From: Cokeromyces recurvatus
Lineage: Eukaryota; Mucoromycota; Mucoromycetes; Mucorales; Mucoraceae
Direction: 5' to 3'
NCBI RefSeq assembly: GCF_025118155.1
Contig: NW_026251420.1
Span: 216,517-280,516 of the forward strand
Length of the DNA stretch: 64,000 nt
Position 1 is the stretch's first letter. Every line of letters starts with the position of its first letter. Shown here one piece after another: positions 1-64,000 of the stretch. The notes below the pieces were generated by a model. The model was not told the DNA's origin. It worked only from the letters and a program-made list of their open reading frames with translations, and did not search any database. The position numbers and the translations under genes were made by a program.

Positions 1-262
1 AGATAATGCGTCATCTTTGAATTACTAGTTTATTCGCTAAATTTCACTAAAATAGATTTTTTTTAAAAAAAAAATGTCAAATAATAACAGCAGTAGTTGG
101 AAAGTAAATTTACAAGTATTTTTCTTCATAATAAACTTTTACAAATTTTTGATCTGAAGTTATAACATATTTGTACGAGATAAATATATTATGCTCCTTG
201 TCCTCTTTTTTCTTTAAAAAAAAAACTTTGAATTCAAGAAAAAGTAACATTTCTAAAATCAG

Positions 263-2065
263 ATGAGTCTTTGTTGTGGTATAGAAACTTACAAGGAGAT
301 ACTTGACCGTCTTGATGAAGATAAATTACGAGAAATGATCAACTCTAGTTCTTTAGAAGTCACAGATATGACACCACCTGTCATCAACAATTGGACTGTT
401 CGATCTATCAGTGCACCACCTGTCTGGTATCAAGTGCAAGCCACTGATAAGACGATTAACTATTGTAGTTGTGATGATTTTAACAGACATCGTCAAAATC
501 CTTGCATTCATATGTATATGGTAGCCAAATTTCAACGACTCAATAGTTTTAATGTCAAATATGCTTTAGGTACTGAACATCCCAGCTATCCTATCGAACG
601 AAAACTTTTTATACCTTATCAGTCAGACCTTCCAGTTGTTGAATATGTTCAAAACTCGATCCAAAGTTTCTTATTAAAATCAGTAAGAAAAGAGCCCATG
701 CCATCTTACGATGAGATGATCATGACTGAGATGGATAAGTTTGGATTTCTTCAAGAAGATCGTTCAGATGAAGATTATCGGAAAATGAAGTTTATACGTG
801 ACTGGACAGGTCGTTTTTGGCGTGGTCCTTTTCGCCAATACAAGTTTTCATTTACTCCTGAAGAATTACGCCAGCATATTGCGTTTAATGAAATACCAAA
901 GGACTATTTATCAAAGTTGATTAGAAAACGAGGCCCAGATACGTATCAAATGGATGATTTTATTTATCATTGTGGAAATAATATACCTCTTATCTGTGAT
1001 GGCGTGATTGAGAGTTGCCAATGTGATGATTTTGAATTTGGAAATAGGCCATGTATTCATATGTTTTTGTTAAAACGTATCAGACCAGATTTGCGCGTTA
1101 TGAATATGGATGACAAAGAAGTGAATAAACCTGATTGTATATTTGAAAGTCAAGCGAGTGTACGTAGAAAACGCGCAAATAAGTTATCAATGGAGGAATT
1201 AAAATCGATGATCGTCAAGGTGTCCCCTCAATCATGGCTAGTGAAATCACTATCAACTAGCAATGCCTATTTTTTAATCACTTGTGATTTGTCTGGTGCT
1301 ATGGTTAGCTGTAAGTGCCCAGATTTTGAAGAGAGACAGCTGCCATGTAAGCATATGTATATGTTAAGGCGATTCAATAAGCACTTGATAATCACAAGAC
1401 CTGATTCAGATATTGAAGAGAATATAGAGGGAGATGAGATGACAACTAATGACGAGATTGAAAATGAAGAAGGAATGATAGTATCAGTAGAAGAAATGCA
1501 ATTATCCAGCATTGAAGAAGACGAAATTTCTGATATAGCGACTTGTAATGAGCAAAATGAAAATAGTAGAGAACTGATGATGACGACAAATGAAGAAGAT
1601 TGTTATAATACTAATTTATCATCTAAAGGAATTACCATTAAAGAAGAGGATGAAGAGGTAACATTTAAACAAATAATGGCTTCTGCTATAAAACAAAATA
1701 AAGCAATATCGCCATCTGCTATTAGTAAACCACCTCCTCCAGATTTTGTACCAAAGATACGCAGAAAAGGTAAAGGAAAACAAATAGAAACTAGCAGCAG
1801 TATGAGTCATGATATAAGTTCCAAAAGACAGCCATCAACAACAAATGATTTGCTGACAGAACCATCCGAATCCTCATTATTAAAAGGACCTATTCTCAAC
1901 AAGTCTAATGGATTAAAAATACCTCATAGAAGATCATTTTCTCAACAAAAAGCAGGTGATATACCAAATCAGCGCGTAGATAAATACGTAGCCGGTATAG
2001 TAAAGATGATGGAGAAAATGCCAATAAAGAAGGAGACAGAAAATAAGGATTTTCCTCTTTTATAA
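263..2065 (+). CDS. Protein with three SWIM-type zinc fingers
   Basis: Single-exon 600-aa ORF starting at an ATG. Three CxC...CxH SWIM signatures are visible: residues about 68-83 (CSC...CIH), about 251-267 (CQC...CIH) and about 350-365 (CKC...CKH), each preceded by a segment like those that pack on SWIM fingers (VWYQVQA, YFLITCD). The last 230 residues are acidic and low in complexity, with Pro-rich and Ser-rich stretches, and look disordered. SWIM fingers occur in transposase-derived proteins, MEKK1 and Rad51-recombination factors and bind DNA or protein; no transposase catalytic domain is seen here. The role is unknown; it could be a domesticated MULE-type derivative or a DNA-binding regulator. 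The fingers are certain, the function is not. Confidence 0.8.
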   Translation: MSLCCGIETYKEILDRLDEDKLREMINSSSLEVTDMTPPVINNWTVRSISAPPVWYQVQATDKTINYCSCDDFNRHRQNPCIHMYMVAKFQRLNSFNVKYALGTEHPSYPIERKLFIPYQSDLPVVEYVQNSIQSFLLKSVRKEPMPSYDEMIMTEMDKFGFLQEDRSDEDYRKMKFIRDWTGRFWRGPFRQYKFSFTPEELRQHIAFNEIPKDYLSKLIRKRGPDTYQMDDFIYHCGNNIPLICDGVIESCQCDDFEFGNRPCIHMFLLKRIRPDLRVMNMDDKEVNKPDCIFESQASVRRKRANKLSMEELKSMIVKVSPQSWLVKSLSTSNAYFLITCDLSGAMVSCKCPDFEERQLPCKHMYMLRRFNKHLIITRPDSDIEENIEGDEMTTNDEIENEEGMIVSVEEMQLSSIEEDEISDIATCNEQNENSRELMMTTNEEDCYNTNLSSKGITIKEEDEEVTFKQIMASAIKQNKAISPSAISKPPPPDFVPKIRRKGKGKQIETSSSMSHDISSKRQPSTTNDLLTEPSESSLLKGPILNKSNGLKIPHRRSFSQQKAGDIPNQRVDKYVAGIVKMMEKMPIKKETENKDFPLL

Positions 2066-2348
2066 AAACTTCCAAGTCTATAGTTTTGTGTTTATCTTTC
2101 TTCACTTGTTTTTTTTTAATATATATTGGAAAAAATATATATGTAGTTTTTTTTTTGTACATATATAAATGTATATACATATCTGAATTGTATCTTTTAA
2201 TCTAATCTAATCTAACATTCAAATACAACAAGCACTCATTTATATGTTACACTGAAGAAATAATAATTAGACCGGAAAATATTGGATTAAATTTGGCTTG
2301 GAATCACATGATACCCTATCTCTTTCCTTTTCTCCTTACAGCAAAACA

Positions 2349-2981
2349 ATGCAATCTTGGGTAGATAAATCGACCAGTGGTAGTAGTAGTACACTACGTT
2401 ATGATAAAACATTATCGAATTTGAATCAATATCAACAGCAAGAGTCAAATACAACAAGTAACTTTCGAACAAAGCAAACTCCCAAAATAACAAATAATGA
2501 CGATATTAACTTTGAAAAGGAATCGTTTTCACTAAATACATTACAATTTACGACACCTTCTCAACAAGCAAGTTCCCATTTCGTCACTGATGGAGCTAAT
2601 GTTATTCATTTCTTAAATTCTTCAAGTTATACTGATAATGTGTATAATGATGATCTAGACCCAAATTCAATGACTTTTACAACCTTTCAACATCAAGTTG
2701 ATCATGTGATGGCTGAACAAGAAAGGCTATCACAGTTTTTAGTTGCCGAAGATATAGTAGAATATTTATTAACTTGCGACTATATTGAGGATTTATACGG
2801 AATACCTCGTTTAGGACAATACATAAAAGAAGCTAAAGAGGAAGCTACAAAGATTGAGTCAAATGAAAAGAAGGTAGCCATTCAGCGTCTTGACATGATT
2901 CGTCGACACTTGCTGAAGGAGGCGAACGGAGATCCTAAATTAGCGGCTAAGCATGCAACAACTTTCACAGAATTTTTTTAA
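2349..2981 (+). CDS. Unknown protein, about 210 aa
   Basis: Open frame from the ATG at 2349 (MQSWVDKS...) to a stop at 2981. A pyrimidine-rich stretch ending in TTACAG lies seven bases before the ATG, so this may be the second exon of a transcript whose first exon is non-coding or carries an earlier start. The first 130 residues are Ser/Thr/Gln/Asn-rich and likely disordered. The last 80 are helical and charged (EYLLTCDYIEDLYGIPRL, then KEAKEEATKIESNEKK), a plausible small folded domain. I do not recognise a family. Codon use and lack of internal stops resemble the neighbours. Confidence 0.6.
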   Translation: MQSWVDKSTSGSSSTLRYDKTLSNLNQYQQQESNTTSNFRTKQTPKITNNDDINFEKESFSLNTLQFTTPSQQASSHFVTDGANVIHFLNSSSYTDNVYNDDLDPNSMTFTTFQHQVDHVMAEQERLSQFLVAEDIVEYLLTCDYIEDLYGIPRLGQYIKEAKEEATKIESNEKKVAIQRLDMIRRHLLKEANGDPKLAAKHATTFTEFF

Positions 2982-3157
2982 TAATAATAATAATTATAAT
3001 AAAAAAACATAATAGAAAAAGCAGTTTATTCAACTGAAATAATTGTATGAGCATATATAGGGTCTATTTGCAGATAATATTATTATATGCTTAACATAAA
3101 CAAGCAAACATTCTATCTATTGCTAGAAAGAGGAATAATGCCATTTACCTGTAGTGT

Positions 3158-3201
<44 letters not shown>

Positions 3202-4405
3202 GTGCCTAGATATTTATTGCAATTGTTCAATTTGGATCCAAAAAACTGTATTTTTCTTTTACACTATGTATTCACAACTTTTTATATAGAACATATACTC
3301 TATAATATTAATAATATAACTAGAGACTTTTCTTTTTAATGAAAGACTATAGTTGGTAAATAACACCAAAATAAAAAAAAGGGCTTTATTCTTTTGTATA
3401 ATTTCTTCAATAAAAGTAATAATACATTTATTTGCATTTTTTTTAGCCTCTTATCTCTGTTAAAGAGTTTACTATCTATCAGTCAGTCAAAAGGCTATAT
3501 GATGACTAAAAAAAGGATCATCGGGATAATTCAAAATACTTTATCCCTTTAAAGTTAATGATGTTACTGCTAATAGTATTGAAATAAGCCCAGATCATTT
3601 ATTCCGAAATATGAAAGATATTATCAAATCAAAACTACTATTCCTTCGACTTAAAATAGGTACAAAAAATCATGTAGAGATTTTACTAAAACTAAATCCA
3701 TAAAAGCAGCTATTATTATTAAGGGATAAAGAGGAATATTTTCTACTACTCTTGTATCTATAGTTATTAATTTATTTACTTATTTTTATTTGCGCAACTT
3801 TATATAGGCTAAAATAACATCTTCTAACAGTCTTTGATATTTGTTTTTGTACTTTGATGATAAGTGCCATATAAATAAATAAAAAAAGATAAGCCATATA
3901 TAAGAATAGTGTAAACTCTTAATAGATTTATTAAATACCCCCCCCTAAGATATGTGGTTAAAAGAAGTCTTAAATTGCCACCTAATTAATAATAAAATAT
4001 ACAAATACAAATATTTTATCGAAGCCACAAGAATGATAATATTATTCAATTCAAATATTTGCATTACATTTGTACCAATAATGTGTTGCCTATTTTTATT
4101 CAATTAGGAAATATATGTATCATAGTTCACCAACAAGCAAAATTGAATCATTATCCAATTATCATCTTCATTATTGAATTCGTGACTGTATTTTTGATGG
4201 AATTCAATAATAATTCTCTTTGACTCACTTATAAGGGAGATTGAATTTTGTTCTTAAGTACTATATGTGTAGTATATTTTTTTTTTTTTTTTTTAATTCT
4301 TTTTTTTTTGTTGCTTAACGATAAAATATAATTCGAGCTATTATAGATTTTTTTTATATTAGAATTTATTATAGACATTTGGCTCAACAGTAGATTGAGC
4401 ATATC
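2982..4405. other. Intergenic region, no gene seen
   Basis: AT-rich spacer between the unknown protein and the MATE gene. It holds an uninterrupted run of 39 A at 3160-3198 and a T-rich stretch near 4270-4310. No ORF, tRNA or rRNA could be supported. The last few hundred bases should contain the MATE promoter, but no convincing motif was identified. Confidence 0.6.
3160..3198 (+). repeat. Poly(A) tract, 39 bases
   Basis: Uninterrupted A run in intergenic DNA, one of a set of exceptionally long homopolymers in the gene-rich half. There is no sign of a retroposed gene next to it. Confidence 0.95.
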
Positions 4406-5977
4406 ATGAATTCCAATAGACAAGAAGGAGACAATCTCTCCATTAGCTCTTCTTTATCTTCTACTCCTACAGAAAGAACACCTTTAATTATTAATAAGCT
4501 TCCTAATAACGAAAAAGATGATACCTCAACATGGTCTAACGAATTCCGTTGGCTTCTTAAGAATGCTTTACCCGTTATATTTACTTTTTTGATGCAAAAC
4601 TCATTACAGATGGCCTCTATTTTCACTTTGGGTCACTTGGTATAATATACTTTTTTTTTTTTCATTTTGCCTGAAACAAAATACTGATTTTTTTTCCTTT
4701 AATAGGGTCCGACAGAATTAGCTGCCGCAGCACTTGCTAGTATGTTTGCTAGTGTCACTGCTTGGTCCATAGCCTTCGGTACAGCCACTGCACTTGATAC
4801 ACTCTGTTCACAAGCATGGACAGGGGCTAAAGACAAAACTCTTGTAGGAATTCACCTTCAAAGAGCACTTTGCATTTTAGCTTTAATGTTTATACCCATT
4901 GCGATTTTATGGTGGAACTGTACCAAATTACTCCTGAGTCTCAACCAAGATCCAGATTTAGCTTATCATGCAGGTGTCTTTTTGCGTTGTTTAATGTTAG
5001 GTGCACCTGCTTTTATTGCCTTTGAAGCAACTAAAAAATTTCTTCAAGCACAAGGTATCATGCAAGCCTCTACCTATGTCTTGATGATCGTTTCACCTCT
5101 CAATTTGGTTCTCAACTATACCTTGGTCTATTTACCTCCCTTCCAGTTGGGTTTCATGGGTGCGCCATTAGCGACGAGTTTTAGTTATTGGTTGATGTTC
5201 ATTTTACTCGTTTGTTATATAAGGTTTGTAAAGGGCAAGGAAGCATGGGGTGGTTGGTCAAGTGAATGTTTGACAGACTGGTGGCCCTTCTTGAAGCTCT
5301 CTATCCCTTCTCTATTGATGATTACAGCCGAATGGTGGGCATTTGAACTTTCATCATTAGCTGCCAGTTATTTAAGCACGAATGATTTGGCCACACAGTC
5401 GATTGTTCTAACGACAGCATCAGCGACATATACAATTCCCTTTGGTGTCTCTGTCGCTGCCTCTAATCGTATCGGTAATGCCCTGGGTGCTAGTCTTGCT
5501 CAAACTGCCAAGATTGCGTCTTACATCACGATTTGTCTAGCTGTCTTCTTTGGTACCCTTAATTCTACCTTCTTTATGCTTACTAGAGACCGAATTGGAT
5601 ACCTGTTTACATCGGATGAAGATGTAGTTAGATTAGTGTCACAGATCATACCTCTATGTGCCCTCTTTCAAATTGCAGATGGTATATCTGGTGTCTGTGG
5701 TGGTGTCATTCGTGGTATGGGTCGTCAGTCGTTTGCAGCCTGGGTGAATTTATTTTCATATTATGTTGTCGCCCTCCCAGTTGGATATTGGTTAACATTT
5801 GTCAAGGGATGGGGTATCAAGGGTCTTTGGATAGGTTTAACGTTAGCTTTGTTCTTGGTCGCTACAGGTTCCCTCCTATTTCTGTTAACAGCAGATTGGA
5901 ATCATGAGGTCAGAAAGACACAATTGAGAGTAAAAGCTGAAGAAGATCGTTTATTAGAAGATGGATATGCAGCATAA
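4406..5977 (+). CDS. MATE family multidrug/toxin extrusion transporter
   Basis: Two exons, 4406-4639 and 4706-5977 (intron GTATAA...TTTAATAG, phase 0), give 501 aa, the usual MATE length. The N-terminus is a roughly 45-residue cytosolic tail, followed by about 12 hydrophobic segments. Family features visible include the early ALPVIFTFLMQNSLQMASIFTLGHL helix, ALDTLCSQAWTGA after helix 2 (the CSQAxGA signature) and VAASNRIGNALGA in the second half, which mirrors the first. MATE proteins export organic cations and xenobiotics using H+ or Na+ gradients, in fungi at plasma or vacuolar membrane. Substrate cannot be told from sequence. The gene is intact. Confidence 0.95.
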
Positions 5978-6209
5978 AATAAATAAATTTATATACATAT
6001 ACATATATATATATTCATATACAATTCATTTAACAATTATCATTTAATATTATATTATAGCATTTAATAAAAATTGTCATATTATTTATTATCATATAAA
6101 TAGTTTGTTTGTAATAAAAATAAAATAAAAACAAAAAGTAAAACATGTAATTTTTTTTTCTTCTTCGGTGTACGTGTAATATCTATATTATTGTGCTTTT
6201 TTTTTTTTT

Positions 6210-6413
6210 TTAGAATGAAGAACATCTTGGTCTTCTTTTGTTATGAATAACGACTGTTTGTTGATTATGTAATTGATTTATTTTATTGATTTGATATTTT
6301 ATTCTTTGTGATAATTCAATGACTCTTTTATAGACTTCTTTATTTTTGATAGTATCATTTTTCTCTAACACTTGAATCAAGATATTTAACTTTTTGTTGT
6401 TGTTATTAATCAT
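6210..6413 (-). CDS. Possible small coiled-coil protein, 67 aa
   Basis: Short ATG-started frame with a protein-like helical middle (NILIQVLEKNDTIKNKEVYKRVIELSQRIKYQINKINQL, seen as heptad-like I/L spacing) and a basic tail. There is no homopolymer within the coding part. It lies in the 950-bp gap between the MATE gene and carbonic anhydrase. I do not recognise it, and it could be chance; a transcript would decide. Confidence 0.3.
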   Translation of the reverse strand: MINNNNKKLNILIQVLEKNDTIKNKEVYKRVIELSQRIKYQINKINQLHNQQTVVIHNKRRPRCSSF

Positions 6414-6624
6414 TTTGAATGTATATAAAATAATAAATGTATGTATTTATATACAAAAAAAAAAAAAGTAGCATTTTTATATATTTTATACAATTAATAA
6501 GGAGTAGTTTTTATTTTTTAATTTTATTGTTATTTTACAACAATTTTCATTAAACACCCTTTATATTAAAATTGTTAATAATACCCTTCTTCCCTAGGTT
6601 CTGTCTATTAGCAGGTTATTTACC

Positions 6625-6628
<4 letters not shown>

Positions 6629-6673
<45 letters not shown>
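6629..6673 (+). repeat. Poly(T) tract, 45 bases
   Basis: Uninterrupted T run in the spacer between the convergent MATE and carbonic anhydrase genes. The rest of 6414-6936 contains no supported gene. Confidence 0.95.
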
Positions 6674-6936
6674 CATTCACTGCTTTCACAACCTAGTTAG
6701 TAATAATCTTGATCATTTCTTCCCTACCCCAATCTTTTTAATAGAGTCCTATTTACGCCTTTTATTCTCTTCTTCTTTTCTCCTTTTATTTCATTGATGA
6801 TCTAATATGAGCAAATTTAATAAAAATTTTATTGTTTAAAGCATATGTAGGAGGCATGTTCATTTATTATGTAATATTTCTTATTTTAGATATATTTTAT
6901 AGTTGTCACAAATTAAATAATAACTGTCCCTTTATA

Positions 6937-7772
6937 TTACTCAGTGGTGATGTAAATAGGATCCACCTTATTTCTATCTTTAGCCATCCATTCTAATCTC
7001 TTTGCAATACCTGTTTCTATATTAAACGCCCAAGCATGAACAGTTAACTTTTGTCCTCTTTCCCATGCATTTTGAACAATGGTTGAATGACAAACATTCT
7101 TTGCAGAGTTAATAGCATTCAATTCAATAAGTCGATAAAGACGTTTTTCTTCGTCTTGAATGGCTTCCAATTCATCTTTATAAACTATATACGTATGTAT
7201 ATATATAAAAGGACTTGAAGGGTCAGTATATATGTATATATCGATTTATATGTTTTTAATTGCTTACGTCTATACACATCTTTAATGCTTCTTAACCAGT
7301 TATCAATAAGACCATATTGTTGATGACCAAGTGCAGCAGTGACACCACCACAATTATAATGACCACATACAATGATATGTTCTACCTTAAGTACTTCAAC
7401 AGCATATTGTAGAACAGATAAACAGTTAAGATCAGCATGTGTAACAACATTGGCGATATTTCTATGTACAAATACTTCACCAGGGGGTAAGCTCGTAACG
7501 ACATTAGCAGGAACTCTAGAATCCGAGCAACCTATAACAACAATGAGCATTTATTTCTTTATCTATTTTATTTTATTACCAATCCAAAGAATCTTGGGTT
7601 GCTGTTTTAAAGCAATATTCTTTAAAAATGCGGGATCTTCTTTCATGACTTCTTCTGCCCATTTCTTATTATTAGCTAAAATACCATCTAAATTTGTATC
7701 CTCTGGATCAAATTTATTCATGGTATGTTTGGTAAAACGAGGTGTAGCATATTTTTCTTTATTTTCTGCCAT
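6937..7772 (-). CDS. Beta-class carbonic anhydrase
   Basis: Three exons on the minus strand (7772-7580, 7531-7268, 7184-6937) join in phase to 234 aa, typical for fungal beta-carbonic anhydrase. The zinc site is complete: Cys in CSDSR (which also supplies the Asp-Arg dyad), then His and Cys in HYNCGG. Other hallmarks are NIANVV after the first Cys, the [11 protein letters not shown] strand, and [10 protein letters not shown] followed across the second intron by [21 protein letters not shown]. The first intron falls just before the zinc-binding Cys. The enzyme interconverts CO2 and bicarbonate, feeding carboxylases and CO2 sensing. No mitochondrial presequence is evident, so cytosolic is likely. 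Confidence 0.95.
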
Positions 7773-7944
7773 TGTTTTAAGGAGTAAAGGAATAAAATGA
7801 AATAGAATAAAAATTAAATCATTTTTAATTTAAAAATGAGTGGGGGTCATTGTTATTTTATTCCCCCTTTTCCCCATCCCCGTCCCCATCCCCTTCACCA
7901 AGGTTTCACGGCAATTTAAGCTTTAATTTTATTTTAAACAAAAA

Positions 7945-9301
7945 TTACGTAATGTTACGAATAAATTCATTATTCTGTCGTTTTCTATTGGTTTGTTTAT
8001 TTTTGACATTTTCATCATCGTCACTATCATCATCAATAACGATCCATTTTCGCTTCTCTTTCTTCGAATTATCTCCTTTAAATAAGAATTCAATATTCCA
8101 AAATTTGAGCTTTAAATCATGTCCACAACTTGCTAAATATTTTTGTTTGTGATCCAACTTGATGCATTCAATAGGAAAATCTTCTCCATGATCCCCCAAA
8201 ATGCCTTCAAAGCCATATTGAGGCAAGACTGTAATCATTCGTAATAGACCATCATTACCTCCTGTACAAATCACTTGTTCATCCAATTTACACATGGCAT
8301 CAACAGAACTTGGATGTCCTAACCATTTTCGTCTTGATTCTTTCCAGCCGTCCCAATTCCAACTGTATAATGCTCCACTTTGTGAACCTGCAATAACTTT
8401 ATTTCCATTCTAAAAAAAAAAGAAAAAGAAAAGAAAAAAAGAATTATTGAATGGGCATGCATTTATATAGTTCGTATAGCTACATCAATAACTTCCATCG
8501 ACAATAATTCATCATCTAATTCTGTTGTCATTTTGATTTTGTCTGTTGGTTTCCTTATGTCATAAATTGAAAGTAAACCATCTCCTCTATGGTTAATGAT
8601 GAGTAAATAAAAACTAATCTCTCGTCTTTATCATTTACCCTGCTACTAATAAGCTTGACCTTGATTTACAATAATTCATATCAGCTATAAAATCATCATG
8701 CACTTTATATTCTTGAAGTGGCTTACATGTCCTCATATCCCATATCTATTCATATATTATTTTTTTATTCTTTTTTATTTAATAAAAAAAAAGAAAAAGA
8801 AATGAAGCATATCCTTGCATTTACCTTGACTATACCTTCATCATCACCTGTAGCTGTTAAATGGGTATCGAGATTACAAATCTTATTAATCGCAAATCTA
8901 ACAATGATATGAGTAAATAAAATGTCGTTTGTAAAGAAGAGTATTGTGTTACTTGTGAGCTTTGGGTATTTTGTATAACATTCTTCCTGTAGATACATCA
9001 AGAGCATGTATTGACTTATCTCTTGAAATAGACATCAGATGGGCTCCTGAAGGTGTAAACTCAACACCTCGACAGGACTTTTTGGATGCCTGTATTGACC
9101 AACAAGAACTGTTTTTTTCTATTGAATAATTAAAACTGAATGAGAGTGGGTTAATTAATCCATCTCCCTCTTTTTTTACCATTCTATTTTTCCACTAATC
9201 AGTCCAACAACTATTAAATTATTTAAAGGATGAAAAGCAAAATCGAATATATGATCCGTAAATGCTATTGATTTGGGCTGATGCTCTTCTTTGGTTGTCA
9301 T
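7945..9301 (-). CDS. WD40 protein of the WDR55/Jip5 family
   Basis: Six exons on the minus strand (9301-9180, 9135-8953, 8897-8825, 8745-8639, 8586-8484, 8409-7945) join in phase to 350 aa. The line-up with WDR55 is good throughout: IFDFAFHPLNN at the start, SCRGVEFTPSGAHLMSISRDKSIHALD, THLTATGDDEGIVKIWDMR, VICTGGNDGLLRMITVLP, ECIKLDHKQKYLASCGHDLKLKFW, then an acidic and basic tail. WDR55/Jip5 is a nucleolar protein needed for rRNA processing and large-subunit production. The tail with KKEKRKW and RKRQN could serve as a nuclear/nucleolar signal. All introns are short (about 45-80 bp). The family is firm; the biochemical role is inferred from orthologues. Confidence 0.9.
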
Positions 9302-9321
9302 TTATTTTATTTTATTTCATT

Positions 9322-9344
9322 AAAAAAAAAAAAAAAAAAAAAAA
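9322..9344 (+). repeat. Poly(A) tract between divergently spaced genes
   Basis: Run of 23 A just upstream of the WDR55-like start and downstream of the DUF4112 gene, followed by GGCTTTATTA. Only about 115 bp separate the two genes. Confidence 0.8.
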
Positions 9345-9418
9345 GGCTTTATTATCAATGCATAATAAAATATAAAAATTAAAGTAAATGTAGTGTCGGT
9401 AGATATATTAGTGGCTTA

Positions 9419-9828
9419 TCAAAAGAAAGTACCATATTTATGCTTGTCCTTTGTTGTTGTTTCATCATCAAGAGTAGGAGGCTTATTCCCATTATTAGAG
9501 TGGTGATGACTAACAATTGCAGCTGGTTTTGGTGATGTAATAGATTGTTGTTGTTGCTGTGCTGAAGATGACGGTTCAGTCGTTGTTATTGTCACAGTAT
9601 GATCATCATTAAGTACAACATCATTATTCCCCTTTTCGCTTCTAATTTCTTCCATTCTTCGCTGTATTAAATATTCTTCTAAAAGTAAAGCATTACGCCA
9701 ATTACATTTAAAGAGAATGTCTAGCAAGTCACCAGCTACTGGTGTTAATCCAACCTATATGAACAAAAAAAAAAAAAAAAAATGTATTATCAGAATATAT
9801 CACTTGTAAAGATAAATTATTATTATTA

Positions 9829-9870
<42 letters not shown>

Positions 9871-10288
9871 GAAAATCAAGCATCACATTCCCCATCATCT
9901 TGGCAATAAGCCATTTTGGTAAATTAGCATTAGAAGCTGTCTTTATCAGTTGCATTGCTATAGCGGCTGTCAAGGCGTCACCAATACCTGGTATTAGACC
10001 TACAATACCATCCAATCCGATATTAAAACAACAACAATGAAAGCCTTTATCAAGGTACCAAGCTCGTTTCTTAACTTTATTCAATATTTTACGTTCTTCT
10101 TTGCTCAAGATGAGATCAGGTGTAGCTTTTACTTTTTTATTATACCAGTGGCGTTGTTGTTGGTCAGCAATTTGTTGAGAGACAGCTAGGACCTGAGGGT
10201 CTGTTTCAAAAGACACTTGATTTTTATGGATCTTGTCAGTGACTGGACCCAAGAATCGTTTTTTAGCATAGTTAGCAGCTACTTGCAT
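9419..10288 (-). CDS. DUF4112 domain protein
   Basis: Two exons (10288-9869 and 9754-9419, phase 0) give about 251 aa. The DUF4112 pattern is clear: a basic lead VKKRAWYLDKGFHCC, then IGLDGIVGLIPGIGDALTAA, a second hydrophobic helix NVMLDFL, and, after the intron, VGLTPVAGDLLDILFKCNWRNALLLEEYL. The twin G(L)xPxxGD turns and hydrophobic helices suggest membrane association. The function of the domain is not established. The C-terminal third is Gln/Ser/Thr-rich and low in complexity. An in-frame start 24 codons further upstream (10360) would add a hydrophobic stretch; I prefer 10288 because it is followed at once by the conserved KKRFLGPVTDK region. The intron begins with a 36-base poly(A) on the coding strand, right after the donor. 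Confidence 0.8.
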
Positions 10289-10499
10289 GTCGTGTATGTA
10301 TGTATGTAAAAGAAAGAAAACAAAATAGGCTGTTGTTGTTTGTTGCTGCAGATCAATCATTTTTTATTATTTATTTATTTATTTATATTTGAATAATTAT
10401 GACGTACGTTTTAAGTTATATAATAATGTCCACATGCTATAAGCCCTTTTTTTTTTCTCATGCAAAAATATATACATAAAGGAAAGTGAACTCTTTGTC

Positions 10500-11057
10500 T
10501 TAGTCATAATATTCTGGTTTCTTTATGTTTAATCCATGTTCAGCTAGTGCGGAAGATAAGTCATCCATACTTAATACAGTCTTCTTTTCCTTTTCCTTTT
10601 TTTTTTTTTTCAACAAAAAGTTATTATTTAACTGTATAACACATAAACAAACAGTTTAAATTTACCTTGGCTGATTTACTAGTATTACTACGAGAGGTGC
10701 CTTGCTTTAGCTTATTAAATTGTAATGCATCTGTAGCCAAGTCTGCGATTAGTTTTTGTGCTGCTAATGCATATAATTTTTTCCTAAATAAATAAAAATA
10801 AGCAAACGTGCACACATACATATACACATTCACACACATACACACACATACACACACATACACACACATATATATATATATATATCGACTCTTACACTCT
10901 CGCATCATCACATTCGCAGCCTGTTTTATTTAAATAGTAATCAATTACCGAATCAGGTATAATTGGTGTATAGTTGTCTATGGTCACAAGTAATTCAGCC
11001 ATTTCTCGCTCTTTATCTACTTTGACTTGCTCATCCATTACAGTATCTTCATGCTCT

Positions 11058-11091
<34 letters not shown>

Positions 11092-11194
11092 TAGTATTAG
11101 TATTAGTAGTTTTAGCAGGAGTTGCTACTTTTTGTTGAGGTTGTGGCTGTACTTGAGAGTGTTGTAAAGATGTAGTTGATTCTTCTGAATTCAT
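10500..11194 (-). CDS. TAF10: TFIID/SAGA subunit TAF10
   Basis: Three exons (11194-10896, 10783-10666, 10595-10500) join in phase to about 170 aa. The histone-fold domain is unmistakable: ELLVTIDNYTPIIPDSVIDYYLNKTG, then KKLYALAAQKLIADLATDALQF, and TVLSMDDLSSALAEHGLNIKKPEYYD at the C-terminus. TAF10 is shared by TFIID and SAGA and pairs with TAF3/TAF8 or Spt7 histone folds in the nucleus. The N-terminal 65 residues are Gln/Thr-rich, with a run of Thr coded by a trinucleotide repeat. The start is the ATG at 11194. The third exon's acceptor is uncertain: it sits after a run of 14 A, and a choice a few codons later would also keep the frame. Confidence 0.9.
10807..10884 (+). repeat. CA/TA dinucleotide repeat in a TAF10 intron
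   Basis: Alternating CACACATA units followed by TATATA fill much of the first TAF10 intron. It is a simple microsatellite. Confidence 0.85.
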
Positions 11195-11202
11195 CTTTTT
11201 CT

Positions 11203-11204
<2 letters not shown>

Positions 11205-11248
<44 letters not shown>
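11205..11248 (+). repeat. Poly(A) tract, 44 bases, next to the TAF10 start
   Basis: Uninterrupted A run beginning 10 bases upstream of the TAF10 ATG (poly(T) on the coding strand), ending at TGCAG. It may be the pyrimidine tract of a 5' leader intron. Confidence 0.9.
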
Positions 11249-11251
<3 letters not shown>

Positions 11252-12329
11252 GAAGGAGGAAAGTCATTTCATATATTCTACGTTCCATTTGTTTTGAATG
11301 GATTTTTTTTTACAAGTCACATCATGGATGCTTAATATTTGATCTTTTATAATAAAGCCGATTTTGACTATAATTTGTTTTAGAATGTCTGCATAGCACA
11401 TTGTGATCATAGATCTATCTGCATATACATATAATAGTATCTGGATAATGTAAGCTTAGAACATAAAGTCTAGAAATATGAAACATATAGTTTAAAAGGA
11501 AAGATTTGAGAAGATTCAAGTTTCTGTGAAGAGCTATTATCAGTATTAATAATTCTATTAGGTTTAAAGTATCAGTAGTAATAGTTCTTGGATTGATATC
11601 ATCATTGTAGAGACATTTATAACAGTGTTTTATTATTGAAGAGATACGAAGATGAATAAATAATTTGAGCTTGTAAGATAGTAGATCTATCTTGACTGGA
11701 CGGTAGTTTTTCATCAGACGCCACATTATTATTATTATATTGATAAATAATTTTAAAGCCGTATTCTTAACGACATTTCTTGTGGTTAGATTAGCAAAAA
11801 AAAGAAAAAAAAGAAAAAAAAAAGTTAACGGAAGCTAGTCAGACTAATTGCATGATTATAATTCATTTGTAAACGAAACAACTGAATATTAATCCATTAT
11901 TGTTCGTATATTATTATACTATGCAGAATTGTGCTCTTTTCAGTTAAATAAAGGAAAAGTAAAGTTTCTCACCTTGATGATAAATTTTAAGCATCTGAAA
12001 TAAGCCCATTTGGAAATCTTATTATAAATGATGTATGTTTAATTGAAAACTCTTTTATCATATCCAGCTTAACACGAATTAGTTTTCTATATGTGTACAT
12101 TTATTTTTCATATTTTGTATAAAACTATATGATGCGCTTAATGAATGTTCAGCATTGTTATTCATACATTGTCTTATTTGTAGATCTTTGCTTTTATTAT
12201 TATTATTATTATTGTTATTGTTATTATTATTATTTTTATTTTATTTTTACAAGCCGCGCTCTTTTTAAATTTTGGTTCATGTAGAAAAATTTTCTTATTT
12301 TTTTTTTCTGCCTTGTTTTTTCCCTTAAA
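11249..12329. other. Intergenic region between TAF10 and eIF2B-alpha
   Basis: AT-rich spacer separating divergent genes, presumably holding both promoters. A 103-codon frame on the minus strand at 11415-11726 exists but has the composition of translated AT-rich DNA and no family resemblance. Nothing else is supported. Confidence 0.5.
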
Positions 12330-12532
12330 ATGTCTACAGCAAATACAGGCTTCGATGTCATTTCTGCATATCAATCATCTTTAAATGACACAGTAATGAT
12401 TAGTATTATGATAATAAAGTACGCATTTTAATATGGTTTCTTTTTTTTTTTAAATAGGAATTATCTACACCTGTTGCCATTTTTAAAGCTTTGACAGAAT
12501 TTGTTCAACACAGTAAAGGTAAAAAGAAGAAG

Positions 12533-12573
<41 letters not shown>

Positions 12574-13809
12574 ATAATATTTACAACTGTTCATTCATGT
12601 TCCCCCCTTTTTTTTTTCTTCTAATGTCAACATTACATTTAATTTATTATTATTATTTAGCTCCTACAATGTCAGAATTTATGCAAACATTAGAAAAAGC
12701 AGCCCAATCGATCCGTCAAGATTCTCAATCACTTTCCAACAAGCCCAAAAATCAACATAAAGCTGCTATAGCCATCTTGGCAGGTGTTGATTTATTTATG
12801 CGTTTTGTCACAAGAAACTCACATGACTTTTCCGTAAGTTTTTATGCTCAGTTGCTAAACACTACAAATTTAATCATTATTTCATTGTGACTATAGCTCT
12901 CAGAGGAGGCAGGCAGTTTTGAAGATTTTAAAAATAATTTGTTATCTAGAGCTGGTTTGATTTTGGAAAAGGCAGCAACTGCAAGAGATAGAGCAGCTGA
13001 AATTGGTGCACAGTTTGTTCATGATAATGCAATTATTCTTGTTCAAGGTTATTCGCGTGTTATTATGAGTGTACTGTGTCATGCTGCTAATGTACAAAAT
13101 AAACGATTTAAGGTCTATGTGACAGAAGGTCGACCTAATGGTGATGGGTAAGTTTTTTTTTTCTTTTTAAAAATATATATATACATATATATAATCTTAA
13201 TTGTGGTTATATTTATATATGTATGTATATGTTTTTTAGTATTCAGGCAGTCTCTGCTTTAAGAAAGCACGGTATTCCTTGTAGAGCAGTTTTGGATTCT
13301 GCTGTAGGATATATTATGGATAAAGTAGATATGGTATTTGTGGGAGCTGAAGGGGTAGTTGAAAATGGTGGTATTGTTAATAAGGTGAGTAAAATTTTGA
13401 ATATATTTCGATTCTTGTATATTAAATATCTTTTAATTAGATTGGTACATTCCAGATTGCTTTAGTAGCAAATGCATTAAGTAAACCAGTTTATGCTGTT
13501 GCAGAAAGGTAATAACAGAGTTTTAGTTTTAAGTTTGTTCGCATTTATTCACCTTTTTCTTTTAGCTATAAATTTGTGCGTGTTTATCCTTTAAATCAAT
13601 ATGATATTCCCTCAGAAACTCCTGAAATTGTCACATTTACTTCAAGAAGGAAATCATTGAGTGGAAATATATCAACAGAGGATGATTTGGCTTTATCAAA
13701 TCCTTCTGTCGATTATACGCCTCCTCAATACATTACATTACTTTTAACTGATTTAGGTGTCTTGACTCCTTCAGGTGTTTCTGATGAATTAATCAAGCTT
13801 TATGTATAA
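12330..13809 (+). CDS. GCN3: Translation initiation factor eIF2B, alpha subunit
   Basis: Seven exons (12330-12392, 12458-12518, 12661-12833, 12897-13147, 13240-13384, 13441-13508, 13566-13809) join without a phase break to 334 aa. Family landmarks include [123 protein letters not shown] and the end [28 protein letters not shown]. eIF2B is the GDP-GTP exchange factor for eIF2; the alpha subunit binds phosphorylated eIF2-alpha and mediates translational control in stress. It is about 30 residues longer than the usual 305, because of a Ser-rich insert [15 protein letters not shown]. The second intron contains a 39-base A run. Confidence 0.95.
12533..12571 (+). repeat. Poly(A) tract, 39 bases, in an eIF2B-alpha intron
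   Basis: Uninterrupted A run 14 bases after a splice donor, inside the 142-base second intron. Confidence 0.95.
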
Positions 13810-14262
13810 TAATAATAATAAAAAGAAATAGAGTAGAAGATATTCTTCTATAATAATTGTTTCATAATAGAAAACTCTCGTGATATTTCAGGTACATGAT
13901 AATATTTACAATTGTAACTCAGTTTCAAAGCATACATTAGCTAGTGCCTGTAATACTATTTTCATGTATATTTTTTCTTTTCTTTTCTTTTTTTTCTTTT
14001 TCTTTTTTTTTTTTTATATACATGTACATTAATTCATGTCAATTTACTTTTTAGTAGAATTCACTTTTTTTACTTATTATCTATAAACAGCATTTCTCTA
14101 GTGTGTTTGTTTGTTAAATAAATTCTTGTAATTTCGACATCCCTTTTTTTTTTTTTTTCTATAATTTTACAAATTATTCATCAGGTAGGCAACAATTTTC
14201 TTTAAAAATAAAATAAATCAAATACCTTAATGTATAGTAGTAATTCATAGTTTAATATACGA
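13810..14262. other. Intergenic region, T-rich
   Basis: Spacer between co-directional genes with several T/C-rich stretches (13970-14020, 14140-14160). No gene seen. Confidence 0.5.
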
Positions 14263-16155
14263 ATGATTTCAATTGCATCAAGCAACAACCATTTAGACAA
14301 TAATCATCCACTTTATCATATTCCTGACCTTAGCGAGCTCGAAACTGTGCTAACCATCAACGGGCCTTTAGGAGAGCTCCTAAGCCGTATGACACAGTGG
14401 TTGGAAACAGCTCACATGACAGCCTTCAGTATTGAACAAAGTATTATACAAAATGAGCCCTTCCTAGATACCCCGCTTCTTAATGCAATCATCACTCTTA
14501 GTAAACAAAAGATGCAGCCCTTGATGCAACGTCTTACTGAATGGATTGACTGTCAGCACGAACCATTACATACAGCAACTAAACTTCAATCTGAATGGTC
14601 TTCACTCCAACATTATGTTGCCTTTGTCAAACAACGACTTGATCAATCCTCCTCTAAAAACACATTACGTGTACAGATGGAGACGATTCTAGCCCAAATC
14701 GATGATCTCTCGACCATGATATTTGAATTTCAGGAACGACGTCAACGACAAACGACACAGGAAAATATATTGGTCGTGATTGATCAAAAGGTCGTCCCGC
14801 TGTTTGGAGAGGTAGAACGAGTGTATGTGAGAATGATGCAAGCACCACCTGAGGATCCTACAGGTGTTTTAACACGCAAACATCAATATGTACAGGATAG
14901 ATGGGAGGATCTACGGTTGGATATTGATGAACTCAAGTTGGAGCTCAAAGAAGATCGATGGTTGATGGTCTTTAGACAGATTGCGGATCAATTAGATGAT
15001 ATGATGAATGGACTTGAGAGGGCTGCGTCTGCATTGAACGAGAGTCGAACACGAGCATCTGAAAAGAATTTTGAGGCAAAATATAAATGCTTTGCACCCT
15101 CGATTACAAATATGCTTATGATGTTGGGCAACGGTATTTCAGCTCGTGTCTCAACACGGAATGACACGACAACCATGCAACGACATGGTACTATGTTGGC
15201 AAGATGGCAACAACTGAAGGCAACCATGGAACATGTACGTCGACGTGAGTTTTCAGACAGTGATGGATCCTCACGTTTAAGCGATCGAAGTGACAGCACT
15301 GGAAGTGTTGCACCACGCTTCTATCACAATAGGTCACCCCTTTTGATGCAACAACGTTGGGATGAACATCATCAACAACAACAACAACAACAACCAGTGA
15401 TGTCAAGAAGTAAAAGTCCTTATAAGGCAAGCCCATCACCCCTTTTGACAGAAGCTAAAAGTCCCATCTTACGACACTCACCAGGCTCACCCATGATGAT
15501 CAGACGAACGACAAGTCCCATCAGTCCCTCACATAGTAAACGTACTACAAACACTATTATCAATTCTAGGTTACCTGAAGTGAATGTTGTTGTTGGTGGT
15601 GATGACGATGATGATGATGATGATACTATTACTACTCACCATTTTCGAAATACTAATCAAAAACAACCAACCACTTTTTATTCAGCTACACCACAACCTC
15701 ATAAAAGATCAGTGACACCCTCACGTCGTAGCGGGACACCTTCAATGATACCACGACCTAAAACGCCGAATAAATTTCGACCACGGTCTTCTATGGCCCG
15801 TATTACGACGACGACGACAACAACAACAACAGCAACAACAGCACCACCACCACTACCACTACCACTATCTTCTTCTTCACACATGTATCGACCCAATCCA
15901 AAGGATCCTTTAGATGTTGAGATTGCTATGATCATCAATAGAAGTCCAGTCCCAATTCAATGTTCTAAAAAACACACACAAGACAATCAAGGTAAATACT
16001 ACTTTGGGAATGATGGTAGTACTAATAAAAAGTTATATACATGCAAGTTGATGATCTATGGAGGGAATAAAGCTAATAAGGTGTTAATACGTGTCGGTGG
16101 TGGATGGCAAGATTTAGAGATCTTTTTGTTGGAACATATGAATTTAATAGGTTAA
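14263..16155 (+). CDS. Kar9-like protein with C-terminal GAS2/GAR-type domain
   Basis: Single-exon 630-aa ORF. The first 310 residues are helical and repeat-like (WLETAHMTAFSIEQSII, WSSLQHYVAFVKQRLDQ, VVPLFGEVERVYVRMMQ, WLMVFRQIADQLDDMMNGLE), in the style of fungal Kar9-type spectrin-like helical bundles. The middle 220 residues are Ser/Pro/Arg-rich, with many S-P dipeptides and Gln, Asp and Thr runs. The final 70 (DVEIAMIINRSPVPIQCSKK, YYFGNDGSTNKKLYTCKLM, NKVLIRVGGGWQDLEIFLLEH) match the GAR domain of GAS2 proteins, with the diagnostic RVGGGW. This arrangement fits a microtubule-binding, actin-linking cortical factor. The GAR assignment is strong, the Kar9 assignment moderate. Confidence 0.8.
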   Translation: MISIASSNNHLDNNHPLYHIPDLSELETVLTINGPLGELLSRMTQWLETAHMTAFSIEQSIIQNEPFLDTPLLNAIITLSKQKMQPLMQRLTEWIDCQHEPLHTATKLQSEWSSLQHYVAFVKQRLDQSSSKNTLRVQMETILAQIDDLSTMIFEFQERRQRQTTQENILVVIDQKVVPLFGEVERVYVRMMQAPPEDPTGVLTRKHQYVQDRWEDLRLDIDELKLELKEDRWLMVFRQIADQLDDMMNGLERAASALNESRTRASEKNFEAKYKCFAPSITNMLMMLGNGISARVSTRNDTTTMQRHGTMLARWQQLKATMEHVRRREFSDSDGSSRLSDRSDSTGSVAPRFYHNRSPLLMQQRWDEHHQQQQQQQPVMSRSKSPYKASPSPLLTEAKSPILRHSPGSPMMIRRTTSPISPSHSKRTTNTIINSRLPEVNVVVGGDDDDDDDDTITTHHFRNTNQKQPTTFYSATPQPHKRSVTPSRRSGTPSMIPRPKTPNKFRPRSSMARITTTTTTTTTATTAPPPLPLPLSSSSHMYRPNPKDPLDVEIAMIINRSPVPIQCSKKHTQDNQGKYYFGNDGSTNKKLYTCKLMIYGGNKANKVLIRVGGGWQDLEIFLLEHMNLIG

Positions 16156-17391
16156 AAGCCTTTTTTTTTTCTTTTTTTTTTTTTTTTTTTTTTTCTCTCT
16201 TTTTTTTCTTTTCTTTTTCTTTTCTTTTTTTTTCTTTTCTTTTTTTTTTTCTTTTTTTTTTTTTTCCTTTGGGAGATAGAACACAAAGGGATTTTATGAT
16301 GTGTAAATTATTTGTTTTTTTTTTTGACATATAAACTATATTATTTAATAATAAAAACAGTATGTGGAAAGGAAGGAGAGTAGAAAGCAAGAGTAGATAG
16401 ATAAATAAATAATGAAAGCCTGTAATAAATTTAAAAATTATTGGCTTGATTCAAAAAAAAAAAAAAAAAGACTATCCAGGTGGGAAGGGAATCCAGATTC
16501 CATTCTGTTTTATATTGATCTCCTTAAAACTAGAGCTAACTTTACCTTTCTTCATTCAGAAATTATAAACTAGCTAAAAGACTTCAATAACTCTAGGTAA
16601 ACCATTGTAATTTACAACCCAAGCTATCTCACTTTGACCAGATTCCTTCAGGGTCTCCTTCTCCATTGTTTTCGTCAATGGGAGGAAGAAGAGAAGAGTG
16701 GTATTATGATGAATTTGATATATAAATTAATATATAGTCAAACACAATCAAGTCTTTACATTTGGAGCATCAAAAGACATGCTTTACGGGAAAGACCATA
16801 GCGATTTACAAAATACACTCTTGATTTGAGTTAAATGCTCACCGACTTTAATGCAACTAACGTCCTTTTCATTTGATAAACAACAACAAAAAAAAGCCTC
16901 TTCCCGAGAAGGAAGGAAGGAAATTACTAGGTGATTTTATAGTCTTTGTCAGGATTAGACATTAAATACTAGTAATCAAAATAAAAGTACATTATTGTAC
17001 TGAAAATAATGTTTGATTGCAACTAATATGTATATTTATTCTTATCGAAACATTTCTTAGTCTCCTTGAGTATCTGTCTTTTTTATTTATTTATTTTGGT
17101 ATTCACTAATCAATTATGACAGGAATATCAAGTAATTTGTAAATAATGTTCTCTTGGGAGGGGAAAGAAAAATTAAAATAGAAATAAAAGATGCTCAATG
17201 TTATCAAAGTCATAAAAGAAGTGGTGGTGGGAATAATACTGCCTACTATTCATGAGGGTAGTAGTAGTAGTAGTAGTAGATCATATTAATGTTACACGTA
17301 TAATACAAGTTTTATAATTAATACACAAAAATATATTACAAAGCTTATTTGTCCTTATTTCTTTTTTTTTTTTTTTTTTTATTTTTAAATA
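16156..17391. other. Intergenic region with long T/C-rich tract
   Basis: A pyrimidine-rich stretch of about 110 bases (16160-16270) lies just after the Kar9-like stop, followed by ordinary AT-rich DNA with a short triplet repeat (AGT)n near 17259-17279. No gene was found. Confidence 0.5.
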
Positions 17392-18813
17392 ATGTCAACA
17401 TCTGCAGTTTCATCAGCATCACCTTCTATTGATTCCAACCATTCACAAAAGGTAGATGATGATAAGTTTATTATTATTACATACATATTGTCTTATATGA
17501 AGAAAAAAAAATAGCGTATTTTCCTGAATGATTATGTTGGCTTCGATACAATTACACAACAAATTGAAAAAAAGTTATTAAAGAAAGGATTTCAGTTTAA
17601 TATTATGGTTGTTGGTAAAAAAAAAAAAAAAAAAATGATGATGATGATGATAATAATAATACTATATTATTAATCATAATAATAATTATAAAGGTCAGTC
17701 GGGTCTTGGCAAATCAACACTTGTAAATACTCTTTTTGCATCTCATTTGATTGACAGTAAAGGAAGACTTGAAGCTTCTGAATCTGCAAGACAAACGACT
17801 GAAATTGAAACTGTTTCTCATGGTAAAACTAATAAATAATAAATAATAAATAATAAATAATAAATAATAATAATAATAATAATAATAAAAGGAATATTAA
17901 TCCCCGTCCCTCCCTCCTATAGTTATTGAAGAAAATGGAGTTCGTTTAAGACTTAATATAGTGGATACACCTGGTTATGGTGATCAAGTAAATAATGATA
18001 ACTGGTAAAGATTTTCTTTTTCTTTTATTTATAGTTTGCTTACATACTTTTTTTTTCCCCAAGTTGGGAACCTATTATTAGATATATCAAAGATCAACAT
18101 TCTGCTTATCTTCGTAAGGAATTAACTGCTAGACGTGAACGTTATATTGTTGATACCCGTGTTCATTGCTGTCTTTTCTTTATTACCCCTTCTGGTCATT
18201 CGTAAAGAGATCTTTATAAAATGACTGACTGACTGACTGACTGATTTACTTACTCTTTATTTTAATTAGACTTAAACCAATTGACATTGTTGTTCTTCAA
18301 AAATTAACTGAAGTAGTCAATGTAGTACCTGTGATTGCTAAATCTGATTCACTTACATTTGAAGAAAGAAATGCCTTTAAACAAAGAGTAAAAAAATAAA
18401 ATATAATAAAATAAAATAAAATTCTATACACTACTAACATGGTATATATATAGATTAAAGCAGAACTTCAATTTCATAATATTCGATTATATCCTTATGA
18501 AAATGAAGAAGATGACGAAATAGAAAAGAGCTTGAATGATAGTATCTGGGAACTAATTCCCTTTGCTATTATCGGGTCTGAACGAGATATAATAACTACG
18601 GATGATAAGAAGGTGATTAGAGGTAGAAAGACGCGTGGTGGTGCAATCATTAATGTAGAAGATCCTGAACATTGTGAATTTATCCAACTTCGTAACTTTT
18701 TAACACGTACTCATTTACAAGATTTGATTGAAACAACAGCTTTGATTCATTATGAAAGCTTTCGAACAAAGCAATTGATGGCTATTAAAGAATCCTCCTC
18801 AGCCTATCCGTAA
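17392..18813 (+). CDS. CDC10: Septin, Cdc10 subgroup
   Basis: Seven exons (17392-17451, 17515-17614, 17694-17822, 17923-18004, 18064-18201, 18270-18387, 18454-18813) join in phase to 328 aa. It has the polybasic region KKLLKKGFQFN, the P-loop GQSGLGKST (the second intron interrupts its first Gly), G3 DTPGYGD, G4 AKSD, and the septin unique element (GRKTRGGAIINVEDPEHCEF, then LRNFLTRTHLQDLIETT). The short N-terminus and lack of a C-terminal coiled coil identify the Cdc10 group. Septins form hetero-oligomeric GTP-binding filaments at necks, septa and hyphal tips. The catalytic-loop region is conserved and the gene looks functional. Confidence 0.95.
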
Positions 18814-19142
18814 TAGTATAGTATAGAATAAAATTTAACACTCCGCATCATACTTTTTAAAACATGACTTTTTTTTTAAAAAAAAAAAATGGTGTATAAT
18901 AATAACAGCGGATAAGAACACCTACATTTCTTTTACAATATGAGCTGATGATAAAGAAGAAGAAAGCAAGTGGTTAAAGAGAGAGAGAGAGAGAGAGATG
19001 GGGACGTTCTTTAAAGTACCGCGCCTGAATCCAAAATCATAGTATTTATTACATACACACACATATCTTTTTTTTTTCCTTCTTTATTCTATTACATTAT
19101 TATATACAAAAAAAAAAAAAAATGGTTATCATCTTGAAACAT
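18814..19142. other. Short intergenic region between convergent genes
   Basis: Contains a (GA)n run near 18979-18998 and A/T runs. No gene. Confidence 0.5.
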
Positions 19143-20533
19143 TTACATCCCATTGCCTTGGACCAACAAAGGATTATAATCAGTATTCCTAATTGGTTTA
19201 TATTTCTTGTTCTTGTTGGCTACACTCTCTTGTCTTTTTCCTTTTTCAATAACAAACGTTGTGTGATCTTGATCAAGGTTCGAAAATAAAAGAGATGAAG
19301 GTATCACATAAGGTTGATGATGGTACTCATTGGAATAAGCAGTAACTCGTTGATATGAAGGATGACTATGATTTGACAGAGTGATTAAAGAAGAAGAAAG
19401 CGAAGGTGAAGACGAAGAAGACGAAGACGACGAAGACGACGAAAACGACAAAGACGACGAAGATAACAGAGAGACAAGTCGATAGATTATATTGGATATC
19501 ATGACTTGTTGATAAAGAGGTCGACGTGGATTAGAAAGCTTCAGATAGGATAATTGATACAGTGTATTATGATCTATATTTGGTTTTCGTTGTTGTACTA
19601 AGGATGTCCTTTTCTTTTTATTCTCTTTAGGAAATAATAAAGATTTTACAGAATGACTATTCTTTTTTAAATCTTGAAATAGGCTACTGAGCCATGATGA
19701 TCTATTCTGCTTCTGTTTCCTTTTCTTTCCTTCTTCTTCTTCTTCTACTATGATCTGTTTTGAATGGTGAAACATCTCCTTTTGTATTATTACATTTGAT
19801 TGTATTGTATCATACTTCTTGGAAGGAATAGGAGTAGACGGCTCTTTATAATGAAAAGAAGGGGGTAGTAATGATTGATGTTCATACTTTTCTCCTTATT
19901 TTAATACCTGAGAGTTATTATTATAACTAATTATTATAACTTACTATACCATTCAAATCTTCTTTTGATGTAGGTGTTAAAGGTGGTTCTTCATCTTCAT
20001 CATTGTCTTCTTCTTCTTCTTCTTCTTTACTTTTCATGTTTGTAGAAGCTTCATTTACGTCATACGAAACATGAGATAACAAAGATGACCGTTTTTTTTT
20101 CAACTTTGTTGCTATTAATTTTTGCTCATAATGAGTATCTGGCCAATCTTTATATATTGTCTTTGATAGGATGCGATCATCTTCTTTAGAGTGCTTTAGT
20201 ATTTCTTTATTTTGACTATGAATGATGGTTATTATGTGTGTAAAAAAAAAAGAAATTCTAATTCTCTTTTTTTTTTTTTTAATATTGAATTTAAGATTCC
20301 GGTTACCAAACAGGTTTAGTAGCAGCTGGAGACGTGAAGATTATATCATTATTATTACTGTTTGATATTTGTTTCTGTTGTTGTTTAGAATAAGGAATTA
20401 TTATTGTAGGTGTTATGATATTATCTGTAATGAGTGTTACAACTACTTTATTATTACTACTACTATGAATAGGTGATGGCTGCTGCTTAGTAGTCGAGAT
20501 AGGAAGATCGATTATTTCTTCAATAAGTTTCAT
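19143..20533 (-). CDS. Unknown protein with conserved PRRPLYQQV motif (Zds-like?)
   Basis: Three exons (20533-20307, 20215-19950, 19894-19143) join in phase to 414 aa. Most of the chain is polar and low in complexity (poly-Glu, poly-Ser, Asn and Gln runs), with two segments that look conserved: IYKDWPDTHYEQKLIATKLK in the second exon and LYQLSYLKLSNPRRPLYQQ followed by VMISNIIYRLVSLL in the third. The latter recalls the C-terminal motif of fungal Zds proteins (regulators of PP2A and Cdc14 release), but this comes from memory of the family and I hold it loosely. The acceptor of the third exon (AATAAG) lacks a good pyrimidine tract, but it is the one that avoids the in-frame stop. Confidence 0.55.
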
Positions 20534-22767
20534 GATGAAGACAAGAAAAGAAAAAAGAAAAAAGAAAAAAGAAAAAGAGAAGAAAAAAAGAGAACATTAT
20601 ACATGAATAAATAAAATAAAATGAACTACTACTCTCTTTTTTTTTTTTTCTACACTAAAAAAGGGGATATTTTCCTATAAAATATGCAGGGGAGAGCCAT
20701 TATTGTCCCGAACAACATGATAACTTGTGACACATATTCATGTTGTACACAATGAATACTTTTATTTTTTTTCGGCTTTTGCCACATTTACCATCACCAT
20801 CACCACTACCACTACCACTATCACTACCACTACCATTTAATTTGGCTACCTTTGAAATATAATCAGTCTTTTGATCTTCAAGCTGAGTTACTACAATGAT
20901 TGACACATAGCTTGGTAGCAGTATTTGATAATTGCAAGCTATTAGGTTAAATGAATATATATATATATATATATCTTCTTTAAAGCTACTCTACTCTAAA
21001 CTAAAAAGTGGATGGGAGGGCATTAGTGTTTGTTAATCGAGTTATAATAATCTATGTTTAAAAAAGAGTCCTTTGATCTGAAAGGATTGCTAGTCAATAA
21101 TAGCTTGAATTCTTTGATAAATACTCCTTTTACTGTAGTCATCTGAAACTATAATATGCTTTGAAAGTATATAAATATGTATAAATGTGATATTTGGAGT
21201 TAAGATTGTTATGATCATGATTGTTTATATAAATAAAATGATCGTTTATTACATGATACAAATATAAAGGAGATGAGTTATTAAATTATTATATTCCCTC
21301 CCCGTCCCCTTCAACATACAATATTTAATAATAATCATTGTTAACATCGCGAGAAAAAAAAAAGGAGGGGTAGGATAGATTTTATTACATAATAGTGGAC
21401 ACTATGGATATAATATATAGCACAAAATATTAATAGATGTGTATAAGGGTGATAATAGCAGTCATTTTCTGTATATACATGCTTCTTGTATTAGCTTATC
21501 TTTGTTGTGGTGGTGATGAATAATCATAAGTTTTATTTGCTGTTAACATCTTTAACTGGTTAGTTTAAGGTATGGGGGGGAGAGTCATAAAATGAGTGAA
21601 ACTGGTCGAATCCAATAGACTTTGATTTTAAAAGTTTTCCTTACCTTGATCACTCCCAAACCTGATAGGCACTCATGATCCTTAACTAAGGATTTTAGAG
21701 CGTGTTCTTGGCTCATGACTTTGCCACGCCATCATTTTATTTTATTTATTTTATTTTTTATTGAAATGCATGCATATCTTGTACCCAAAAGGCAGAATCT
21801 AGAGAAAGTGGGGTTATAGAAGAGGAAAAGGAAAGCCTCTTCTAATCATAAAAGTCTTTTTTTTTTCTTATCGAAGAAAGTAAATACCCTATGAAAAAGA
21901 AAGATTTGCCTATATAAAGAACGTAAAATGTGGGGAGCCACCGAAAAAGGGGGGCATTCTATATAAACTCCTTTAATTTCATAAAGAGCATTCATATGCT
22001 ATACTGAATCAAGCAAGAATCGTGATTATTGAGTCTTTTTCTTTTTTTTTTTTTTTCCGGCTGATGAAGAAACGTGAACCGAGATAGAATTCTATATCAG
22101 GAAAAAAAAATGAAATGACAGACAAAAAGATGTTTTAGTTTCTAGAATTATAGTTTCTGAAAAAAAAAATCATTGTAACTCTTCCGTGCTCTTCCCTTAT
22201 TTATTATTTTATCTGTGTGCTCTGCAGTTTGGCTCAACTTGTTCTGTACTTGACTCTATTAGGTTCAAATAAGTTGTTTCTCATTATAATGTCTATTGTT
22301 ACTACTTGATATTAATGGCTGTCAACTGGAGGGGATTATATGTATATCAAAGGCCGCAAATTGGTATGACAAAAGTTTAAAAAAAACGAGTAGAATACTT
22401 TCAAAGTGACATATGTCAATATAAAATAGTCATCATGATGGTATCACTTCAAATGATACTATTTCTTTATTAAATAATATTTTTTTTTATTATTATTTGA
22501 CACAAAGGATAAATGGAATGTATTTTATGAGATTTAAATCTTGAATATATAAACTCATTTGTTCTTATCAAAAGAGGAACCTTACACAACTAATATGTAT
22601 GCAAATGTATAAGAGATAAAAGAAGCGTTCTCTTTATTACTGTTACACAATGTATAAACGGAAATACTTGAACAGATACATTCAACATGCTTATGAACAT
22701 AAAAGTGTAAACTCTTTATTGTATATTTATGAAGAGGAGTAATAGTACACAGTTAGCTTCTTCTACT
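20534..22767. other. Long intergenic region, no gene seen
   Basis: 2.2 kb of AT-rich DNA with a hexanucleotide-like (CCATCA/CCACTA)n stretch at 20786-20836 and (AT)n at about 20955-20974. A 68-codon frame at 20700-20906 on the minus strand merely reads through the hexamer repeat (Gly-Ser/Gly-Asp run). A somewhat GC-richer island at 21640-21740 contains a small hairpin, ATCCTTA-AC-TAAGGAT. No tRNA cloverleaf could be built. Confidence 0.5.
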
Positions 22768-22968
22768 TTATATTTGAGGAATGGGAATATTAAAATCTTT
22801 TAAAATTGAAATAAGCTCAAGTTTTTGATGTTCCTTTTTCTTGATTAAATCTTTTAATTTAGGAACTCGTTGATCATAATAGCGTATTTTTTCATTCTTC
22901 ATTTTCAATTCCTGTTTCAATTTACGGATCTATTATTCAAGTAGAAAAAGAAAGGCAAGTTTGGGTAA

Positions 22969-23000
<32 letters not shown>

Positions 23001-23790
23001 CTTACTGTCTCTATTTGCTCATATATAAATGTTGCAGTCATAAAATGTGTTGTATCGTTCTTTTGCTTTCTTTGATTTAGTCTGTCTTTGACTATATAGA
23101 ATGTATCATCATCTTCGGATATAGATTTATTATATAAAGAATGGTAGAGTCTAAGTTTTAGATCAAAATTTTCTTTCCTCAAGTCTGTAAGCATCTATTA
23201 TTAAAAGATTGAATAAATTCATGACTCTAGTTCTTAATAAGGGGGAAAAAAAAACTTACTTGATCTATCTCTTTCAAAGGAGCAATTTTGGAAGTAGGAT
23301 TATGATTCATGTCTCTTTGATTATAAAAATGGGTCAATTGTTGATTTACGATATGAGTAGAGGATGTAGGTGGAGTACCAAACATATGTTGTGTAGATAT
23401 CTTGTATCTAGATGGAGCTTGCACTTTAGAAGTTATAGGATGTTGATCAAGGGTCATGATTCTTTTTTTTATTGTTTGAAGATGATTCATACTTTTACTA
23501 TCACGAATCATTCCTTCTGATAAGCGACTGCTTATTGTAGAACTACTACTATTAATACTACTACTACTACTACTACTACTACTTGATAAACAAGAAAAAT
23601 TTGAAGAAAGTGAAGGAATTGTACATATAGATGCGTCACTATGAGTTGATGCTGTTGAGGTTGTAAAAGAGATAGATCTACTCATTTTGTCAAAAACTAT
23701 TTTCCTCCCTGCTTTCTTCTCTATATTTGTGTCTTCTTGAAATTTAATTTGCCTCATTTTGGATCGAATTCGTTCTATCATTGTGTTCAT
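22768..23790 (-). CDS. Small CM1-motif protein, candidate gamma-tubulin complex tether
   Basis: Three exons (23790-23260, 23194-23006, 22929-22768) join in phase to 293 aa. Across the first intron the sequence reads APLKEIDQMLTDLRKENFDL then KLRLYHSL, which matches the Centrosomin Motif 1 core (LKKENFNLKLRIYxLE) of Mto1, Spc110/Pcp1 and CDK5RAP2. Those proteins use CM1 to bind and activate gamma-tubulin complexes at spindle poles or microtubule organising sites. The rest is a Ser-rich disordered N-terminus and a C-terminal coiled coil (IRKLKQELKMKNEKIRYYDQ, then KLKDLIKKKEHQK). It is much shorter than Mto1 or Pcp1, so it could be a minimal tether or a regulator. The motif is seen; the role is inferred. 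Confidence 0.7.
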
Positions 23791-24243
23791 GATAAAGTTA
23801 GTGTATATAAAATTAGATAAAAGAAGAGATAAAAGAAAATATTGATTTTATAAAAATAATAATAAAAAGAGAGAAAGGAAATAGATAAAAGTTAAAATAA
23901 GAAAGAATATATATATATATATCTGTAGCAGAAAGAAAAATGCTGTCAATTCCTTTTGTTCAGAAAAGATACATACTTGTGCATCTTTGAAATAGCAGAA
24001 ATAATTATGATAACGAATAACAAAGCCTACACATGTATAGAAAAAAAAAGTGTAATATTGAGCAGTCTATACATACACTCATGTACACACACACATATAT
24101 ATATTTATAAATATCTATATTGTGGATTTAATCTAACACTTATTTTCTCTATTCTTTAAGAAATCTAAATATCTTGTAACTACATCTATTTGTATATCAA
24201 CTACGAATGTTACATTTTAAGTTAGAGTTATTGCCTTTTAAAC

Positions 24244-24277
<34 letters not shown>

Positions 24278-25880
24278 TCAAGTTATTATCCTATTATCAG
24301 AAATACTAAAGGTTAACTCGATTTGTATCCCAAAAGAAAGGTTAACAGCTATACTATTCTCTATAGTGTGTATGTGTATGTGTATTCATTGACTTGATAT
24401 TATAATATTTAAGGAATGATGAATTATCGTGAACGATACTTCAACATGTATCATATAAAGTAGAAGGAACATAATTGTAATTTAGACCATCGTTGTAATG
24501 ATTTAACTTGGATAATAAGTTATTATAAATAAAATAAAAAATAAAAATTAGGCTTCAATAGAAACTAGGAAATACTTTATTCTGCTGTATGCGTATTTTA
24601 AAATTAACAAAATAGAACGCTCATAGTTTTATTAAGCCTTTCTTTCTTCTTCTTTTATACTTCATGATGATGATGTGTTGTCTCATTTACCTCCCTTAAC
24701 TTTCAAACATCATAATTTAACTTGTATTTAATTTATTTTCTTATCTTATATGCCACGAACAAATAGTCTCACTTTTAAAACTACCTTTTCTTTGTTTCCT
24801 GAAATAGTATCTGTCTACAAGTACTATCTACAGTCTACATAGACCGCGTTCAATATAAATGAGATGAATTGTAAAAATAACAAATAATGATTATGTAATG
24901 AAATGAAAGCATATATCCTATTTTCTTGAAATAAAAAGAAAAGCATTTTAATTACACATGTTCCTTATCGTATTACCAAAAAAAAAATATATGTCTATTT
25001 GTATATATCAGAATGTCCGTGTCCCTCTGCCTCTCTACTCTCTCTACTCCTCCTCCTCCTCCTCCTCTTTCCCCCCCCTTTAAATAAGAATGTACACATA
25101 AATACACATGTGTGAATATATAAATACATTTATATGAATATACAAATACATACACACATTTATATATTATCTTGTCATATTAAGTAACACTTTAATCGGG
25201 ATTGTCATTCCGAGAAAATAGTAGTGTATTCGTGTACCTATTTCATAATAGTGAGATTAGAAGATGATCCTATACATGTATGTATGCATGTATGTTCTGT
25301 TATGCCACTATAAATCATCATAATAGAATAACTTTGATGAAAATACTATAGATATGCAGGGAACCTTTATTCTAAAAAAGATACATAATCTAATTTATTA
25401 CTGTCTGTCAGTGAATATAAGGAGAAGAAGAAGAAGAAGTATAGAATGAGATGATTTGATATCTATCTCCTCTACTTGTGAACCTCCTTACATGATAATC
25501 ATCATTATTAAAGTAGTTATTAGCATGATTACACATGTATTTTAGAACATATAACAAGTCATTTATTAAATGATTATCAATTCAGCATGTAGTATATGAA
25601 TACATATACAAATATAAATAGGTGGGTATAAAGTAAATAATATGAAAAGGGCCATACAGAATAATGATATGCAAGTTCTTCTTTAAATATATACATGTAT
25701 ATAACTCCTTAATTAACATAAATATCTCACATCATAAAATTTAATTTATGCCAAGGAGAATTAAAGACATGAAGTTGATATTCGATATAACACACACACA
25801 TGTATTTCCTCTTCCCCTCCCCCTCCTCTCTTCTCTCCCGGAATTCTTCACTTGATAGACTTTATTAACAAAACCTTTTT
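23791..25880. other. Long intergenic region, no gene seen
   Basis: AT-rich DNA with microsatellites: (ATA)n near 24244-24275 and (TCC)n near 25047-25070. Several short frames exist but all read like translated repeats or AT-rich noise. No RNA gene was recognised. Confidence 0.5.
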
Positions 25881-25898
25881 TTTTTTTTGGGTACCAAA

Positions 25899-26075
25899 AA
25901 TAGATATCGGAAATGGATCCGTCATTTACTAGAGAAAGACTCTCATGTTGATCGACAAGAAATATGGACGAATATGGGAAATTATGAAGTGAACAGACAA
26001 TTTCGGAGTTTGACTAGCTTATTTTATTGCAACGCATGCATTCAACATGTGAAACGTTGGCTACACATATTATGA
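25899..26075 (+). other. Orphan protein-like open frame, about 58 codons
   Basis: Frame reading RYRKWIRHLLEKDSHVDRQE, IWTNMGNYEVNRQFRSLTSL and FYCNACIQHVKRWLHIL before a stop. It has no start codon of its own and follows AAAAATAG, a possible splice acceptor at 25899, so it may be the last exon of an unrecognised gene or a gene remnant. Residue composition is more protein-like than the surroundings. No family recognised. Confidence 0.25.
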
Positions 26076-26425
26076 ATAGGAGAGGAAAGGAAGTAACTTT
26101 CTAAGCTGTTGGTTTATCAAGTTGATCGTTTATTTATTACATTTCTCCTAATAAATACAAACTCTTTTTTTTTTTTTTAAACTGTTGTGTAAATTTTATA
26201 GGAGTGAGTTAAATCAAGAAAAGGGAGAAAGAAAGAATATAAATATGTCTTTTCTTTTCTATTCTATTCTCTTTTCTTTTTTTTTCTTTTTCTTTTTTTT
26301 TTTTTCCTTTTTTTTTTAAAAAAAAACAATACCTTAAATTTGTTTGGTTGTCTTGACAACTGACTCTAATTATAAATACCGCTATTATTAAAAAAAAGAA
26401 TATACAAATATACCTATATAAATAT

Positions 26426-27367
26426 ATGGAGATTTTGGAACTGGTTCATCACGAAACTACGCCTGGTTTAGAAAAACCTTTTTCGTGCACGTTTAAAGAC
26501 TGTAAAAAGACATTTGGTAGAAGATCTGATTTAGTTAGACATTCGCGTATTCATACAAATGAAAGGTAGAAATGATTTATTTATTTTTGTACCTTATTTG
26601 TGTCAATTCTTTTATTCTAACTTTGTTTATATATGAATATAGACCATTTCAGTGTCGTTTACCTGATTGTGGAAAAAGTTTTATTCAGGTACACATTATA
26701 TAAAACTGATGTATTTTATATATTTCTAAAACAATATACATGTATTAGCGTTCTGCATTAACTGTACATATGCGTACACACTCTGGTGAAAGACCTCATG
26801 TATGCGAATTTCCACTTTGTAACAAAAGCTTCAGTGATAGTAGTTCTCTCGCTCGCCATAGGTAAATAACCTATATATATGTATGTATATACAATACTCA
26901 TTTATTCATTCTTTAGGCGTACGCATACAGGGAAAAGACCTTATAAATGTCCATTTGATGATTGTTTAAAGAGTTTTGTACGTAAAACGATTTTAACAAA
27001 ACATATGAAAAATGATCATACAACAAATGGTAGAAGACCTTCTTTACAATGGCAACCTTTTATTGAAGAAAGACGTAAGGTGATGCTTCAACAACAACAA
27101 CAACAACAACAACAAGCTGCTTGTGCATGCACAGCAGACTCACCTTATTGGTCTCCACCCACTACGCCTGCTTTATCTGTTTTTGAGGATAACTTAAGTA
27201 GTTGTTCATCTGTTCATTCAAGATTATCCCCTATCGACCCTTGGTCATCTAATATTAGCCTTCCTAGTTTATCTAGTTTAGATCTCTTTAATGAAAAGCA
27301 ACACTACAAGCTCTCTTCCCTAGTATCAATAAGAAGAGATAGTGGAATTTCATTATTATATCCTTAA
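26426..27367 (+). CDS. C2H2 zinc-finger protein, four TFIIIA-type fingers
   Basis: Four exons (26426-26565, 26643-26688, 26749-26861, 26917-27367) join in phase to 249 aa. Four fingers follow in tandem with C-x4-C spacing: [60 protein letters not shown] and [19 protein letters not shown]....H, with TGKRPY-type linkers. The fourth has a wider H-x4-H. Introns fall inside linkers or fingers; the second exon is only 46 nt. A basic stretch and poly-Gln follow, then a Ser/Pro-rich tail ([12 protein letters not shown]) typical of a fungal transcription factor. DNA target unknown. Confidence 0.92.
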
Positions 27368-27869
27368 ACCTATACATACCCAACCCTTTCCTCTTCCTCC
27401 TCCTCTTTTATTTATTTACTTTACTTTACTTTATACATCTCCTCTCATCTACTCCCTCTTCCTTTATTTATAATATTTATATAATCTATTTATTATATGC
27501 ACTTTCAAAAGAAAAAAAAAAGCACAGTATATCCTCTTCTTCCTACTCCTCCTCCTCCTCCCCCTTCTTTTATGTTTATATGTTCTATATGTTCATTTAT
27601 ATGCATCTCCCTTTTTTCTATATTGTATGTCATCATCATCATCATCATACTTCTCTTTCTTTTATTATTAGCGCATTATCTTTTTTTTTTTTTTTATTTT
27701 AAAAAAATAAATCTTGACAATTGGATAGTATCATGTTTACAGTTTCAATTTCAAATTCTACCATTGTTTTTACCATGGATACACTTTCCTCATTTGACAG
27801 TAGTTTCAATAATTTCTCTTTTAGTTCATTTAATTCTTTTTCCATTTTCCTTACTATATTTAAATAAGT
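27368..27869. other. Intergenic region between convergent genes
   Basis: Pyrimidine-rich DNA with CTCCTC repeats. A 135-codon plus-strand frame at 27497-27904 starts inside repeats and reads as hydrophobic noise. No gene. Confidence 0.5.
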
Positions 27870-28654
27870 TTAGTTTAGTTTGTATAAACTATAATCATAA
27901 ATAGTACCAAAATTGTCCTTTTTGTTTGAAATCTCTACTGTTAACTGACTTATTTCTATCTTCATTTCCTTTATATCCTCTTTTATTTTTTGTACCTGTA
28001 TCTCTGCCATCTTTTCTTTTTCTTTTATATCTTTCAGATTAATTGAGTTTATTTCATAAGATAGTTGAGCAGCTCTTTCAAATTCATCGTTATCGATAGC
28101 AATCTCTTTACACTTTTTTAACCCTTTTAATTTATTAGTTTGCTTTATCACCGTTTCTTGCCATTTAAGATATCTTTCTTCATCTTTGCATTCCTTCTCC
28201 TGAAGTATTTTTAATGCTCTTTTCTTATTTTGCAAGGTATGTTGATCTCTAGATAATAAAAAAAAAAAAGTCTCATAAATAGATGTATGTTAAATAGGAC
28301 TTGTATGGACTATTGCTTCATTTTACTCTTTTAAATCTTCTTGGTATTGTGTCATATGTAAAGTTTGATGTTGATGAATGAGTTGTACAAGTTCAGAAAG
28401 TCCTTTATTTTCTTGACTGTATTGGGCTTGTTTATCTAATAACTCCTTTATTTGATTTTCAATGGAACCAATTTCATCTTGACGTCGTTTTATTTCGTTT
28501 TGATATTGTTTGATCTCTGCTTCAAGTTCATTATCTTTTATATCCAACATGAACTATTCATATACAAAAGAAGAATATAGGCTCTATCTGAATGTTATGT
28601 ATACACATGCATATACACATATACATATATACATATACGCATATACATATACAT

Positions 28655-28705
<51 letters not shown>

Positions 28706-30146
28706 TATACACATATACACATATACACATATACATGTCTATATTTAAACTTCCTTACTATCTTTTCCTTTATCTCTTCTTGTCTTAATTCAATTAATCT
28801 TTTCTCTTCTTCAAACTGCTGTCTCTCTTCTTCAAATGGTTTTAGTTTTATCTCTATTTGCTTGTCCACCTTCTTAATTTCCTTTAATGTCTCTTGTCTT
28901 TCTATCTCAAGTTGTTCTAATTGTCTTTGAAGTTTAAGGATATCATTTTCTATCTCCTTGGATTTAGTGACAAGTTGTGATTTATGTTCCATATCCATTT
29001 GCACCACTTCCTCCATTCTGCTTGTTAAATCTGTCTCATTTTGTTTCCATATATCTAAATCAAATACAATCTCGGATTGAACACTTTGAAGATCCATACG
29101 TTCCTGTTCAAGTAACTGTTGTGTATGATGTAAGGCTGTCGTCGTCGTCGTCGTAGTCGTAGTCGCCGTGATGATAGTATCTTGATTTAGATACTGATTC
29201 AGCTGTCGTGTTCGTTCTTGTTTAATATCATGATAACAGCTCACTAAATCATGAATGATTCTTTGTGATAATTCACCTGTATATCTTTCCATCTTTTCTT
29301 TCCAAAATAATAAATCATTTTCACTTTTTCTACCTCCTATCAACATGTCCTTTAAACGAGATTGAATCAACTCGCTTTGTAGTTTGTACTGTTGAGCAGC
29401 ATTAAAATCCTGATGACTGACAGCTTCTTGTATTTGCCTTTTCAGTTCTTTCAACTATGTGAATGTATAAGTTTTTTTTTTATTTATTATTTATACGCAT
29501 GCAACTTTTTATTTTACCTGGTTTATCATGATAGGATATTCGTTCTGTTGTTGATATATTCTTTTTATCGCTTCAAACGCTTCTTGCTTTTGTTTTTCAA
29601 GTTTCTGAAAAGTGATGGAAGTGTGTAATAATTTCATTTCATTATCTGTTTTTAATAGCTTCGATTGTTTCATTTTTGGAGAGGGAGTCATAAGTGATGG
29701 CGATGAGCTCTTATTGCTTTTGTCTACTTTTATAATGAGATTATTTTAACATATCCCTCCTCCTTATGTAATAGTAGTAGTATCATGCATATTATACTTT
29801 TATTTTTTTTTTCTTTAATATTACTCTGATTCATGAAACTATTCGATTCTAAAGAACTTGCTTTATAAAAAGATGGAAAAGTACTGTTGTCTTTATTATC
29901 TTGATGATTATTGATGAATTGAAATTCAGATTGTTGTGAATGATCCTTATCTGATGACGGAGAATAACTAATATCATCAAATGCTTCTTCTAAAATAAAT
30001 AAAGATGAGGAAGTCCACTTGGGCTGCTTATGTTTTGGAGGTGAATGATCATCAGTATCCAACAAAAGTAAAGCAGTCGGCAATGTTGCATCTCCTTGTT
30101 TGTGTTGAGGGGATGCTTGATTAATAAAGTGAAATGAAGATGACAT
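27870..30146 (-). CDS. Coiled-coil protein with two UVR-like motifs
   Basis: Five exons (30146-29825, 29726-29518, 29454-28759, 28553-28327, 28248-27870) join in phase to 610 aa. After a polar 160-residue N-terminus the chain is almost entirely coiled coil (LKELKRQIQEAV, LQRQLEQLEIERQETLKEIK, NELEAEIKQYQNEIKRRQDE). Two short helical-hairpin segments resemble UVR motifs: AVSHQDFNAAQQYKLQSELI and IAIDNDEFERAAQLSYEINS, each with the D-F/E-x-A-A-x-x-x-x-x-E/I pattern. UVR motifs mediate protein-protein contacts in UvrB/UvrC and appear in several eukaryotic coiled-coil proteins. Probably a structural or scaffold protein; function unknown. A microsatellite fills the third intron. Confidence 0.75.
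28595..28737 (+). repeat. CA/TA alternating purine-pyrimidine repeat in an intron
   Basis: About 140 bases of ACATATAC/ACACAT units within the third intron of the UVR-like gene. Long alternating purine-pyrimidine DNA. Confidence 0.9.
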
Positions 30147-30226
30147 AAAGTTAGCAGTAAGATAAAAAGAAAAAAAAAAAGACTGTATGTGCGTGTGTGT
30201 GTGTGGAGGGGAATTGTTGTCTTCTG

Positions 30227-30231
<5 letters not shown>

Positions 30232-30261
<30 letters not shown>
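30232..30261 (+). repeat. Poly(A) tract between divergent genes
   Basis: Run of 30 A in the 275-bp region between the UVR-like gene and the TruB gene, flanked by GT- and CA-rich repeats. Confidence 0.9.
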
Positions 30262-30265
<4 letters not shown>

Positions 30266-30420
30266 GGGACCTATTCATGATGAAACTACCTCCTCCTCCT
30301 CCCCCCCCACACACACATATATATATAACAAATCAATCCCCACTCTTTTCCTTTTTTTTTTCTTTTCTTTTTTCCTAATAATTTATATTCTCTTTATTGA
30401 CACACACACACACACAATAA

Positions 30421-31419
30421 ATGGCAAGTTTGGAACCAATGAGATTCATGTTAAATGGCATATTTGCTGTTTATAAGCCTAGAGGATGGACTTCAAGAAA
30501 AGCAACAGATGCTGTTCAAGTTGAATTATCTAAATTACTATGGGAGAAAACAAATGAAAGCCAACTTTCTTCTGCCCCTTATATAAAGAAAAAAAAAATG
30601 ATCAAGATAGGTCATGGAGGCACTTTGGTAATTTAATCATTCATAAAACACAAGTAAAAAGAAAAAACTAATTAAACAAAAAAATAAAATAAAATAAAAT
30701 AAAATAAAAGGATCCTTTAGCTGAAGGCGTTCTAGGTACAATAATAATAATAATAATAATAATGTTCTTACATTAATCGATCCATTAGTTTTAGGGGTGG
30801 GCGATGGTTGTAAGCAACTTTCAACGTTTCTTCAATGCAGCAAGGTATGATAAATAAATAAATAAATGAATAAATAATAATAGCTCTACTTACAATCACT
30901 AAGGAATATATTGTTACAGCTAAATTTGGTGAAGCAACAGATACATATGATGCTGAAGGAACAGTCATTCAGAAATGTAAAACAGAACATTTAAATAAAC
31001 AACTCATTCAAGATACTTTGCAAAAGTTTAAAGGTCATATCACTCAAACACCTCCTCTGTAAGTTTACATCTAATATTATGTATATTTACATATTTATAT
31101 ATTTACATGTATCATTCATATACTGGATACAAGCTATTCAGCTGTTCGACTACAAGGTAAAAGGCTATATGACTATGCAAGATTGAAACTAGATTTACCA
31201 GAACCTATCAAGACACGTCAAGTATTTGTTGAAGATATTCAATTATTAGATTTTCATGAAAATAGTTGTAAAATACGTGTGGTTTGTGGAGGAGGAACAT
31301 ATATAAGAAGTATTGTACATGACATGGCTACTCAAATGGAGACATGTGCACATGTAACAGCATTAATAAGAACAAGACAAGGTGATTTCACAATAGATGA
31401 TGTGTATAAATTAGAATGA
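30421..31419 (+). CDS. tRNA pseudouridine-55 synthase, TruB/Pus4 family
   Basis: Five exons (30421-30627, 30711-30735, 30789-30844, 30904-31058, 31134-31419) join in phase to 242 aa. TruB hallmarks are GIFAVYKPRGWTS, KIGHGGTL-DPLAEGVL with the catalytic Asp at the first residue of exon 2, YIVTAKFGEATDTYDAEG, PPLYSAVRLQGKRLYDYAR, and CGGGTYIRSIVHDMA near the C-terminus. The enzyme makes the near-universal pseudouridine in the T-loop of tRNA. Exon 2 is only 25 nt. The protein lacks a C-terminal PUA domain, as in Pus4/TRUB1 relatives. Location (nucleus or mitochondrion) cannot be told; no clear presequence is seen. Confidence 0.93.
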
Positions 31420-31620
31420 TACTACTAAAGTGGCTTAGATGATTACATGCATATTATATGCAGCATATTAAGTGATGGTTTCAAATAAATAATTTGTAGC
31501 AGAGATTTGATTAAATAACTTGGTGATGGTAGTACATAGTCGTCATTCTACTTTCTTTACTTTTCTTCTTTTTCTTTTTTTATTTTTTATTTTCCCTCTA
31601 TTTTTTTATTATTTACTTTA

Positions 31621-32229
31621 ATGTTAATTAATGAATTGCCTTCCGAAATTTTACTTCAAATCTTGCAACATGTTGTTGAACCATATACTTGTTCTTCCAA
31701 AAGAGATATCTTAGAATGCGCATTAGCTTGTCGAATATGGAGTTATTATTCATTACAACTATTATGGCATAAACCCATTATTTTAAAACCACAAACATGG
31801 CTTAAATTCTCTAAAACGATCTCTCTTAATCATACTTATCTGCCTTATGCCTCTCTCGTACGACGTCTTAATTTATCTGCAGTAACTGACTATATCAATG
31901 ATGAATCGTTGGAAGCGCTAAGTCGGTGTCAATATCTTGATCGTGTGGCCTTTATGGGCTGCACATATATTACAAATCCAGGTTTTATTCACTTTTTGAA
32001 ACAGAATGTGGGTCATTATTTATTATCATTGGATCTATCTGAAATTAAACATTTATCAGATGAAGCTATCTTGGCTATTGCCGAGACATGCCAACAACTG
32101 CAAGGATTGAATATTAGTGTAAATAACAGAGACGATGAATTATTAGGAATCACAGATAAAAGTATTGTTAAACTGGCTGAAAGCTGTAAATATTTAAGAC
32201 GAGTAAATATGAAAAAACAACAACAATAA

Positions 32230-32277
<48 letters not shown>

Positions 32278-33351
32278 CAGTAGTAGTAGTAGTAAAATTC
32301 ATGCAAAATAGTTACTGACTTTTTTTTTTTTTTTTACCCCATCAACATACACACATAGATTCGTTTGTCTAATTGGAAATTATTAAGTGATGAATCTATT
32401 ATTGCACTTGCTACTCATTGCCCAGCTCTTTTAGAAATTGATGTTGTCAATAGCGCAATCACAAACGAATCACTCTTGAGAATATTTTCTTCTTGTCGAG
32501 AATTGAGAGAATTAAAAATCAATTATTGTGAGAATTTGGATGATCAGGGATTTATTAGGTCAGCACTAAATACAAAGCCTATCTATCCTGAATATTATTT
32601 TGATCAACTTCGTATTCTGGAGATGACAAATGTCAACATCACTGATCAAGCTATTGACTGCATCACAATGGCAGCTCCCAAGATTCGTAACTTTATACTT
32701 AATAAATGTGTCCATCTCACTGATGAAGCTGTCAAATTCATTTCACGTCTAGGACGTTTTCTTCATTATCTTCATTTAGGTTATTGTAGAAATATTACGG
32801 ATGCAGCTATTACACAACTTGCAATACGTTGTAACCGTATTCGTTATATCGATCTCGCCAGCTGCCAGAGATTAGGTGACGAAACGGTCCTAGCCTTATC
32901 AACACTACCTAAACTGAAACGTATTGGACTTGTTCGTTGTAATCGTATCACTAGCCAAGGTATCCTGACACTTACACATCCTGTTCGCACTGCCACCACA
33001 CTTGAACGTATTCATTTGTCTTATTGTGATCAACTTTCAGTACAAGCTATTTCAATGCTTGTCTCGCATTGCCGTCGTCTTACTCATCTAAGTTTATCCT
33101 ATATTCCTGCCTTTCAAAATCAACTAGCCATCCGAAGATTTTCTCGACCACCGCCTAAAGAATATACAGCAGAACAACGAAGAACATTCTGTGTATTTAG
33201 TGGCCAAAATATACATGACTTGAGACATTATTTCAAGTCACCTGAATATTTAAACCAAACTGAAATAAATCATTCTCGATTTTATTATCACTATTACCAT
33301 CCTCACCAACGAATAGAAGATTTACAGGAACATTTACAACAACAAAATTAA
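31621..33351 (+). CDS. F-box and leucine-rich repeat protein (GRR1-like)
   Basis: Two exons (31621-32202 and 32359-33351, phase 0) give 524 aa. It opens at once with an F-box (LPSEILLQILQHVVEP, CALACRIWSYYSLQLLWHKP). About ten to twelve cysteine-type LRRs follow, for example SRCQYLDRVAFMGCTYITNP, APKIRNFILNKCVHLTDEAV and CNRIRYIDLASCQRLGDETV. Such proteins are substrate receptors of SCF ubiquitin ligases, with Skp1 binding the F-box and the LRR solenoid binding phosphorylated clients; Grr1 acts in nutrient and cell-cycle control. Orthology to Grr1 rather than Amn1/Fbl2 is not proven. The intron carries a TAG triplet repeat (about 32226-32294). Confidence 0.92.
32226..32294 (+). repeat. TAG triplet repeat in the F-box/LRR intron
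   Basis: About 23 TAG units with one CAG interruption, inside the intron. Every unit is a stop codon in one frame, so retention of the intron truncates the protein. Confidence 0.9.
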
Positions 33352-33494
33352 TATTTATATGTGTATACATGTATAAAAAAAAAAAGAAAAGAAAAGCCCA
33401 CTTTCCCGGACCGGACATTAAATAATTTTTATAAATAAAATGTGTTCTTTTTGTTTATACTGCTTCACCTTTATTCATTGATTGATATCACACC

Positions 33495-34357
33495 ATGGGT
33501 GGTAAACTATCATAATTCATGTCCATCTAGCCATCCATCATTTACTAATTTTATGCCATTTTCTCTTTAAAAAAAAAACTAAATAGCTTATAAATACCTT
33601 GAAGAACTTGCTAGAAAGAAACAATCTGATGTTTCTCGTTTCTTGCTTCGTGTAAGATGTTGGGAATACAGGTACAATTCAGAATCTTTTTGATTCTCTC
33701 TTTTTTAGGCTTGAATACGCCTCTTTCTCTTTGAGAAAGAGAGTTTAATAAATTCATCCAATGAACTATAATTGAACTTGTAAAAAAACTGACATGCTTG
33801 CCTTTCGATTGTGTTTTTTTTTTTCCCTCGTTAGACAATTGAATGTTATTCATCGTGCATCACGCCCCTCTCGTCCCGACAAAGCCCGTCGTTTGGGATA
33901 TAAGGCTAAGCAAGGTTATGTTATTTACCGCATTCGAGTTCGTCGTGGAGGTCGCAAGAGACCTGTTCCTAAGGGTGCCACTTATGGTAAACCTGTAAAC
34001 GAAGGTGTGAGTCAACTCAAATATCAACGTTCCCTTAGAAGCACTGCTGAAGAACGTGTGGGTCGTAAATGTGCCAATTTGCGTGTCTTGAACTCTTACT
34101 GGGTTAATCAAGATGCTACCTATAAATACTATGAAGTCATCTTGGTCGATCCCTCTCATAAGGCTATTCGTCGTGATCCTCGTATCAACTGGATCGTGAA
34201 CCCTGTTCACAAGCATCGTGAAGCTCGTGGTCTTACTGCCATCGGTAAGAAATCTCGTGGTCATGCTAAGGGTCATCGCTTCAACAACACCAAGGGTTCC
34301 GGTCGTCGTGCCACCTGGAAGCGTCGCAATACTCTTTCTCTTCGTCGTTATCGTTAA
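33495..34357 (+). CDS. RPL15: 60S ribosomal protein eL15
   Basis: Three exons (33495-33501, 33587-33671, 33835-34357) join in phase to exactly 204 aa, the universal eL15 length. The first coding exon is seven bases (ATGGGTG). The sequence is highly conserved from [18 protein letters not shown] to NTLSLRRYR, including [18 protein letters not shown] and [18 protein letters not shown]. It is a structural protein of the large subunit binding 25S/28S rRNA. Codon use is GC-shifted relative to neighbours, consistent with high expression. The upstream spacer holds a rare GC-rich patch, AAAGCCCACTTTCCCGGACC, near 33403, possibly promoter-related. Confidence 0.98.
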
Positions 34358-34518
34358 TTTTCTTTCCTCCCATTTTTTTCTTTCTTTTCTTTTTTTTTTT
34401 TTTTGATTTAAAATAAACACTTGGGAAGAGAAAGAAGAATAACACTAGTCGATATAGATATTATATATTTTATTTTATTTTATTTGTACATATTAAAATA
34501 TTCATATTGTAAAATCCT

Positions 34519-34839
34519 CTAATTGACTGTTAGCTTTTTGATTAATTCATCTTTTTCTTGTAATGTACGTAATAACATTTGAATTCTATATTCTGCTTTT
34601 GTATTCGCTGTACGTAAATTTTCAATTTCTTTTTTTAATTCTTTTTCATCCTCTCCTTCTTTTGCTCCTTCATCAAGATCTATTTGAGTCCAGTTTTAGA
34701 TTAAGATCTACAAGTTTTTTTTTTTTTAAGAAAAATTACCGGGTTTATTAATGATTCTCTTCAATTGATCAACTTGTCTTTGAAGTGATTGAAGAGTAAC
34801 ATGAACAGGTGTCGTACTTAGGAAATGTTCTTCTGACAT
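34519..34839 (-). CDS. Small coiled-coil protein, 86 aa
   Basis: Two exons (34839-34740 and 34679-34519) join in phase to 86 aa. Residues 12-33 (VTLQSLQRQVDQLKRIINKP) and 40-84 (KELKKEIENLRTANTKAEYR, IQMLLRTLQEKDELIKKL) form two heptad-rich helices separated by an acidic loop. No signal or membrane segment. It sits tail-to-tail with the eL15 gene about 160 bp away. I do not recognise the family with confidence. Confidence 0.6.
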
Positions 34840-34935
34840 TTTGTTTATGTAAAAAAAATAAAAATAAAAGAAAAAGAAAATAAAAATAAAAATTAGAAAG
34901 CTTTTTTTTTTAAAAATTATTATTATTATTATCGC

Positions 34936-34970
<35 letters not shown>

Positions 34971-35395
34971 GTGTTCACAATAGGATGGGATGTTAACAAA
35001 CAACAAGCTTTATTTATTAGCATTAGTTGATAGGCATCTCAGTATCGAATATCAAAACGAGTTGTTCGGCAATGTATTCTATTTATAATAGATGAGAATT
35101 CTTAACTATTACTGCTACTCTCGTATGCAATAAATGGTAATATTCTAATTTGGATTATAAAGCATAATAAAATAAAGGAAAGCGTTTTATTTTCGTACAA
35201 TTATTTATATTAAAAGGTAAAGTAGTGATATTATTTACAGTGTGTAAGAACCTCTTTTGTTATTTATATATTTCAGAAATAATGGAAGAGAAACAAAAGA
35301 AAGGGGAAAAAAGCCATCTTCCATTAAAAAAAAATCTTCTTCTTCAGTAGTCTTGATTTATCCAATATTATACAATTATTCTGTCGATTGACTCC
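34840..35395. other. Intergenic region with poly(A) tract
   Basis: Contains 43 A at 34937-34979 and otherwise AT-rich DNA. It should hold the promoter of the small coiled-coil gene and the 3' end of the Chl4-like gene. No gene seen. Confidence 0.5.
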
Positions 35396-36653
35396 TTAGG
35401 ATTCACTTAAAACTGATTCTTTATCACTTTGATCATGAATGATACTGTCTTGGTCATCGCTGTCGTTAATAGAATCATCTCCTTCTTCCATCACTTCATC
35501 TTCTTCAAGCGCTTCGTCTATGCTCTTTTGCTCTTCACTGCTATTCTCGTTTTCATTAAGCTCGTTATCCTTTTCTGTTTCCATACTTTCTACCCTATTT
35601 TCATTCATCTCTTCCTCTTCCTCTGGTTCTATTTCAGTCGCACCATCTCTAGTCACATATAGTTTAGTGATGCCTGTTGTACCTATACTTTCTAACCAGG
35701 ATACTACTGGCATTTCAATTTGACCATTTTTAATACATTGTTTTACTCCCTGCGGCACACTATTGCCACTCAAATTAATCTCAAATCGAACCTCTTCATC
35801 ATCCATTGTCTTTTGTTGTGAACTAAAAGGTAATCTAACATCGATATCTACTGATGTAGTACCATACATAGGCTCCCATCCAAAATTCTGCATCACAAGC
35901 GCAATTCTGTTCTGTACCTCTTCTTCATCTACAGGCTTGATACGTCTTGATTGTTCTCCTTTATTAACATACGCCTCATCATCGTCATCCGTCTTTGCTA
36001 TCTTTTGCCTAATGTCTAAAGGATTTGAATCCACCTCATTATTCCTTAACTGAGCAAAGACTCCTTGTGATTTACGAATCTTAATTAGATGTGATAAATA
36101 TTTGACAGCATTACCCCTGATATTCTGATAGAGGATACGGTCTGCCCTAAAGGCGTCTGTAATAGATTCCATCACATAACTTGCAACTGTCATATTCCAT
36201 CGTCCTGACCACATCACAAACTCAGTCATTGGATAATAAATAACGTAGCCAACTGCATCTGTCGTAAGTGCTGTCCTTTCATGAGTTGAATAAATATGAA
36301 TACGCATCCAATATAAATCAGATTTTTTATGGTGCATTGTATAAACATACTTGCGGGAAAAAAAAAAGATTAGACTAAAAAAATAATAATAATAATAAAA
36401 AGAGGATAAATCCAACTTACACAAAAAAAGAATTGAGAAAGAAACTGTTCAATGGAATTATGGATAGTTGATGCTTCTAAATTTAATTTTAATGGACCTG
36501 ATTCTAATTTACCAAAAAAAAAAAAAAAAAAAAGGTGGGGGAAAAGATAAGTTATTCAGTTGCAGTATATTATTATTATTATTATTATTACTTTTTGTAA
36601 GTTTTCCAACTTTCCATCTTTTTATTCTTTCTTCTGAAATAAGACCTAATTAG

Positions 36654-36708
<55 letters not shown>

Positions 36709-37092
36709 GGATCAATACAAGATCATGCTTGTGAATATATATATATATATTCTACCTTTTAAATCAAGTTGAGCTACTTGTATTGCACATAATCCTTTGG
36801 GCTATTAAGGATTAAATTAGTTAGAATTATAAAATGTTAACCTTGGTCCTTTTTTCTTTTTTTTCTTTTTTTCCTTGTTTACCCAATCTATACGTTTTAT
36901 TCTGTCGATAATGTCTAATTTTGTAAGTTTCGAATAAGTTTCAGGCGTTGTTGATTTATTCGCTGGTTGTAATTCAGGTGTATTGAGCCATTCTACCACA
37001 ATCGAAGTTAATCGGCGAACTGTATGTATCCTGAGTAGTCGATCAATTTTGTTGCTGTATTCAATAACCGTAAGGTCCTTCTCCGAGAGCAT
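35396..37092 (-). CDS. CENP-N/Chl4-like inner kinetochore protein
   Basis: Five exons (37092-36883, 36801-36756, 36645-36592, 36503-36421, 36349-35396) join in phase to 448 aa, close to yeast Chl4 (458). The N-terminus reads LLRIHTVRRLTSIVVEWLNT, TKLDIIDRIKRIDWPKGLCA, IQVAQLDLKG, in the style of Chl4/Mis15 (helical start, then W-P-x-G-L-x-x-x-Q-x-A-Q-x-D). The DLYWMRIHIYSTHER, GYVIYYPMTEFVMWSGRWNM stretch fits the later CENP-N fold. The C-terminal 100 residues are strongly acidic. Chl4/CENP-N binds the centromeric CENP-A nucleosome with Iml3/CENP-L. Recognition is by pattern, so moderate. The second intron carries a 53-base A run (T on the coding strand) before its acceptor. Confidence 0.65.
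36654..36706 (+). repeat. Poly(A) tract, 53 bases, longest in the window
   Basis: On the coding (minus) strand this is poly(T), placed just before the TTCTAATTAG acceptor of the third Chl4-like exon, so it is effectively an oversized pyrimidine tract. Confidence 0.95.
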
Positions 37093-37105
37093 TTTAAATA
37101 ATTGG

Positions 37106-37150
<45 letters not shown>

Positions 37151-37798
37151 CAATTTTTAGGAGGTAAATAGGCATTTTATGTGACTTGATATAATTACAT
37201 AAAGTTGAGTTTAAAGATCAAAGTTATAGGAGCGTCCCAGTGTAGTGTATGAAACAGTAATAATATGAATCCTAGTCTTTAAAAGAGAAGAAGAAGAAAA
37301 AAAAGGAATATCACAGTGTTAGAGGTCTGGCTCTATTATGTATGTATGTATGTATACTTTTTTAGTTCATCATTCTTGTTTGAACAATTTTCTATAATTC
37401 TTTGTATACGTAAACTAATAAGATTTTCTTTGATGAAAAAAGGAATACAGTCCCCTTTTTTTTTTTTTCAATATAATGTATGGCTATATTTTCTAGAATA
37501 TGGTCTTCTATTGATATACACCATCTCGAATATATTAAAATGGTAATATAACGTGTCTATGTTGACTATTCAACTATGAACAGATCATAAGTTTGGCCTA
37601 TATATCTGCATATTACAAGAAAATTATATAAAGATTGACAGTAGCAGTAGTTATGCATATAATGTTAAACGTCAGCAAACTCTCCTCCTTCTTATTTTCT
37701 CCCTTTTCTTTATATTTATTCCCCTCCCTTTTTTTTTCTCCTGAACACTATTATAAGAAAGATACAATGAATCTAATTACACTCTTTTCTTTATTCTA
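37093..37798. other. Intergenic region between divergent genes
   Basis: Holds 41 A at 37106-37146, immediately upstream of the Chl4-like start, and a C/T-rich patch near 37680-37740 before the CorA-type gene. No gene seen. Confidence 0.5.
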
Positions 37799-39516
37799 AT
37801 GGATATCAATTATTCATATTTTCGATCCCATATTAATGATCACAATGACGACCATAATGAGCATATTTTATTAAACACTGAACCCAAGGACCTCGATAAA
37901 TTGTTCTATAATCGAACATCACAATCAGTTGAGCAAGATATCTGTTATCCAACAGACAATAAAGACCACCAAAGTAGTATTATATCGACAAAGATACAAG
38001 CCATAAATAAAGAACGGATTTTACCTAGTAAAGAAATTAACTTGGACGCATTATCCTTGTTTACACAACAACAATACCAACATTTTGAAAAACCATTATT
38101 TAGTCTTTATGGAGATAACAAGACAGTCAATCAACAAGATGATGCAATTTCTTTAGCACAGCAACCTATCTTACAAAACTATGGTGACTATCGATTTGTC
38201 TATTATCATCCAGATACAGGATGTCTACGAGGCAGCAGCTTAATGACGCTCGAATTACCAGCCAATTCTACTTTAAAGGATCTTTTGACGAAAGAAAACT
38301 ATTGGATCGACATTACATCCCCTTCAGAGGATGAAATGAAAGTTATCAGTAAAGTAAGTTATATCCTGATATGTATGTGTATAAATATGTGTGTATATAA
38401 TAAAGAGCTTTGTAAAAAAAAAAAATAAAAAATATGTAGATCTTTCATATACATCCACTTACAACTGAAGATATTATGTCGCATGAAATAAGAGAAAAAT
38501 GTGATGTATTTCGACATTACCTCTTTATTTCATATCGAGCCTTCTTACATGATAGATCTCATTTACTAAAGCCTGTAACATTTTATAATATTGTAACCAA
38601 GAAACACATTTTGACTGTAAAAAAAAAAAAATAAATAAAATGTATTTTAACGCTTTTTTTTTTTTTTTCCTTTTAATTTCAATTTTAATTTCAATTTTAA
38701 TTTTAACTTTTTTTTTTTTCGTTTAAAATATATAGTTTCATTTTGGACAAGTACCTCACATTTACCATGTTCAAGAACGTGTCAAGCAGCTCCAAGATTA
38801 TATTGAAATTGTTCCTGATTGGATCAACTATGCAGTTATTGATGAAATCACCGATAGCTTTGCACCTCTTATTCAACAGATTGAATCTGAAGTAGACGCC
38901 ATTGACGACCTTGTACTGCTCTATAAAACAGATCAATCTGATATGATTTTACGTATTGGATCATGTCGTAAACGTGTAATTCAGATGGTGCGTCTGTTGG
39001 GGACGAAAATAGATGTTGTAAGAGGATTGATGAAACGCATTAGAGAGGAAGAAAGGAAACAATGGATAGATGAAGATGATCGAGAAGAACATCAGCGAAT
39101 TTATCCCGATGTAGGACTTTATTTGGGCGATGTACAAGATCACATTTTAACCATGTTACAAAACTTGAGTCATTATGAGACAGTTTTAACAAGATCTGAA
39201 TCGAATTATTTAGCTCGAATATCCATTGAACTCACACAGACATCGAATTCAACTAATCATGTGATTGGACGATTGACTATCTTTGCGACAGTATTATTAC
39301 CAATGAATCTCATTACTGGTCTTTGGGGTAAAGAAGATGAAGAATGTTATCAATAGAAAGAAAGTAATACTCATGTTTTCGTTTATAATAGGAATGAATG
39401 TGAAGGTACCAGGAAAAGATTATGATAATCTTTTGTATTTTTTTTGGATTGTGTTTAGTCTTATCCTATTCGCCATTCTATCTTTAACGTTGGCAAAGAG
39501 GTTAAACTTAATATAA
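37799..39516 (+). CDS. CorA/Mnr2-type magnesium transporter
   Basis: Four exons (37799-38353, 38440-38616, 38736-39327, 39392-39516) join in phase to 482 aa. A 120-residue polar N-terminus precedes the CorA soluble domain (YWIDITSPSEDEMKVISKIF, HIHPLTTEDIMS, VPDWINYAVIDEITDSFAPL) and long stalk helix. Two membrane segments end the protein: IGRLTIFATVLLPMNLITGL then WGMNV, and LLYFFWIVFSLILFAILSLT. The GMN selectivity motif is split, since the last intron lies between the two halves of the Gly codon. The family forms pentameric Mg2+ channels; Alr1 is at the plasma membrane and Mnr2 at the vacuole. Which of these applies here is unclear. Confidence 0.92.
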
Positions 39517-39694
39517 ATAAAGAAGCCGGCTGTTTAATTTACATAATAACGTCATTTCATAAAATTTATTGTTGTTGTTGTTGTTGCTGCTGCTGCTGCT
39601 GATATAAAATACGCTTTGTCTTACTTTTTATTTATTTATTTATTTGTTTACTTTATTTTATTTTATTTTTTTTCCCTCATTACATACATATCTC

Positions 39695-40245
39695 ATGCAA
39701 ATAGAAATATCTCAAGCAGTTGACTTTATAGGTCGACTTTTACATTCCAAAGTAGATTCAGACATGATTACCAATTTTAAAACGCAACTAGCTGAGTTAT
39801 TAAAGCAGCGATTTTCAGCTCATTGGGATCCACATAAACCTTACCAAGGGAATGCTTATAGAGCCATTTCTAATTTCAATGATGAGTACGATCCTATACT
39901 AGTAGAAGGTAATATTTAGCACATGATAGATACTATATACTCATAGATTCTTCTTCTTTTTTTCTTTTTGTAATAGCTTGTATTAAAACGGCATGCTCTG
40001 CCAAGCTAATTCATGCCTATTTACCTCGTGACTTTATTTTATGGATTGACCCTGATTCTGTTGCTTATCGAGTTGGATTTCATGGAAATATCATGACACT
40101 TTACGATAAAAAGAAACAATCTAAAACAGTTTCCTTATTTCAATATATACAACCCATTACTACGACTAAACCTATTCGTATCTCTCCACCTAATAGTCCT
40201 AAAAAGAATAAAAAGAAAAAAACAGCGATGGTTGTGGCTAATTAA
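39695..40245 (+). CDS. BTG/Tob family anti-proliferative protein
   Basis: Two exons (39695-39908 and 39977-40245) join in phase to 160 aa. The whole APRO domain is present: MQIEISQAVDFIGRLLHSKV, LKQRFSAHWDPHKPYQGNAY, YDPILVEACIKTACSAKLIH and YLPRDFILWIDPDSVAYRVG. It matches box A and box B of BTG/Tob. In animals these proteins bind Caf1 (Ccr4-Not) and promote deadenylation and growth arrest. A basic Pro/Lys tail follows. The start is taken at the MQIEI ATG because Tob proteins begin the same way. Only about 180 bp separate it from the CorA-type gene upstream, in the same orientation. Confidence 0.88.
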
Positions 40246-41049
40246 ATAATACTATTTATACAATAAAATAACATATTGTTACACGTATCATCCCTACTAG
40301 GCGGAATTTTTTTTTTTTTGTACCTGAAATTAAAGTAGATAATGAAGTCATAATAATACTTTTATTATTAGGCGAATCGAATTGCTGGTTATAAATAAGC
40401 TTATTTAGCTATTTTAAACTTTTTATTTAGTCTTTAAAAATGGGGTTGATTTTATATTTATTTTTGATATTCTGCTGTAAATAATACGGGTTAAGTTTTT
40501 TTTATAAATATTCATATATGTATATGTGTGTATATAGTAATAGTATGTATGTATGTGTGTGTGTGTGTTCTTTTTATCTTGCTATTTATTGATAAAGTGA
40601 TAACTAGTACATGGTTAAGCATATTGCAAGTCTTTAGATCTATTCTCTAATAATATCTAAAAAAAAAAATTGATAGTCGAATTATAAAGTATTTATTGAA
40701 TAGCTTGTTAATACTTAACGTTATATACCTCAAATAGACTTAAATTGTTGCAACTCGAAAGTTTGCAAAGCTTTTTCGTCACCTTTTTTTTTTTTGTCTT
40801 ATTACTAGTGTCATTAAGCTTAAACAATTTTATATTTTTATTTGGCATTTAATGAGAAATATAAAATAAAGTAAAGAATATCGAAATTTACAGAAATATG
40901 TTCAAGTGTAAAATATATATATGTGTATATACTATTATTACTATTACTACTACTAACTTGTTAAATTTATTAATAAAGTTAATAACGCATAATTAGATAT
41001 TTATTTGTCTAGAATAAATATATAGTTTTGTAAAATGATGAAAAGGGCG
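40246..41049. other. Intergenic region between convergent genes
   Basis: AT-rich, with a short GT repeat near 40553-40569. No gene or RNA recognised. Confidence 0.5.
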
Positions 41050-42019
41050 TTACAATTTGGGTTTATTAATCGGATTCTTCCATTGAGGCTTTCTTTTTTG
41101 AGCGAAAGCTGTTAAACCTTCAGAAAGGTTATCACTTTCTCTCCAAGCAGCAGCTTCAGACGATTCAATCCATTCTGTAGTAGCATCTGTCATTGAAGCT
41201 CGTTCAAGAGCTAATAAAAGTCCCTGTTTTGTTAAGAAAACTGCATCAGGAGAACTAATACAAAAAAAAAATGGATTCATAAAGAAAAAAAAAATACAGG
41301 TATATATATTTGTTTACTTTGCTGTAATTTGCTTAGCCCAGACTAAAGCAGCATCAACTACGTTTCTATCATCTGATATAACTTCGTTTACAAGTCCATA
41401 TGACTTTGCTTCTTCAGCCATTATAAATCGACCTGTCAATACTAACTCTGATGCCAACTGATAACTTACGGAACGAGCAAGACGGGCCAGACCGCCTGCA
41501 GCAATGACAACGCCTTGTTTCACTTCAGGTAAACCAAATTGAGATCTTTTTGTGGCAATCACAATATTACAGGAACAAACCATTTCCATACCTCCGCCTA
41601 AAGCATATCCATTGACAGCAGCAATAACAGGTTTACGACTCGTACGACGATTACTAAGCCCTCCAAACCCTGTAGGAGGCAATACAGAACCACCTAGATT
41701 TGTATTATCATTATGAGCACTGACAAGATCCATACCTGTACAAAATGCCTTATCTCCTGCACCTGTAATCTAAGAAAAGGAAGGGGCAAAAAAAAAAAAA
41801 AAATTATGTTGTATTCTCTTGATCAGGTTTTACAAGTTTCTTTACAATAATGATCCAAATTGATTCTTCTTCTTCCGCCCAGTTAATTACGTGATGTAAT
41901 TCCCAATTAGCTTCCGAATTCAAAGCATTGTATTGTTTTTGTCGATTGATCGTTATTAACAAGACATTGCGTTCTGGCTTGGATAATAAAACATAATTAG
42001 TTCTTGGAAATGAAAGCAT
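41050..42019 (-). CDS. Enoyl-CoA hydratase/isomerase family enzyme
   Basis: Three exons (42019-41846, 41769-41318, 41254-41050) join in phase to 276 aa. Crotonase features: VLLITINRQKQYNALNSEAN, ITGAGDKAFCTGMDL (first oxyanion strand), PVIAAVNGYALGGGMEMV with the first catalytic Glu, and FGLPEVKQGVVIAAGGLARL with the second. Both Glu residues of hydratases are present, so hydratase activity on 2-enoyl-CoA is likely, in fatty acid or branched-chain breakdown. No clear mitochondrial presequence; the C-terminus NPINKPKL is close to, but not a canonical, PTS1. The gene is intact. Confidence 0.92.
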
Positions 42020-43619
42020 TGTTGACGTTATGAATATAAAAGAAAAGTTATTTTTTTTTTTTTTTTTTTTGGTTCACTTGTAAGATATATTCGTACCTTT
42101 TTGTTTTTAGTCATTTATTTTTCTCACACAAAAGAACATTAATGCGACTGTAACTACTAAATTTGGAAAGGACAAAAAATCAAATTTAGAGAATATAATC
42201 CACTTGATTAAATTAATGCAAATTGGATGCAATGAAGAAGGATTTTAAATGAATCAATACCTAAAATGTATATTAATAATAAAGTAAACTATGCTCAAGA
42301 AAAAAAAAAGAGAGAGAATGACATTTATTCTTTCATTCTCTTCACTGATTCATTTTTTTTCCAAGAATAATTTTAAATTTAATTAAAAATATATAATCTG
42401 ATCTAATTACAAATACATTAGCAATTGAACATCTGATTACAATTTATACCCATTAGAGTTAAATTCAATAAAAATTAAGTAAAATACACAACATGGCCAA
42501 TGTCATTAGTAAGAAAAAGATAATTAATGAATAATTTTTATTTCTTCCAACATCTCTTTCAATATGAAATAAAATATATACATATACACAAATGTCTTTT
42601 AAGGAAAGTCTTTCTTCAATCAAGTAATGAAGAAAAGAGAAAAGAAAAGAAAGAAAGAAAAACATATAGTACGTTGATGATGAAATAATTTCTAAATTGT
42701 TATTATAATAGTAAAGGGGGAGGGAAAAGACTGACGGATGTCTAAGAATACATACAATGTTCAGATTTTTAATATGAAACAATGATACTAGAATCCACGC
42801 TATTTTTTTTTTTTTTTAATAGTAAACAAGTAAAGCCTTAATGCTAAAAACTCCAATGAAGAAAAGGTATCCTTTTAACTCAAATTATAGGCTTTTTATC
42901 TATATAAGAAAAGTCTACATTTAATAATAAAAAATAAAAACTCTCGAAGAAGCAAGAGTAAAAGCTTCGATATATATATATAAAAAAAAAGCTAGTTATA
43001 ATAAAAGGGAATACATTGATACTCATAATAAAAACTATCTATATCATGTTATGAGAAAAAATTAAAGACAACAGCACTATCCTAGCGATAAATATATGTG
43101 TAAACAATTCTGTCAGGGTCAATGAAGGGTTTTTATTAATCCAAAAAGTGGAAACACGATTGAAAACATTTTCCGTGATTTATCATATATACATAACTTG
43201 GGAGAAAAAAAAATTAACAATAACCGTAGAACTTGTATACATTTGTTATCTTTGAGAATAGAGAATAATATTTTTTTTTTCATGGGGGAGTAAACTCCAG
43301 TTTTTATTTGATGTCCTCAAATTGTCACCTGTTACAGAGGGAGAGGAAAAGAAGACGGTATATAGAGGGATTCATAAATTAGTGAGGTTCAAAGAAAGCT
43401 GGGAGGATACATTAGATATGAGAAGGCGGTTAGATGGTAATAAAACATGATTAAAGTTAAACGGTACATGCTGGAAAACTTGACAGTAATGGGCAGACTA
43501 AATAGAGTGTTGAATATAGGCAAAGACTTGATAAGTAGATAATTCAGGAAAAAAAATAGATGAGAAGAACGGTCAGGAGGCGATAGCAGATGGAAGAGGG
43601 AAATGTATTCCTCATAGGC
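42020..43619. other. Intergenic region, edge of the gene-rich half
   Basis: 1.6 kb without a supportable gene. Two minus-strand frames (42465-42782 and 43389-43634) read as hydrophobic AT-rich noise. No terminal repeats were noticed. Past this point all recognisable sequence is mobile-element derived. Confidence 0.45.
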
Positions 43620-44848
43620 TGTTGTGTATTTCATGATGTATCACATAGTAGCTTATCATGTATAGATCAGTGTTGTGTATATAATGATGTATTACATAAT
43701 ATCTTATAATATACAGATCAGAGTCATGAAGGACTCGAATGATATTTATAGTTATTAGTAGTACACTTTATGCATACAATATTATTTGATTTCAGCTTAT
43801 ATAAGACATTCTTGCGATGAGAAAAATAATAATATTATAATAAATACTAACGTTACCAGATAATGATAGGCCAAACATTAGTGTAAAGAGTTATTAATGA
43901 TAAAGACATATATGAATTATAGACTGTACCTATTAGTTATATATACACATTATTATATTATTATCTAATATACTAATTTATAAATACAGTCATATACTAT
44001 CTATGATAATTTTATTCTAACTGAATACACTATATAACATATTGATATTCATTCAAGTAGTACATTAATGAATGAATACAATACAAAGAAATCTATATCA
44101 AAAGTATCTTTCCTATATCATTCACAAGTACGAACAAACCAGATCTCATTATTTGGTCTCAAGAAAAATGATCGAGCACAAATAATTTAATTTTTATTAG
44201 AGTGAGCTAACTGAGATTAATTCTCCATCAGGGCAACGACTAGAGAGCTCAAACACAATAGTTTTAATCATTCTATGGGAAAATATTCTTCTTTCAAGAT
44301 ATCTTGATTCTGTTCCTGTCGCGAAGTAACCCATTCTCCACAAGATATAAATAAGGATCTTGTGATATTTCTTTTAAAATATCAAATAAAAAATATCAGA
44401 AAATAAAAAAATAATATTAAGACAAAAAAGAGTCAACGAGACCGAACAATAGTTCTAAAGTCAATTATTTTATTTATGAATTTAAACTGATGGGGTATTT
44501 ATAAGAATTGTTAAAGAGGTCTGAGGATAGGATGTGAATCAGAAAAGTATTAGTTACGACCGAATTAGGTATATTGTTGACAACGAAGTGTTAGTGATTT
44601 TAATATTATTAGATGGAGCGGATCAAGAGAGAGTTAGGATAGAATTTCTTAAATGAATTTATGATCCGCATGTTTAATCATGAAACATGACATTATAAGT
44701 CAGCTCATGACAGATCTATCTTTGCACTCATCTTTTAGAATTTTTTCTAATTCAATTTTAATTTTTCAATTTATAATAAAAGTTTTATACAAAGTTTTTA
44801 TAGATTTATTTCTGTCTTGTTCTTTTTGTTATCTTTATCTTATCAACA
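43620..44848 (+). mobile_element. LTR copy A of a Ty3-like retroelement (with 51-bp tandem start)
   Basis: Homologous over most of its length to LTR copy B at 48362-49208, with the same TGTTGTGTAT start and ATCTTATCAACA end. A TATA-like TATAAATA near 44346 and AATAAAAG near the 3' end mark plus-strand orientation. The first 51 bases are present twice in tandem (43620-43670 and 43671-43721, both running TGTTGTGTAT...GATCAG). It is longer than copy B because of about 350 extra bases between the TATA-like box and TTTGCACTCATC (about 44362-44717). No matching 5-bp flanks were found, so it is not a simple solo LTR. Confidence 0.75.
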
Positions 44849-45132
44849 GATGGTAATCCATCTAGTTTTCCAAGGAAGCGTTTCTCCTCTTAAGCATCTT
44901 TTCTCCACGAACATCGTCTGCATTCCTCATAATACATTGTGTAGACTCTGCGTAAGTTTGTGGGTCATCATCAAGGATATCTCTACCAACTTGTGTCATA
45001 CGTTCAACGGCCCAACCAAATTCATCTCCGGTGTTTACCATGGACATCCTAATCACTGTCTCTACAGGTCGTGTAAGTGATGACAAGAATCTATCAGCAA
45101 TACGTTCATTATACTTAGACAGTCCAGTATAG
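44849..45132 (-). pseudogene. gag fragment of an LTR retroelement, minus strand
   Basis: Minus-strand reading gives SKYNERIADRFLSSLTRPVE then GWAVERMTQVGRDILDDDPQTY, clearly related to the gag piece at 55200-55720 (NERIADTFLASFLTSVQSI and TVEQMTQAGRDVLVDDASTY). It abuts LTR copy A but in the opposite orientation, so the locus has been rearranged. Its upstream side is cut by the Tc1-like element at 45135. No RT, protease or integrase is present. Confidence 0.7.
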
Positions 45133-45134
45133 TA

Positions 45135-46789
45135 CAGTGACTCACGAAACTGAGCGAATGTTCACAACTTTATTACATAATCATTTATATAGTAACTATT
45201 TCTTAATACGATGTATTTGTGAATATACTGGAATAAAAGGTGAGGTTTTTACGAGTTTATTAATATATTTGTCTTAAAGAATAATCAAGTATTTGCTATG
45301 TTACAAGGCTTTAAAGTCAATGATAGCATTCGCTCAGTTTTGTGAGCACGTTAAAAAAAATATTTCAAATACAGAAACTTGGCATCAATAGTCAGTCCAG
45401 TAACCTTTGGCTTTTATACATTGTTGAATACGATCAGGCATAGTTTCTATTACCTTTCGGCACTCTTCTACAGTAACTTTATTGTACCATATTTCGATAA
45501 TACGTTCATACAATTCGTTGATGCCTCTAGGCGGTGTATTATATTCATTTAGTCGAATTTTTAATAATCTCCACATGTTTTCTATGGGATTAAGATCTGG
45601 AGATTGTGCAGGCCAGCTCATTACTTGATATTCTTGAGATGCATGATATTCTTTAGCAACATCTGAGGTGTGCTTACTATCGTTGTCTTGCTGAAAAATT
45701 ACTTGATCTCTACGGAGATTTAATTTTCCGCACACATAATCAACTGTTTTATCGAGTTCATCCTCTAAAATCTCTTTATACAAGTGTTTGTCCATATTAC
45801 CTTCTATCTTGCATAACCATCCAGTTCCTGCATAAGAAATGGCGCTCCAAACCATGACACTACCACCACCATGCTTGACTGTGCCCTTGACATGCCTAGG
45901 TTGAGGTTGTTCACCGTCCCTGATCCAAGCCCAAACACGCCCGTCTGAGTTGTATCTGTTAACTTTGGTCTCATCGGACCAAATAAATCGTTTCCAGTCG
46001 GCTATAGTCCAATCTTTATGAGCCATGCACCATGCTGATCTCTTCTTTGCGTTAGCTTGACTAATAGTCGGCTTTTTAGGCTTTTCTATAGATCCTAAGC
46101 CACCTTCCCGAAATGTATGATGAATTGTCTGAGCACTAACCATGACACTGAGATCCTTATATAATTGCTTTTGAACCTTAACGGCATTGTCTATACGGCC
46201 TTTTGTAACCTGACGTATACAATATCTCTTATCAGCTTCAGACAACTTTTTAGGACGGCCACCTTTTCCAGCATTTCTGTCGGAGCAATGAATCCTTCCG
46301 TATTTGGCAACTGTACTGTAACTAACCTTAGTCTGTTGTGCAACACTTCGGATACTTTGACCGGATTGCAAGAGAGAAACTATACGGTTAAGTTGTTCAA
46401 CGGTAATTGAGCGCATTATGTAATAACAATTGCTAATATTATGTAATATAGGATATTTATTTACGCGGGAATACTATGTAAGCAGAGTGTGCCGTTAGGT
46501 AGGTTATTGGTATCTATTTAGGCTTTCTAAGTTTGAATACCAACTTGTGGTATTGCCCAAGAGTTAAATCAGACATGGTCACAAAACTGAGCGAATGCAT
46601 AGTCAGATTTTAAAATTGTTTTTCTCCCCGAAAGATGGAGCTACATCATCAACAAAGGTATCATTAAATTCCTTAGAAAACAAGCATTCTATTGATATAT
46701 TGTATGTTAGAGTTTCAAGAGTGTTTTGTCTTATAAATCAAACATTTTGTAAAATTAATCAAACATTCGCTCAGTTTCGTGAGTCGCTG
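45135..46789 (-). mobile_element. Tc1-like element 1, apparently complete (1655 bp)
   Basis: Bounded by TA on both sides (45133-45134 and 46790-46791). The outer ends are CAGTGACTCACGAAACTGAG at left and its near-perfect inverse at right (CAGCGACTC...). At the inner edge of each roughly 212-base end lies the same motif inverted (45326-45348: GCATTCGCTCAGTTTTGTGA; 46579-46598: TCACAAAACTGAGCGAATGC). The DNA between outer and inner motifs is not conserved between the two ends. It carries one transposase gene and sits inside the gag remnant. Confidence 0.92.
45385..46416 (-). CDS. Tc1/mariner transposase, intact, 343 aa
   Basis: Uninterrupted ORF. The N-terminal bipartite DNA-binding region is visible: a first helix-turn-helix (VEQLNRIVSLLQSGQSIRSV, AQQTKVSYSTVAKYGR), a GRPK hook (KGGRPKKLSEADKRYC), then a second HTH (VQKQLYKDLSVMVSAQTIHH). 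The DDE catalytic core has Asp in WSDETKVNRY, Asp in FQQDNDSKHTS and Glu in NPIENMW; the last two are separated by 34 residues (DD34E), the Tc1 spacing. HGGGSVMVWSAIS is the typical fold segment. The length of 343 aa and the clean frame suggest a functional or recently functional transposase. It acts in trans on the element's own ends. Confidence 0.95.
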   Translation of the reverse strand: MRSITVEQLNRIVSLLQSGQSIRSVAQQTKVSYSTVAKYGRIHCSDRNAGKGGRPKKLSEADKRYCIRQVTKGRIDNAVKVQKQLYKDLSVMVSAQTIHHTFREGGLGSIEKPKKPTISQANAKKRSAWCMAHKDWTIADWKRFIWSDETKVNRYNSDGRVWAWIRDGEQPQPRHVKGTVKHGGGSVMVWSAISYAGTGWLCKIEGNMDKHLYKEILEDELDKTVDYVCGKLNLRRDQVIFQQDNDSKHTSDVAKEYHASQEYQVMSWPAQSPDLNPIENMWRLLKIRLNEYNTPPRGINELYERIIEIWYNKVTVEECRKVIETMPDRIQQCIKAKGYWTDY

Positions 46790-46791
46790 TA

Positions 46792-47220
46792 TAAGAATTG
46801 ACGTAACTAGGCATCATTCCTATGAAATTAGCATAGTTGGTAAATATGACGAATTTCCGACAAAATGGAAAATCACTTTTTTCCACTAATTTCAGTATGG
46901 CGTAATGTATTACGAGGCTCAGCATAATTATTATATGATGCAATATTCCACACAATAAATACATTTTGTAAAATTTTTCTATCATCATTAGAAGAAAAGA
47001 AAATTCAATTTTAATTTTTATGCACCGGTTTCCGTAACTATTGTATAAATGTAAGTAATGTTTGAAGCTATTATACTACTCAATAATTCAATTGACATTG
47101 TCATACTTTGAGTAGTTCACCAGAAAACCAAAACTGAAAAGAAAATTCATGGAGAGAATAGGTAAATATGATGTAAAGGTTGTGTGTTTCAACTTGATCC
47201 ATAAAACATGATTATGTTTA
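46792..47220. other. Non-coding remnant DNA to the right of Tc1 element 1
   Basis: AT-rich flank, possibly eroded retroelement. Contains TTTTTATGCACCGGTTT near 47013-47031, the inverse of the end sequence seen at 63830-63840, and so perhaps a stray transposon end. No gene. Confidence 0.35.
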
Positions 47221-47760
47221 TTATTCTTTGAGTGATAGAAAATATGATTTATTGTTCACTTTTTGATTTAAATCTTCAAACTGGGGCAAGTTTTGTATTT
47301 TTTGGAGGGGAGGTGCTACATCTTCATTATTATCATCTTCTTTCATGCTTTTTTTATTTTTTTCTTTACCAATTAGGGTTTGTTTCACGACATTTGCTGT
47401 ATCTAACACATGTTCCTTAAAATCCGAAAAGTTGTCAGTAGTTGCTTTGCTGTTTTTTAACTCAGCGACAATTGAAGGTAGTGTAAAGGACTGAATAGAC
47501 TCGGCTACGTATAGATAATCATCAACTAATTTTACTAATAAAATATGTCCCTCAAGACCTAAAATAATGATCATGTTATATATTTAATTAAGTAATAAAA
47601 TGAAAGAGAGTAAAGTTAAATTTTACCCATGATCTGCGCATTTACTATTTTTAAAGATTCATTTTCTTTATTCTTATTCAAACCCATTGTCAGATTATAT
47701 ATAGTTTTTGCTTCAACTAATACTGGATTTTTCCTTCCTATATGCGGCTTTTAAAATCTT
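47221..47760 (-). pseudogene. Remnant of an unknown multi-exon gene
   Basis: Minus-strand coding-like sequence in two pieces that fit a GT-AG intron (donor GTAAAA near 47627, acceptor near 47560): NPVLVEAKTIYNLTMGLNKN, KIVNAQIMG, then LEGHILLVKLVDDYLYVAES and IQSFTLPSIVAELKN. It ends in a basic/acidic tail (KEKNKKSMKEDDNNED). No start and no upstream continuation in frame were found, so it is probably decayed. This type of sequence may belong to a repetitive gene family; I cannot name it. Confidence 0.4.
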
Positions 47761-48012
47761 GTTTGCATCTGTGACCAGATTGATTTTGGACTTATTTTTT
47801 TTATTTTGCACCCAGTTATTTTTTATTTGCAGTGGTTTTTTATTTTTGCTCTGATTAAAATACGGTTTTTGTACTCTTCCAGTACTAAAGAAATGCAAAC
47901 TCAAAAATATTACAAAATAAATCTCAAACGCAAATAATAAGTAGAAAAAAATAAAATATTTCAATAAATTATAATGCAAAATAAAATCAAACTTATATGT
48001 ATTAAAAAAATT

Positions 48013-50328
48013 ATAAATTTGTCTCTTTATTGAGACAACGCTCAAAGAAAGAGATTGAATGTCGGATCCATCCCTCGCGGTCAGCAAAAGTCACCTTCTT
48101 GGCAGAATCCAAAATCCATGGTGTAAGCTGGGCCTAAGCTGAGCCTTCTCACTAAGCTGCTCCGGACGCACGCCAAACTTTACCTTCGACCAAAATTCTT
48201 CTATTGGGTTCAAGAATGGCGAATAAGAAGGAAGGTATAAGCATTTATATCCTCTTCCTTCAATTAGACTTCGAACTAATTTAGACGTATGAATTGGGGC
48301 ATTATCCATTACGAGGTAACGACCTTGCATATTACACTCATCAAGAATATCCATGGTACTGTGTTGTGTATATAATGATGTATTACATAATATCTTATAA
48401 TGTACAAATCAGAGTCATGAAGAACCGGATGATATTATAGTTATTAGTTATACACTTTATGCATACAATATTATTTGATTTCAGTTTATAAGACATTCTT
48501 GTGATGAGAAAAAATAATGTTATAATAAATACTAACTCTACAAAATAATGATAAGAAAGACATAGTGTAAGGAGTTATTAATGATAAAGATATATGAATT
48601 ATAGATTATACCTATTAATTATATATATGCATTATTATTTAATGTTGTCTAAAATACTAACTTATAAATATAATCATATACTATCTATGAGAACTCTATT
48701 CTAATTGAATACACTATATAATATAATGAAATTCATTTAAGTAGTACATTGAGGAATGAATATAACATAAAGAAGCTGGTTAGAATATAAATCTATATAT
48801 CAAAAGTGTCTTTCCTATATCATTCACAAGTATGAACAAACGAAATTTTATTATTTTGTTTCAAGAAAAATAACCGGCTAAATCAAGCACCAATAATTTA
48901 ATGTTTATTAGAGTTAACTGAGATTAATTCTCAGTCAGGGCAAAGACTAGAGCTCTAACACAATAATTTTAATTATTCTATGGGAAATATTCTTCTTTCA
49001 AGATATCTTCACTCTGTTCCTGTCTCGAAGTAACCCGTTCTCCACAAGATATAAATAAGGATCCATTTTGCACTCATCTTTTAAAAACTGAGTTTTTTCA
49101 TTTTTTAATTTTTTAATTTTTAATTTTCATTTTGATAATAAAAGTTTTATTCAAAGTTTTCACAGATTTATTCTGTCTTATTCTTTTGTTATCTTTGTCT
49201 TATCAACATACTGCTAATAAACTCCAAGTAGTGCTCTGTTCGGGTTCCGATTCGACCATTGATGCTCTTCGATGATCCGTCTTTAGTTTTTCTTTTCTTC
49301 GAAACTACTTCCTCAGACTTCTTCAAAGTCAGGTTCACCACACCCTTTTCACAAATAGCCCCCATCATTGTTAAGGTGATGCCCCGTTGAGTTGGAACTT
49401 CGACCTTTGCTGGTTTTCCGCGAACAGAGCGGCCAAAATTTCTCTTGATGTGCATATTAAATCCCGCCTCATCAAGGAAAACGCAGTTAGATGAATAATC
49501 CAAGTCGTCTAAAGATTGCCATTCTAGTAGACGTTCGCAACGAAGTTCTATTGTATCTTGAGAGCATCTTTTCGCGGGCAGCTTTTCAAGCTTCTTCATA
49601 GTCAAACAACACTTCTTCATCAACTGCTTCTGAAGCCCAGACAAGGTGATAGTCAAGCCTTCAAATTCTTTGCATAAGGCTTCCCTAGCTTGTGCCAATG
49701 TAGCTGCCGGATTTTTCTCATAAAGTTGTACCAAGAACTTAGAGTGGTCATCAAAAAGTTTCTTGTTTCCTGTTTTCAGAGGTTTCTCTTCAATTACTTG
49801 TCCAGAGACATCAGAAGGGAGTTCGTATTCAGCCGCTCTTCGAAGTCTTTCCTGGCGGATATAGTTCTGACCAGTTCTAATGACGATACCAGTCTTCTCA
49901 GAAGCAGTTTTTGCTGTCATACCACATTCGAATACCAAATGGAATAAATCCAGGACTTGCTTTTCAGTATACTTACGATATGCTCCTCTTTTACTGCGAA
50001 CAGGAGTGACAGAAGTAGACGGAGCAGCAGAAGGTGTTTCAGCCAAAGGCACCTCTGATTCTTGAGATGCTTCGCTTTCAGAAATGATATTTCTGTATTC
50101 CATAAAAGTCAGAAGTTGCATCGTTGAATTGTTGTTAGGTTCAGCAGCTGGATGACTTGTCTCCCACTCCATTACCGTATTTATGGAAAGACTATCATCT
50201 ACGACACGAATATGTTGTTGCTCCTCAACAATATCATTTATCAACCCGTCCATAGGTGCGAAAGTAAGATTACCTGCTTCATTGTCAAAGTGGGAGAAAA
50301 GGGATTGAAAACCAGCGTTAGAAGACAT
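48013..50328 (-). pseudogene. DDE transposase gene broken by a solo LTR and a frameshift
   Basis: The gene starts at the ATG 50328 (MSSNAGFQSLF) and runs leftwards. It has a 120-residue acidic lead, an HTH region (KYTEKQVLDLFHLVFECGMT, TAKTASEKTGI), then the catalytic core with Asp in VFLDEAGFNMH. The frame is interrupted at 49213 by the LTR at 48362-49208 and resumes at 48356 with the second Asp (VMDNAPIHTSKL) and Glu (NPIEEFWSKVK), 34 residues apart. Near 48125 a one-base shift follows, after which another frame continues to about 48013 (DSAKKVTFADREGWIRHS). It belongs to the IS630-Tc1-mariner superfamily but differs from the neighbouring Tc1-like group. Terminal repeats were not found. Confidence 0.85.
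48362..49208 (+). mobile_element. Solo LTR, copy B (847 bp) with 5-bp target duplication
   Basis: Starts TGTTGTGTAT and ends ATCTTATCAACA, with TATAAATA near 49050. It is flanked by the direct repeat TACTG at 48357-48361 and 49209-49213, and lies inside a transposase reading frame that is continuous when the LTR and one TACTG are ignored. No internal retroelement sequence is present, so it is a solo LTR formed by recombination between two LTRs. Confidence 0.93.
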
Positions 50329-51075
50329 AATAAATTTTTGTTTTGTTTTTAAAAAAAATACGAAAAATAAGTGTTGAATAACTTCAAATATTTTCAAATA
50401 AAAAAGGATCAAGCTTTCGCAAGAATGAAATTCTAAGATACGCTGCGCAATTATTTTCAGGAACGCATGTTGTGCAAAAAAAAACTCAGATTAAAAAGAT
50501 CATAATAGGGATGACCGATGCTATTAACCTATAACTCAAGATCCAAGATCCTAAAATGTTAAATTTTAATATCTCAAGATCCCAAAATCTCAACTTTTCA
50601 ACGTTTGAAGATCCGAAGATCCCAAGATCCCAAGATCTCAAATTTGAAAACTTAGTCTAGTTTAAGGATCTAATACAAGCTTAGCATCCAATTTAAACAT
50701 GATACGATCAGTCTCATCTACAGTCAAAATTTTCTTGTTGTATGGGTTAAGAAGACAGAAATAAACCGTGAGGCATAGGCACAAGTAATAATAAATTATT
50801 ATTAGAAAAAAATTAAAATAAAAAAAAACTAAATATTCTTCTTGTAAAAACTATCTGGCTATTTATACTTTTCTTGGTAGCTCTAAATGATATATATAGA
50901 TGCTATTTCATTGGTGTTGTGTTAAATATTGACCTCTTTATGACATTATCGACAGTCATGATACAGATCATGATCTGGTAGTATATTTCACATATTGCTA
51001 ATTTAATCAGGGCTTCATTTGTAGGTTCTACATTTAATAAATACATAATTTATGTTTTATTATATCTTTATGTTA
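50329..51075. other. Spacer with degenerate AAGATCCC repeats
   Basis: From about 50530 to 50645 the unit CAAGATCC/CGAAGATCCCAAGATC recurs imperfectly. The remainder is AT-rich. The part next to 50329 may be the 5' end of the broken transposase element. No gene. Confidence 0.5.
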
Positions 51076-52731
51076 CAGTGACTCACAAAACCGGCCCAAT
51101 GTTTTGCACTTTTCCCTTTAATGATGTATTACTCGTAATTGGGACAAGCTACATACACAATTCTTATATCATTATAATCGTTGAAAAGCTCTCTCTATAT
51201 ATATAGTCTAAAATGGAAATAATATTTAAAACTCAGAAAGAAATTAAAGTTTAAAATCATGATGTACATTGGGCCGGTTTTGTGAGCATAAGCTAATTTT
51301 TATTTAATCGAATAATTTTATATTTAATAATCAGTCCAATGACCTTTAGCTTTAATAACTGCCTTGCAACGGTTTGGCATGGAGTCTATAACCTTTAAAC
51401 AATCCTCCTTGGTTATCTTGTGATACCATATATGGGTGATTCTTTCGAACAACTCTCTAATACCCTTAGGTGGAGTATCATACTCATTCAACTTACATTT
51501 CAAAAGAGCCCACATATTTTCGATTGGATTAAGATCTGGAGATTGTGAGGGCCAATCCATTAGCTCATACTGCTGGCTTTTAAAATGCTCGCGTGCAAGT
51601 AAAGACGTATGTTTAGAGTCATTATCCTGCTGAAAAACAAGTTGATTTCTTTTTAATCCTGTTTCTTTACACACCATTTCAATTGTATTTTCAAGTTCAT
51701 CCTTCAAAATTTCTGTGTAAAGCTGACCATCCATCGTAGAGTCAATTTTACACATCCATCCTACTCCAACACAAGTTATACAACTCCAAATCATAACGGA
51801 GCCACCTCCATGCTTGACATTCTGCTTGACATGCCTAGGTTGAAGGCGTTCATCATCCCTAATCCAAGCCCAGACACGACCGTATGAGTTGAAACGATTT
51901 ATCTTCGTCTCGTCAGACCATATAACTCTTCTCCAATCGTCGATCGTATAGTCTTTATACTTTTTAGCCCAGCGGAGTCTTTCTTTAATGTTTTTTTGAC
52001 TGAGTGCAGGCTTTGCCTCCTTCTCCATAGATCCGAGACCAGCCTATTTTAAAGCCCGGCGAACTGTTTCGGCGGACACAGACTTGTCTAACTCTGCTTT
52101 GAGTGCTTTTTGGACTTGTACGGCATTGTCTAGACCTCCTCTAGTGACCTTATGGACACAATAGTGCTTTTCAGTCTCCGTAAGTTTAATAGGTCTACCT
52201 CCTTTTAGCGTCCCACGTCCTGGAAAAACCTCCTTTCTGATACGAGACACAGTTGCTCTACCCACCTTCACTTCATCAGCAATTTGTCGGTCAGAAATTC
52301 CGGCATTAATCTTGGCAATAATTGTGTTTCTTGTCTTTGTAGATAATACGCGCATACTTACATAAAAATGCTTATGTAAGTAACAAATAAAAAATGAAAA
52401 ATTACAAAACTTACCTTGGTTATAGTTAATAGGGGTCACTGGACACAATTTTCGCTATTATAATATGCTGGGTACAATTAAATACCAAATTGTGGTACTA
52501 CTTTCTAAATCCTGTGGTGAGTCACAAAACCGGCCCAATGTACATCATGATTTTAAACTTTAATTTCTTTCTGAGTTTTAAATATTATTTCCATTTTAGA
52601 CTATATATATAGAGAGAGCTTTTCAACGATTATAATGATATAAGAATTGTGTATGTAGCTTGTCCCAATTACGAGTAATACATCATTAAAGGGAAAAGTG
52701 CAAAACATTGGGCCGGTTTTGTGAGTCACTG
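51076..52731 (-). mobile_element. Tc1-like element 2 (1656 bp) with perfect 210-bp inverted repeats
   Basis: Flanked by TA (51074-51075, 52732-52733). The left 210 bases (51076-51285) and right 210 bases (52522-52731) are exact inverse copies as far as I can read. Each repeat begins with CAGTGACTCACAAAACCGGC and ends at its inner edge with the inverse of the same motif (GCCGGTTTTGTGA). It carries a transposase gene with one stop codon. Confidence 0.95.
51324..52355 (-). pseudogene. Tc1/mariner transposase with a single in-frame stop
   Basis: 343-codon frame from the ATG at 52355 (MRVLSTKTRNTI) to 51324, the same length as the intact transposase at 45385-46416 and clearly related (HVKQNVKHGGGSVMIWSCIT; WAWIRDDERLQPRHVK). 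The only defect seen is TAG at codon 104 (52046-52044), just before AGLGSMEKEAKPA. The HTH region, KGGRPIK hook and catalytic Asp/Asp/Glu (WSDETKINRF, FQQDNDSKHTS, NPIENMW) are all present. It may be a recent inactivation, a stop read through at low level, or an assembly error. Confidence 0.92.
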
Positions 52732-52937
52732 TATGTACAAATACAACACAGCTAGAGTGCAGGCAGAAAATGACAAAAATCACGTGACTCTTTGAAAATT
52801 TTATTTTTCGCTAAAAGCCACAGATATGTAAAAGTCTGAGTTTGAATTGAACTTATCATAAATGTGTTTCAAACTCCGCAGTTCACAGACCTCGCATTAG
52901 CCTATACATGAAATCATTAAATTTATGAAAAAAAATA

Positions 52938-53725
52938 GAAAACTCAAAAAATGGTTTCAATGGAGTGATCATTTTTCAAAACCAGTAAGTTGATCATATA
53001 GCACGTGACTATGAAGAAATTTTTACCAAAAATAGAAATATATGTGTACTATTATTGTTTTCAATTTTTGGCCGTTTCAGTTTAATGATGTGAAGAAAAA
53101 AGAAAAAAACTGAATTTTTAGAGAACATTGAAACCATTTTTTGAGTTAGTGCACTAACATGACTCGTGTCCTTTCCGCTGAACTTCAATTGGATATCAAA
53201 GCTTGTCTAATTAAAGGGGAATCTTTAACAATTATTTCCTGTAAATTTGGTGTATCTAGAAGCGTTATTTCCAAGTATAAACAGAAGTGGTTTCCTGATA
53301 TTCTTTGTAACCATTCAGGAAGACCACCTATTATCACCCAGGAATCCAAGTCTTTGGTTAGGCGATTACTACTTAACGGTAGCCTTTTAACTGCTCATGA
53401 CGCTCATAAAATGTTTCTGTCACTGGGTTATGACTTTAGCTACAAAACAGCAATTAATGTTCTGAAATCAATGATTTTTTTTGCGTCAATAAAAAAGAAG
53501 AAGCCTATAATCAGCAATACCAACAAACAAAAGCGATACAAATGGGCCAAAAAATATCATCATTGGACTATTGATGACTGGAAACGTGTAGTATTTTCAG
53601 ACGAGAGTAAAATCAACATCTGAGGTCAGACGGCTGCAAATACTACCGGACAAGACCTGGCGACCCATTGAGACAACATCATATTGATGTTAGAGTCAAG
53701 CATGGTGATGGGCATTGTGATGGAA
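52938..53725 (+). mobile_element. Tc1-like element 4, left half only, cut by an LTR
   Basis: Left end with outer motif CTCAAAAAATGGTTTCAATG at 52943-52962 and its exact inverse at 53126-53145, the same plan and spacing as the other Tc1-like elements. The transposase frame 53159-53623 has an N-terminal HTH (LSAELQLDIKACLIKGESLT, IISCKFGVSRSVISKYKQKW), a GRPP hook and WTIDDWKRVVFSDESKINI with the first catalytic Asp, then a stop and frameshift. Similarity continues in another frame (VKHGDGHCDG) to 53725, where the LTR begins. The C-terminal half is missing. Confidence 0.8.
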
Positions 53726-54618
53726 TGTAATATTCAAAAGAAAAAGAAGAGAGAAAGGGAACAGAAGGAAGTATAGTTTGAGACTGTTTTATTCAATTAA
53801 AATAAAGAATAAGAATTGAAAGTTAAAAAAAAGTTAAAGATTATTTTATGTCTACACAACTGCTTGTATTTATATTAATGAATCGTTTGTCAAGGTTATA
53901 AGAATAAATATTTGGAAATGATACTGTTATGATTGTAGTCGTTATTATAACTAAGTTAATAGAAATGAACCATCATTTATTACATAATAAAGAGGTTATT
54001 CATATAAAACTAGTATATTGAACTTCACAGCGTAATATTCATTCTACACTCAGTTTTAATAATAGTCATTGTTAGAATGTTCGAGCAATAATAATAATTA
54101 TATACATAATTCAAACAGGATTATGACTGGTGTATTCAATTACATAATTGTTCTTGAGTAATACATATCAGATATACATTGATAATATTGAATATTGTTA
54201 AATAATGAAATCTTATACAATGATAATGATAGTAGCTCATAAATAATTGGTATTGTTGCAGCTAGACATATTCACTGAGAATTAATATTGATGTGTCGCA
54301 GTCCAATAATAATGATTCGTTAGGTTTCTAGGAACAGCGACAACTCAGGGAGAAAAAAGGAATAAAGATATATCTCATTGATCGCAGAATTATTCGGAGA
54401 CAATGTTTTATGAAAAACACTTTATTATAGTAAAACTTGCTTATCTGAATCATATTTCCATTGATAACACTTACCTTGTAAAAACATATAAATAACCCTC
54501 AATCTTTCCATATAATTTTCGTTGTACAATTTTTGTATTATCTTTAATAAACTATACGAAGTTTTCACAGACTTGTCTTCTGTCTATTCTTCTTCCATTA
54601 TCTTTGCTAATCAAAACA
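53726..54618 (+). mobile_element. 5' LTR (copy C) of a gag-bearing retroelement
   Basis: Starts TGTAATATTC and ends TAATCAAAACA directly before the gag leader. It contains ATATAAATAA at 54486-54495, and its last 70 bases (TTTTCACAGACTT, CTTCTGTCTATTC, CATTATCTTTG) align with the ends of LTR copies A and B, so the three form a family. It begins exactly where the Tc1 transposase homology stops, suggesting insertion there. The matching 3' LTR is not in the window. Confidence 0.72.
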
Positions 54619-54661
54619 TCTTTTTTCTGTGAACTACTCTAATATTTCAAACATTACTACA

Positions 54662-55722
54662 ATGAACTCTTCTGTTGCTTCTGTTACTTCTGGTGCTTCT
54701 GCTTCTGGTTCTGCCGTTACCTCCTTGTTGGATACCGATTTGAATTCTTTCTTGGAGAATGGCTCTTCTTTGTCCTCTGGTCCTACAACCACAATTACTT
54801 CTTCTGGTTCTGGTTCTGGTTCTTCTACAGGTGAAGAGAATAGTGCTACTGATATGTTAGTAGATGCTAATTCGGTTGTGGATGAATCCAACTTGGATGA
54901 TCTTTTGTTGCCTCTTGCCGCCAATAGTGCAGGTCAAGACGAGCTGTTGGTTGAGGAAAATCTCCTTAAAATGAGAAGAGAGATAACCCAACATTTACAA
55001 ACCTTTTCGCGCGCCCATGCCGAAGGCAATGAGGTTGCAGCACAATCTGCTATGAGATCCATAGAATTCCTCAAGCAAAATATTAAGTCATTGAGAAAAT
55101 ATCAAGAGATCCTAGGTATTACTAGTCCTCAAATCAGAGAGACTCGTCCTGCTTCTTCTTTCGCTGGGGGGTTTAGCACTCAGTAGAAAAGACTTACCAA
55201 AATTTCAGTTGGCTTCGAGCTTAGTCCGTCCCTTCCCTTCTGAAGAGGTTTTCGAGTCTGCCGAGCACTTCCTGAAAACTTTTGAGAAAGTTGTTGCGTC
55301 CTCCGGTCGTAATATCGAACTGGTTTGGAAAACTTTGTTTCCCCTCTGTCTTCCCGTTTCTGAGGATGCATGGTACGAGACCAACATGAAGTTGTCCCTA
55401 TCATGGAGTGAGGCTCGCAAGGTTTTCAAGTACAACCACAGCTCCAAAACCGCTGTACATCAATATACCGATCAAGTATTTACTATGGTCATGAAGTCTG
55501 GTGAGCCCTTGGCCGATTATTCCAAGAGGTTTCTTCAAGCAGTATACAATGCCGGTATCCCCAAGGATAACGAGCGTATTGCGGACACGTTTTTGGCTTC
55601 TTTTTTGACTTCTGTTCAATCAATAATTAAGTTAGCTATTTTCAATTGCAACAGTAATTCTTGGACGGTAGAGCAAATGACACAAGCAGGAAGAGATGTT
55701 TTAGTCGATGATGCTAGTACAT
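54662..55722 (+). pseudogene. gag-like gene of the retroelement, frameshifted and truncated
   Basis: From the ATG at 54662 (MNSSVASVTSGASAS) a Ser/Thr-rich lead is followed by a helical region (LLKMRREITQHLQTFSRAHA). The frame closes at 55186, just after a run of six G (about 55167-55172); coding sequence continues in another frame with KDLPKFQLASSLVRPFPSEE, FESAEHFLKTFEKVV, YTDQVFTMVMKSGEPLADYS and NERIADTFLASFLTSVQSI, a Ty3-type capsid pattern. It ends abruptly at DASTY where the Tc1-like element at 55724 is inserted. No pol region follows. The run of six G makes a one-base indel, a sequencing error, or a natural frameshift site all possible. Confidence 0.75.
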
Positions 55723-55723
55723 A

Positions 55724-57378
55724 CAGTAGGCGGAAAAATGGTCCGGATGTTTTGACAAAAATGACAAGAACACTTATAACTAAAGAACAAATAAAGCAAA
55801 TGACACAGAACAAAATGTATTTAAAAGAGAAAATTGTCTAGTTTTATTGATATACATTTCAAGAAATATGATTGATTAAAATATACTAAAATCGGAGGTT
55901 AAAGGTGTAGTGTACATCCGGACCATTTTTCAGGGTACATCAAAATTTCCTTAGTACTTAGTATAACCACCCTTAGCATCAATTACTGCCTTTATTCTTG
56001 CTGGCATAGAGTCAATATATTTTTGGCAATCCTCTTTTGTAAAAGTAGCCCATTGTTCTTCAATTCTTTCCCATAATTCATGGACTCCTTTAGCCTTGGT
56101 TGGATAAGCACTAAGCTTTAACTTCAGGTGATGCCAAATGTGTTCTATAGGGTTTAAATCTGGGCTTTGAGGTGGCCAACTATAAGTAGACTCAATATCG
56201 AACTTATTATCCGCTAACCATTGCTTTGTAAGCTTTGCGGTATGTTTAGGGTCCTTATCTTGCTGGAAATAAATATGCTGAGGGTCATAGCCATACCACT
56301 CAAGGGTATCTTTTAGAGTAGTATTCAAGATATGCACGTAATCTTCCTTTTTCATGGTACCATCCGTAATCTGACAGGCATAACCAGGACCATCATAGGT
56401 TATACAACCCCACATCATTACACTACCATTACCTCCTTTAACATTTAAGTCCAAATGATGAAAGGACAATTTGTCATCAGGACGCTTCCAATAGTATTTG
56501 ACACTGTCAGACTCCCCAAACGTTGATTTTTGTTTCATCAGAGAAAACCATACGCCTCCAGTCATCCTTAGTCCAATATTGGTGAGCTTTGGCCCACGCT
56601 AAACGCTTCTTTTTATGCTCAGGCTTCAAAAAAGACTTCTTCTTCTTTATAGCTGCTTCAAAATTCATGGACTTCATAATCTTGAGACATGATGAATAGC
56701 CTAAATCATAACCAGTAGACACCAAATAACGATGAACATCCTTGGCAGTTCTTAACTCACCTGTTACTAACTTCTTTCTAATATAAGAACGGCTAGTTGC
56801 ACCTACAACCATCTTCCTACCACTAGATGAAGCTTCTCGATCAGGGAAAAACCTTTTCTTATAGTTATAAATCGTATTTTTTTGACGCCCGGTATACGTT
56901 TCATAATTTCCGAGTATGGGCAACATGATTGCAATAAAAACTCGTTGTTATTTTGCTTATCTTGTGGAAGTGAGCGAACATTAATAATATAATAGCACAA
57001 TGGTAAGTGTAATATATGTGTAGTAACAAATATCAAATATAAAGAATCAGTCTCTTTTATATTATTAAATTAGGTTGCTGATTAATCATTATTCTTAATT
57101 ATAGTTGATAATCGACAAATTACAACTAATTGTTAGTACTCAATCAGTTAATTTATTTTTAATAAACCTAACAAAACGAACAGATGTACACGTTGATTAC
57201 AGGCTCTGATATAAAGCAAATTTAGCCCATTCAAATATGTTACTTTTATTTGGAATTACAGCACATTATTTTCTTTTTCGAATGCAGTTTTTCTTACATA
57301 CTTTGCTTTATTTGTTCTAAATCTATAAGTGTATTTATCATTTATCGCAAAAAATTCGTTCCGTTTTCCTGCCTACTG
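55724..57378 (-). mobile_element. Tc1-like element 3 (1655 bp), decayed, inserted in gag
   Basis: Flanked by TA (55722-55723, 57379-57380). Outer ends are CAGTAGGCGGAAAAATGGTC and, inverted at right, CAGTAGGCAGGAAAACGGAA. The left inner motif is the inverse of the outer one (55913-55935, ACATCCGGACCATTTTT). The right inner motif is only weakly visible (AACAAAACGAACAG near 57170). The size equals that of elements 1 and 2. Confidence 0.88.
55951..56926 (-). pseudogene. Tc1/mariner transposase remnant with frameshifts
   Basis: The catalytic half is clear: WSDE-equivalent VFSDETKINV, then after a frame change near 56520 FGESDSVKYYWKRPDDKLSF, GSVMMWGCITYDGPGY, the second Asp in YFQQDKDPKHTAKL and Glu in NPIEHIWHHLK. 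The N-terminal HTH is split over frames (GRQKNTIYNYKKRFFPDREA; upstream part in another frame to about 57030). At least two frameshifts, so inactive. It is only distantly related to the transposases of elements 1 and 2. Confidence 0.88.
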
Positions 57379-57380
57379 TA

Positions 57381-59830
57381 TTAGGTGATTATTGACTATT
57401 AGTTATACTATATAAAAGCCGAAAAAAGAGAATGAATACAAATATAACCTAGCTGATGTGCGCACAAATTCCTGCGAAAAACATATGGACGAGAAGTTAA
57501 AGATTGATAATAATCGTATGAGCTTTATTTAGAACACAATAAGAAGAAGTTGTATTTTTAAGTTTTATGCTACAAAAACAAATATACACTATTCATATAT
57601 TGAACTAAGAACTATAGTTAGTTTATATGTCATTATCCTATTTAAATAATTTAAGCTGCAGTTCTGAACTATAATGTAAACATGTTCGTAAGTCGCTGTA
57701 CATAGTTGACAATAACCATAAACACGTAAACAAAATAGGTATTTCCTTATTATGAATAGAAAAACCAAAGAACAATTACTTCCTTCCTGATCCGCTAGTC
57801 AATAATGTAAGAATAGTTGAAATATGACTATCCAAAAAATAAGCCCATCATACTTTATCATCAATAGATTAATTTTTAAATGATGTTTTTAAGTTTTTGA
57901 GTACTATGTTATGTTATCATGGGTGATTTTGTCAACTTTCGTTAGAATAGCCTCTTCACCACTGCTTGGCAAAATAATGTGAGAGTTTTAGTGAGGAAGC
58001 GCAGACTTTTTTTTTCTGTGGCTGTTGTCGGACCCTAAAAGAACGTAGACATTACCAAAAATGAGGCTTCAGACCTATGCCCACGAAATGACCTATGCCA
58101 ATTTTCGTGCATAAAAAATAGATATACTAAATAAATCGTTACGACTGTATCTAAAGCCTACTATAATGTAGATATCTACAGTGAATTAATTATGCCGACT
58201 TTTGAGATTTCTATGATTTAATTAAAAAATTAACTAACATAAATGATAGCTGAAGAAGCTTTGTACGACCACTTTCGTGTCACCTCTACTGCTTTTTCCT
58301 CCAGATACATTACATTAAAACACTAACAAAACTAACATGAAGCAGCGATTATTGTCTAAACTCACTGGTTAAATCAACCTTCTTCACTATTGGGACTTAA
58401 CGTAAGTTTAATCGCTCTCAAGATGACGAATCAATGATGAAATTACGACTTTTACCCACTTTTATTTTATGAATACAGCGTTTATTAGCTTGATCCTTTA
58501 TATTATTAGTATAGTAAATGAGCATCATTTATATTATTTTATGGGTCATTTATTTAAATTCAACGCTTCTTTATTTGTTGTGTTTATAATATATTTCATG
58601 CCTCTCTGTAATTCAGATGGAAATAGAGCTTAATTTATTCCCAAAAACGTTTTTATATTATTTAAAATTATGCCTTTATTATTTCCTTTTTGGCTTAAAG
58701 AAGTATACATTGTATATATATAATGGTGTATATAGTAGAAATACATATAAAAAAATAGGCGTAGAAAATATGTATGTAAAAAAGAATACAGAGATAGAGT
58801 AGAGATCAGAATAATGTGTAAGAGACTTGCCAGTATCATTTAGCCCACTTTTCACTCGGAATGAGAATAATATTCATTATAGTGCTAAATAGAAAGATGA
58901 AAATTAGTAAATCAGAAAGAAAATAGTATAAATCTCTTTTAATATATCATAAATCAAAGCCAACTTTTACAATGAGTCAGTAGTCAGGGTACAGCAGCTT
59001 CCAGTTATTTAAGTGAACAGTATCAGTTAATGGTCTTACAGAATAAAGCATATTTATTAAAAAGTTTTTTTTTAATTGAATATTTAGCAAATAGATAAAC
59101 AGTAAAAAGACTATATTTATTTTCACTTGCACGCTAAAAGACTAGAGTTAAATCGATATCAGGCATTCTTTCTACGAAAATATTATTTACCTTTACCCAT
59201 CAAACAACGTAAATTAATAAAAAGATCTACTACTAGCTCAATAGGGAAACCATGTTAGTGTAAAGAAAGATTGTAGATATCAAGGATAAAAAAATATTAA
59301 AAGTTAAAGAACAATATAAGCAAGAACTACTAACAAATATTAATCTTTATTTGGAATAATATAAAAGTAGATAATAAACAATATTTTGATATTTACTTGG
59401 TGGATTGTGTTATAAAAGAGAAAAAAAAGGAAAATATCAACAAAAATCTTTTTTTCAAAAACGTAAATATGAAATACATTGAATATGATCAGTCGTGTTT
59501 CAATACTCTAAGGGTTACTTGTTCTATTAAGGCTATCATATCGCTATGATTTTCTATTACTAATTACAATACTATTTTTCTTTGAAAGATATATAAAATA
59601 AATAACTTTATGAATTATACTATTTAATATGTGTCTATTTTGATCTTGGTTACTACTGTTATATTTTTAAGGTTATTCAACGGTTGCATTTTAAATAAAA
59701 TGAAGGTTAAATCTACAAAAGCTAATTACAATAAACAATGTATTCATATATGAGTAGCTTTGTACACAATTTCTGATATACTTTTTCTTCTACTATTATT
59801 TTATATCAATTACAAGCACAATTTCAAATA
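57381..59830. other. Gene-less AT-rich region, probably eroded repeats
   Basis: 2.4 kb without a supportable gene. TATATAAAAGCC at about 57410 looks TATA-like. GTAAGTCGCTGTA near 57689-57701 resembles the right tip of Tc1-like element 1. Near 58080-58120, GACCTATGCC occurs twice, with a near-palindrome around TTTTCGTGCATA. Small frames (58617-58802 and its opposite strand) are AT-rich noise. Confidence 0.45.
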
Positions 59831-59836
59831 ACTAAT

Positions 59837-61063
59837 GAACACTAAAACATCTAATAATAACATGGTTAACTCCTCTAATGCCAAAAAAAGAATTTAAATA
59901 TCTGAAGACAGGTTAGGGCGTAATAAGAGAACAACTCATGTTAGCATCCTTGTTCCCTCAAATAATGATAGTAGTAGTACACGCAGTGATAGAGTATCTG
60001 AAAAAGATGCGACTGTTCAGTATCAATTAGAGAAACAGATAAGAATTGAAGCAGTTTTGAATAGGCAGGATCAGCTTATCCAACAACTTAGTAATAAAAT
60101 CGACATGCTGACTGATACTGTTAATATATCTGAGAACGAAACTTGGCGAGGATGGGTCAATCCGCAAACAAACTAGCTCTAGAGGATCTTCCTGAAAATG
60201 TTAAGGCTTTTGGTGTAAATAGATGTTATAATTACTTACAGCCTTAAAAAAAAATTACTTACAATTATTACCTATAATATATAATAGACAATCATCAGAC
60301 AAGAACTTGAGGAGCTGCCACAAAATGGGCACTTTGACTATAATACTACCTATAAGGACCATGCAAACAAAAGCACGAGGGATAGTTTATTTGCTTACGG
60401 CAAAATTTATAATGGCCAGTACTCTATTTCAGACAGTCGTTTGAAAAGAATTCTTTCAGAAATGTTCTATAATAAGAAGAAAGAATTAAAACTATCTATA
60501 GACAAAAAGGAGATTAGAAAAATTAAAAGTGCAGTCAAAAGTAGCAAAGCAGCCGTAAATGTTAGACAAATACTTGATAGCTGTATACTTCTTATGTTTA
60601 ACATATAATAATATATAATGTTGTTGTTATCATATTTAAATACAGAAACTCGCTCAGTGTAAAAAATGATCAGAGAACATGAAGATGTATATAATGGGAG
60701 AATTATGAAGGACTTGACAGATTAATTATTCCATCTTGGATATCAGATGAAGAAGAAATTGTTGATAACGACGTTGATGGTAATTTAATTTTTAAGGTAC
60801 TACGTCCTTCCTTTAGAATTCAAATGGTATTATTAATACTATAGAGATTAAATAACACTAATACATTGAATACTTATTATTTCGTGAAGTTTAATGAATA
60901 TAATGGACAATCTTGACTATAAATGAAACTATCCTGAAGATCCTAGTAAAAAATTGAAAAGAAAGGGCAAGTTAGTTAGAAATAGCTCTATTCTTACAGA
61001 AGCATTATTTCCAAGTTATTTAGATAAAGAAGACTTTCATGATTGGGCTTTTAGTACATAATT
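59837..61063 (+). pseudogene. Decayed multi-exon gene of unknown family
   Basis: Plus-strand coding-like blocks separated by stops and short intron-like gaps: SVLVPSNND-type lead with DRVSEKDATVQYQLEKQIRI, EAVLNRQDQLIQQLSNKIDM (coiled coil) and WRGWVNPQTN; then QELEELPQNGHFDYNTTYKD, GQYSISDSRLKRILSEMFYN, KKKELKLSIDKKEIRK; then IPSWISDEEEIVDNDVDG and LIFKVLRPSFR; and a final piece ending LFPSYLDKEDFHDWAFST. Early in-frame stops (TAA near 59890) show decay. The conserved-looking order suggests a former gene, perhaps part of a repetitive family or transposon-associated. Confidence 0.45.
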
Positions 61064-61244
61064 TCTTTAGCCTTTTTTTGTTTATATTTTATATATAATA
61101 TTATATACACTTGAAGCATTAAATAAAAATACTGATAGTATACTGTAAAAATATTTATAATTGTATTTAATAGAATTTATTAATAAAGTATTATATATAT
61201 TACGTATAAATATCTATAGCTCAATAGTTCTTTTAAGTAACGGA

Positions 61245-62900
61245 ACAGCTAAAATAAATCGTTAATACAATCTGCTACAGCAACACAAGTGTATATTTGT
61301 TGAACTGGTAATATTGATGATAATGAGCTAATAGATTCAAAATTATTTCTCCAAACTTCAATGTTGTGTGCTGAAAAAGATTCAAGCTCTTTTTCTGAAG
61401 CTTCATACCATCCAACAAACGCGAAAACATGTTGTTTTGCATCTTGATCACAAAATAATTCTATTCCAGGGAATTTTAATTCATGCTAAAAAAATATAAA
61501 ATCCTTCCTATACGAAATACACCATCTTTAGCTGGACTCTTTGCTTGTACATACGATCCACGTTTATTTCTGCAATCCATAGAAGTAAATTGTTGACCTA
61601 AAAGATTGATTTGATCGAATTTTGTATTAGATCTGTTACAATAACACTAGTGGATATATTGCCAGCAGAGGAGAAGAAAGAGCAGAAACATTTATCACCT
61701 GAAATTTTTGACCATAACATGTCTTATAGAATGATGAAGGTAATTGTAATGTTGTCTGTCCATAATTATCGATTTTTTCAACTTTAAAGGAAAGCAAGTA
61801 GGAGGCAAAGGTTCACAACCAGTCAAGTTGGCGCTTTCACAGCGGTATTCAAAAGAAAACTTGCTATATCAAAAGTTGCAATAGGAGAATCTTGATGATA
61901 TTGTTGCTGCTCATGATTATTATATACGATATCCATTGCATCTTGGTTTTCATAATCAAAATTAAAATCATGACCATTGGAAGCAAAAGCATCAGTACAT
62001 TCATCATCATAGGATTCTGCTTGATTTCTTTAGGCAACAGGTTGAAATAGTCAGCATGTGAGCTTGCTGAAGGTATTTCTCCATGTAGGTAAATTCAAGT
62101 CCTTCTTTAGAGTTTGTTGCTATTCCTTTGATATCTCCGTTGGCTCTTTCAAAGCTATATAGCCAGGTTGAATACATTGGCCCGAAGTCACGAATCGTTT
62201 GGCATAAATGTAAATGTAAATGCATATTGGGAGTAATGAAATTGGCACCATACAATTTTACAGTGGACTTCACAAATTCTACGAGTAAGTGATGGGCATC
62301 ATTGATTTCATTCAAAGTAATTGAAGGAGAGGAGAGTAATTGATTTGCTTTGACGAATCGTAGCCAATTAGCCATGTGTTCACCTACTATTCTTCCTTTC
62401 AAAAGCAACGACGAGTACACCAACGTCCAGGAACGGAATTCATCACCTTTCAATTGAAAAACCAGAAGAAATCTTGGCATCTAATGTTGAGAACTGTGGA
62501 GGTGCGATAAGATTTTTGGCCTGTTGTGTTATTTCGGTTAGATCTTTACTGGTTAAAAAGGTGTTTGTAGAATTTGTATCTTTTTGTGATTTCCAGTTAT
62601 TGATCATTTTTTTTTGCTGTCCCAAGATAAAGGTCGTGCAAACCATCAACAGTAGTACAACGAACAAGATCTAAGTAATGCAGCCTATGTAGTTCACTCC
62701 ATCTTACAACGTGTTGATAAGATGGAGGTAAAAAAGAAGACAGAATGAATAAATCTGTGAACACTTTGTAGAAAGCTCTTATCACTATGGCGAAAATTAT
62801 GGTAAATGAAGAAAAATTGGCAGCTTTTCTACCGATTTTTTTTGAACCAGCCAACCACATTTAAGGAAGGGTGCATCCCAGATGGCTAGCAATGTTGAGA
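61245..62900 (-). pseudogene. Decayed CACTA/Tnp2-like transposase-associated gene
   Basis: Minus-strand blocks in changing frames: HRLHYLDLVRCTTVDGLHDL then YLGTAKK (the Tnp2 pattern D-x-M/L-H-x-L-Y-L-G-T), LKGDEFRSWTLVYSSLLLKG, TVKLYGANFITPNMHLHLHL and FGPMYSTWLYSFERANGDIK (the DUF4218-like part of CACTA elements, with FERxNG), and at the end KQHVFAFVGWYEASEKELES then NIEVWRNNFESIS. Frames change at an A run near 62613 and again near 62460, and stops occur, so it is inactive. Element ends were not found. Confidence 0.65.
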
Positions 62901-63218
62901 TGTTTTTTAAATCCCTAGAATTAAGCCTAGAAGCAACTAGGTGAATAGTAAAAGGTATATAAATTATTTTTATATGTTTGGGTGTCTTTTTATTCCCTTC
63001 ATTTAAGCCATGAACTTCATTTTAGAATTATGATTTTTAATTTTTTACGAAAAAAAAATGGTAACAGCTACCAAATTGGTATTTTAGCTACCATATTTCA
63101 GCGCTTGAATTTCTGTCAGAGCTAAAACGGGCTTCTAATTTTTTAATTGAATTTTTTTTTTCTTTTCAACAAACAAGCTTTGAGCTGATTTTTTTTATTT
63201 TATTTGGAGCTTAATGGT

Positions 63219-63520
63219 TTAAATTAAAGAAATGTTACCAACTGTTTTGCGAAGATTAGTATCGAAAACAAAGTACGGGGATATAACATAAAACTGGTTA
63301 TCGACTCCAGGGTATTGTACAAGACCAGCTTGCCTATCGATGTCATAAACACTGATAACAGCGTATTTTGGGTATATAATAGAAGTATTGCCAGTTTGTT
63401 CTTCTATTGGCTTGCTTTGCTTTACTAGAGGGACAGATGAGTCATGCGAAGCTGTGGTATGTTGACTCATGACTTCAATGAACGCGAGAAATTGTACATT
63501 CGATTGTGGAAGCTCATGCT
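63219..63520 (-). pseudogene. Fragment resembling a transposon C-terminal domain
   Basis: Minus-strand frame reading HELPQSNVQFLAFIEVMSQH, then TSIIYPKYAVISVYDIDRQA, GLVQYPGVDNQFYVISPYFV and FDTNLRKTVGNISLI. The order and character match the domain at the far end of the CACTA-like pseudogene (HELKFPGIELFCDQDAKQHV), so it may be the tail of another copy lying upstream. No start codon context or full gene. Confidence 0.35.
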
Positions 63521-63811
63521 TGAAATAGAATAGAACAGAACCAACAAACCAACGTTTCCTTCTTCTAAAATAATATGTTCGGTAAATAAGAATTTATAAT
63601 TGTTTTAGTTTTTTTTTAAACTTACGCGTTATCTAAACATGAAAACATAATGTACTGATTCCCTCTACTGGTTTCTTTTTTTAATCGCCTGTACATACAA
63701 GATGAATATACAGTTGAAGAAGCCAAAAGGCGGGATGCAAGAGTTATAGAAGTGCTGGGTATATTAATGGGGAGTCTTTGATTATTTAAGCGAGTATAGA
63801 ATCTCTTTATA

Positions 63812-64000
63812 CACTAGGTGAAAAAACTGGTGCATAAAAATAATTTTTTTAATTTTTTGACTATATCTCTATGAGAATGCATAGTACATATATGAAAATA
63901 GGCTAAATATTAGCTATAAAGAGCTCATATATGTTTGTGAAATTTAAACAAGATTGGTCAATTTTAATTGGACAAAATATACATTAGAAGCTTTATTACG
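63812..64000 (+). mobile_element. Probable left end of another TA-inserted transposon
   Basis: TA (63810-63811) followed by CACTAGGTGAAAAAACTGGT and TGCATAAAAAT. An inverse near-copy (TTTTTATGCACCGGTTT) lies at 47013-47031. The form, TA then CA-start with 20-30 conserved bases, is that of Tc1/mariner ends. The rest would be outside the window. Confidence 0.4.

Follow-up and report, generated by a model that had tools for sequence, protein, structure and literature searches.

Inverted inner copies of the tip motif in the ~221-bp arms of Tc1-like elements from a Mucorales-type fungus as putative second transposase sites

Several Tc1-like elements in a 64,000-nucleotide stretch of DNA from a Mucorales-type fungus (hereafter, the window) bear a second, inverted copy of their tip motif at the inner edge of each terminal arm, which raises the question of what role, if any, this inner copy has. 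The original prediction ascribed such ends to four elements, the three complete ones measuring 1655-1656 bp. We find the layout at both ends of the family A and family B elements and at the left end of the family D element (Table 1); the right end of the latter, by contrast, yields a best inner match of 11/22 at any position, which is the level of families that lack the motif. Measured from TA to TA, the three complete elements are in fact 1659, 1660 and 1659 bp long, and the segment at positions 52938-53725, taken for the left half of a fourth, is a chimera in which a family C arm is joined to a family I gene fragment. Its two parts match a family C copy on contig C9 (52894-53151, 244/259 identical) and a family I copy on C52 (53152-53715, 529/565 identical), respectively. 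The transposase ORF of the A element (45385-46416) is intact and encodes a DD34E protein of 343 aa. That of the B element, whose 212-nt arms are identical to each other, is broken (51324-52028 and within 52044-52448, with one in-frame TAG), and the DD37E transposase of the D element is split over two overlapping frames (55951-56565 and 56507-56926).

Table 1. Tc1-like elements in the window and the putative transposase sites at their ends (V, mirrored end-to-end distance).
Feature	Position	Strand	Remarks
Family A Tc1-like element	45133..46791	(-)	1659 bp TA to TA
A left outer site	45133..45160	(+)	cleavage tip and motif
A left inner site	45327..45346	(-)	inverted; tip positions 9-28; V = 222
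A right inner site	46578..46597	(+)	inverted relative to right tip; V = 222
A right outer site	46764..46791	(-)	
Family B Tc1-like element	51074..52733	(-)	1660 bp
B left outer site	51074..51101	(+)	
B left inner site	51267..51286	(-)	inverted; V = 221
B right inner site	52521-52540 (52513..52540 with head)	(+)	head resembles outer tip: TGTGGTGAG vs TACAGTGAC
B right outer site	52706..52733	(-)	
Family C end, truncated	52894..53153	(-)	outer tip at 53153 faces right
C inner site in this end	52943-52962		V = 219
Family I internal fragment	53152..53715	(+)	includes transposase 5' part (ORF 53159-53623)
Family D Tc1-like element	55722..57380	(-)	1659 bp TA to TA
D left outer site	55722..55749	(+)	
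D left inner site	55915..55934	(-)	inverted; V = 221
D right end, degenerate	57268..57380	(-)	~114 bp, 74% similar to left end; tip motif diverged

The elements themselves are of a known kind and belong to the Tc1 group of the Tc1/mariner superfamily. Their transposases combine HTH and DDE_3 domains with a DD34E-type triad, PF13358 and PF01498 each being present in all six proteins scanned (A, G, I, J, L and C; J under the PF01498 cut-off). The D-to-E spacing is 34 in A, B, E, H and L by direct count and in F and C by alignment, 35 in I and J, and 37 in D and G. Tips of the TACAGT type, a length within 1.3-2.4 kb and terminal TA dinucleotides are likewise those of the Tc1 group, with TA found at both ends of 29/29 paired elements (1606-1717 bp). 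Among solved structures, the sole sequence match to the A transposase at E<=0.01 was SB100X (PDB 5cr4; E 1.7e-44), and the transposases of the other families that keep an inner motif share 37-68% identity with the A protein. Besides A, families E, F and H count as intact. Outside relatives were absent from the viral_contigs collection in a protein search, while an alignment search of the same collection returned 21 distant matches; in genome_contigs, at least 80 distant bacterial or archaeal loci were kept of at least 95 matches. Judged by eye, the single viral_contigs match to the tip sequence falls within an open frame next to a gene of terminase-like type.

In nine families of the 28-Mb genome, the one genome analyzed, arms of ~221 bp carry an inverted copy of the ~20-bp tip motif at their inner edge. 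When an inner motif was called at a match of at least 14/18 and V within 215-227, the inverted copy was present in 74 of the 86 readable ends of families A-I, providing these ends with paired candidate transposase sites. The total includes three inner sites of family B that were reclassified as tips, along with the four tips of two solo arms (see below); without these seven the count is 67/79. The direct orientation that defines IR/DR elements of the Sleeping Beauty type reached the same threshold in only 3/86 ends, in each case because the tip of a neighboring element sits there. A count of exact 13-mer pairs gave a similar picture: after clustering, pairs with a gap of 60-400 bp amounted to 64 in inverted orientation, of which 57 fell into the 160-199 gap bins, and 11 in direct orientation, compared with a mean of 1.35 and a maximum of 3 inverted cases in 20 shuffles of two-base blocks (39 of 40 merged segments, excluding a minisatellite segment on C40). 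The shuffles and the direct-orientation control together rule out an origin by chance or low complexity.

The distance between the paired motifs is similarly constant. In aligned elements, V is 222 in A, 221 in B, F and G, 222 or 224 in E and H, 220 in I, 218 in C and 221 in D, apart from one D arm on C38 (198); further outliers occur in C on C52 (212), in A on C35 (225) and in both arms of an F copy on C23 (233). Nine families thus keep an inverted inner motif at V = 218-224 with few exceptions, while spacer sequence is for the most part not shared from one family to another and the motif follows the tip of its own family, which supports the proposed cross-family constraint on position and spacing. 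Describing it as lineage-wide is too strong, however, because the sister families J and L, with several copies each, carry the inner motif in 0/19 ends. A search of six J and L elements for other subterminal motifs gave best left-right alignments below the 95% shuffle level.

The relation of the inner motif to its surroundings is most informative in families A, E, H, I and C. Here, the left and right spacers match at 0.53-0.59, which is no or barely better than shuffled sequence (0.50-0.54), yet the inner motifs agree at 16/20 to 19/20 positions. A reading of the motif as the mere edge of a long terminal inverted repeat (TIR) is therefore ruled out for these five families, whose arms have little or no spacer sequence in common. 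It may still apply to B, F, G and D, where identity of the inner motifs alone proves little because the arms are long and 84-100% identical. Moreover, in a comparison of one left arm per family, the inner motif matched the outer motif of its own family at 15.3/16 positions and those of other families at 10.6/16. Families D and G have spacers that are 85% alike, yet differ in both the outer and the inner motif, and a hybrid arm at C4:291241 combines an outer motif of the G type with an inner motif of the D type. The correspondence to the tip is partial: inner sites match tip positions 12-28 at 0.78-1.00 but positions 1-8 at only 0.09-0.48, and they mostly lack the TACAGTGA cleavage end. Divergence among recent copies of a family, expected from the original prediction to be lower in the inner motif than in the spacer, gave a mixed result: it was lower in A, C, E, F and H, higher in D and I, and much the same in B and G. 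This test is weak, since in four families (A, E, F and I) even the outer tip does not diverge less than the spacer.

A single arm can also exist as a miniature element. Two solo arms of 221 bp (C40:105488-105708 and C7:257086-257306) have tips and TA on both sides, form imperfect inverted tips of 29 nt, with a substitution in one C40 tip, and are 94% (C40) and 93% (C7) identical to the B arm over positions 1-213. Short, non-coding, bounded by terminal inverted repeats and TA, and related to an autonomous element, they have the hallmarks of MITEs; each of the two copies has flanks of its own, and no empty site was seen. A genome-wide search for paired complete tips, a pattern that misses the C40 arm with its mutated tip, returned 11 places, compared with 19 for a reversed control pattern; one was the known unit on C7, and the other ten were judged by eye, from 80 letters, to be chance matches. 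Genome-wide searches with the whole of A and with single arms of B, F, D, C (right arm) and I (left arm) revealed no further two-tipped solo arm in the seven stretches examined; places outside those seven include C64:888637, C62:404, C28:144973, C19:328554 and C22:136732. A candidate solo D arm at C4:289216 was rejected, as foreign sequence adjoins its inner edge.

Taken together, these patterns of sequence favor, with a probability of roughly 60%, the idea that each end carries a second, non-cleavable putative transposase site, comparable to the Sleeping Beauty inner repeat but flipped, and our best inference is a total of four putative transposase sites per element. Against this idea stand the lack of inner sites in J and L, the inconsistent divergence within families, the hybrid arm at C4:291241, the outliers in V and the long, near-identical arms of B, F, G and D. 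Each end would be an arm of ~221 bp in which two binding sites for the transposase face each other; the outer one would have the cleavable TACAGT tip at its end, and the inner one would correspond to tip positions ~9-28 in reverse, mostly without the first ~8 bases needed for cutting. Transposase would probably load on all four sites, with the inner ones helping synapsis by holding and checking the paired-end complex before cutting occurs at the outer tips. Since the outer and inner sites of one arm relate to each other like the two ends of a mini-transposon, a complete tip regained at the inner site, or a deletion from the inner site to the far tip, could generate a 221-bp MITE, a route by which the solo arms may have arisen and moved.

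The existence of these solo arms also fits a vestigial origin, in which each arm goes back to a MITE-like unit bounded by inverted ends; two such units came to flank the gene, and the inner ends are functionless, decaying leftovers. The long terminal repeats of B, F, G and D, which end at the inner motif, and three B copies whose right inner edge carries an almost complete tip point in the same direction. A leftover would, however, be expected to lose its motif together with the spacer, whereas the spacers of A, E, H, I and C are nearly or fully randomized between the arms while the inner motif persists and matches the changed tip of its own family; given, in addition, a V near 221 in nine families, we consider such an origin without present function unlikely. 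Still less probable is a role of the inner site as an operator through which transposase represses its own promoter, with the copy at the other end maintained by exchange between the arms. On the 5' side of the gene, the inner site is indeed flanked by the outer tip and the start codon (in A, 46578-46597, with the ORF starting at 46416), and Bari3 transposase has been reported to reduce the promoter activity of its own end (PMC4120734, sections consulted). But repression would not require a fixed distance to the cut end, and the 3' arm retains the site, its spacing roughly unchanged, even where the two arms have little or no spacer sequence in common; exchange between the arms is therefore no explanation for it.

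The suggestion that the arms act as hairpins, with the folded form of the arm serving as the signal, appears highly improbable. When isolated, the single strands of two arms do fold better than their shuffled versions (z -5.24 and -4.09), but any inverted repeat of this kind should give a stem of ~21 bp around a loop of ~160 nt, and the identity of the motif tracks the family, as protein sites do. Extrusion of a cruciform with a ~160-nt loop from duplex DNA is unfavorable.

The assumption of a second transposase site finds its closest parallel in Sleeping Beauty, which, according to the sections of PMC7827188 consulted, has ends of ~220 bp with two transposase sites each, all four of which are required although cutting occurs only at the outer ones, the inner site being 2 bp shorter than the outer one. 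The present families resemble Sleeping Beauty and other IR/DR elements in having ends of ~220 bp with an outer and a putative inner site, but the Sleeping Beauty inner repeat is direct, whereas each of the nine families with an inner repeat carries it inverted. The Bari elements of Drosophila, as partially consulted, comprise short- and long-TIR variants with common conserved transposase sites no more than ~250 bp from each end, as well as derived MITEs, but have three direct repeats per end instead of an inverted pair. In the same host group, the consulted parts of PMC5630946 list Tc1 elements with TIRs of 211, 211, 216 and 218 bp in R. delemar, R. oryzae, M. ramosissimus and Cokeromyces and of 33 and 38 bp in M. 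velutinosus and M. racemosus, all 1646-1672 bp long. Judged by table description, these six of ten species rows resemble the long-arm and short-tip classes found here, unlike the other four, of which two lack TIRs and two have TIRs of 126 and 59 bp. The Tc1 descriptions in those parts contain no inner motif, and their text no instance of 'direct repeat'. DrTRT, also compared by description (PMC5630946), has a second inverted motif inside short TIRs, but there the pairing is between the 5' and the 3' subterminal copy. Tc1-MP1, a DD34E transposon of Rhizopodaceae and Mucoraceae, differs from the present elements in its reported 141-bp TIR and 434-aa ORF (PMC9977792), and the terms 'direct repeat' and 'binding site' are absent from the consulted text on it. 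A flipped inner-site layout was not found described in the literature searched.

A more specific version of the four-site reading, which we regard as tentative, is that the arm constitutes a self-contained paired-end unit, whose outer and inner sites pair first, like the two ends of a 221-bp mini-transposon, remain uncut at the tipless inner site and then, as an arm complex, join the other arm. If so, the inverted order would represent a solution to the four-site assembly checkpoint other than that of Sleeping Beauty, and MITEs could arise from it each time a tip is restored at an inner site. The four-site models of Tc1-type transposition consulted here, those for Sleeping Beauty and Bari, derive from elements with direct inner repeats. 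Families that keep the inner site at the same distance but reversed, although their transposases share only 37-68% identity with the A protein, provide a natural test of spacing and orientation in the synaptic complex, for which families J and L are natural controls without inner sites. In addition, they suggest a concrete route by which one end of a transposon could turn into a MITE.

The inverted inner motif of the original prediction, a reversed copy of the tip motif at the inner edge of the ~221-bp element end (arm), is present in elements 1 and 2 and at the left end of element 4, but not at the right end of element 4, whose tip has diverged and where no inner copy can be recognised (best 11/22). 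The left tip of element 1 reads TACAGTGA-CTCACGAAACTGAGCGAATG, and its inverted copy, CTCACAAAACTGAGCGAATG, lies at 45327-45346, with the right end mirroring this arrangement; element 2 has the same layout with CCGGCCC-type motifs, as does the left end of element 4 with a ATGGTCCG-type motif. The length from the tip's TA to the mirrored first position of the inner copy (V) is 222, 221 and 221, respectively. Both arms of another family-D copy, on contig C38, carry an inner copy, and one of these arms is shortened (V = 198). The proposed third element (52938-53725, read as a left half) does contain a real inverted pair, but it is not one element: it is a chimera of a family-C end with a gene piece of another family. 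The window forms the final 64 kb of contig C28 (280,516 bp; whole assembly 28.05 Mb), and elements also lie at or close to the starts of contigs C35, C40, C15, C17 and C60. The named relatives of the element 1 transposase, among 120 listed, come from Mucor velutinosus and Rhizopus arrhizus, which makes a fungus of Mucorales type the presumed host.

Features of the window (bare coordinates) and of related copies elsewhere (contig:position)
Feature	Location	Length	Remarks
Element 1 (family A)	45133-46791	1659 bp	complete Tc1-like; transposase intact, 343 aa, DD34E
Element 2 (family B)	51074-52733	1660 bp	transposase frame broken
Element 4 (family D)	55722-57380	1659 bp	DD37E transposase, two overlapping frames
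Chimera, family-C part	52894-53151		last ~259 bp of element (244/259); outer tip 53153, points right
Chimera, family-I part	53152-53715		element positions ~400-965 (529/565)
Family C ends with a family I element or fragment no more than about 200 bp away	C51:72932-73561; C52:56642-57216; 52894-53715		three places
Solo arm	C7:257086-257306	221 bp	93% to B arm over positions 1-213
Solo arm	C40:105488-105708	221 bp	94% to B arm over positions 1-213
B right inner sites	C35:5191; C35:125324; 52513-52521		first nine bases differ among the three copies
G/D arm	C4:291022-291241		
Diverged F-like copy (L177)	C23:1803-3486		V = 233 in both arms; inner motif 13/18
Reading frame holding element 4	54629-55841		gag-like by eye; candidate LTR-type retrotransposon
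Similar stretches	55661-55711; 44965-45015	51 bases	71% similar in reverse; second just outside element 1
Transposase-like frames	48091-48354; 49189-50412		DDE-type motifs by eye; in none of the studied families
Shared repeats	44721-44848; 49067-49208		the two stretches match each other
Family J end	63810-64000		tip C28:280326; runs off contig end

We scanned 40 merged segments (222 kb) gathered by searches and small fetches. A de novo repeat scan (score at least 14) returned 67 inverted pairs, of which 63 are separated by 150-179 bp, against 39 direct pairs, a single minisatellite supplying 30 of the 34 listed; with the minisatellite segment left out, an exact 13-mer scan gave 64 inverted and 11 direct pairs, compared with a mean of 1.35 inverted pairs in 20 shuffles. 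A tip-based count across eleven families, limited to ends with 300 readable bases and requiring an inner motif of at least 14/18 at a V of 215-227, detected the motif in 74 of 86 ends of families A-I (A 7/8, B 13/15, C 7/8, D 5/9, E 13/14, F 13/14, G 4/4, H 7/9, I 5/5) and in 0 of 19 ends of the sister families J and L. Counted in the 86 are three right inner sites of B that were read as tips, together with both tips of each of two solo arms; leaving these seven out gives 67/79. The diverged right end of element 4 is not among the 86, its distance from the family tip being too great. Among the 12 misses, two carry the motif at a different V (212 in C and 198 in D), two reach 13/18 (D and H), one falls in an arm interrupted by another element, and the remaining seven are truncated or relic ends. 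Direct-orientation matches of at least 14/18 occur at 3/86 ends, each where a neighbouring tip sits. In aligned elements, V is 222 in A, 221 in B, D, F and G, 218 in C, 220 in I and 222 or 224 in E and H, with outliers of 225 (A, C35), 212 (C, C52), 198 (the C38 arm of D) and 233 (both arms of the diverged F copy on C23).

In families A, E, H, I and C, the spacers between the two sites match at 0.53-0.59 between the left and right arms of the same element, compared with 0.50-0.54 after shuffling, which is no or barely any excess (up to about 2 standard deviations), whereas agreement between the inner sites is 16/20 to 19/20. The arms of B, F, G and D are long terminal inverted repeats (TIRs) ending at the inner motif, with 84-100% identity between arms in the copies that were compared. 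One left arm per family was taken to compare inner sites with tip cores: the score was 15.3/16 within a family and 10.6/16 against the tip cores of other families. D and G have spacers that are 85% alike, and their outer and inner motifs both differ, in the same way. One arm on C4 counts against such tracking of the family's own tip: its G outer motif lies in a stretch 60/60 identical to G, followed by a D-like inner part and motif, and the arm is a natural recombinant of the two families. The test set by the original prediction, whether the inner motif diverges less than the spacer among copies of a family, had a mixed outcome: it did so in five families (A, C, E, F and H), diverged about as much in B and G, and diverged more in D and I. 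Only 3 pairs were available for I, 6 for G, 8 for H and 9 for A, and in four families (A, E, F and I) even the outer tip did not diverge less than the spacer.

The inner site is an incomplete end. In the average over families, which also contains the D arm of the window and a J arm matched by chance, the inner copy retains tip positions 12-28 at 0.78-1.00, positions 9-11 at 0.52-0.66 and positions 1-8 at 0.09-0.48. Three B copies depart from this at their right inner edge, where the sequence is TGTGGTGAG, TATAGTGAG and TGTAGTGAC (tip, TACAGTGAC) between flanks that are 58-60 of 60 identical. The varying bases lie where a tip would be cut, and their variation could reflect either the decay of an end that was once complete or scars left by cutting and repair. 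Both solo arms have inverted tips and a TA at each side, one C40 tip carrying a substitution, and may have moved. Two origins fit them: a deletion running from an inner site to the far tip, two sequences that face the same way, or an arm with a complete inner tip.

On an unrooted tree of 11 transposases, with B and D included as C-terminal pieces, J groups beside (I,(G,D)) (fork support 87/86) and L beside C (100/99); on this tree the absence of the inner site takes two changes, the simplest reading of which would be two losses, provided that the ancestor had the layout. The inverted layout spans DD34E, DD35E and DD37E enzymes.

Tc3 has an internal site as well. Sleeping Beauty is described as having two direct repeats in each of its ~220-bp ends; all four are required, and cutting takes place at the outer ones only (PMC7827188). 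The literature searched, which included few subscription papers, gave no account of a Tc1-like element whose inner transposase site is inverted. Mucorales Tc1 elements have already been published, and that account lists TIRs of 211, 211, 216 and 218 bp in four of the ten species rows considered and of 33 and 38 bp in two, these six elements measuring 1646-1672 bp, with TIRs of 126, 59 or none in the other four (PMC5630946). The six rows fit the long-arm and short-tip classes of this genome, whereas the others do not; because of this agreement in TIR length, the same arm length may recur in other genera.

Transposase would presumably bind at the inner site, with putative roles for synapsis and for the orientation of the motif. 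As our preferred reading, we consider it somewhat probable (about 0.6) that each arm carries, in its inner site, a second, non-cleavable putative transposase site, which would help to assemble a four-site complex.
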